Source: Pirellula staleyi DSM 6068
GTDB taxonomy: Bacteria > Planctomycetota > Planctomycetia > Pirellulales > Pirellulaceae
Direction of reading: 5' to 3'
Length of the DNA: 35,751 bases
Assembly (NCBI GenBank): GCA_945900945.1
Contig: CAMDKL010000052.1
Coordinates: 1 to 35,751 of the forward strand
Made by a program: the position numbers and the translations under genes. Under the pieces are notes generated by a model that ran no database searches, was not told the DNA's origin, and saw only the letters and a list, made by a program, of their open reading frames with translations. Shown piece after piece: positions 1-35,751 of this stretch (within the stretch, counting starts at the first letter, position 1; every line of letters begins with the position of its first letter).

Positions 1-626
1 TTACCAAAGACCGAGATGCTTTGGCGTTGCCCTAGTGCGACTTGCAACACGATTGGAATGAGGTGGCTTTCCGGATCGTGGTCTTCACCGATGGTTCCAT
101 CTGCGGATGCGCCAGATGCGTTGAAGTAGCGTAGGGCTGCGACTCCGAATCCGTAGGCATGTGCATAGTCGGAAAGTGCGTGTTCTACGACGAGCTTGGT
201 AAAGCCGTATGGGTTGATCGGATTCTGAGGCGTATCCTCGGAAATCGGCATTTTATCTGGCTGGCCGTAGGTCGCGGTCGTACTTGAGAAAACAAATCGC
301 CATACACCTGCGGCCCGCATGGCTTCGAGCAGTTCGAACGTCGCCGTAACATTATTTTGGTAGTACATGGCGGGATGCTGTACAGATTCGCCGACCAGCG
401 CATAGGCCGCAAAGTGCATGACGGCTTCGATCTCTTTTTCCTGCATGACCCGCATGAGCAACGCACGATCTGAGAGATTGCCCTCAATGAGAATGTCTTT
501 TGGGACGCTTTCCCGATGGCCGCGGGAAAGATTGTCGTAAACCCAAACCGTATGCCCGAGCGACCGAAGTAACTTTACTGAGTGCGAGCCAACATATCCT
601 GCTCCACCGACAACCAATATCTTCAT
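1..626 (-). CDS. galE: UDP-glucose 4-epimerase GalE, N-terminal part (runs off the left edge)
   Basis: This is the first 208 codons of a gene read leftward and cut by the window edge; full-length GalE proteins are about 330 residues. The ATG at 626-624 opens with the Rossmann NAD-binding motif GGAGYVGSH (residues 7-15). A short-chain dehydrogenase YxxxK pair follows as Y140 and K144 (PYGFTK). The FSSTTATYG stretch at 113-121 is where GalE carries its catalytic Ser/Thr, here probably T116. RYFNASGA, also typical of GalE, follows. The family interconverts UDP-glucose and UDP-galactose in the cytoplasm and supplies sugars for surface polysaccharide. The next gene points the other way, so a promoter for this gene must lie between 627 and 896. 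Confidence 0.9.
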   Translation of the reverse strand, partial: MKILVVGGAGYVGSHSVKLLRSLGHTVWVYDNLSRGHRESVPKDILIEGNLSDRALLMRVMQEKEIEAVMHFAAYALVGESVQHPAMYYQNNVTATFELLEAMRAAGVWRFVFSSTTATYGQPDKMPISEDTPQNPINPYGFTKLVVEHALSDYAHAYGFGVAALRYFNASGASADGTIGEDHDPESHLIPIVLQVALGQRQSISVFG

Positions 627-896
627 TCTACTTTTCCCCCCAAAGCCACTACAATAGAAAGTCGTAATCCGGATTATTTACTTATGCAAATTTTTTCAAA
701 GTGTACGATTGGATCAAAAAAAGCCGCGCAGTGGTCTGATTTTATAAACCGGGGCTAGCGCCCAATGGCTGATTTCTAAAGATCGCGTGCAACATCCAGG
801 CTAGCGTCTGCGGCTCAATAAAGTAAGTAGCACATGGCGTTTGAACCAGGCAATCCTATTTCGTTAGATCGACTATTGGGAGTGGATTTGTGAATA
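627..896. other. Divergent intergenic region between galE and xerC/D
   Basis: This 270-base spacer should hold promoters for both flanking genes, but I could not pick a convincing -35/-10 pair. It is AT-rich in its left half and carries one copy of the dispersed GGGGCTAGCGCCC-type repeat at 749-772. A second, looser GGCTAGCG motif lies near 801. No coding potential was seen. Confidence 0.5.
749..772 (+). repeat. Dispersed GGGGCTAGCGCCC-type repeat, copy 1
   Basis: The core GGGGCTAGCGCCC is nearly self-complementary, and CCAATGGCTG follows it. Related copies occur at 4419-4436, 4486-4513, 32232-32259 and 32288-32304, all in spacers or decayed genes. This copy and the 4419 copy share the tail GCCCAATGGC, while the 4486 and 32232 copies share the tail GCCCGCCGGTTCAC, so there are at least two sub-types. 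Confidence 0.65.
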
Positions 897-1850
897 ATGG
901 CCATTAGCAAGCTAAAGAAACTCAAACAAGCGGTCACCGAACCCTCAAAGCCATTTGAAACGATGGCGGGTTGGATCGAACGGTACACGGTCTATTTACG
1001 GAGCGAGTGCCATTTGGCAGAAAATACCGTACAAGCGTATCGCCGCGACTTAGAGCATATGAAAGAATGGCTCGATGGTCGCTCCCCCACAGTTTTGGGA
1101 ATCGCCGATTTGACCGACTTTGCTGCTTTTCTTAAGGACAAAAAACTAGCCGCAACTTCGATTTCCAGGCATATTGTGGCGATTCGCATGTTTTACAAGT
1201 TTCTGCAGCTTGAGAGCGCCATCGCGGACAATCCAGCCGAATTACTGACCACCCCCAAAATCTGGCAGCGAGTTCCCAAGGTTTTGAGCATTGCACAAGT
1301 CGATCGCTTTCTGGCGGCACCACAGAAATTCGACCAGCATTGGATTCGCGACCGCGCGATTTTGGAACTAATGTACGCGACAGGCTGCCGAGTCTCTGAA
1401 ATCAGCAATCTCTTGGTCGCAAATGTCAACTTGAAGGACGGTTATTGCTTGGCAGAGGGCAAAGGGAGCAAGCAACGCATGGTGCCGCTGGGAGAACGCG
1501 CCGTGGAAGCCATCGAGCTGTATCTTGCGGAGTATCGGCCCATCCTGGCGGCCAACCGAGACTTGGCTCACTCACCGTGGTTGATACTTTCGCGAACCGG
1601 CCAGCGATTGCGACGCGAAGCTATTTGGGAAATGATCAAGCGTTTTGCACTCCGAGCCGGGATCGATTCCGAGGTGAGCCCTCACACATTGCGGCATTCG
1701 TTTGCAACGCATTTATTAGCAGGTGGTGCCGATTTGCGTTTGATCCAAGAAATGCTGGGGCACGCCAGCATTCAAACGACACAGATTTACACACATGTTG
1801 AAAACAGTAAACTCAAGAAGATCCACCAAAAGTTCCACCCAAGGGGTTGA
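897..1850 (+). CDS. Tyrosine recombinase (XerC/XerD type)
   Basis: This 317-residue protein is a complete tyrosine site-specific recombinase. The N-terminal SAM-like core-binding domain covers roughly residues 22-110 and the catalytic domain 125-312. All catalytic residues can be placed: R165 (ATGCRVSE), K189 (EGKGSKQR), H263 and R266 (SPHTLRHSF), H289 (MLGHAS) and the nucleophile Y298 (TQIYTHV). Xer proteins resolve chromosome dimers at dif during division. The length and the absence of any adjacent excisionase, attachment site or phage gene favour a housekeeping Xer protein over a mobile-element integrase. I cannot tell XerC from XerD by eye. The ATG at 897 is used; the N-terminal extension of about 22 residues before the conserved core is basic and could be shortened if M23 is the true start. 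Confidence 0.9.
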   Translation: MAISKLKKLKQAVTEPSKPFETMAGWIERYTVYLRSECHLAENTVQAYRRDLEHMKEWLDGRSPTVLGIADLTDFAAFLKDKKLAATSISRHIVAIRMFYKFLQLESAIADNPAELLTTPKIWQRVPKVLSIAQVDRFLAAPQKFDQHWIRDRAILELMYATGCRVSEISNLLVANVNLKDGYCLAEGKGSKQRMVPLGERAVEAIELYLAEYRPILAANRDLAHSPWLILSRTGQRLRREAIWEMIKRFALRAGIDSEVSPHTLRHSFATHLLAGGADLRLIQEMLGHASIQTTQIYTHVENSKLKKIHQKFHPRG

Positions 1851-1894
1851 TAATCGTGTTGCGCTCTTCGAACTGTGTGGCAGCGGCATAGTCC

Positions 1895-2379
1895 GCTGAA
1901 GAGTACACTTACCTGGATGAACGACTGGCCAAACACTATGGTATCAACGGGGTGACAGGGGAAGAATTCAGGCGAGTTATGCTATCCGATCGGAGACGCG
2001 GAGGCATTTTAACTTCGGCTGCGTTTTTGATGTTGCAAGCGGACCCTACTCGGACCAGTGTTCCTCGGCGAGGTAATGTTTGTTGCCGGTCGCATTTTGG
2101 GAGCACCACCGCCACCCCCCAAATATTCCACCGCTGGAAAACTCGGTCGAAGAAGGAGAGGCGAAGTCACTACGTCAAATTTTGGAGTTCCGCCGCAGTC
2201 AGCCAGCGTGTTTGAATTGCCATACCAAGATGGACCCTTTGGGCTTCGGTCTGGAGAATTACGATGCGATCGGACATTGGCGAAACGAAGACGGAATGTT
2301 TCCAATTGAAGCATCGGGACAACTAATTTCAGGCCGGACTTTTTCTGTATCGCCGCAAACCGACCGATTGAGTGCATAA
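1895..2379 (+). pseudogene. Decayed fragment of a DUF1592/DUF1588-type planctomycete cytochrome protein
   Basis: Three reading frames must be stitched together to recover one familiar protein. Frame one (from about 1895) gives YLDERLAKHYGINGV and then EFRRVML and GGILTSAAFLM, ending in DPTRTSVPRRG near 2070. Frame two gives VAGRILGAPPPPP (about 2078-2120). Frame three gives NIPPLENSVEEGEAKSLRQ, then CLNCHTKMDPLGFGLENYDA and GHWRNEDGMFPIEASG, and stops at 2379. The order matches the C-terminal half of the large secreted cytochromes typical of Planctomycetota, including the CxxCH haem motif. The N-terminal half and the final domain are missing, so this is a remnant with two frameshifts and truncation at both ends. 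The frames were read directly; the family assignment is from memory of these motifs. Confidence 0.85.
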
Positions 2380-2693
2380 GATACTAAACCTGCATTCGGT
2401 AGCCGAATTTTCGCTGAATTACCCCTTGGGGGGGTGTCAAAGGGGTTAATTTCCGGTTTTCGATTGACGGCAAACACCCTTTACCGGTACCCTTTCGCGT
2501 CCTGAAACAGCATTTGCTTGGCCTTGGTGGCCAATGAGGCTTCTCCAAGTGATATGCAATTAGGGAAACCCGCGTTTCTGAATAGGCAGAAGGACTTCAA
2601 GTCGCGCTGAAGCGCCGCCTTGATTCCTGTGCATGATCGATGGCCAATCGATTGATAGCATTGCTTTGAACGTATCAAAATAGAGGAGAACTC
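2380..2693. other. Spacer upstream of rpsB
   Basis: About 310 bases without a supported gene. Runs of C and G (near 2423-2450) and no intact frame are seen. It should contain the rpsB-tsf promoter and leader, but no clear promoter boxes or ribosomal-protein-binding fold could be assigned by eye. Confidence 0.45.
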
Positions 2694-3455
2694 ATGGCCA
2701 ACGAGATCGTACAAAAACTGATTGAAGCTGGTGCTCACTTCGGACACAGAGTGAGTCGCTGGAACCCCAAGATGGAACCGTACATCTATGGGCGTAAGAA
2801 TCTGATTCACATTATCGACATTCGCGAAACGCTTCGCGGTATGTTGCGAGCCAAGAAATACCTCAATCAGGTCGCCAACGGCGGATCGCTCGTGCTGTTC
2901 GTGGGTACCAAGCGTCAGGCTTCGGAAGTTATTCAGCGAGAGGCGACCCGATGCGGAATGCCGTTTGTTAGTGAGCGCTGGCTCGGTGGTGCTTTGACGA
3001 ACTTCCGAACCGTTCGCGATCGAATGGGTCGACTGGAAGAACTCGAAGTCATCATGAACAGCGAAAAGATCAACGAATACTCGAAAAAGATGCAATCGTC
3101 TTTGAACCGCGAGTACCGCAAAATTTATCGCAATTTGAATGGTCTGCGATCCTTGAACCGGCTACCAGAGTGCTTGGTCATCGTTGACCCCAAGAAGGAA
3201 AAGAACGCGGTTCGAGAAGCCAAATCGTTGGGCATCACGACAGTTGCTTTGATCGATACCGATTGCGATCCAACACAGATCGATTTGCCAATTCCAGGTA
3301 ATGACGATGGTATTCGTTCGATCGATTTGATAATGAAGCAGTTGGCTGACGCCGTTTTGGCTGGAAAAGCTGAGAACCCAGAGCTGCTCAAGACGATGGG
3401 CAATGTGCCAGACCCGACCAGTGAAATGGTCGCAAAAGCTGAAGACATGGCCTAA
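2694..3455 (+). CDS. rpsB: 30S ribosomal protein S2
   Basis: This 253-residue protein has the S2 signature from its first residues ([19 protein letters not shown], then [14 protein letters not shown]). It continues with [25 protein letters not shown] and the late [23 protein letters not shown] block, in the order seen in bacterial S2. S2 binds the head-platform junction of the 30S subunit and helps recruit S1 and mRNA. A strong Shine-Dalgarno (GAGGAGA) lies just upstream of the ATG at 2694. The gene is followed after 64 bases by tsf, the usual rpsB-tsf pairing in bacteria, so the two are probably co-transcribed. Confidence 0.97.
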
Positions 3456-3519
3456 TTGTCCGTTGTAATTTCGATATACCTATTTCCGGTTGACAATTGT
3501 TTTTAGGAGAGTTTTAGAA

Positions 3520-4356
3520 ATGGCAGAAATCTCTGCTGCAGCAGTCAAGGCACTGCGCGAAAGAACTGGTTTGCCCCTGATGGATTGCAAAGCTGCGCTA
3601 GTAGAAGGGGGCGGCGATGAAGAAAAGGCAATTGCGATTTTGCGGGAAAAAGGGATCAAGCTTGGTGAAAAGCGAGCGGATCGAGAAACGGCATTTGGGC
3701 GATTTGGACTTTTTTCCGGCAGCGACAAGAGCGCTGGCGCTATGGTGGAATTGAAGTGCGAGAGCGCGCCCGTTGCAGGTCATGCTGAGTTCATTCAGTT
3801 AGCAAACGATTTCGCAGAAGCCCTTGCCAAGAGCGATGTGAAAACACATGAAGAGTTGCTTAAGCAACCGTCACCTTCCAAGCCGGGAATGACGGTCGGC
3901 GAACAGCGCGACGAGCTCTTCAATCGAATTCGAGAACGATTCGATTTAGGGCGTATGGCACGCATTGATGGTGCAAGTGGCGGTTACAGCCACAATGCGA
4001 CGACTGTTTCAGGCGTTCTGCTTTCTCTCAAGGGGAGCAACGACTCCGCAGCCAAAGATATCGCAATGCATATCGCAGCAATGCGCCCAGCTGCATTATC
4101 CTCAAGCGAGCTTGACCCTGCGGTTGTCGCAGCAGAACGCATCGCCCTACGCGACTTGGCGATTAAAGAAGGCAAGCCGGAAGCGATCGTCGACAAGATG
4201 GTCGAAGGCCGCTTGAAGCAGTTCTTTGCCGAACGCGTTTTGCTGGACCAGGCATTTGTAAAAGATGATAAGCAAAGTGTGGGCCAATACGCCAAGTCCA
4301 ATGGATTGGAAATCAACAAGTTTGTTCACTACATTCTTGGTGAGACTTCAGCCTAG
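3520..4356 (+). CDS. tsf: Elongation factor Ts
   Basis: This 278-residue protein is the nucleotide exchange factor that releases GDP from EF-Tu. The N-terminal UBA-like segment reads MAEISAAAVKALRERTGLPL followed by MDCKAALVEGGGDEEKAI, the classic EF-Ts opening (usual form TGAGMMDCKKAL). Later come GAMVELKCESAPVA and the dimerisation/core region with DIAMHIAAMRPAAL, and the protein ends with QYAKSNGLEINKFVHYILGE. The ATG at 3520 is chosen because an AGGAGA Shine-Dalgarno lies about nine bases upstream and the family motif begins at residue 1; an in-frame upstream start at 3490 would add ten non-conserved residues. It is the second gene of the rpsB-tsf unit. Confidence 0.97.
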   Translation: MAEISAAAVKALRERTGLPLMDCKAALVEGGGDEEKAIAILREKGIKLGEKRADRETAFGRFGLFSGSDKSAGAMVELKCESAPVAGHAEFIQLANDFAEALAKSDVKTHEELLKQPSPSKPGMTVGEQRDELFNRIRERFDLGRMARIDGASGGYSHNATTVSGVLLSLKGSNDSAAKDIAMHIAAMRPAALSSSELDPAVVAAERIALRDLAIKEGKPEAIVDKMVEGRLKQFFAERVLLDQAFVKDDKQSVGQYAKSNGLEINKFVHYILGETSA

Positions 4357-4418
4357 GCTGAATGATCCAAGTAAGATTTTGGGCTTATCCTGAGGCGCTG
4401 TGGCGTTGCATTGCATCG

Positions 4419-4436
4419 CGGCTAGTGCCCAATGGC
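4419..4436 (+). repeat. Dispersed GGCTAGTGCCCAATGGC repeat, copy 2
   Basis: This copy reads CGGCTAGTGCCCAATGGC and matches the 749-772 copy apart from one T-for-C change in the core and a shorter left arm. It lies 60 bases downstream of the tsf stop and 50 bases before the next copy. Confidence 0.55.
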
Positions 4437-4485
4437 ACACACTAAAAACCCAGTCACTAACCTTGGGCCATATTAAGCGAATTCA

Positions 4486-4513
4486 GGCCCGGGGCCAGCG
4501 CCCGCCGGTTCAC
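4486..4513 (+). repeat. Dispersed GGCCCGGGGC-type repeat, copy 3 (inverted match at 32232-32259)
   Basis: These 28 bases match the reverse complement of 32232-32259 at 27 of 28 positions; the single difference is C versus T in the middle of the core. The similarity weakly continues beyond the GGTTCAC end. The copy lies exactly at the end of the decayed M20 peptidase remnant. Confidence 0.8.
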
Positions 4514-4763
4514 AAAATCGTAAATGAGTAGCATTTGGCTCGCCCGGATACTGCGGTAATAGTTTTTTAGACAAAACTCATCGTTCGGGCTGCGTGCTCC
4601 ATCGTCATCTAAGCACCAACTTAGAAGCGGCGCGTCCGCTTTCGTCGCTTCGACCATCTGTGCCACGATTGGAATCGAGCCTCCCTAGCGGATTAAAACG
4701 GGCTTGGCATCGAAGCCTTATTGAACCGCCTGCACTGCTCCCTTCATGAACTTTGAATTTGGC
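4500..4763 (-). pseudogene. Decayed C-terminal fragment of an M20-family dipeptidase
   Basis: Read on the - strand in a single frame from 4763, the sequence gives PNSKFMKGAVQAVQ, a TAA stop, GFDAKPVLIR, a TAG stop, then GGSIPIVAQM. It continues with ADAPLLSWCLDDDGARSPND and EFCLKNYYRSIRASQMLL. This is the end of an M20 zinc dipeptidase, where the usual text is ...GFGKEPVxIREGGSIPIV... and ...DDGAHSPNEKF...; both stops sit where Glu or a similar codon is expected. The N-terminal metal-binding domain is missing altogether. The frame and stops were read directly from the bases; the family assignment rests on the GGSIPIV and DDGARSPN motifs. The following spacer repeat marks the end of the remnant. 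Confidence 0.8.
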
Positions 4764-5212
4764 TTTACCATCCAGCGGACGGCAATCACCATGGATTAGC
4801 TTGGTTTTCAGGCCTCAGAAAGCAATTTTTGCGTTTACCCAATTGGCCGCCTAGGTCATTTCCGTTTCTTTCTCGCTGTTAGCACTATTATTCGCAATTC
4901 TCAGCAGTTGGAACAGCTAATCCAGTTGACTTTGACGGTTGTTCTGATGGAAGCGATCGATTGAGGAAAAATCTATGTGGTCGGATTGTAGTTTTCGTAA
5001 GATTTGTTCTTGCAAAGACTACCCAGTATGGGGTTACAATGGTTCGGAGTCGTGGCGCCTTTGATTGGTGTGCTGGTTGTAATGATTTCAGCACACTAGG
5101 CTGCAATGTGGGATGTCTGCCTGAGGACAGGCTGAGCTACGGGTTTTATCGTTACTTTTTACTCCTTTTATCTGGCATTGCGCACTGAAACCAACACGCA
5201 AGGCAAACAAAA

Positions 5213-5551
5213 ATGTCCGAATCCAACTCTGCCGTCGCAGAACCTACTGTTCGACCAAAGAACACTCCTCCGAAAACCAAGAAGCAACCCCGATATCACG
5301 TCGTTCTCTGGGATGACCCAGAGCATACTTTCGAGTACGTAATCGAGATGATGCAGAACTTGTTTTATCTTTCACCGACACACGGCCGCAAGATTGCGGA
5401 CGAAGTGGATAGAACCGGTCGCGCTGTATGCACGACGACAACTCTCGAGCATGCGGAACTCAAGCGGGATCAGATCCGTGCTTTTGGGTTCGATCGCTAT
5501 AGCAAGAAATCGACAGGCAGCATGTCTGCGTCGATTGAGCCAGAGCTCTAG
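5213..5551 (+). CDS. clpS: ATP-dependent Clp protease adaptor ClpS
   Basis: This 112-residue protein has a low-complexity Pro/Lys-rich N-terminal tail (about 1-25), as usual for ClpS. The globular domain follows with RYHVVLWDDPEHTFEYVI (where other ClpS proteins read YxVxLxNDDxTPMEFVV), the HGRKIADEVDRTGRAV helix-strand and a final EHAELKRDQIRAFG. ClpS docks on the N-domain of ClpA/ClpC and hands over N-degron substrates. The DDPEHT loop replaces the more usual DDxTPM, a variant common in Planctomycetota and Actinobacteria. The start ATG at 5213 follows an AAGG about ten bases upstream. Its TAG stop (5549-5551) overlaps the stop codon of the convergent pheA gene. Confidence 0.9.
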   Translation: MSESNSAVAEPTVRPKNTPPKTKKQPRYHVVLWDDPEHTFEYVIEMMQNLFYLSPTHGRKIADEVDRTGRAVCTTTTLEHAELKRDQIRAFGFDRYSKKSTGSMSASIEPEL

Positions 5552-6579
5552 CTGCGGGCTTTTGGGTAGGAACCCAAAAAATCTATCCGTAAAGCGGTTT
5601 TGGTAAGTGAATTTAAAGCGGCTCGAACTTTTGGTTGCGATTCGTGTCCCTCCAACTCCACGAAGAAAAAGTACTCGTTGGATTTGCCGGGAACGGGGAA
5701 TGATTCAATCCATGTTAGGTTTAAGTTGTTGTCTCGAAACATGACCATAACGTCGGCCAGCGCGCCGGGTTGGTGGGGCACTTGGAACATTAGCGATGTC
5801 TTGTCGTCGCCGGTCGCAGCGACCATTTCGTCGCCTAAAATTGCAAAACGAGTAACGTTGTCTTGATTGTCTTCAATGCAATCGGCGATGATGGCTAGGC
5901 CATGATGCGCGCCAGCTTCGCGCGATGCGACGGCAGCAGCATTGGGAGTTGTCGATGCAATCTTGGCGGCAAGAGCTGTACTTGCCACTTCGACCCAGCG
6001 AGCGTCCGGCAAGTGACTACTTAACCAGCCTCGGCATTGCGAGAGAGCTTGTGGCTTGCTGTAGACTTCGCGAATGTCTTTGCGATCGCATTTTGCGAGC
6101 AAGTTGTGGTGGATTGGCAGCAAGACTTCACCGCAGATCCGAATCGGCTTGCGAATGAACATAGTCAACGTATCGACAATTCGACCGTCGGTAGAGTTCT
6201 CGATTGGCACCACGCCGTAGGTGGAATGCGAGCTCGCGATCTCCTCGAATACGGCACCGATCGTATTGACTGCTTGCAAGCCCTCGATAGCACCAAAGTA
6301 CTTTGCGGCGGCAGAGTATGAGTACGAAAACTCTGGGCCCAGGTATGCAATCGAGCTACGGCGGATTGCGGTTTGGAAGGTCAATCCGGCAATGAATCGC
6401 TGTAACTGAGTCTCGAAGCCATCCGTTGCCGATTCATAAGAGGTCGCTTGGGCAGCAAGCAGGGACGTGAAACTTCCGTCGCTTTTCGATGGCAGTTCTT
6501 GCCATTGAGAAAGAAGCTGGCAACGGATTTTGGCCAAAGCCAGAATTTGTGAGTCGATTTCTTTTAGTTTGTCGAGCAA
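5548..6579 (-). CDS. pheA: Prephenate dehydratase with N-terminal chorismate-mutase-like segment and C-terminal ACT domain (P-protein)
   Basis: This 343-residue protein converts prephenate to phenylpyruvate in phenylalanine synthesis. Residues 1-65 form an AroQ-like helix (LDKLKEIDSQILALAKIRCQ), but the usual first catalytic Arg is Lys6, so mutase activity is uncertain. The dehydratase domain (about 75-255) has AYLGPEFSYSYSAA, GVVPIENSTDGRIVDTL and the catalytic TRF motif as T243-R244-F245. The ACT domain (about 260-335) has GALADVM and IESFP, the Phe-binding GAL and ESRP sites, so feedback inhibition by phenylalanine is likely. The start is TTG at 6579: a TAG stop sits two codons upstream, no nearby in-frame ATG exists, and AGGAG lies seven bases before the TTG. 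The stop overlaps clpS. Confidence 0.93.
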   Translation of the reverse strand: MLDKLKEIDSQILALAKIRCQLLSQWQELPSKSDGSFTSLLAAQATSYESATDGFETQLQRFIAGLTFQTAIRRSSIAYLGPEFSYSYSAAAKYFGAIEGLQAVNTIGAVFEEIASSHSTYGVVPIENSTDGRIVDTLTMFIRKPIRICGEVLLPIHHNLLAKCDRKDIREVYSKPQALSQCRGWLSSHLPDARWVEVASTALAAKIASTTPNAAAVASREAGAHHGLAIIADCIEDNQDNVTRFAILGDEMVAATGDDKTSLMFQVPHQPGALADVMVMFRDNNLNLTWIESFPVPGKSNEYFFFVELEGHESQPKVRAALNSLTKTALRIDFLGSYPKARS

Positions 6580-6748
6580 TTCCTAACTCCTGGATCTGGG
6601 GACGCTAAGTGCGGATCCTTTTTCTGTCAAATTGGCGTTCTGTCGCCAGTTACTTTAGCAACCTCGGGACTTGTGGAAAAGTCAATTCAGCTGTAAACCG
6701 TTAAGAGGCAATGGGTTGAGTTGTTTTTTAGTATTTAAAAAAATCCGT

Positions 6749-6764
6749 TGGCACACCAGTTGCA
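6749..6764 (+). promoter_or_regulatory. Predicted sigma-54 (-24/-12) promoter of dnaK
   Basis: The bases read TGGCAC, five bases, then TTGCA, with a T immediately upstream. This matches the sigma-54 consensus TGGCACG-N4-TTGCA; the invariant GG (6750-6751) and GC (6762-6763) are ten bases apart, the required spacing. The site lies on the coding strand in the only spacer upstream of dnaK, about 95 bases before the start codon. Expected transcription start is near 6775. No CIRCE element (TTAGCACTC-N9-GAGTGCTAA) was seen. The motif was read directly; activity is an inference. Confidence 0.7.
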
Positions 6765-6857
6765 TTATGGGCCCGCGTGGACATCCACGATTAACAAAAA
6801 TCCTAAAAAAACGCAATTACAATTCACCCATTGCATCCTAACGCAGAGGAATCGATC

Positions 6858-8768
6858 ATGGCATCAGGCGAAAAAATTATTGGAATCGACTTAGGTACGA
6901 CCAACTCGGTTGTAGCTGTGATGGAAGGGACGGAAGTCAAGGTGATTCCCAATGCAGAAGGAAATCGTTTGACCCCGAGCGTCGTTGCTTTTACAGACAA
7001 AAGTGAGACGATCGTAGGCGAACCAGCCCGACGTCAGGCTGTAACCAATCCCCGTCGAACCATTTCCTCCGTCAAGCGATTCATGGGGCGACGTCACTCC
7101 GAGGTCGAATCCGAAGAAAAGATTGTTCCCTACCAAATCGTTGGCGGTGCGAACGAATACGTCAAAGTTCAGATCGGCGATCAGCAATTTACTCCGCAAG
7201 AAATTTCCGCCAAGGTGCTCCGCAAGCTCAAAGAAGCTGCCGAGTCTTATCTTGGTCACCGTGTTAGCAAGGCTGTCATTACGGTTCCAGCGTACTTCAA
7301 TGACGCACAACGACAAGCCACCAAGGATGCTGGCCAGATCGCCGGCCTCGAGGTAGCTCGAATCATCAACGAACCCACAGCGGCTGCACTCGCTTATGGT
7401 TTGGACAAGACGAAAGATCAAAAGATCATTGTTTTCGACTTGGGTGGTGGCACTTTTGACGTATCGGTCCTCGAAGTTGCGATGAGCAATGACGATGAGA
7501 ACAACAGCAAAGTCTTTGAGGTGATTAGTACCAGCGGAGACACTCACTTGGGCGGTGACGACTTTGACCAGGCTTTGGTCAACCACGTCGCCGGCCAGTT
7601 CCTCAAGGACAATGGCTTGGATCTTCGAAAAGAGCCTATGTCATTGCAACGTTTGCAGGAAGCGTGCGAAAAGGCAAAAAAGGAACTTAGTAGCCTACCT
7701 CAAACCGATATCAACTTGCCGTTCATCACGGCGGATGCGACAGGCCCCAAGCACTTGCAGATGATGATCACACGTAGCACCTTCGAGGGACTTGTCGATG
7801 ATTTGATCGAACGCTGCCGCAAACCAGTGTTGCAAGCGCTGCAGGACGCTAAGATGAAACCATCGGATATCGATGAAGTCGTCTTGGTTGGCGGTTCGAC
7901 TCGCGTTCCCAAGGTTCGACAAATTGTTAAGGACATTTTCGGCAAGGAGCCTCACCAGGGAGTGAATCCAGACGAAGTGGTGGCGGTGGGCGCGGCGATC
8001 CAAGGTGCCGTTCTGTCGGGCGACCGACGTGACGTTCTACTCCTCGATGTAACGCCGCTGACGCTCGGTATCGAAACCGAAGGCGGAGTGTTGACGGCCC
8101 TCATCGAACGCAATACCACCATTCCTGTCGAAAAGAAACAAACGTTTTCTACAGCTGCGGACGGTCAGACGGCCGTGACCGTTAGTGTATTTCAAGGAGA
8201 ACGCAAGATGGCTCAGCAGAACCGTTTGCTGGACCAGTTCAACTTGGAAGGCATTGATGCTCAAGGCCGAGGCGTCCCGCAGATCGAAGTCAAATTTGAC
8301 ATTGACCAAAACGGTATCCTGAATGTATCCGCCAAAGACCTTAAATCAGGCAAGCAATCGAGCGTCAAGATCGAACAGTCAAGCGGCTTGAGCAAAGACG
8401 AGATCGAGCGCATGCGACGGGATGCAGAATCGCATGCAGATGACGACCGTAAGTTTGTCGAGACTGCCGAGGCAAAGAATCGAGCTGAGAATACTATTCA
8501 CGGTCTCGAAAAAGCCATCAAGGAACAAGGCGAGAAGCTTAGCGATTCGGATCGTGAGCCACTTGAGCAGTCGATCAAGAAGGCCCGCGACGCAATTCTT
8601 ACCAATGATGCCGCAGCGATTAAAGCAGCCACGATGGAGCTTGATCAATCGGCTCAAGCGTTCCGTTCGACGTTAGGCGCTCAATCGGGTCCAACGCCAG
8701 CTGGCGAACCTGAAAAGAGCCCAAGCGATGACGACGCGATCGACGCCGAGTTCGAAGTCAAAAAGTAA
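6858..8768 (+). CDS. dnaK: Molecular chaperone DnaK (Hsp70)
   Basis: This 636-residue protein is a full-length Hsp70 that binds and releases unfolded peptides under ATP control with DnaJ and GrpE. The nucleotide-binding domain has [16 protein letters not shown] near the start, [44 protein letters not shown] and [11 protein letters not shown]. The linker [16 protein letters not shown] leads to the substrate-binding domain with GERKMAQQN, and the protein ends in the conserved acidic tail [11 protein letters not shown]. The ATG at 6858 is chosen because GAGGA lies nine bases upstream and because the family begins [13 protein letters not shown]; an in-frame ATG at 6831 would add nine unsupported residues. 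No dnaJ or grpE lies beside it. A sigma-54 promoter is predicted upstream, and the downstream gene is convergent with a 25-base gap. Confidence 0.98.
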
Positions 8769-8793
8769 TTCTGTCCGGCAGAGCAATGACCAC

Positions 8794-10692
8794 CTATTTG
8801 GGCTCGATCGTTTTTTCGGGCTCCTGTAAATTCAGCCAACTCCGCCATCGTTGTTCTTGTTCGTCCGAAGGCTTCGCTATGCGTGCTATCTTCCAACTGG
8901 TCTCTGGCTGACTTGCTAATTTGATCGATAGTTCTACCATCTTGCCTCGCCTTGCAACCCAACATTTGCAAATGTCGTCCGGTCGATAGGAACTAAGGCG
9001 CTCCGGCCACGTTTCCGCAGTGATGCGAAACCCATCGAAACTGACGAACTCATCACCCGCGTTGAAGCCCGCGTGGCTGGCCGGCGAATCGCGAGTGACT
9101 TTGTCCACCATCGCTTTGCCCTGTTGAGCCAGCAAATCCATTCCAACAAAAACATTGCCAAAGACTGGCCTATCGGTCGGTGCATCTTTGTCAGGCTCTC
9201 GCTTTTTCCACTCCAAACCATACCACTCCAGCATCTTTGAAAAGTCCATTTCCTGGGTGGTTTCCAAACTCCTTACGAACCAATCACTGTATGACTCGCC
9301 GGTAACCTCGGCCACGATCTTGCTAAAGTCATCGTTGGTATAACCCGTCTCTCGATGCAATTTCCACAACATCCGCATCACGTCGTCCAATGATTTGGCA
9401 CCATCGGTCTTCGAACGTATCTCTACATCGAGCAACGCTCCGATCAATGCACCCTTTAGATAATAACTAATTCGGCTATTGTTCGCGTTTTCGTCCGGAC
9501 GATAGTATTTGATCCAAGCGTCGAAGCTGCTATCGGTCAGAGATTGAGTCAGTCGTCCCGGTGCGTTCTGGACGGAAGCGATGTTCTTGCCGAGTTTCTC
9601 CAAATAGTCCTTCGGTTTGCCAAGTCCACTTCGAACCACAAACAAATCGTCGTAGTAACTGGTGATTCCCTCAGCAACCCAAAGTTCATGAAAGTGCTGT
9701 TCGTTGTTGTAGTCGTATCGTTTGAGCATTTTCGGACGAAGTCGTCGTACGTTCCATGTATGAAAGAATTCATGCGAAACCAATCCGAGCCAGTCAGCGT
9801 ACTTTGCCCGTTGTCGTTGAGACCATCGGCCTGTCATCAAAACGCAACTGTTGTCATGCTCGAGTCCGCCGCCAGTCTCCGTCGCTAAGTTTAAGAACCA
9901 ATACTCTTTGTAGGGCGTGTCTTGCCAAAAAGCTTGTTCGACCTCAACAATCTTTGCTATGTCTTTGGCGGCTGAAGCCGTATCCCAAAAGGACTCGCCG
10001 CCCAAGGTTGCTAAATAATGTTTGGCTCCGCCCACGTCAAACGTCTGAATATCAATTGCACCCAACAAGATCGGGCTGTCTACCAATTCATCAAAATTCG
10101 CAGCCCTGCGTGTCCAAGGATCACGAGCATCCACTGCTGAAAGACTTGACGCTGCCTTTGGCCAATTCGGTAATGCATCGATTCTCACAACGTGCGGATG
10201 ATCGAGCATGTCAGCCCGCGTAATATAGGTTGCAGCGCCGGTCAAGAAAGCAAAGTCTCGCTCAACCCAATTGGTGCGGACGCTCATTTCATGACAATAG
10301 AGCGAGTAACGCAACGTCACTTCGTCGACACGCGCACAGTCTACCAACCAGTGATTTTTGTCCTTCTTCTTGATACTAAGTGGGGTGTTGGTTTTTCCGT
10401 CTACCGCTGTGAGCTGTTCGACTTGTCTCGCGTATTCCCGAATCAGGTAACTGCCTGGCGTCCACACCGGCATCATGAATTCAATTTCAGATTTTCCGTC
10501 CGTTGGCACCGAGACTTCAATATCCACTCGATGCGTATCGGCTTGTCGAAAAGAAAGCCGATATTGAACAATAGAAGGATCTTTTTCATCTGCCATCGAG
10601 GTGCCGCTCAAGAATTCCATTCCTACAATCCAAATCAATATGCTAAGTCCAATTGCTATTCGTGCGAGCATTGTACAACGATCCAGATTCAT
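8794..10692 (-). CDS. Secreted M61-family metallopeptidase (glycyl aminopeptidase type) with PDZ domain
   Basis: This 632-residue protein resembles M61 glycyl aminopeptidases. A signal peptide or membrane anchor covers about residues 8-33 (hydrophobic LARIAIGLSILIWIVG, then GTSMADE). The N-terminal beta domain contains MPVWTPGSYLIREYAR, a hallmark of M61. The zinc site is H307EFFH311 with the glutamate ligand in WVAEGITSYY (about E341), preceded by GGLEH (275-279). A PDZ-like domain sits near the C-terminus (about 515-605; VDKVTRDSPASHAGFNAGDE). The start is ATG 10692, or ATG 10671 if the signal peptide begins at M8; neither has a good Shine-Dalgarno. The gene begins only 37 bases after the type III PKS stop on the same strand, so it may share that transcript, although no biochemical link is obvious. 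Confidence 0.88.
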   Translation of the reverse strand: MNLDRCTMLARIAIGLSILIWIVGMEFLSGTSMADEKDPSIVQYRLSFRQADTHRVDIEVSVPTDGKSEIEFMMPVWTPGSYLIREYARQVEQLTAVDGKTNTPLSIKKKDKNHWLVDCARVDEVTLRYSLYCHEMSVRTNWVERDFAFLTGAATYITRADMLDHPHVVRIDALPNWPKAASSLSAVDARDPWTRRAANFDELVDSPILLGAIDIQTFDVGGAKHYLATLGGESFWDTASAAKDIAKIVEVEQAFWQDTPYKEYWFLNLATETGGGLEHDNSCVLMTGRWSQRQRAKYADWLGLVSHEFFHTWNVRRLRPKMLKRYDYNNEQHFHELWVAEGITSYYDDLFVVRSGLGKPKDYLEKLGKNIASVQNAPGRLTQSLTDSSFDAWIKYYRPDENANNSRISYYLKGALIGALLDVEIRSKTDGAKSLDDVMRMLWKLHRETGYTNDDFSKIVAEVTGESYSDWFVRSLETTQEMDFSKMLEWYGLEWKKREPDKDAPTDRPVFGNVFVGMDLLAQQGKAMVDKVTRDSPASHAGFNAGDEFVSFDGFRITAETWPERLSSYRPDDICKCWVARRGKMVELSIKLASQPETSWKIARIAKPSDEQEQRWRSWLNLQEPEKTIEPK

Positions 10693-10729
10693 TTAAGGAC
10701 AAATAGCGAAGTTGGCGATTGACCACATT

Positions 10730-11950
10730 CTAATCTGAGAATTCCCCTCCGCCACAGGTCAAGGGGATTGCTGTCGACTTGAGCAAAACCGCTTCAATAC
10801 ACAATCCTGGACCAAAAGCCAAAAGAACACAGTAATTCGCGGCTGGTTGCTGATCCGATAGCCTATCCAAAATAAATAGAACCGTGGGGGACGACATATT
10901 TCCGTAGTTTGCAAGAATGGCCTGCGAACCCTCAAGCGATTGCGGTGGCAATCCCAGGGCCTTTCCCGTTGCTTGGATGACACGTGGGCCACCAGGGTGT
11001 ATGGCCCATGCGTCGATATCCGAGATGCACAAAGACTGCCCATCCAGCCATATTTTTAGCTCATCCTCTAGATTGGCTTCGATGACGCTTGGAACCTGTG
11101 GATCCAATGTCATTCGAAATCCATGGTCACCGATCGTCCAACTCATCAAGCAAGTGGTTTCGGGAATCCATTTCGACAGAGTGGAAACGATGGACCAATT
11201 CGCTTGCGATGGCAAGCAAGGATCGGGATCGATTTCTCGATTACCCAAGTTGTCACTCGTGGTGCCAATGACGAGTCCTGCGGCTCCATCAGCAAAGAGT
11301 GCATTTGCAACTAGTTGCTGTGCATCGTCTGTGTATTGCTGATGTAAACTGCATAGCTCGACTGCTCCGAGCAAAACGACTGCGGAGGGAGTTGCGTCGA
11401 CAATGGCTTTGGCAACGCGAATTCCGTTGAGAGCACCATGACAACCCATGAACCCAATATGCGTGCGTTGGATATTGGAGTCAAGCCCCAAAGATTCGAT
11501 CAAGGCAATATCGATACCCGGTGCAAAAAAACCAGTGCACGAGACCGTTACCAAATGGGTAATGCTCGCTTTCGCAATGCCTGAATTTTCGATCGCTGCC
11601 GCACAAGCTCGCTGTAGTATGGGCCCAGCATGTTCAGAAAACACTTTCATCCTTTCAGCCGTTGTCGGTCCAAACGGATTCGATGCGGTGGCAGGTTTAT
11701 AAAAAGTCTGACGTTGCGAGTCGGGTAACCGTTCCGGTCCCAACAAAACACTGCCGCGCCGCTGAACCCCACTCTTGCGATAGAGGGCCGGCAATGCGTC
11801 CTTCCATCGTTCCGATAAATTTAGCTGCTGAGCTACGATTGCCGCGTCGCTCTGAGCCATCGAATACGCGGGGATGGACGTAGCCAAACCAAGAATTTTG
11901 GCAATCGTCGCTTTTTTGACCAAATGCGTTTCAACGCTCGATAAACTCAT
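10730..11950 (-). CDS. Type III polyketide synthase (chalcone/alkylresorcinol synthase-like)
   Basis: This 406-residue homodimer-type ketosynthase carries the whole catalytic triad of the family: C138 in VSCTGFFAPG, H318 in AIHPGGP and N351 in YGNMSSP. The cyclisation loop FGPG lies at 379-382. The enzymes extend an acyl-CoA starter with malonyl-CoA and fold the product into a resorcinol, pyrone or related ring. The true start is ATG 11950: its first four bases ATGA overlap the TGA stop of the upstream FAD gene, giving translational coupling, and the remaining length matches the family (about 350-410). An open frame extends upstream to 12106, but it overlaps the FAD gene. The neighbours (FAD oxidoreductase, two methyltransferases) make a tailored phenolic-lipid product likely. 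The starter cannot be deduced from sequence. Confidence 0.93.
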   Translation of the reverse strand: MSLSSVETHLVKKATIAKILGLATSIPAYSMAQSDAAIVAQQLNLSERWKDALPALYRKSGVQRRGSVLLGPERLPDSQRQTFYKPATASNPFGPTTAERMKVFSEHAGPILQRACAAAIENSGIAKASITHLVTVSCTGFFAPGIDIALIESLGLDSNIQRTHIGFMGCHGALNGIRVAKAIVDATPSAVVLLGAVELCSLHQQYTDDAQQLVANALFADGAAGLVIGTTSDNLGNREIDPDPCLPSQANWSIVSTLSKWIPETTCLMSWTIGDHGFRMTLDPQVPSVIEANLEDELKIWLDGQSLCISDIDAWAIHPGGPRVIQATGKALGLPPQSLEGSQAILANYGNMSSPTVLFILDRLSDQQPAANYCVLLAFGPGLCIEAVLLKSTAIPLTCGGGEFSD

Positions 11951-13152
11951 TGACTTGTCTTTCGGATAAATGAGGCGCGCAATGGCGGAAGCCAATTGCA
12001 AGCCCGTAACACCCACGCTGCTCCGCGTGGCCATCTTATTTGGCCAGCGATCCAACGGCATGTTCTTTGTTTGTGAATTCGTTGTCGATGAGCCCAGTCG
12101 TTCCATCGAGAACTCAATTCGTCATTCCAACCATGTGCAACAATATCGGTGATTATTGGCATCACCGATTCCGCGCTTGCCAACGCCCAAGACATTCCTT
12201 CTCCAGTAAACGGCTCAACGTATCCTATCGCGTCGCCAATCAGAAAGGTGCGATGTGCGGATACGCGCGAGGAACTGCGGGTCAAACTGGGTGTTGCGAG
12301 CCATCGATCTTTTTCAGGCAAATCGATTCCACGTAAGCCGCACTCGGCGATGATCCCTTGTACGACTTGAGAAATCCCGCCGCTCGACGGGATGCTCGAT
12401 GGATCGAGGGCGGCAGCCACATCTACCAAGCCTCCGTCGGTTTTGCATATACCAACATAACCTTTGTGTCCGACCAGCATGTGCAATTGCCCATCCGCAA
12501 ACTCGGAAGCTTGTGCTGCGGAGATCAAGCATTGAACTCCGATCCGAGAATCGCTCTCTACCATGGCTGGCCAATTGTCTTCTTGTCGAATGGACGATCG
12601 CGTCAAACCACTGGCTACAAGTACACACTTTGACGAAATGACCTCCATCTCGCCATCTTTTTGTAGACGAACCGATCGCGTTGCGGACCCTGAGTCTGTC
12701 GTTGCGGCCAACAAGTTGCCGTTTGTTCGATCGATGAAATGCGATCCCTGTTCGATTGCTTGCTCGACTAAAATCTTATCCAACGTTGAGCGTCGAATGC
12801 TCATCATCGCTGGCACTCGCCATTGAGCTTGTGTCTTCAATATCTGCAATCGCATCGACTCGATGCAGACAGCTCCAGCGGATTCGATGGCTTGAGAAAC
12901 TCCAAGCCTTTCGAGAGAAGCTTGAGAACGCAAGTTAAGGCAACCGCCGCATACCTTTTCTCGCGGAAAAGCCTTCGATTCAACCAACAGTGTCTTAATG
13001 CCTTGCTTGCCGGCAAGAATGCCTGCCGCAGCTCCAGCAACTCCAGCGCCAAGGATGACCACATCCCACTGACTTTCATGCAGGTCGTGCATTGCAATAG
13101 TAGAGTGGGACGCCTCGGTAGATGCACTCGGTGATGCCTTGCTTGCGATCAT
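11947..13152 (-). CDS. FAD-dependent oxidoreductase, geranylgeranyl-reductase/aromatic hydroxylase-like
   Basis: This 401-residue flavoprotein has the dinucleotide-binding motif VILGAGVAGAAAG (GxGxxG at residues 35-40) and the conserved PREKVCGGCLN segment that follows it in the geranylgeranyl reductase/PHBH superfamily. The second FAD motif FLIGDAIGYVEPFTGEGMSW lies about residue 300. Members reduce isoprenoid double bonds or hydroxylate aromatic rings with NAD(P)H. Between a methyltransferase and a type III PKS, the best inference is ring hydroxylation of the polyketide, by analogy with the flavoprotein SrsC of the Streptomyces srsABC phenolic-lipid operon. It starts one base after the methyltransferase stop (TGA, one base, ATG) and its own stop overlaps the PKS start, so all three are coupled. 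M21 is an alternative start nearer the flavin motif. Confidence 0.88.
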   Translation of the reverse strand: MIASKASPSASTEASHSTIAMHDLHESQWDVVILGAGVAGAAAGILAGKQGIKTLLVESKAFPREKVCGGCLNLRSQASLERLGVSQAIESAGAVCIESMRLQILKTQAQWRVPAMMSIRRSTLDKILVEQAIEQGSHFIDRTNGNLLAATTDSGSATRSVRLQKDGEMEVISSKCVLVASGLTRSSIRQEDNWPAMVESDSRIGVQCLISAAQASEFADGQLHMLVGHKGYVGICKTDGGLVDVAAALDPSSIPSSGGISQVVQGIIAECGLRGIDLPEKDRWLATPSLTRSSSRVSAHRTFLIGDAIGYVEPFTGEGMSWALASAESVMPIITDIVAHGWNDELSSRWNDWAHRQRIHKQRTCRWIAGQIRWPRGAAWVLRACNWLPPLRASFIRKTSQ

Positions 13153-13153
13153 A

Positions 13154-13873
13154 TCAAGCGTCCCATCGCAGCAGATACCGCTCCGGCCAATGTCGACGCA
13201 TCGTGCACGGTTTCAAGCCCGCCTGCGCTGCCAACTCGCACGCCTCCGACTCGGTGAACGCTGCACGAACCGATTGAGGACCATCGAAATGCACCACGGG
13301 CGATCGAGACAGCAATTGGCAACCGATCTGAGCTAGCATGGTTCCTAAACGTGATCTTACTAAATCATCCACCAACACAGAAAGTCCCGCAACACGTTTC
13401 ATTCGTTCCAATACCTGAACCGCTTGGCGATCGGTGAAATGATGCAAGAACAAACAACAGTAAACGACATCAAACTTGAGATCCGTCGGCTGAAAGACAT
13501 CGATTTGTTGGAAATGCATTTCAATCGGCGACCGTCTTGAAGCTGGCAATCGATCTTGAGAGGTCGACCATACCTTGGTCGCATACTCGACCGCAGTCTT
13601 ACTAATATCCCACCCGTTGACTTTGCATTCTATCTGGCTGGAAAGCCGCCGTCCCACATCCATGGCTACGTCACCACTACCGCATCCAAGGTCCAAAACG
13701 GTGAGAGAATTGCGGTTGTTTTTCTTGGCGATGGCTAAAATTTCCTTTGCCACGTGCTTGCCGGTTTGACACAGTTTGTTGACCCGTCGCAGGCCGTTCA
13801 GGGCGCGGCGATGTTCCACGGGATCGATCGCGGGATCATCCATCCATTCTGGCACGAGAACTCTGGATTTCAT
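13154..13873 (-). CDS. Class I SAM-dependent methyltransferase of the type III PKS operon
   Basis: This 239-residue protein has methyltransferase motif I as LTVLDLGCGSGDVAMDV (about residues 57-73). Motif II-like VNGWDISKTAVEYA follows, and later DVVYCCLFLHHFTDRQ, where SAM enzymes carry post-motif II. Its opening (VPEWMDDPAIDPVEHRRALN, then LRRVN) is a pattern I associate with methyltransferases beside bacterial type III PKS genes. The probable substrate is the phenolic ring made by that operon (O- or C-methylation, cf. SrsB or BpsB); this is inference from context. It is the first gene of the operon. The ATG at 13873 has GGAG nine bases upstream. The 144-base gap to the divergent methyltransferase at 14018 must hold the operon promoter. 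Confidence 0.87.
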   Translation of the reverse strand: MKSRVLVPEWMDDPAIDPVEHRRALNGLRRVNKLCQTGKHVAKEILAIAKKNNRNSLTVLDLGCGSGDVAMDVGRRLSSQIECKVNGWDISKTAVEYATKVWSTSQDRLPASRRSPIEMHFQQIDVFQPTDLKFDVVYCCLFLHHFTDRQAVQVLERMKRVAGLSVLVDDLVRSRLGTMLAQIGCQLLSRSPVVHFDGPQSVRAAFTESEACELAAQAGLKPCTMRRHWPERYLLRWDA

Positions 13874-14017
13874 GATGGCTCCGCGATTAACTCTTACCTG
13901 AAAAGGAGAGCTCCGCTAGTTTGGAAGTGAGGGACCATGTTACGATGTCCTGATGAATCATTCAAAACATAGACACCGATTGTACACGCAAAAAGGATTT
14001 AGAACGATGCGACTCTC

Positions 14018-14917
14018 ATGCCAAGTGGTGCCCGAAACATGATCGAGTGCCCTGATATCCAAAAGTCCGTAATCAAAAATCACTACGACGTTAGTACGCT
14101 TTTCTACAGACTGCTCTGGGGGCCCCATATCCATCACGGCTATTGGCTGGCTAATGAAACTCCAGCCGCCGCACAAGTGCAATTGACTTCAACCCTTGCC
14201 GGGCTAGCAAAAATCCAACCCCATTCAGTCCTCTATGACATTGGATGCGGGATGGGGGGCTCGAGCATCTGGCTGGCCAAACAATTGCAGTGCCAGGTAA
14301 CCGGAGTCACACTCAGTCCAGTCCAACGCCAATGGGCAACCGCCAGCGCCGCTCTGAAAGGACTCCAACCAAGACCCCAATTCCTATGCGAAGACGCCGA
14401 GGCGATTGAATTTCCGCAGAAATCAGCGGATGTGGTTTGGAGCATCGAATGCACCGAGCACTTGTTTCATAAGCCCGCGTTCTTTAAAAAGGCCGCGTCA
14501 TGGCTCAAGCCAGGAGGCCGCTTCGCCTTGTTAGCATGGCTCGCGGGTGAGATGCCGATGAGCGACGTCCATTCCCAGCAAGCCTTGCGAGTTTGTGAAG
14601 GTATGTTTTGCCCGTCACTCGGCAGTCAGTCCGACTACGTACAATGGTTCGAACAAGCTGGCCTCACCGTAACGGCAAAAGGAATATGGACGGACCAAGT
14701 CAAAAAGACATGGGAGATATGCCGCAAACGCGTCGAAAAAACAGGTGTCCGATACCTCGCCAAAGTCTTAGGTAGCAACCACGTATTATTCCTAGACCAT
14801 TTTGACGCCATCTTAAACGCCTACGACTCCGGCGCCATGGAATACGGTTTTTTCATAGCGGAGAAAATCCCAGCGGGCCCAGGGGTCGTGCGCCAGTCAG
14901 AAGTGGACTTTCGCTGA
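14018..14917 (+). CDS. Class I SAM-dependent methyltransferase, tocopherol/sterol-methyltransferase-like
   Basis: This protein of up to 299 residues has the HHGYW segment (39-43) and motif I VLYDIGCGMGGSSIWLAKQL (71-90) typical of the gamma-tocopherol/sterol C-methyltransferase group. The acidic motif ADVVWSIECTEHLFHKPAFF lies further on, followed by WLKPGGRFALLAW. Such enzymes methylate quinols, phenols or lipid-like acceptors. It diverges from the type III PKS operon across a 144-base spacer, so it could act on the same product (a second methylation of the ring); this is inference from position only. The start is ambiguous: ATG 14018 or ATG 14039 (MIECPDIQKS), neither with a clear Shine-Dalgarno. 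The alternative is an unrelated quinone or lipid methyltransferase. Confidence 0.85.
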   Translation: MPSGARNMIECPDIQKSVIKNHYDVSTLFYRLLWGPHIHHGYWLANETPAAAQVQLTSTLAGLAKIQPHSVLYDIGCGMGGSSIWLAKQLQCQVTGVTLSPVQRQWATASAALKGLQPRPQFLCEDAEAIEFPQKSADVVWSIECTEHLFHKPAFFKKAASWLKPGGRFALLAWLAGEMPMSDVHSQQALRVCEGMFCPSLGSQSDYVQWFEQAGLTVTAKGIWTDQVKKTWEICRKRVEKTGVRYLAKVLGSNHVLFLDHFDAILNAYDSGAMEYGFFIAEKIPAGPGVVRQSEVDFR

Positions 14918-15479
14918 AAACGCGAGAAGAGCTATCATGTCGATCGTCTATTGCCAACTCTAAAGTCAGAAGTCGATCTATCGAGTTTGACCCCAGCCCC
15001 CACCGTGCGAGGAGCCTTCGTTGGCTGATTCGGCACTTTGCCGAAAACGAGGAGCAAATTCATGCGATCCTTGGTAGCGAAATTCTTCGTCCGACTCGGT
15101 TCCCCCACCAGATGACATTTTTAGGAATAAAATTTCGGGATCGACCGACTGCTGAATCATTAAGATGGATGGCCCTTGTGTTACCTTGTGTTACTTGCTA
15201 GTCGCATGCAGTGCGGCAGAAAGTTCTTTTGTAAGTTTTGCAATCATGTCTCAATTGTACCGCTAAAGTGTCTCGTTAGCCACCGATGACCGAGGAGTGT
15301 AAAAAGTCGAAGAAATTGCGCCCCTTGTACTGTGACATTACCTGTACTGATGGGGAATGGATATTTTGGTATCATGATGGCGTTATGCGGTCCTTCACTC
15401 GCAGCGGCATGGGTTGCTGAGAGACGATTGGGAGTGTACCGCGGATCGACTAAAAAACAGAGAAAGTGATAAGTGAATC
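14918..15479. other. Spacer between methyltransferase and TlpA-like gene
   Basis: About 560 bases in which no protein family is recognisable in any frame. A perfect 7-bp stem with a 3-base loop, TTCGGCA-CTT-TGCCGAA, lies at 15029-15045; it lacks a T run, so a terminator call is weak. A short duplication TGTTACCTTGTGTTACTTG occurs near 15178-15198. The promoter of the next gene should be at the right end. Confidence 0.5.
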
Positions 15480-16757
15480 ATGTTGAAAAATTCCAAACAA
15501 TGGTCGCTCGGATTGGCGACTTGGACGATGATCTTTAGCTGCGTTACCATGACAAACGCTCAGGAACTTACCATTGGATCCAAGGCGCCGAAACTCGACA
15601 TCGAACACTGGGTCAGCAACGGTCATGACAAGTTTAAGCCGGTTACTGAATTCCAAACTGGCAAGGTCTACGTAGTCGAGTTTTGGGCAACTTGGTGTGG
15701 CCCATGCGTGATGAGTATGCCGCATTTGGCAGCCACTCAGGAAAAGTACTTGGAAAAAGGTGTGCAGCTAATCAGTGTTAGCGACGAGGATCTAGAAACC
15801 GTTGAGGGCTTTCTAAAGAAACCTGTCAAGGGTGCTGAAAAGGACGACACTGAAAACACGTATGGAAAGCTAACCAGCGCCTACTGTTTGACAACCGATC
15901 CGGACAAGTCCGTTAACGCAGACTACATGGAAGCTGCTGGCCAGAATGGAATCCCAACCTGTTTTATCGTTGGCAAATCTGGGCAGATCGAGTGGATCGG
16001 GCACCCAATGAGTATGGATGATCCGCTCGAGAAAGTTGTCGAAGGCAAATGGGATCGAGATGCCTATCTAAAGGAATTTCGAAAGGAGCAAAAGCGTGAA
16101 CTTTTATTCGCAAAAGTAAGTCGACCCATGCGATCCGGAAACCTCCAAGCAGCTCTCAAGGTGCTTGCTCAGGCCAGGGAAGAAGCGGATGGCGATGCCG
16201 ATACAATTGCCGTGATTGAAGACTTAGAGTTTCGAGTCAACGCGTCTTCGGCCATGAATAAGCTGCAAGGCGGCGATATTGACGATGCTCTTGCAGAAAT
16301 CGATGCGATCTCCAAGACTGCCAAACCAGAACAAAAGCAAATGCTTCTGATTGCCTCGTGCAAGGCGCTAGTCGGCATCGTTGTCAAGTCAGGAGAAAGA
16401 GATAGTCAAGCAGCCAAAACACTTTCGGATATCACCGAAAGTAAGGAAACCGACGCAAGCACTTTGAACGAACTCGCCTGGAGCGTTTACGAGGCCGCAA
16501 GCGAGAACGACCAGTTTTCGAAGCCGCTCATTGCCGCTGCAACGGTTGCAGCCGAGAAAGCGGTCGCTAAAGAGCCGGACAACGGTCCGATCCTCGATAC
16601 CTTGGCTCATTTGACTTACTTGGCCGGAAACCTTGATCGTGCAATTGAATTGCAGACCAAAGCGATTAAATCCGCACCCGATCAACTCAAGGAAGACATG
16701 CAAGCGTTTTTGGACGAGCTGAAAAAGGAAAAAGCTAGCGCCTTAATTAAGAAATGA
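15480..16757 (+). CDS. Exported thioredoxin-fold protein (TlpA/ResA-like) with C-terminal helical repeats
   Basis: This 425-residue protein begins with a signal peptide (about 1-28, ending TNAQ). The thioredoxin-like domain (about 29-200) has the redox site as C73 and C76 in FWATWCGPC, and the cis-proline region NGIPTCFIVG. The rest (about 205-420) is alpha-helical, and ILDTLAHLTYLAGNLDRAIE plus the following KAIKSAP resemble a TPR unit. TlpA-like proteins reduce or isomerise disulfides in the periplasm, often for cytochrome maturation. An extra cysteine (T-C-F) sits beside the proline of the cis-Pro loop. The neighbouring fusion protein has a cytochrome c domain, a plausible client, but the genes are convergent (41-base gap) and this link is speculative. 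Start ATG 15480; the Shine-Dalgarno is weak. Confidence 0.9.
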   Translation: MLKNSKQWSLGLATWTMIFSCVTMTNAQELTIGSKAPKLDIEHWVSNGHDKFKPVTEFQTGKVYVVEFWATWCGPCVMSMPHLAATQEKYLEKGVQLISVSDEDLETVEGFLKKPVKGAEKDDTENTYGKLTSAYCLTTDPDKSVNADYMEAAGQNGIPTCFIVGKSGQIEWIGHPMSMDDPLEKVVEGKWDRDAYLKEFRKEQKRELLFAKVSRPMRSGNLQAALKVLAQAREEADGDADTIAVIEDLEFRVNASSAMNKLQGGDIDDALAEIDAISKTAKPEQKQMLLIASCKALVGIVVKSGERDSQAAKTLSDITESKETDASTLNELAWSVYEAASENDQFSKPLIAAATVAAEKAVAKEPDNGPILDTLAHLTYLAGNLDRAIELQTKAIKSAPDQLKEDMQAFLDELKKEKASALIKK

Positions 16758-16797
16758 TCCGTCACCAGTTGAGGGCAAGCCTTCAACTCAGGAAAGA

Positions 16798-19700
16798 CTA
16801 CTTGGATTTCCGAATAAAAGTAACGACGCTTGCCATGTCTTCCGGCGTCAATACTTTTTCAAACCCTTCCGGCATAAGGGACTTTTCTGACTCGCGCATC
16901 TCGTCGATCGATGCGCGCGTCATGCTGATTAGCGATCCCTGATCGTTTACAATCTCGATCCTATCTTCGTTTTCTCGAACTTTAAGTCCCACGAGCGTGC
17001 TTCCGTCGATCGACAGGATGCTTATCCTCCGGTACTTGGCTTCCACCGATCGGTTCGGATCCAAGATCGCCGACAACCAAGCTTCGTTTTTCCAAATAGA
17101 CAACGCTTGAAGATTGGGCCCCACCGACGGTAAAACACCATTCACATCTACTCGATCCTGATGGCACTGAGCACAATGCTGTTTGTACAGCAATTCGCCG
17201 CGAGCAACATTGGTAGAGGATGCTGGCCACTTGCCGGCGTAATCGCTTACTATTGCCAGCCGATCCGTACCCGGCGGCGGACCAAAAATCTTTTCAACCA
17301 ACCCTCTCAACTCGACACTTTTGCTAGCCCTCAACTGTTCGATTTGCGCCGATTGAAAAGCGTCGACGCCAATCGCGCCGGCGGCAACTTTTTCCAGTAA
17401 TGCAGTCGCATTCTCCTCTCGAGAAATGCTTTCAGCGATAATGCCAGACCGAGTGGGCACGGAATAGTTTTCCCAGCCCGCTAGAACTTTCGTACCGGCT
17501 GGTTTCCCCAACGAAACCAGTCCCTTGACTAACGCCAGACTGAAGTTGCTATCCTGACAATTATCGAGAACGCCTACCAGAAAATCAATACTCTTGGAAT
17601 CGTTGCCGCTGGTCTTTGAAACCACCAGATCGAGAGCCGATCGCCGAGTGGTCAAGTCGCTTTGGTTGTCTCGAATGGCGACTTGGGCGTCGCTTTGCAA
17701 ACGGTCGAGGCTCGCATCATCTAACTGGTGTGACTTGTTGGTGTCGAGAGCAAATTGCCTTCCTAAAGCATAGTGCCACGCTGGGCGAACCGGAGCCCCG
17801 TGGACGATTCGTTCGCGAAGTTGCTGTTGTAATGCCGGAGTGGCTCTGGGAATCAATTGATCCAGCATTGCATTCGCACGAGCATTGGCATTGGCTAACA
17901 AAGTTTCAATCGTTGGGTCGATTCCGTGATTCGGCAAAAAAGCAATGGCTTGGTCAATCCATGGATCACCCGCATGATGAGCGAGCAGAGCAGCAGTTTC
18001 GGCGAACGCTGGCTCCTCACACAAGACAAGTGCAGCAATCAGTTGCAGCCCCAATGCGGCCGATTGACGAGCAGCTTCGGATCTCGAAACAACAACTGCA
18101 AGTTGACGTAACTCTCCATGGATTAGCTTTTGTTTTGCCATGGATTCGATTGCCCACCTAATGACTCGGTGATCGCTATCCTTGCACGCGGCAGTCCAAT
18201 CGGCTTCGGTACACCGCTGCATCGCATTCAAAGTCGCCATCGCGCGGAGTCGAACAATCGGCTGATCGGATTGCATAAGCATTCTTCGAAGCCTGTCTGG
18301 GATCGTTGTAGACAACAAACTGTGTCGCCAAATCAACTGCTGTCTAGCCACATCGGAAACAGCAGAGCTCGGACTTTGAAGCGCTGCTAATAGTTGGTCG
18401 TCGGTTGCTTTGGTCCAATCGAATTTCGCATAGGGCGTGAAATCAGACCGGTACGCTCGATAGATTCGTCCAAGGTTTTCTCCAGCCCGAACATCGATTC
18501 TTCGCTGCCAGTCGTCCGGAATCCACTCGGGGTGTTCAATGACGCGGCGATACATGTCCGCAATCCATAGAGTGCCGTCGATTCCGTTCTCGATGCGGAC
18601 GGGCCGGAACCATGGATCATTGCTCCGTAGCCATTCGCTCTGTTTATCCTCATCGAAACGCGTTCCGACGTACGTTGCGCCTTTGGCTTCCACTCGCACG
18701 CGTGAAACTAGATTATGAACACTCTCACATACCATCGCGCAACCTTGCATGTCGGGCGTTGCACCCGGACTACGACAGAATATCGAACTGCATGCGGAGG
18801 TAAACCGATTCGCAGTAAACAAGTCATTGAATCGATCTGCGTCGCGACTGATGGGATAAACGGGTGGCGACGTCGGCGGTTGAATCAGGTGCTGTGAAAG
18901 CGATCGAATATTCGAACCGGCTGCACTTACCCAATTCCGATCATAAACATAGTGAAAGATCGGATGACTGTTGTCATTTCCAAACCAATTCCCCCATTCA
19001 TCACAGCCACGAATATACTGAGTAGTGCCTGTCTCGACACCTACAATTCCATGATCGACATCCAGGCTCAGATCGCACCCGCTCACGTTGATCCTTCTGC
19101 CGGTGGCGACTTCTAGTATCTCTTTAACCTGTGAGCCTGTACCTATATGGAGACGATGGTCGAGACCGTAGGTAAAGCCGTTGACACGGTGCTGTTGATT
19201 GGCCAGGGGAAAGCCGCTCAACAAGTCGCGTCGTTCATCGGCCAGTCCATCATGATCTGTATCGCGAGTAAAGAAAACGTCGGGTGCACAAGCGACCACG
19301 ATTCCATCGCGCCACGGGTAAACGCCGACAGGGAAGGAAAGGTTATCCAAGAAAATTGTACTTGAATCTATTTTGCCATCGCCATCGGTATCGAGTAGCC
19401 GTTTGATGCATCCGGTTTTTGGACCTCCGGATGGATAGTCCCCCATCTCCACAACCCAGACGGTACCGTCGGCACCGAAGGCGATATTGACTGGGTCCTC
19501 AACCAACGGTTCGGCTGCAACCAACTCGACTTTCCAACCCTTGGGCATCTGAATGCTTTGCAAAGAGTCTGTTGAAGAAAGTGGCTGATCCAGTAGACGC
19601 TTTGAGTTGGCCATCTCCAAAACTCGGGTGACGATCAGATCCTCGGTACCAGAAACCCATCGCCCAGGTTGGTTGTAGTACAACATCGACGCGTCTACCT

Positions 19701-20979
19701 CATAGCCACCCTCATTCCGCACACGTTCGGAAGCAATGTACGCAAAGACATCGTCCGTATAAGCCGCTACCCAAACGTTTGGAAATTGACTTAGCTCCTT
19801 CTCAAGCCGAATTTGGTAGTCGACGACGACTTCGCCCCCCATAAATACCCAAGCGAGAGAGTCGCCAAAACTCCACAAGTGAATGGGGGCTGGGTACGTT
19901 TCTGGCAACCTATTTTTTTGCTTAAGGATCGCAAGCATAGCCTCTGCGAAGTTGCGTTCCACAAACGACTTGCTCTGGGACATTTCCTTTAATCGCTCTC
20001 GCGAAGGCCTTTCAGGGGCAATAGCCAATAGCTGAAAGGTCTGTGATTTGGGAGGCGGTAAATCTTGAAGCGGGCCAGCGCAAACCGACTGAACGGATTT
20101 CGCCATCTCCTGGGCATGCTTTTTCGCATGCTCGACCTTGCCGCGTGGGTTAGGGTTCGCGTCTGCTCCACATCCAATGATTGGCAACGCAATCGCCTCG
20201 GGGGCATTGCTACTGCGTAAGGCTTCTTCTAACAGACTTGCCGACATGCCAGCCCAGTCTGCGCTGATCTTGTTCAGTTCGGGAGCAATCGACGTGCAGT
20301 GGCACGCATATTGATAGGCGACGGCAATAGTGGATCCGTCGAGCCTTTTGGCATGGATTACTCTTACGGTTCGATCGACGGGACCATCGTCAACCGTTCC
20401 GAATCCAGTCCAGATATTGTTCTTAAGCAACCTACGATTGATGGCAAATTCGGCTCGCCCGGTTCCGAATCCGACAGTCGCAATTTGCATTTGCTCGATC
20501 GATTCACCTACAATTTTCACGATTCCATTGACCGTCTTGCGGCTAGTACTCGACATGTACTGTATCTCTTCAGCGCCCAGCGGTGTCGAATACAGGTTGG
20601 GTAGGACGTCGTCGAGCTGAGGGGCTGTATGCGAATGAGTTGTGCACAAAACAACTTGTTTACGTTCAAGCGAAAATCGTTCCCGCAACTGCGTGTGGAT
20701 TTGATCGGTGAGCGAAGCCGATAGGCCGATGGCATCTAGCGAAACAATAACGAGAGGCGGTTGTTCGCCATGCTTGAGTGACATTGCACGTGCGAAGAGG
20801 CGATCATCGATCTCAGCGGTTGATTGAGTTCGTGAACCATAACCACTGAGGCGAACTGGCACATCCGGAGTGATATCGGTCTTGGCAGCTCCGACTTTCC
20901 ATTCGCTCTTTATTGATTGAGCCGACAGAGATCCGGGGGCAACGAGGAACAGGCACAGCAGTGCAATCAGGATTTTCAT
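16798..20979 (-). CDS. Exported neutral-ceramidase-like / membrane-bound dehydrogenase / HEAT / cytochrome c fusion protein
   Basis: This is a 1393-residue multidomain protein. A signal peptide (1-21, ending SLSAQ) is followed by a neutral/alkaline ceramidase-like domain (about 25-440) with AAKTDITPD and the zinc-site-like TTHSHTAPQ (H115, H117). A beta-propeller of the PVC-type dehydrogenase family follows (about 475-860; GWKVELVAAEPLVEDPVNIA, LLDTDGDGKIDSSTIF). A helical HEAT-like stretch (about 870-1150) precedes a cytochrome c domain with C1269-x-x-C1272-H1273 (HCAQCHQ) that ends near VVTFIRKSK. Such large secreted oxidoreductases are typical of Planctomycetota, with poorly known substrates. 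The ceramidase-like module fused at the front is the notable part: it suggests hydrolysis of an amide or sugar substrate before oxidation. The ATG at 20979 is preferred over the GTG at 20982 directly before it. Confidence 0.9.
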   Translation of the reverse strand: MKILIALLCLFLVAPGSLSAQSIKSEWKVGAAKTDITPDVPVRLSGYGSRTQSTAEIDDRLFARAMSLKHGEQPPLVIVSLDAIGLSASLTDQIHTQLRERFSLERKQVVLCTTHSHTAPQLDDVLPNLYSTPLGAEEIQYMSSTSRKTVNGIVKIVGESIEQMQIATVGFGTGRAEFAINRRLLKNNIWTGFGTVDDGPVDRTVRVIHAKRLDGSTIAVAYQYACHCTSIAPELNKISADWAGMSASLLEEALRSSNAPEAIALPIIGCGADANPNPRGKVEHAKKHAQEMAKSVQSVCAGPLQDLPPPKSQTFQLLAIAPERPSRERLKEMSQSKSFVERNFAEAMLAILKQKNRLPETYPAPIHLWSFGDSLAWVFMGGEVVVDYQIRLEKELSQFPNVWVAAYTDDVFAYIASERVRNEGGYEVDASMLYYNQPGRWVSGTEDLIVTRVLEMANSKRLLDQPLSSTDSLQSIQMPKGWKVELVAAEPLVEDPVNIAFGADGTVWVVEMGDYPSGGPKTGCIKRLLDTDGDGKIDSSTIFLDNLSFPVGVYPWRDGIVVACAPDVFFTRDTDHDGLADERRDLLSGFPLANQQHRVNGFTYGLDHRLHIGTGSQVKEILEVATGRRINVSGCDLSLDVDHGIVGVETGTTQYIRGCDEWGNWFGNDNSHPIFHYVYDRNWVSAAGSNIRSLSQHLIQPPTSPPVYPISRDADRFNDLFTANRFTSACSSIFCRSPGATPDMQGCAMVCESVHNLVSRVRVEAKGATYVGTRFDEDKQSEWLRSNDPWFRPVRIENGIDGTLWIADMYRRVIEHPEWIPDDWQRRIDVRAGENLGRIYRAYRSDFTPYAKFDWTKATDDQLLAALQSPSSAVSDVARQQLIWRHSLLSTTIPDRLRRMLMQSDQPIVRLRAMATLNAMQRCTEADWTAACKDSDHRVIRWAIESMAKQKLIHGELRQLAVVVSRSEAARQSAALGLQLIAALVLCEEPAFAETAALLAHHAGDPWIDQAIAFLPNHGIDPTIETLLANANARANAMLDQLIPRATPALQQQLRERIVHGAPVRPAWHYALGRQFALDTNKSHQLDDASLDRLQSDAQVAIRDNQSDLTTRRSALDLVVSKTSGNDSKSIDFLVGVLDNCQDSNFSLALVKGLVSLGKPAGTKVLAGWENYSVPTRSGIIAESISREENATALLEKVAAGAIGVDAFQSAQIEQLRASKSVELRGLVEKIFGPPPGTDRLAIVSDYAGKWPASSTNVARGELLYKQHCAQCHQDRVDVNGVLPSVGPNLQALSIWKNEAWLSAILDPNRSVEAKYRRISILSIDGSTLVGLKVRENEDRIEIVNDQGSLISMTRASIDEMRESEKSLMPEGFEKVLTPEDMASVVTFIRKSK

Positions 20980-21071
20980 CACAGGTTCTTTCAGAAGTTG
21001 CTAATGAAGTTGCGTCGCATTGATTATATCGAAACCACCGCGCGACGTACTGGGGTTCAGCGATCTTCCTG

Positions 21072-21095
21072 CAACCTGTTTAACCCGCGCAGCGG
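21072..21095 (+). repeat. Left copy of a TGTTTAACCCG repeat flanking the toroid-repeat gene
   Basis: The bases begin CCTGTTTAACCCGCGCAGCG and resemble the segment at 22346-22369 in the same orientation (CTTGTTTAACCCGGGTCGCG). The shared part is TTGTTTAACCCG/CTGTTTAACCCG plus GCGGC. Confidence 0.5.
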
Positions 21096-21133
21096 CGAGC
21101 TAGGCCAACAAGTCATCCAATTGTCAGACATAC

Positions 21134-22216
21134 CTAACGTTGGTAGATCGGCAGGAAATGGTATTTAACGGATAAACTCAGTATTGCCAAAGCGGTGCAG
21201 TAGACTTTACCTGCGTTTTGCTCTTCACCACTGGATGATTGCCACGATCCATTGGAGCCTTGATGTTTGAGCAACTCCGACGTAACCAATATCGATGCCG
21301 ACTCTGCCGTCTCGCCTCCGCGCTGATGCATACCTTGAGCGTAATAGTAAATTCCATACAGAACAAATCGCTCGCCCCACTTGGGCGGATGTTCTTTGAG
21401 CCACTCTGCAGCTCCGACGACCAGCGGCGAATCATATTGGCCGCAAACTTGCATCGCTAAAAGCCCAGCAGCTGACATAGTAAAGGTAGGGCTGTCATTG
21501 TTGGCTTCGTACGAAAAGCCATTCTTGGCATGATTGGGCTGACCATTGGAGTCGACTGGCGAAGTAAACGATCGAACTAGATAAGCGATCGCGTCATCAA
21601 TGGTCGATGACGGGACATCCAAGCCATCATTCTTTGCGCTGCGAAGAGCCATGAGCTGCCAAACCGACACCGACAGGTCGCTATCCGCAGCGTCGGGTGT
21701 ATAACGCCATCCACCTTTGGCAAAACCAGGTTTTTTGACACGCTGACTGCGAATGATCAAGTCGATGGCTTTCTGGCAAGCTTGATGGATCGCATCATCC
21801 GTCCGGTCGTCTCCACCCATCCCAATCATTTCCGTCAGCATGAGGGTGACGATACCATGCCCATACATTCTTGAACCATCGCTTGCTCCAAAATATCCGG
21901 CTTTGTCTTGGCGGTTGGAGCTTAGTATGAATTGAAGGCCCTTTTTTATCACAGCTCCCTCTGCAGTTGGATCTGTGGGTTGATGTCCGACAGACGCAAG
22001 GGCCATGATCGCGAGGGAGGTCATCGCATTTTCATGCCCACGATCTGCGATGGAACCGTTTGCATGTTGCTGTGAAACAAGGAAGACCGCCGCTCGTTTG
22101 ATAGCCGCGTCGATCTCCGATATCACTGATTCCTGGGCAATGGCTTGTCCGGTCGAAATTGACCAGAACCCATAAAGAATCAGTAAGGTCGCTTTGAGAT
22201 GAGTTGATGAAGTCAA
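21134..22216 (-). CDS. Exported prenyltransferase/squalene-oxidase-repeat protein (terpenoid-cyclase-like alpha-toroid)
   Basis: This 360-residue protein has an N-terminal signal peptide (about 1-28, STGQAIAQ). It is built of repeats of the alpha/alpha toroid found in squalene cyclases and prenyltransferase beta subunits: [60 protein letters not shown] and [20 protein letters not shown]. The catalytic DxDD of true cyclases is not seen. Similar exported proteins are abundant in Planctomycetota and their role is unknown, so no enzyme activity is claimed. The start appears to be TTG at 22216: no in-frame ATG lies upstream, and the next internal Met falls after the signal peptide; there is no Shine-Dalgarno. 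Direct repeats flank the gene (see 21072 and 22346). Confidence 0.8.
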
Positions 22217-22345
22217 TTTTTTAAAACGGATTCTGAAATGAGTACGTGGAGTAAAACGTAAAATATCTTAGCGAAATACTGAAATGTTTGGGGGGAGTCC
22301 GCGATCGGTTGCCAATCGCTCCGATCGGTTAAACATGCTTCAAGC

Positions 22346-22369
22346 CATACGACTTGTTTAACCCGGGTC
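22346..22369 (+). repeat. Right copy of the TGTTTAACCCG repeat
   Basis: This copy matches the 21072 segment and lies downstream of the glutathione peroxidase gene. It is followed by a GCGGCATGCCACGCC stretch and then, at about 22396-22417, GAGAGACCTGACCCCTTTTT. I associate such GACCTGACCCCTTTTT-like ends with small repeat families in these genomes. Confidence 0.45.
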
Positions 22370-22414
22370 GCGGCATGCCACGCCTGGGACAAATCAGAGA
22401 GACCTGACCCCTTT

Positions 22415-22912
22415 TTACGCCAGTGCTTTCTCAATGGCTCCCGCTAAACTCTTGGGTGAGGTCGCTGAGGAAAAACGACCTATCACCACTCCATCACGTC
22501 CGACAAGGAATTTGGTGAAATTCCATTTAATGCTCTCGCTGCCAAGGAACCCCTTGGCGTTCGATTTCAAGAAAACGTAGAGCGGATGTGCGTCAATGCC
22601 GTTGACCTCAATCTTGGAAAACATAGGAAACGAAACATGGTATTTGAGGGAGCAGAACTCCTGGATCGATGCGTCGGACTTGGACTCTTGCGATCCAAAT
22701 TGATTGCAGGGAAAGCCCAGTGGTACTAGTCCTCGACTGTGAAACGTTTCGTACAGCGATTGCAGTTGTGCATATTGGCCAGTGAAAACGCACTGGCTAG
22801 CAACATTCACAATCAAAAGCACGGAACCACGAAACTGCTCGAGTTGAATAACCGCTCCATCCATCGTTCGGGCAGAGAGCGCGTATAGCGAAGTTATCGG
22901 TGTTGTGTTCAA
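22415..22912 (-). CDS. Glutathione peroxidase family protein (cysteine type)
   Basis: This 165-residue protein has all landmarks of the GPx/BtuE family. The peroxidatic Cys41 lies in VNVASQCVFTGQY (the usual text is NVASKCGFTxQY, with Sec or Cys), followed by GFPCNQFGSQE and the Trp/Asn motif KWNFTKFLVGRDG. It reduces hydrogen peroxide and lipid peroxides, in bacteria often with thioredoxin as donor. The start is TTG at 22912: its TTGA overlaps the TGA stop of the carotenoid desaturase, which argues for translational coupling. The residues before the conserved LYALSARTMDG fit the family length (about 160). An internal start at M17 would remove part of the conserved first strand. Linkage to a desaturase suggests protection of membrane lipids or pigments from peroxidation; that is inference. 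Confidence 0.9.
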   Translation of the reverse strand: MNTTPITSLYALSARTMDGAVIQLEQFRGSVLLIVNVASQCVFTGQYAQLQSLYETFHSRGLVPLGFPCNQFGSQESKSDASIQEFCSLKYHVSFPMFSKIEVNGIDAHPLYVFLKSNAKGFLGSESIKWNFTKFLVGRDGVVIGRFSSATSPKSLAGAIEKALA

Positions 22913-24441
22913 AGTAGCGACGACTGATGTGCAAGCTCGTGAATGAATTTGGCCGAAAGTCCAATGTCGGGCAGCAGTTGTTTGCAGGCGATTCTCGATG
23001 ACTCATAGATTACCGGAAGTCCGCTGCCAGGGTGGGTCCCTCCGCCAACCAAATAGACGCCGTCTAATTCTTCGAACTTGTTGTGAGGTCGTAAATGGAG
23101 CATTTGCCCCAGGTTGTGGGCCAAGTTAAATGTTGCTCCGCGATAAACAGAGAAATCATCTCTCCATTGGGCGGGAGTAACAATCTGTTCGTATTCGATC
23201 CTGGTCCGCAAATCGCTCAAACCAATCTCTGCAAGTTTCTTGAATGCGGTTTCTCGAAACGCTTGTGTCTGAGCTTCGTCCCAGGGAGTGCTTGGACTCA
23301 AATGCGGAACCGGGACGAGGACGTAAATCGTGCTCTTACCGTCAGGCGCAAGTGACGGATCGGTCACGCACGGGTTTTGAACATAGATGGATGGGTCGTC
23401 GGGCAATACCATTTCCTTTTCGATTTGACGCAGGTTTCTATCGTAGTCTTTGGAAATATGAATCGTGTGGTGCTTTAGGTTTTCGTAGCGGCCTTGGATG
23501 CCCAAGTACATCATAAATGTTGAGCAGGAAAATCGCTTCTTCGCAATCTTTGCATTGGACCAGCGCTTTCTGAATTCATCCGGAACAAGCTGTTGCATCG
23601 CGTGGGCGAAGTCTGCATTGATAACGAACGCATCCGCTTCGTAACGTCCCTTGGTGGTCACTACCGCTGTGACTCGTTTGCCTTGAAACTCAAGACTTTT
23701 AACCGGTTCGTCCGTTCGGATTTCGCATCCCATTTCAGTTGCGACTTCGGCCATTCGTTCGCTGACTTGGCCGCAACCGCCGATCGGATGGAACACTCCG
23801 TATTCGTACTCGAGGAAAGATAGAATCGAGAATAGGCTTGGGCATTTAAATGGCGACATTCCCAGATACTTGGCTTGGAATGAAAATGCGATGACCAATC
23901 TGGGGTCATGAAAATAGCTTTGCAAATCTCTGCCAAGTGACTTCCACGGCTTCAAAAGAGATGCCGCCGCGAGCACCGAGGGACGCAGCAGATCGAGCAT
24001 GCTGTTGAACGGTGATTCCAAAATCGGACGAAATTTCGCCAACTTCACCCGATTATGGTCGAGGTACTTTTTTAACGCCCCGACGTCCTGCGGCGATAAT
24101 TCGGCGATTTGTCGGTCCATCTCTTCGAGATTGTGGGTGCAGTCTAAATGACCACCAGCACCGAATGAAACGCGATACTGTGGATCCAGCCGCTTCATCG
24201 GAATTTCAACGTCGATGTCTCGACCGACCGATTGAAAGATCTCTCGTAGAATACGAGGGTAGAGGTAAAAAGTTGGTCCGGTGTCGAACCGAAAACCGTT
24301 CGCGTAGATACTTGCACATCGTCCGCCAACCTGCGAACGAGACTCCAAAACCGTGACCTCCGCTCCTCCATGAGCGAGTTGCAGCGCCGAAGCCAATCCA
24401 CCAGGTCCGGCACCAATAACCACGACTCGACGCTTCGCCAT
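22909..24441 (-). CDS. Phytoene/diapophytoene desaturase-type FAD carotenoid oxidoreductase
   Basis: This 510-residue protein belongs to the CrtI/CrtN desaturase family. It opens with the FAD motif VVVIGAGPGGLASALQLA (GxGxxG at 10-15), GGRCASIYANGFRFDTGPTF follows as in CrtI, and it ends with DGVYLVGGGTHPGSGLPVIY, the family C-terminal FAD signature. These enzymes introduce double bonds into phytoene or diapophytoene in the membrane, giving pink-orange carotenoids. The ATG at 24441 is used; the frame extends upstream to 24525, but that part lacks conservation and AGGA lies about 12 bases before 24441. No phytoene synthase is visible in the window, so whether the substrate is C40 or C30 is unknown. 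Its stop overlaps the GPx start by four bases. Confidence 0.92.
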   Translation of the reverse strand: MAKRRVVVIGAGPGGLASALQLAHGGAEVTVLESRSQVGGRCASIYANGFRFDTGPTFYLYPRILREIFQSVGRDIDVEIPMKRLDPQYRVSFGAGGHLDCTHNLEEMDRQIAELSPQDVGALKKYLDHNRVKLAKFRPILESPFNSMLDLLRPSVLAAASLLKPWKSLGRDLQSYFHDPRLVIAFSFQAKYLGMSPFKCPSLFSILSFLEYEYGVFHPIGGCGQVSERMAEVATEMGCEIRTDEPVKSLEFQGKRVTAVVTTKGRYEADAFVINADFAHAMQQLVPDEFRKRWSNAKIAKKRFSCSTFMMYLGIQGRYENLKHHTIHISKDYDRNLRQIEKEMVLPDDPSIYVQNPCVTDPSLAPDGKSTIYVLVPVPHLSPSTPWDEAQTQAFRETAFKKLAEIGLSDLRTRIEYEQIVTPAQWRDDFSVYRGATFNLAHNLGQMLHLRPHNKFEELDGVYLVGGGTHPGSGLPVIYESSRIACKQLLPDIGLSAKFIHELAHQSSLL

Positions 24442-24711
24442 GTATGTTCGCAATCCTACGGACTTAAATTCTGGCGGTTTCCAGCCAGTTGATAAATGAA
24501 ACAGGATTTCGATCTGAAATAGCACGACGCGCGAGCTATGGATTCCTGACTTGGAAGTTATAGCAGACCGGCAAGTCGAAGAAGAAAGTTTGAATTGTCA
24601 AAAGTCAACGAAAACCTATCTTGATTGAATCCTCGTTCACGATTCAGATGGATGGGTCGCCAAACATCAGCATTTCGCAATTCAACGAGCGACAAGAACT
24701 GGAATAGCAAT

Positions 24712-25689
24712 ATGAAAATTGGTTTCCGCCCACTGGCGCTCTCGGTCCTCTTTTGCTTTACTGTGCCGTCGGCCCAGGCTGAGGAGTTTCGCATCGGAGC
24801 GTGGAATATTGAGTGGCTTGGTTTCCCCAACATGCGAGGCAGACCGGGAAAAGATGTGGAGCAATCGCCAGTGGATCTTGCGGCCTACCTTGCCGAAGCC
24901 AAATTGGACGTATTGGCATTAGAAGAAATCGGCGTCGAAAAGAACTCCGCTCCGTGGACCAGCAAGCCATTGCAGCAAACTATGGAGGAACTAAAAAAAG
25001 TCCACGGTCAATCGTGGCAATATATTCTGTTTCCAAAGATAAACTATCCCAAGGATACCGAGGACTTCATAACACGTGGTCAGCATCTTGGGATCGCTTG
25101 GCGGAGCGACAGGGCCACGATGGTAGGCGAGCCATTTTCGATCCCAGTGGGCAAAAACGAAACGTTTGGAAGCAAGTTTTTGGAGCGGCGTGCAAATGCG
25201 GTCAAGTTTTCATTCGGTGACGGGAAGACGGATGTCGTATTTATCCCTGTCCATCTCAAATCCAATCGAAACGATACCAACCCCTCGGACAAGCTGTTCA
25301 CACAGAAGCAGCGTCAAGCAGAAGCCAAAGTTTTTGTCGCTCAGCTGAAAGCACTCAAAAGCCAATTCAAGGACGAAGACATTGTTTTTTTAGGTGACAC
25401 GAATTTTCTCGCTCCCGACGATGAGACGCCCAAGATACTTGTGGATGCGGGATTTATTGATCTGAATCAAAAGGACGAAGGAACAACGGCTGCATGGGGC
25501 TCGGGCTATTCCAGCGCCCCGTTTGATCGGATCTTCGTCCCAGCAAATCAACCTGAATTTAAAAACTCGGTGCAGAAAGTCCACAAGACAAAGAACGGAA
25601 CCGACGACGAGATCAAGGATTTCAAGAAACGTCATTCGGATCACTATCTAGTGTCATGCATCATCGAAGTCGGAAACGACGATGATTAG
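24712..25689 (+). CDS. Secreted endonuclease/exonuclease/phosphatase (EEP, DNase I-like) protein
   Basis: This 325-residue protein starts with a clear signal peptide (1-23, SAQA cleaving before EEF). The EEP fold is shown by WNIEW (31-35, the catalytic Asn region), LALEEIG (the Glu metal site), FIPVHLKSNRND (a catalytic His), FLGDTNFLAP (about 226-235; the GDxN site) and HSDHYLV (about 308-314; the final Asp-His pair). The family cleaves phosphodiesters of nucleic acids, inositol lipids or sphingomyelin. Export rules out a DNA-repair role and leaves nutrient scavenging or lipid turnover; the substrate cannot be told. The ATG at 24712 is chosen over an upstream TTG (24625) because the signal peptide begins there and GGAA lies about 11 bases upstream. 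Confidence 0.9.
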   Translation: MKIGFRPLALSVLFCFTVPSAQAEEFRIGAWNIEWLGFPNMRGRPGKDVEQSPVDLAAYLAEAKLDVLALEEIGVEKNSAPWTSKPLQQTMEELKKVHGQSWQYILFPKINYPKDTEDFITRGQHLGIAWRSDRATMVGEPFSIPVGKNETFGSKFLERRANAVKFSFGDGKTDVVFIPVHLKSNRNDTNPSDKLFTQKQRQAEAKVFVAQLKALKSQFKDEDIVFLGDTNFLAPDDETPKILVDAGFIDLNQKDEGTTAAWGSGYSSAPFDRIFVPANQPEFKNSVQKVHKTKNGTDDEIKDFKKRHSDHYLVSCIIEVGNDDD

Positions 25690-25707
25690 TCCATGGTAGG
25701 GGATTCG

Positions 25708-25923
25708 TTACGGATTGGGCGGCGTCATCAAATCATCTGTTGGTTTTTCGGGTAGTCGTCCGGCTTCCTTGAGTGCCCTTTGCAACACCATTTCGATCTG
25801 ACTGTTCATACTGCGAAACTCATCTTCGGACCAACGACGAATCGCATCCATTGTTGTTGGACTTAGTCGTAGTAGAAATGAATCTCGCTGGGCCACAATA
25901 AATTTCCCGTTTTCCCGGAACAC
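25708..25923 (-). CDS. Small Arc-type ribbon-helix-helix DNA-binding protein
   Basis: This short protein (71 residues from GTG 25923; about 62 if it begins at GTG 25896) contains RDSFLLRLSPTTMDAIRRWS followed by SMNSQIEMVLQRALKE. That is the Arc/MetJ ribbon-helix-helix pattern: one beta strand, two helices, with the conserved N-S-x-I-E start of the second helix. It binds DNA as a dimer. It begins 12 bases after the SPFH gene on the same strand, an arrangement I recall as recurrent for SPFH/Arc pairs, so it may autoregulate that operon. No toxin gene adjoins it, so I do not call it an antitoxin. The start codon is uncertain (GTG at either position). Confidence 0.75.
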   Translation of the reverse strand: MFRENGKFIVAQRDSFLLRLSPTTMDAIRRWSEDEFRSMNSQIEMVLQRALKEAGRLPEKPTDDLMTPPNP

Positions 25924-25935
25924 GCGTGAATAAAA

Positions 25936-26883
25936 CTAGGAGTAAAGGGAGCCCGCATTGACTATTGGTTGGGCATGACCTCCACTGCAAAGGACGACGA
26001 GTAGGTTGGAAACCATGGCTGCTCGGCGTTCATCATCCAACTCAACGATTTTGTCTTTGCTGAGTCGATCTAGCGCCATCTGGACCATCCCAACCGCACC
26101 GTCGACAATCTTCGTCCTTGCAGCCACAACGGCGTGAGCTTGTTGCCTTTGAAGCATGGCGGCTGCGATTTCAGGTGCATATGCCAAGTGGCTGATGCGC
26201 GCTTCAATGACATTCACACCGGCTTTGTCGAGTCTGGACTGAATGTCATGGCACAATTGATCGCTGATTTCCTGAATCGATCCTCGCAACGATGTCTCAT
26301 GATCTTCGCTGTCGTAGGGATGTCGAGAGGCCAGGTTGCGCAACGCTGCTTCACTTTGCACGGACACATAATCCTCGTAATCATCGACTTCAAACAGCGC
26401 CTCGGCTGTGTTCACCACTTTCCAAACAACCACAGCCGAAATCTCGATGGGATTTCCGTCGCGATCATTCACCTTCGACGGGCGACCATGTGTCCGAGAC
26501 TTCTGCTGAATGAGCATCCCCGCCTCATTCTTTTTTTCGTTAACGGCTGTGGAGCCGGTCTCGAAATTGCGAATCTTAAGTGAAATACGTTTCTTGTTAA
26601 AAAACGGATTGACCCAATAGAATCCAGATGTCGAAACCGTTCCTTTGTATTCACCAAACAATAGTAGCACGCGGGCATCGTTGGGCTGCACCGCCATGCA
26701 ACCAAATAATGCAACCAAGCAAATAATTCCGAGCGGCAAAACAAAAATCAACATCACAGGAACCTTAAGGGCGATGGTGGTGATAAATCCGACGAGCGCC
26801 AACAACAACCCCGCAAGCAATAACGCCAACATCCCCCAACCCGAACTCGGTACCAAAACTTTTTCTTGACAGTTATCGGCCAT
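25936..26883 (-). CDS. SPFH/Band 7 (stomatin/prohibitin-like) membrane protein
   Basis: This 315-residue protein starts at ATG 26883, which has the strong AGGGGGA eight bases upstream; an upstream in-frame extension to 26937 has no such support. Two hydrophobic segments (about 15-40 and 42-65) form an N-terminal hairpin anchor. The SPFH domain follows, with VLLLFGEYKGTVSTSGFYWV (about 72-92), NFETGSTAVNEKKN, DGNPIEISAVVVWKVVN and DYVSVQSEAALRNLASRHPY. A long helical segment, GVNVIEARISHLAYAPEIAA, leads to a Gln/Ala-rich end typical of the family. SPFH proteins form cage-like scaffolds in membranes, and the cytoplasmic tail often controls proteases. The gene is followed by an Arc-type protein after 12 bases; both likely belong to one operon. 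Confidence 0.9.
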   Translation of the reverse strand: MADNCQEKVLVPSSGWGMLALLLAGLLLALVGFITTIALKVPVMLIFVLPLGIICLVALFGCMAVQPNDARVLLLFGEYKGTVSTSGFYWVNPFFNKKRISLKIRNFETGSTAVNEKKNEAGMLIQQKSRTHGRPSKVNDRDGNPIEISAVVVWKVVNTAEALFEVDDYEDYVSVQSEAALRNLASRHPYDSEDHETSLRGSIQEISDQLCHDIQSRLDKAGVNVIEARISHLAYAPEIAAAMLQRQQAHAVVAARTKIVDGAVGMVQMALDRLSKDKIVELDDERRAAMVSNLLVVLCSGGHAQPIVNAGSLYS

Positions 26884-27243
26884 ACAAAATCCCCCTGAAA
26901 TCAATTGAACACGAAACGCATACGCAAGTGATATCACAATGATATCTTTCCAGAATCGGTAGTCAAGCTAACGTCAAGGTTTTTTGCGAAACCGCAGCAA
27001 AGTCAAAACCATGTAGGTCCGGCTGTCCTCAGCCGGACAGCATCGGATAGGATCGCTGTTGTTCCAATCGTTTGAAAAAGCCGTCTTTTGGTCGAAAAGT
27101 TCTCGTATGTTGCAATTGAGTGCGGGATTAGCTTCCATCCTCTAGTTAAGATTGAGGGAACCACCGCAGTTGATCGGCGTTTCAAGGAGCTTGGACGCGT
27201 GCGGTGAGAGCAACTCCGACTAAAGCAATATTGACCAATCGCC
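26884..27243. other. Spacer between divergent SPFH and HEAT/pseudo-receiver genes
   Basis: About 360 bases with no supported gene. It contains the perfect hairpin at 27017-27038 and an AT-rich patch near 26935-26990 that may include the SPFH promoter. A sigma-54 motif was not found here. Confidence 0.5.
27017..27038. repeat. Perfect hairpin GTCCGGCTG-TCCT-CAGCCGGAC
   Basis: A 9-bp perfect stem with a four-base loop, preceded by ATGTAG. The lack of a T run after it makes a simple terminator unlikely. The GTCCGGCT/AGCCGGAC sequence is a short hairpin repeat that I associate with planctomycete genomes; only one copy is seen in this window. Confidence 0.6.
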
Positions 27244-29523
27244 ATGAGCACACCGATCTGGATTCTCGCGAGGCTTTTTCTGATTTTTCTTGTGTTTTCG
27301 TTAGTGAACGTACACTTCGCATGCTCTCAGGATCCATTTTCAACGGACGCTCTAGGGGCTATTGATCCTGAAAACGCAGACAATTCGGCTTCAACCAAGG
27401 CTGGCAATGGTAGCCAAGTCCTGGGAAATCGTTTTGATCCCAACGAACGAAGTGCGGTCGTCCTTTCGCTTCGCACCAATCCGCCCCGGACAGCATCCGA
27501 GCTAGCCCGCGCTATCCAGCTGATGGCACGAATTCAACGATGGGACGAAGTGGGACATTGGCTCGATGAGGCTGTTAAGTTGGGGCTGAACGAAGAAAAC
27601 GCGATGCAAATGGTTCAAAACGCTGGGACTCAGACTTTTCTCCAGTTAACTAGCAGGGAAGCAAATTTATCTGATTTACGGAAGACAAACGCTACCAAGA
27701 TTTTGAATCTCGTGTCTGCGGCTACGAACAATCCAAATAAACTGATTGGTAATGTCGTATCGCTTCGGAGCAATAACCGGACCGTACGCATCCAAGCCCA
27801 TAGGGCCTTAGAATCGGCTGGAAACCGCGGCGTGTCGGCCCTAATCAATCACCTGCTCGCAGAAAGTTCTACGGCTCCCAATGCAACGATGAGTGAAGCG
27901 TTTTCGTTGATGGGCAAGCCAGCCTTTGCTGCTTGGCAAACGGCTATGAGTTCGCCTCATGCGGATGCAAGGAGTCGGTTAGCGTTGCTTGCAGCTCGTT
28001 CAGGCGAGCCGTCGCTTTCTACCGAATTGTGCGTTGCCGCGATTGATCCAGCGATAGACAAGACGGTCCGAGATGAACTTGCAAAAGTAGCTGGCGATCG
28101 GAACAAGTCGATACCTGCGGTCAAGGCCGTTTATCGTCATACAATCGAGCAGATGCAAAGGTCACTCCTGGCCTTTCAAAAGATCCGCTGGATGGATGAG
28201 CCTGATGCGTTTACGACATGGCAACTCTCCGTGGATGGTCGATCTGTTTTAGAAAAACCGGCTCGGTTAGCGGACTTGGATTGGACGCGGGCAGCGCAGC
28301 TTGCGAACGCTTCCTTGCGGTGTGGGGAGTTGGCGGATAGCAGTTCGGGCATTGCGGTTGCCGTCCTCCTTGAAAACGCTTGTGTTTCCTTACCGGAAGC
28401 GGCTAGCAGCGTAACGATCGCGAGCGTAGCTGCTAGCTTGCCGAACACGATTCTCGATAGTTACGAGTTTGGGTGTCTTGTTTGGGATGGAGCCGAAAAT
28501 GCCAGTCTAGCTTCTGCTCAACTCGTTGCAGTTCGGAATCTCGCACGCTGGGCCATACCCGCGACAATACCCGGCGCTGTTCGAGAGCGACTCTCGCACG
28601 CATGCGGATCCGGCTTTGCCTCGGTTCGTTATGCTGCTGCACAGGCAATGCTCGGGGTAATGGTCAGCCAAAAGGATGATGGTTCGCTCCAGCTTGCTGA
28701 CGTTCATTTCGATGGCCGAAATCGACTAGAACGGGTACTTGCTGAAATGAGAATGCTAGACGGGAATCCATTAGCATTGGTTGTGGGGGGAGCTTCGGAC
28801 CTCCGGACGCATACGAGAACTCTCCTCGAATCTTTTGGCTACAGAATTTTGGAAGCATCGTCGGCATCGCAAACCATGAGCTTTCTGAGGGAGGGAAAAC
28901 CGATTGAGGCGGTCATTGTGGTAGCGCATGTGCGTGAGATGAACCTCGGCGAGCTCATTCAGAGGATTCGCGCCAATCCAGCGACCGCAACTTGCCCAAT
29001 CGCTATTCTTGCTGCATCCTTAAGCAGGGGCGAACATCAGATTGCCGGATCAGACATGCGATTGGTAATGGGGAGTGTCCCGCCCGAACAGGTCGGTTTA
29101 GCCGATATTCTGCGCCGGATGAGAATCGTGACCCAATCCCCGCTGATCGATTCCGCCGACCGAAACACTTGGCGTGACCTATCCACCTCCTATTGGTCCG
29201 AACGGCAGCGCAATTTTGTATCGTCTCAGCCAAAGGGCTTCCGACCGATGCTCGCTGACACCCCAGTAGGTCAATTGCAATTGATACAAATAGCCATGGA
29301 TTATTCGAAGCCATTGCCTCAACGTGAGCAGGCTAGCCAAAATTTTGTTCAATCCGTTAGGCAATTTGGCGTTATGATATCTTCTGAGACTGTTACGGTT
29401 CAGTACGAAGAGTATAACAAACGAGGTCCAGACGACTTGGACCTTAGAATTACCCTTGGACGCATACTGGATGCGATCGAGGCGGCGAAGGGAGATAGGT
29501 CCTGGGCCGAAGTCGCACCCTAA
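27244..29523 (+). CDS. Exported helical-repeat protein with a degenerate receiver-like domain
   Basis: This is a 759-residue protein of unknown function. An N-terminal hydrophobic segment (about 6-28; ILARLFLIFLVFSLV) then ACSQDP indicates export or membrane anchoring. Residues about 90-460 are helical and HEAT-like (NRTVRIQAHRALESAGNRGV is the clearest unit). Residues about 508-600 look like a response-regulator receiver fold, with PLALVVGGASDLRTHTRTLL then ESFGYRILEASSASQTMSFL and VIVVAHVREMNLGEL. The acidic pair is replaced by GG and the phospho-acceptor Asp by a residue in VVAHV, so it cannot be a normal phosphorylated receiver. A helical tail ends at 29523. The gene precedes a sigma-54 activator by 63 bases. 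The ATG at 27244 has no good Shine-Dalgarno. Confidence 0.7.
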   Translation: MSTPIWILARLFLIFLVFSLVNVHFACSQDPFSTDALGAIDPENADNSASTKAGNGSQVLGNRFDPNERSAVVLSLRTNPPRTASELARAIQLMARIQRWDEVGHWLDEAVKLGLNEENAMQMVQNAGTQTFLQLTSREANLSDLRKTNATKILNLVSAATNNPNKLIGNVVSLRSNNRTVRIQAHRALESAGNRGVSALINHLLAESSTAPNATMSEAFSLMGKPAFAAWQTAMSSPHADARSRLALLAARSGEPSLSTELCVAAIDPAIDKTVRDELAKVAGDRNKSIPAVKAVYRHTIEQMQRSLLAFQKIRWMDEPDAFTTWQLSVDGRSVLEKPARLADLDWTRAAQLANASLRCGELADSSSGIAVAVLLENACVSLPEAASSVTIASVAASLPNTILDSYEFGCLVWDGAENASLASAQLVAVRNLARWAIPATIPGAVRERLSHACGSGFASVRYAAAQAMLGVMVSQKDDGSLQLADVHFDGRNRLERVLAEMRMLDGNPLALVVGGASDLRTHTRTLLESFGYRILEASSASQTMSFLREGKPIEAVIVVAHVREMNLGELIQRIRANPATATCPIAILAASLSRGEHQIAGSDMRLVMGSVPPEQVGLADILRRMRIVTQSPLIDSADRNTWRDLSTSYWSERQRNFVSSQPKGFRPMLADTPVGQLQLIQIAMDYSKPLPQREQASQNFVQSVRQFGVMISSETVTVQYEEYNKRGPDDLDLRITLGRILDAIEAAKGDRSWAEVAP

Positions 29524-29586
29524 CGACGGTCGAGCGTGCGGACGCCGACTCGGGTTTTTTGGCGTCAACCACAAGTTTAAAGACAC

Positions 29587-30672
29587 ATGGCCAGTTTCGG
29601 GCTGGAAAACGAAGGGAACTATCGGCACAACAGCAGCATCCAACTGCCCGGCGTGATCGGTTCGAGCCCTGCCATGCAGGAGGTTTTTCGCGTCACCCGA
29701 CGCGTTGCAATGAGCAATGCGTCCGTTCTGCTGCTTGGTGAGACGGGGACGGGCAAAGAGGTCATCGCCAACGCCATTCACCACCTCAGCAATCGCAATG
29801 GCGGCCCATTCGTGAAAGTCAATTGCGGTGCCTTGAGCGAAAGCCTGCTCGAAAGCGAACTCTTTGGCCACGTACGGGGTGCTTTCACGGGAGCGGTCGG
29901 GAATCGAGCTGGACGCTTCGAAACAGCTCATACGGGAACGATCTTCCTCGACGAGATCAACAGCACTTCCATGCACCTCCAAGTCAAGCTTCTCAGAGTT
30001 TTGCAACAGAGGGAATTTGAACGGGTGGGCGATACAGAGACGATTACGGTCGATACTCGGGTCATTGCGGCCAGCAATCGAGATTTGGCCGATGAGATCC
30101 GCCTAGAAAAATTCCGAGAGGATCTCTATTGGCGGCTCAACGTGGTGCCTATCGAATTACCTCCGCTTCGAAAGCGACGTGAAGACATTCCAGCACTGAT
30201 TGCACACTTTTTGCATCAGTACAGTGCAAGCAACGACCGATACGTTGTCCATATCCAACGTGAGGCCATGCAAGCCCTGCAGGACTACCATTGGCCTGGC
30301 AACGTGCGAGAACTCCAAAATTACATCGAACGATCGGTGGTGATGGCAGACTCGGACGAGTTAACCGTTCAGCTGTTGCCCGGTTGCGTTACAGGAGCGT
30401 CGCCGAACACTGCTTCGACCGAATCTCGCCCTCTTGATTTCGATTCCTTGGTTAAGGAAGTTGTTCAAGAAGGGGTTCGCATTAGCAATCCCGAACAAAC
30501 CGACTTGCACAGCAAGGTTGTAGATCGAGTTGAGAAGGAGTTGATTTCGCAAGTGCTTTCAAACTGCAATTTTGTGCAGACCAAAGCCGCGACGCGATTG
30601 GGAATCAATCGAAACACGCTGCACAAGAAGATGAAAGAATATAACCTTGAGGGGCTCGATTCGGGCGAATAG
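29587..30672 (+). CDS. Sigma-54-dependent transcriptional activator lacking a sensor domain (PspF-like)
   Basis: This 361-residue protein is a bacterial enhancer-binding AAA+ ATPase. The AAA+ core has Walker A GETGTGKE (51-58), the sigma-54 contact loop GAFTGA intact at 98-103 (LFGHVRGAFTGAV), Walker B GTIFLDE (117-123) and the R-finger region FREDLYWRLNVVPIELPPLR. A Fis-type helix-turn-helix ends the protein (QTKAATRLGINRNTLHKKMK). There are only about 20 residues before the AAA+ domain, so no receiver, PAS or GAF sensor is present; activity must be set by another protein, as PspA does for PspF. The gene follows the exported pseudo-receiver protein and precedes ribBA by 36 bases. Targets are unknown, but a sigma-54 promoter precedes dnaK in this window. 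Confidence 0.92.
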   Translation: MASFGLENEGNYRHNSSIQLPGVIGSSPAMQEVFRVTRRVAMSNASVLLLGETGTGKEVIANAIHHLSNRNGGPFVKVNCGALSESLLESELFGHVRGAFTGAVGNRAGRFETAHTGTIFLDEINSTSMHLQVKLLRVLQQREFERVGDTETITVDTRVIAASNRDLADEIRLEKFREDLYWRLNVVPIELPPLRKRREDIPALIAHFLHQYSASNDRYVVHIQREAMQALQDYHWPGNVRELQNYIERSVVMADSDELTVQLLPGCVTGASPNTASTESRPLDFDSLVKEVVQEGVRISNPEQTDLHSKVVDRVEKELISQVLSNCNFVQTKAATRLGINRNTLHKKMKEYNLEGLDSGE

Positions 30673-30708
30673 GCCTGAACATCGCGCACTCTCTCCACAA
30701 AGATCATT

Positions 30709-31917
30709 ATGCCACATTCATTCAGTTCTATTCCAGATGCAGTCGCTGCAGTCGCTCGCGGCCATGTAGTGATCGTCCTCGATGACGAAGATCGCGAAAA
30801 CGAAGGGGACTTCGTATGTGCTGCTCAAGGCGTTACGACTGAAACAATCAACTTCATGCTCCAGGGCCACGGTCAATTGTGCGCTTCGGTATTGCCATCG
30901 GTTTGCAATCGACTCGAGCTGCGACCGCTGGTCGAACAAAACACTTCGCCCCTCACCACAGCGTTCATGACGCCAGTCGATCACGCCGGTTGCAAAACTG
31001 GAATCACCGCCGGTGAACGAGCAGAGACTATTCGCCGGCTAGCAACCGAGTCCAGCAAGCCGACGGATTTTGTGAAACCAGGCCACGTCTATCCCCTCGT
31101 AGCCATGGAGGGTGGGGTGTTGCGTCGTGCCGGTCATACCGAAGCCGCTGTCGACTTGGCTCGAATGGCAGGATTAACTCCTGCAGGTGTACTTTGTGAA
31201 ATTCTGAATAGCCGAGGGGATCGAGCAACTCGGGATGAGTTGCTGGAGATGGCGACCAGACACCGTTTGGAGATCATCACTGTAGAGCAGATCATTTCGC
31301 ATCGCCGCATCAATGAAAAGCTCGTGACGCGAGCCGCTCAAGCCAAGTTGCCAACCAAGTACGGTGACTTCGAGATTATGATCTTCGGAGTCCAATTCGA
31401 AACCCAGGAACCGATGGCTCTGGTGATGGGCAATATTCACGATGAAACCGATCCAGCGCCGTTGGTTCGAATGCACAGCAGCTGCTTCACTGGCGATTTG
31501 ATTTCGTCGTTGCGATGTGACTGTGGAGACCAATTGCGTCAAGCTTTGGAGGTGATCGCAAGCGAGGGACGAGGCGTATTGGTCTACCTGCCTCAAGAAG
31601 GAAGAGGCATTGGCCTCGCGCAAAAGATCCGTGCATATGCGCTTCAGGACCAAGGACTCGATACGGTCGAAGCGAACCATGCACTGGGATTCAAAGCGGA
31701 CATACGCGACTATGGAGTCGGCATCCAAATCTTGAAAGACTTAGGCCTACGCCGCATTCGTCTATTAACCAACAACCCAAAGAAGACCGAGGCGTTCAAC
31801 CTGCGAGGCTTTGACCTGACCGTTACCGACCAAGTGCCGATCATTTCGAAAGTTAACGAATACAACGCAAGCTACCTTGCAACGAAGCGAGACAAAATGG
31901 GGCACTCCCTCCCGTAG
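30709..31917 (+). CDS. ribBA: Bifunctional 3,4-dihydroxy-2-butanone 4-phosphate synthase / GTP cyclohydrolase II
   Basis: This 402-residue fusion enzyme supplies both precursors for the riboflavin ring. Residues 1-200 form RibB, with DDEDRENEGDFVCAA (27-41, metal-binding acidic loop), HAGCKTGITAGERAETIRRL and GHTEAAVDLARMAGL. Residues about 205-400 form RibA, with the zinc cysteines in HSSCFTGDLISSLRCDCGDQ (about 254-273), QEGRGIGLAQKIRAYALQD and RLLTNNPKKTEAF. It acts in the cytoplasm on ribulose 5-phosphate and GTP. The ATG at 30709 begins the family start directly. It follows the sigma-54 activator by 36 bases on the same strand and could share its transcript; no FMN riboswitch was seen in that short gap. 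Confidence 0.95.
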   Translation: MPHSFSSIPDAVAAVARGHVVIVLDDEDRENEGDFVCAAQGVTTETINFMLQGHGQLCASVLPSVCNRLELRPLVEQNTSPLTTAFMTPVDHAGCKTGITAGERAETIRRLATESSKPTDFVKPGHVYPLVAMEGGVLRRAGHTEAAVDLARMAGLTPAGVLCEILNSRGDRATRDELLEMATRHRLEIITVEQIISHRRINEKLVTRAAQAKLPTKYGDFEIMIFGVQFETQEPMALVMGNIHDETDPAPLVRMHSSCFTGDLISSLRCDCGDQLRQALEVIASEGRGVLVYLPQEGRGIGLAQKIRAYALQDQGLDTVEANHALGFKADIRDYGVGIQILKDLGLRRIRLLTNNPKKTEAFNLRGFDLTVTDQVPIISKVNEYNASYLATKRDKMGHSLP

Positions 31918-31924
31918 CAATCCA

Positions 31925-32141
31925 ATGAAGCGATCGATTGTTGGTTATCACCCAGACGACCTGGGGAATTGGGTTGCCGAATGAGAGTGTGGGCATTATC
32001 AACATGTGCATCACGATCCACCCTGGATGCTTCGCGAATGGGTGACAACAGAGAAAAGGGCGCGAGTCTATGCTGGGGTTCGAGCTTCATTGCAAAAAGT
32101 GCGATGAGAATGCACCTCGCAACTACATTATTCCGACGTGA
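31925..32141 (+). pseudogene. Decayed DUF3565-type small protein gene (nonsense plus frameshift)
   Basis: From ATG 31925 the frame reads MKRSIVGYHPDDLGNWVAE, then TGA at 31982-31984, then ECGHYQHVHHDPPWMLREWV and TTEKRARVYAG. Near 32075 one extra base shifts to a second frame that continues GFELHCKKCDENAPRNYIIP and stops at 32141. Intact members of this small family carry a Cys-Gly-His-x-Gln-His motif and a terminal CKKCDE, both seen here across the breaks. The intact gene would be about 70 residues. Frames were read directly and the family name is from memory. It begins seven bases after the ribBA stop. Confidence 0.8.
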
Positions 32142-32231
32142 AGCAGTCGAACTCGTTTCCACGGCTCCGGCCCAGATTATTCATTAGCCACTTGGCGATT
32201 GCCAAATGGCATTGACTTCGTTTGTAATTTC

Positions 32232-32259
32232 GTGAACCGGCGGGCGCTAGCCCCGGGCC
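32232..32259 (-). repeat. Dispersed GGCCCGGGGC-type repeat, inverted copy of 4486-4513
   Basis: On the - strand these 28 bases match 4486-4513 at 27 of 28 positions. Immediately right of it, at 32288-32304, the bases CAGCCATTGGGCTAGCG match the CCCAATGGCTG tail of the 749 copy in inverted orientation with a two-base loss in the core. The spacer 32142-32298 therefore holds two repeats and no gene. Confidence 0.8.
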
Positions 32260-32287
32260 TCAATCGCGGGCGAGGTCGCATGGTACG

Positions 32288-32304
32288 CAGCCATTGGGCT
32301 AGCG
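32288..32304 (-). repeat. Dispersed repeat, copy 5 (CAGCCATTGGGCTAGCG)
   Basis: Inverted and slightly deleted relative to the copy at 749-772, sharing CCCAATGGCTG. It ends right before the 32299 stop region of the 152-residue gene, so it overlaps its terminal codons or downstream edge. Confidence 0.5.
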
Positions 32305-32757
32305 TCGAGTCGCATTTGCTTTGGCGACAAATGCGCGAGCGGTAGTGAGATAACTAAACGCGCCTGTTTTTCCCTTGCAATGGTTTATTACCGAAGTACA
32401 TATTCCTCGTAAGGCTAAGGCCCAGTCTTCTTCGTTGACTTTCAACTCGCTCCCTGTTGCTGCCAACCGGGTAACGACAAACGCAACCGCTTCGGATTCG
32501 CTGGGTGTGTGACGAATAGAGCAAACAAGCCCTTGCCTCACGATTTCGTCATCCACCGAGGATTGGTCCCTCGCGCATTGCACAAGCGTAGCCTCAATGG
32601 ATAATAACACGGACGAACACCGTTCGGTGATTTGACTGAGCTCGCTTCGTTTCAGTGTGAGCGGGATCAATTCGGCAATCACAGGCCGTGGCGGTAACTT
32701 CTCACGTCGCCGTTTTTCCTTCATCAGCTCTTGCAACTTCTTTGCACTTAACGCCAT
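32299..32757 (-). CDS. Unrecognised 152-residue protein
   Basis: I do not recognise a family. The ORF has a strong Shine-Dalgarno (AAGGAGT, about six bases before ATG 32757), which supports a real gene. The first 24 residues are basic and helical (MALSAKKLQELMKEKRRREK), then comes a Pro-rich patch (LPPRPVIAELIP) and a mixed helical body with a single ALRGICTSVINHCKGKTG segment. No signal peptide, membrane segment or known catalytic motif is visible. It lies 46 bases downstream of the secreted hydrolase on the same strand and may be co-transcribed. The C-terminal end abuts the repeat region at 32232-32304. No function is assigned. Confidence 0.65.
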   Translation of the reverse strand: MALSAKKLQELMKEKRRREKLPPRPVIAELIPLTLKRSELSQITERCSSVLLSIEATLVQCARDQSSVDDEIVRQGLVCSIRHTPSESEAVAFVVTRLAATGSELKVNEEDWALALRGICTSVINHCKGKTGAFSYLTTARAFVAKANATRR

Positions 32758-32803
32758 AGCGATACTCCTTTTTTCGAATTGAAAAATAAGAACTAACCTA
32801 GTA

Positions 32804-34822
32804 TTACTCTCGATCCGTCGGCAGCTTCGCGCGGTTTAGAACTTTCCACTGGTTATCAAAAAAATCGGCGGCGATAACTATGCCAGCGGACGCAACGCTC
32901 GGTGCTTGAACGATGTCCAAGATCGCCCAGTCTGGTAGCTTGGGATTCTGCAAAGAGTTGGTTTTATCGTGAACCTCTCGAAACGTCAGACCAGAATTGA
33001 GAATGACGTAACGGCTCGGATTCAATGGGTTCGGATAGCAAAGAACTGGAACACTGCTACCCACCGGTCCCTCTTGACCACCAATCTTCAATACCTTGTC
33101 GTTCCAAGTGATCACATCGCTGACACCTTTGCTTTCGAGAATTCTTTGCAGGAGTGAATTCGTGCTTGGTGTTCCCCAAACGACTAAGTGACAGTCTGTG
33201 ATATCCTGTTCGGTAACTTCGCTAGCCTTCCGAACGATTGCATCGCCTCGCATCAGCGATCGCCAGCGAACAAGGAAGTGCTCTGCTTCGATTCGGACCC
33301 AATGGTCGGTTGCAGTGCCATCAGGCTTACCATCTGGCAAGACCACAATAAAACGCGATTTGAAACCGTCATCGATCGGCCCCTGCAGCATGGGCCTTTT
33401 GACATGGCCATCGACTTTTATAGAGCCTTCAGCAGTTGGCTTAGCATGATTTTTCCAGTCCCATACCGTCTTGTTACCTAAAAACCTACTGCCGGTAACC
33501 TCCACTCCATCGACGAAGACCTTTGGTGCTTTTGCTAACTTCGGCAAGCGAATCGCCAAACTCGTTACGTTTTTCGTGGTGACGCGAATGTCATTCTTTC
33601 CTTCGTCCCAGACCGCTTCGGCCCGTGCGTCTTCCCATTGGTTTTGCATACCAGTGATTTCCAGCCAGTGCATGCGGCTGTAGGCAAGCGAACGAGTCTG
33701 TAGCATCAGTTTCTTCGGCAAAATATCTCTACCCGTAGCCACAGCCTTTTCGATCAGTGACTGCACCTCCTTAATTACTTCTGGATGGTATTGATGCCCC
33801 ATGCCTGGCCCGATGAGATGCGGTGGGTGCAAGTCTTCTTTGGCGAGTACCTCTGCCATGTACTCAGCGGAATCGCGTTGGGGGTCGATTTCGCCGGAGT
33901 AGCAAATCAGTGGAACATTAAAGAAGTTGCGAGCGTAGTTAGGCACGTCGTAAACGCCCCAAAGTTTTTGCTCGTACCATGCTGGCAACTTGTCCTTTGT
34001 GATTTTTTGATAACGTTTTACATCGACAAAGCCTGCACCGGTATGCACACATGCCCATTGGTCCGCAAAGTGAGCCCCGATGTGCCATGCGCCTGCTCCG
34101 CCCATACTGAATCCGGCGAGCGCGATGCGATTGTCATCGATAGGGAAGCGTGCGATGGCGTCCTCTCTGGCTTCAAATACATCGGTTTCCCCAGCGCTCT
34201 TCCAGCCATTGCAATAGCGTCCGAAAGGATGAATGACAACGGTCCCTTTTGGCTGGAACTGACCGGGCTTCTTGGCATTCAATCGACTGTAAACAAAATG
34301 TAGGTCGGTAGCAGTGTCACCACGACCATGTAGCCAAATCCACATCGGGACTCTAGGCATGTCCTTGCCAAACTCTAGCCCCTCTGGGACCTCGACACCG
34401 TAGGGTTGCGGCGAATCATCGATCTTGGAGTAAAATCCTATTACCTTTTGGCCGCTGCCTTCCATCCAAGGTGTCTGATTGTTCTTCAGTGACGTAATGC
34501 GACTGGCCGCCTCATCAAGCAGTGCAGTCGCTTTAGTTAGATCTTCTTCAGGTTTCTTGCCATACCATTCATGGAACTCGATGGCATATCGTACCGCTTT
34601 GAGGAAAATGTCCGCGTCAGCAGCTCGCGGATGTTTTTTCACAGCGGCGAAATCGAGCGTCAAATCAGCTAGTTTGCCTTCGAGCTTCTCGATTTGATCA
34701 GCGTCCAGCTCCGCCGTCGGCTTGGGCGGTAACGAGCCTCTAAACGTTGCAGTCGCTCCATCTAACTGAAGTTGAGCGTGTGCTACTGCGGTGAGAAGTG
34801 CCAAGAGTACAAAAGTTTTCAT
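32804..34822 (-). CDS. Secreted alpha/beta-hydrolase (prolyl-oligopeptidase/esterase type)
   Basis: This 672-residue protein has a signal peptide (1-19, MKTFVLLALLTAVAHAQLQ) starting at ATG 34822; the longer frame to 34876 adds a poorly supported hydrophobic lead. The middle (about 100-390) is an alpha/beta-hydrolase: an oxyanion-region HGRGD (near residue 169), nucleophile S239 in AGFSMGGAGAWHIG, an acidic residue in YSGEIDPQRDS and the His in GPGMGHQYHPE. The C-terminal third is beta-rich with a WDW-containing sandwich and no identified motif. Members split esters or peptides in the periplasm or outside the cell; planctomycetes carry many that act on polysaccharide esters. The substrate is unknown. 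Confidence 0.87.
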   Translation of the reverse strand: MKTFVLLALLTAVAHAQLQLDGATATFRGSLPPKPTAELDADQIEKLEGKLADLTLDFAAVKKHPRAADADIFLKAVRYAIEFHEWYGKKPEEDLTKATALLDEAASRITSLKNNQTPWMEGSGQKVIGFYSKIDDSPQPYGVEVPEGLEFGKDMPRVPMWIWLHGRGDTATDLHFVYSRLNAKKPGQFQPKGTVVIHPFGRYCNGWKSAGETDVFEAREDAIARFPIDDNRIALAGFSMGGAGAWHIGAHFADQWACVHTGAGFVDVKRYQKITKDKLPAWYEQKLWGVYDVPNYARNFFNVPLICYSGEIDPQRDSAEYMAEVLAKEDLHPPHLIGPGMGHQYHPEVIKEVQSLIEKAVATGRDILPKKLMLQTRSLAYSRMHWLEITGMQNQWEDARAEAVWDEGKNDIRVTTKNVTSLAIRLPKLAKAPKVFVDGVEVTGSRFLGNKTVWDWKNHAKPTAEGSIKVDGHVKRPMLQGPIDDGFKSRFIVVLPDGKPDGTATDHWVRIEAEHFLVRWRSLMRGDAIVRKASEVTEQDITDCHLVVWGTPSTNSLLQRILESKGVSDVITWNDKVLKIGGQEGPVGSSVPVLCYPNPLNPSRYVILNSGLTFREVHDKTNSLQNPKLPDWAILDIVQAPSVASAGIVIAADFFDNQWKVLNRAKLPTDRE

Positions 34823-34920
34823 GGGCCAGCGAATGGGGTAGATGGTGATCGCGACGACACTGAACACAACGATCATCGGTTGAAGTCGCTCGTTGCCGTG
34901 ATTACTGCTAGTTTCCTTTG

Positions 34921-34936
34921 GGGTGACCGTTCACCG
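34921..34936 (+). repeat. Direct repeat GGGT(G/A)ACCGTTCAC(C/G)G, copy A
   Basis: Matches 35211-35226 in 14 of 16 bases; both are followed by a pyrimidine-rich CTTTT or TTTTT run. The second copy precedes the IS66-like remnant, so these may be remnants of transposon ends, though that link is inferred. Confidence 0.45.
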
Positions 34937-35210
34937 CTTTTCAGTGTTTGGTATGTTGGACGCTTTCATTCTATCGAATTTCGCTTCATTCAAGTCTGTC
35001 AAGAAAGAGAAAAAGTTGCGAACTACGACTTGCAGGTGTCGAAAGCTGTACCAGTCGGTAGACACTCAAATAAGAGCAAACGCCCGGAACTGAAACGCCG
35101 AATCCATTGACGCCTCATCTGGAGGTGGTATCCTAGAATATTCGCATGTGCTTAGCAACTCTGTCTTGATCCTTTCGCATGAATACTCACGATTCTATGA
35201 GGCAGTTCAA

Positions 35211-35226
35211 GGGTAACCGTTCACGG
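35211..35226 (+). repeat. Direct repeat GGGT(G/A)ACCGTTCAC(C/G)G, copy B
   Basis: Second copy, about 70 bases before the transposase-like remnant at 35295. The 290-base spacing to copy A and identical orientation are seen directly. Confidence 0.45.
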
Positions 35227-35294
35227 TTTTTGATTGGGTAGTGCGTTAGCCAAAGCGACGAAAGATTCGTCGACTTCATCCAAGCCTCCTTCAA

Positions 35295-35560
35295 GTGATC
35301 TTGTCAAGCCAAAGCCTAAAAAAAGGTCGCGGGCGGCCTAAAAGCACAAAACGAGGTGCTCAGCTTGGCCACGAAAGGATCCTGCGTGAACCGTTGACTC
35401 CAGAGCGAGTTGACGAGACAAGTATCCATGAAATCGACAGTAAAGAAATCCAGCGATTAGGACTGAGTCCGACAGGCGACTAGGATGTCATTCAGCATAT
35501 CGAACTGCCAATCACAGCGAACAACAAATACGGTATTGCGTGATCGACCGCAAAATCACC
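35295..35560 (+). pseudogene. Possible decayed IS66-like transposase fragment
   Basis: The frame from about 35310 gives KKGRGRPKSTKRGAQLGHER then ILREPLTPERVDETSIHEID and EIQRLGLSPTGD, a TAG stop at 35481-35483, and DVIQHIELPITANNK. A Gly-rich GxxxGH start, PERVDE and later xxIELP are the pattern at the N-terminal end of IS66-type transposases that follow the zinc-finger region. The frame then breaks up with several stops and the DDE catalytic core is absent from the window. Two direct repeats of unknown origin lie upstream. An AT-hook-like GRGRPK is also present, so a small DNA-binding protein is an alternative; the stops argue for decay. Confidence 0.45.
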
Positions 35561-35751
35561 CAAGGTACGCGTGGAGAGTTAGGCCAGAAAGATGGCAGCC
35601 ACTCGAATCGATGCCAACGCATGGAAAAATTGGAGATCCAAAATATTCCTGTCCCTAATTTTTCTGTCAAAACAGAGAGAACGAGATCAGGCTGATTGAA
35701 AAGAGTGCAACAAGAACAACCGTCTTGATGTCCAGGCTACACGCGATCTCG

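Follow-up and report, generated by a model that had tools for sequence, protein, structure and literature searches.

The hidABC genes of Cyanobium, responsible for hierridin B, were reportedly described by Costa et al. in 2019. Phenolic lipids are also the substrates of srsABC in Streptomyces and of the Bps genes in Bacillus, which combine a polyketide synthase (PKS) with a methyltransferase and, in srs, a flavoprotein. According to the excerpted text of Milke et al. (2024, PMC10896814), hidABC encodes a methyltransferase, an oxidoreductase and a type III PKS, and the planctomycetal alkylresorcinol operon resembles it, with two genes in Stieleria maiorica and three in Gimesia maris as well as R. 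baltica; five of the six planctomycetal PKSs tested group with HidC in their tree. While HidA is reported as O-methylating, the G. maris methyltransferase is probably C-methylating, and the genes adjacent to the operon are described as conserved only among close relatives (PMC10896814, in part). For these authors the pathway should have three steps or more; what the FAD enzyme of G. maris and the two methyltransferases of S. ferox do in it they left to later work (PMC10896814, in part). Certain clusters of cyanobacteria include a second methyltransferase (PMC8086630, in part).

Here we examine a stretch of 35,751 nucleotides from Pirellula staleyi DSM 6068 (the window), which has the same three genes as the operon of Milke et al. 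(PMC10896814, in part), in the same order, direction and phylum and with the PKS last, but adds a divergent second methyltransferase (MT2). We consider it likely that the window contains a hid-type alkylresorcinol operon of planctomycetes, accompanied by the surviving methyltransferase of a tailoring and export module of the same pathway.

The core operon

Three genes lie on the minus strand of the window: a methyltransferase, MT1 (13154 to 13873; 239 residues), which takes the HidA position and is PRK06202-like; an FAD-dependent oxidoreductase (11947 to 13152; 401 residues) in the HidB position, with conserved GAGxAG, FPRxKVCGxCLN and GDxxGYxEPFTGEG motifs; and a type III PKS of the alkylresorcinol-synthase type (10730 to 11950; 406 residues). 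They are coupled by a single base between MT1 (13873-13154) and the FAD gene (13152-11947) and by an ATGA overlap of the PKS start codon (11950-11948) with the FAD stop codon (11949-11947). Across a spacer of 144 bases (13874 to 14017), which holds a YceI gene in the sister genome G136, MT2 (14018 to 14917, plus strand; 299 residues), a class I SAM methyltransferase of the tocopherol/CMAS type, is read in the opposite direction. The coordinates thus bear out the gap, overlap and divergent spacing given in the original prediction. Two gene starts deserve comment. The PKS frame stays open upstream to an alternative ATG at 12106; the ATGA start is nonetheless likely the true one, because the 50 PKS proteins compared show no conservation before residue 71 of the longer frame, equivalent to residue 19 when translation starts at the ATGA. 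As for MT2, the true gap to MT1 may be 165 bases rather than 144, since the family consensus starts at Met8 (base 14039); its C-terminal tail past about base 14867 is absent from the MT2 of the sister genome.

In profile searches both Chal_sti_synt domains of the PKS score over the cut-off, and its GFMGCHG, HPGGP and GNMSS motifs are conserved in 50 homologues, their Cys, His and Asn presumably playing the roles customary for these residues. The protein is 44-49% identical to PKSs in records titled Rhodopirellula, Botrimarina and Aeoliella, and the nearest model of MT1 is PRK06202 (186 bits against a cut-off of 243). Gene neighbourhoods were viewed in 60 regions chosen for their PKS or MT2 matches, which cover some of the PKS-bearing genomes; the scan of gene order took in 141 loci, of which 14 were removed as duplicates. 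Of the 85 remaining loci that contain all three genes, 76 have MT1, FAD gene and PKS next to one another and in one direction, so the arrangement is not due to chance, and MT2 stands divergent beside the operon in all seven genomes of the genus, the window's included. Relatives therefore conserve both the order and the divergent methyltransferase, and the scattering of genes that would have spoken against the original prediction is not seen for the core.

With co-directional methyltransferase, oxidoreductase and type III PKS genes, PKS last, the core is the planctomycetal alkylresorcinol operon already in print (Milke et al. 2024, PMC10896814, in part); we accordingly reject a new biosynthetic class, and the precedent that the original prediction mentioned for such a locus in planctomycetes exists. 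The comparison with srsABC and BpsA/BpsB made at the outset is supported as to a phenolic lipid, namely an alkylresorcinol, and needs refining as to kinship: going by the published placement of planctomycetal PKSs (PMC10896814, in part), the nearest described relatives are hidABC and its planctomycetal counterpart rather than srs or Bps.

The FAD enzyme matches FAD_binding_3 over the cut-off. It scores 108.1 bits with the geranylgeranyl-reductase superfamily model TIGR02032 (cut-off 158.8) and 64.2 bits with MenJ (cut-off 700), and so falls below the NCBIfam subfamily and equivalog cut-offs for geranylgeranyl reductases. YxWxFP, the motif of these reductases, is not one of those conserved across 50 homologues of the FAD enzyme. 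When the G. maris methyltransferase, FAD enzyme and PKS were expressed together in C. glutamicum, 17:1 heptadecenyl products persisted beside singly methylated ones (PMC10896814, in part). On these three counts the earlier suggestion that the flavoprotein might reduce a double bond of the alkyl chain finds no support. We infer instead that it hydroxylates the ring. Alkylquinones of S. griseus are mentioned in the excerpts of PMC10896814, which report no alkylquinone from oxidation of the products by planctomycetal enzymes in C. glutamicum.

MT2 and the module around it

Every one of the 41 MT2-bearing genomes among 149 of the family carries the PKS, against 78 overall (Fisher p 2.9e-15), and the same is true of 24 of 24 genera with MT2 against 36 of 68 (p 8.3e-10), although these Fisher tests, like the hypergeometric ones, ignore shared ancestry. 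MT2 is dispensable for the core pathway, since 37 of the 78 PKS-bearing genomes have none. Eight of the 41 hold distant copies only (35-41% identity), which may represent another subfamily. Outside these 41, one genome, G293 (85% complete), has an MT2-like gene of 41% identity and no detected PKS. In a sample of 392 genomes from the phylum, MT2 has a match at E<=1e-15 in 29, and the 13 with one at E<=1e-34, the window's included, were counted; 11 of the 12 others possess the PKS. The 16 weaker matches (26-35% identity), six of them in genomes with some PKS match at E<=1e-15, look like generic methyltransferases. The position of MT2 varies over 103 loci: with respect to MT1-FAD-PKS it is divergent in 27, convergent behind the operon in 17 and in line upstream in 9, while MT1-FAD-MT2 occurs in 4 and a bare MT2-PKS pair in 3.

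MT2 often belongs to a module with a YceI lipid-binding protein, an ICMT/MddA-like membrane methyltransferase and sometimes an MMPL exporter, oriented to the operon divergently, convergently or in line; Rhodopirellula has an array of seven genes. In the 80 loci kept from 144 MT2 relatives in named genomes, the membrane methyltransferase is found in 68 and YceI in 66. Within the 149 family genomes, the module YceI occurs in 21 and the membrane methyltransferase, at more than 200 bits, in 22, all of them with both MT2 and PKS; these 22 stand out from 54 genomes with any match at E<=1e-10, the remainder reaching at most 83 bits. Since 148 of the 149 genomes match MMPL, its co-occurrence is uninformative and only adjacency counts. 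Foldseek alone returned nothing significant for the membrane methyltransferase (best E 0.19), but a second look did find a match; an ICMT-like membrane fold and an RHPxY motif would mark an ICMT/MddA enzyme, and we keep the assignment tentative. MT2 and the module are present in two different orders of this class, and we conclude that they are candidate tailoring and carrier genes travelling with the alkylresorcinol pathway. The srsABC and Bps operons are not known to include an MT2 or a carrier module, and our literature text searches found no description of the module. The larger module, present in many relatives, did not figure in the original prediction.

The genome of P. staleyi DSM 6068 keeps MT2 without the module YceI and the membrane methyltransferase, as do others: 13 of the 33 genomes with an MT2 of at least 49% identity, this one among them, have neither. 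A tblastn search of the window with 20 YceI and 20 membrane-methyltransferase homologues gave a best E of 0.002, inside MT1, and we reject remnants there; the whole genome has no match to either module protein and encodes two other YceI proteins elsewhere. We infer that this lineage once had both genes and lost them. Of the four genes, the one with the lowest dN relative to the sister genome is MT2, at 0.063; the PKS has 0.152, MT1 0.194 and the FAD enzyme 0.235.

The probable product and its fate

Following the literature on relatives, from which resorcinol formation and one C-methylation are taken, the PKS would join a long-chain acyl starter with three malonyl units and close a 5-alkylresorcinol, whose ring MT1 and the FAD enzyme would then alter. 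This PKS product is probably the substrate of MT2, which, being tocopherol-methyltransferase-like, would add a further methyl, most likely on a ring carbon. In many relatives the membrane methyltransferase, YceI and, less often, MMPL may complete this lipid and deliver it to the cell envelope. YceI lipocalins have been found with bound ubiquinone-8, octaprenylphenol or octaprenylphosphate, and BcnA, a YceI lipocalin of envelope defence against peroxyl radicals, binds alpha-tocopherol (Naguib et al. 2022, PMC9113575, in part). By analogy, similar lipid binding is a plausible task for the module YceI, which is linked to the PKS pathway whereas BcnA-type YceI is linked to cytochrome b561 (PMC9113575, in part). 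With its module, MT2 points to specific candidate genes for the tailoring and transport steps not yet accounted for.

A possible alternative, to which we give a clearly smaller share of belief and which is compatible with the reading just described, is that the pathway ends at a C- or O-methylated alkylresorcinol secreted as a hierridin-like allelochemical, with YceI and MMPL as the secretion route and no quinone or envelope role. Hierridin B is indeed O-methylated, the G. maris genes yield methyl-alkylresorcinols only, and a PKS mutant of S. maiorica is reported with neither a growth nor a beta-lactam phenotype (PMC10896814, in part); against this, the C. glutamicum extracts had no antimicrobial effect beyond the controls, and the authors themselves caution that the products in this host may not be the final compounds (same excerpts).

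It is tempting to go further and to imagine that planctomycetes have a route of their own to a redox lipid resembling vitamin E or ubiquinol, a scheme that, taken as a whole, strikes us as rather unlikely. A type III PKS would build phenolic head and tail at once, MT1, MT2 and the membrane methyltransferase would methylate the ring, and the YceI lipocalin with MMPL would spread the lipid in the outer envelope, where it would serve either as an antioxidant that breaks radical chains or to carry electrons. If so, the window would hold a reduced form in which MT2 is active and the dedicated carrier is lost.

What MT2 itself does bears on a third alternative, that of a cyclopropane-synthase-like enzyme acting on the chain, which would add a methylene or methyl where an unsaturated alkylresorcinol, or a fatty acyl starter, has its double bond. 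The best Pfam model of MT2 is CMAS, PF02353 (73.6 bits against a gathering score of 27), a model that also matches methyltransferases other than cyclopropane synthases. Where JGI names the listed homologues, the name is tocopherol O-methyltransferase, and the WGxHIHHG and SxExxEH motifs of MT2 resemble those of plant gamma-TMT. The tocopherol-type label of the original prediction is thus matched by the naming and not by the best Pfam model; the likeness to tocopherol/MPBQ ring methyltransferases is one of JGI names and motifs, and MT2, unlike those enzymes, stands among the genes of a type III PKS pathway. The fold gives no discrimination either way, being compatible with a ring methyltransferase and a cyclopropane synthase alike; the solved structural neighbours are O-, N- and C-methyltransferases. 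Of the five carbonate ligands of E. coli Cfa (C139, E239, H266, I268 and Y317), only Glu239 is kept in 14 MT2 proteins, as judged from one automatic alignment that is shaky near the last ligand. With the other ligands missing we set the cyclopropane synthase aside as a minor and improbable rival.

Still less probable is that MT2 belongs to unrelated lipid or quinone metabolism and owes its place next to the operon to chance or to shared regulation: in G028 a distance of 1.5 Mb separates it from the PKS on the same contig, and in G086, G013 and G077 the two are on different contigs (G139 and G050 not being called unlinked, because MT2 and PKS sit at contig ends), and 28 of the 103 MT2 loci show no MT1, FAD gene or PKS within the stretch examined, some stretches being short, but all four split genomes carry the PKS, in keeping with 41 of 41, and the part of the pathway next to MT2 varies from genome to genome.

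The position of MT2 also bears on S. maiorica. All six published primers for its PKS knock-out match one stretch of G148, in which MT2 is the gene before the PKS; this points to MT2 and the PKS as the two genes of the "operon lacking the oxidoreductase", while an MT1-FAD pair lies at a distance of about 4.5 Mb. As S. maiorica is genetically tractable, the native product can be tested there.

Results and discussion

The gene arrangement put forward in the original prediction is confirmed by the open reading frames of the window: on the minus strand a methyltransferase (MT1, 13154..13873), an FAD oxidoreductase (11947..13152) and a type III PKS (10730..11950) are joined by a one-base gap and then an ATGA overlap, and a second methyltransferase (MT2, 14018..14917) diverges on the plus strand across 144 bases, or 165 with the start conserved in the family. 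The phenolic-lipid interpretation is broadly right, and the three-gene core is a known system already in print. According to Milke et al. (2024, PMC10896814), 131 planctomycetal genomes hold 96 type III PKS genes, 58 of which are the last gene of a methyltransferase-oxidoreductase-PKS operon that the authors compare to cyanobacterial hidABC; in C. glutamicum, operon-type PKS enzymes gave pentadecyl- and heptadecylresorcinols, and addition of the G. maris methyltransferase and FAD genes gave singly methylated resorcinols, probably C-methylated on the ring. In our comparison, the core genes follow one another uninterrupted on one strand in 76 of the 85 de-duplicated loci holding all three; across the 149 genomes of the family, PKS is present in 78, MT1 in 80 (76 of them PKS-positive) and the FAD enzyme in 72 (70 PKS-positive). 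What is new here is the link of MT2 to this pathway and the gene module that surrounds it.

MT2 is probably part of the PKS pathway. It occurs in 41 of the 149 family genomes, every one of which holds PKS (Fisher p 2.9e-15), and all 24 genera with MT2 are PKS-positive as against 36 of 68 genera overall (p 8.3e-10), both tests ignoring shared ancestry. When MT2 is restricted to at least 49% identity the count is 33/33. In a sample of 392 genomes, most of them from other families, PKS is present in 11 of the 12 that match MT2 strongly (E<=1e-34) besides the window's. The 103 MT2 loci are arranged in many ways: divergent from MT1-FAD-PKS as in the window (27), convergent behind PKS (17), in line upstream (9), last in MT1-FAD-MT2 (4) or as a bare MT2-PKS pair (3), and 28 have no core gene inside the available sequence stretch. 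MT2 is unlinked in genome G028, where PKS is 1.5 Mb distant yet present, and in G086, G013 and G077, where PKS lies on a different contig. These two facts, the varied placement and the presence of PKS where MT2 is unlinked, depend less on shared ancestry. Botrimarina colliarenosi Pla108 has two MT2 copies, one bare beside MT1-FAD-PKS, much as in the window, the other in YceI-MT2-membrane MT-MMPL on a separate contig.

To survey the neighbours of MT2, the open reading frames surrounding PKS or MT2 in 60 genomic regions, together with those of the window, were clustered with no family preselected. Besides the four genes, only three families appear in more than seven loci: a YceI lipid-binding protein (21), a membrane protein of about 270 residues (20) and an MMPL transporter (17). 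Against methanethiol S-methyltransferase MddA the second of these stays under the cut-off, and its structural model resembles ICMT and sterol reductases; we call this putative methyltransferase membrane MT. Named records supplied 80 MT2 loci, with membrane MT present in 68 of them and YceI in 66. In the 38 of these with at least 20.5 kb of sequence, about 10 kb each side, we counted PKS in 34, MT1 and FAD in 31 each, membrane MT in 30, YceI in 29 and MMPL in 15. In a record titled Rhodopirellula baltica strain BR-MGV, YceI-MT2-membrane MT-MMPL-MT1-FAD-PKS are co-directional with short gaps or overlaps, and the operon there may therefore be seven genes long. The module YceI (21 family genomes) and membrane MT (22, >200 bits) are confined to genomes positive for both MT2 and PKS; in G019, G032 and G084 the gene matched as MT2 is distantly related (35-40%). 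The module is not universal, since 13 of the 33 close-MT2 genomes lack both YceI and membrane MT. A text search, covering papers outside subscription, found no published description of it.

These observations bear on published loci. PMC10896814 states that conservation of genes adjacent to the planctomycetal operon is restricted to close relatives, which does not hold for the YceI/MT2/membrane MT module. The same text gives the S. maiorica operon as two-gene, lacking the oxidoreductase. All six PKS knock-out primers it provides match a single stretch of genome G148, which by this match is S. maiorica and where MT2 directly precedes PKS (3.17 Mb) and an MT1-FAD pair lies about 4.5 Mb away (7.74 Mb). 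The two-gene operon thus probably consists of MT2 and PKS, with a homologous oxidoreductase encoded elsewhere in that strain. The lipid/isoprenoid-binding protein that the paper places ahead of two methyltransferases in 'S. ferox' may be the same YceI theme.

The window locus is probably a reduced form of the module. Both YceI and membrane MT are present in all six other genomes of the genus examined; in the sister genome G136, whose PKS is 76-78% identical, membrane MT-MT2-YceI diverge from MT1-FAD-PKS. At the DNA level the window resembles a 20.8 kb stretch of G136 over 10771-13884 and 14025-14867 only; the genes for YceI, which in G136 separates MT1 from MT2, and for membrane MT, which follows MT2 there, are missing from the window, with no remnant detectable. 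Neither has a match anywhere in the genome (6.47 Mb, 313 contigs including the window, C52; 99.96% complete), which encodes two other YceI proteins and one MMPL homologue elsewhere. Of the four proteins, MT2 is the best conserved (90% identity to G136) and has the lowest dN (0.063, against 0.152 for PKS, 0.194 for MT1 and 0.235 for FAD, synonymous sites being near saturation), which suggests that it functions without the rest of the module. Its last residues (14867-14917, plus strand) have no counterpart in G136, as if the 3' end had been replaced upon loss of the adjoining membrane MT gene.

Judging from the literature on relatives, PKS would make an alkylresorcinol, to which MT1 and the FAD enzyme would add a single methyl group, probably at a carbon of the ring. 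The domains of the four proteins agree with the original prediction, apart from two refinements. The FAD enzyme had been placed near geranylgeranyl reductase; its nearest NCBIfam model is of that superfamily, but the score is below cut-off. Likewise, the tocopherol-type label of MT2 agrees with the name JGI gives its homologues, tocopherol methyltransferase, but its best Pfam model is CMAS, and the fold is equally compatible with tocopherol-type methyltransferases and cyclopropane synthases. Because four of the five residues that we take to be the carbonate ligands of cyclopropane synthases are absent, and by analogy with tocopherol methyltransferase, MT2 probably adds a further methyl on a ring carbon. 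According to PMC9113575, lipids such as ubiquinone-8 and octaprenylphenol have been found bound to YceI lipocalins, one of which takes part in an envelope defence against lipid peroxyl radicals; hence a bolder reading, in which the product might be a redox lipid of the envelope served by a dedicated carrier and exporter.

Elsewhere in the window, a domain search found a neutral-ceramidase N-terminal domain (PF04734), DUF7133 and a cytochrome c domain in a 1394-aa frame (16798-20982, minus strand). A 759-aa frame (27244-29523, plus strand) with no Pfam match at E<=0.001 adjoins a sigma-54 activator (29587-30672), and an amine-oxidase-like flavoprotein and a glutathione-peroxidase-like protein (22415-24525, minus strand) share a four-base overlap suggestive of co-translation.
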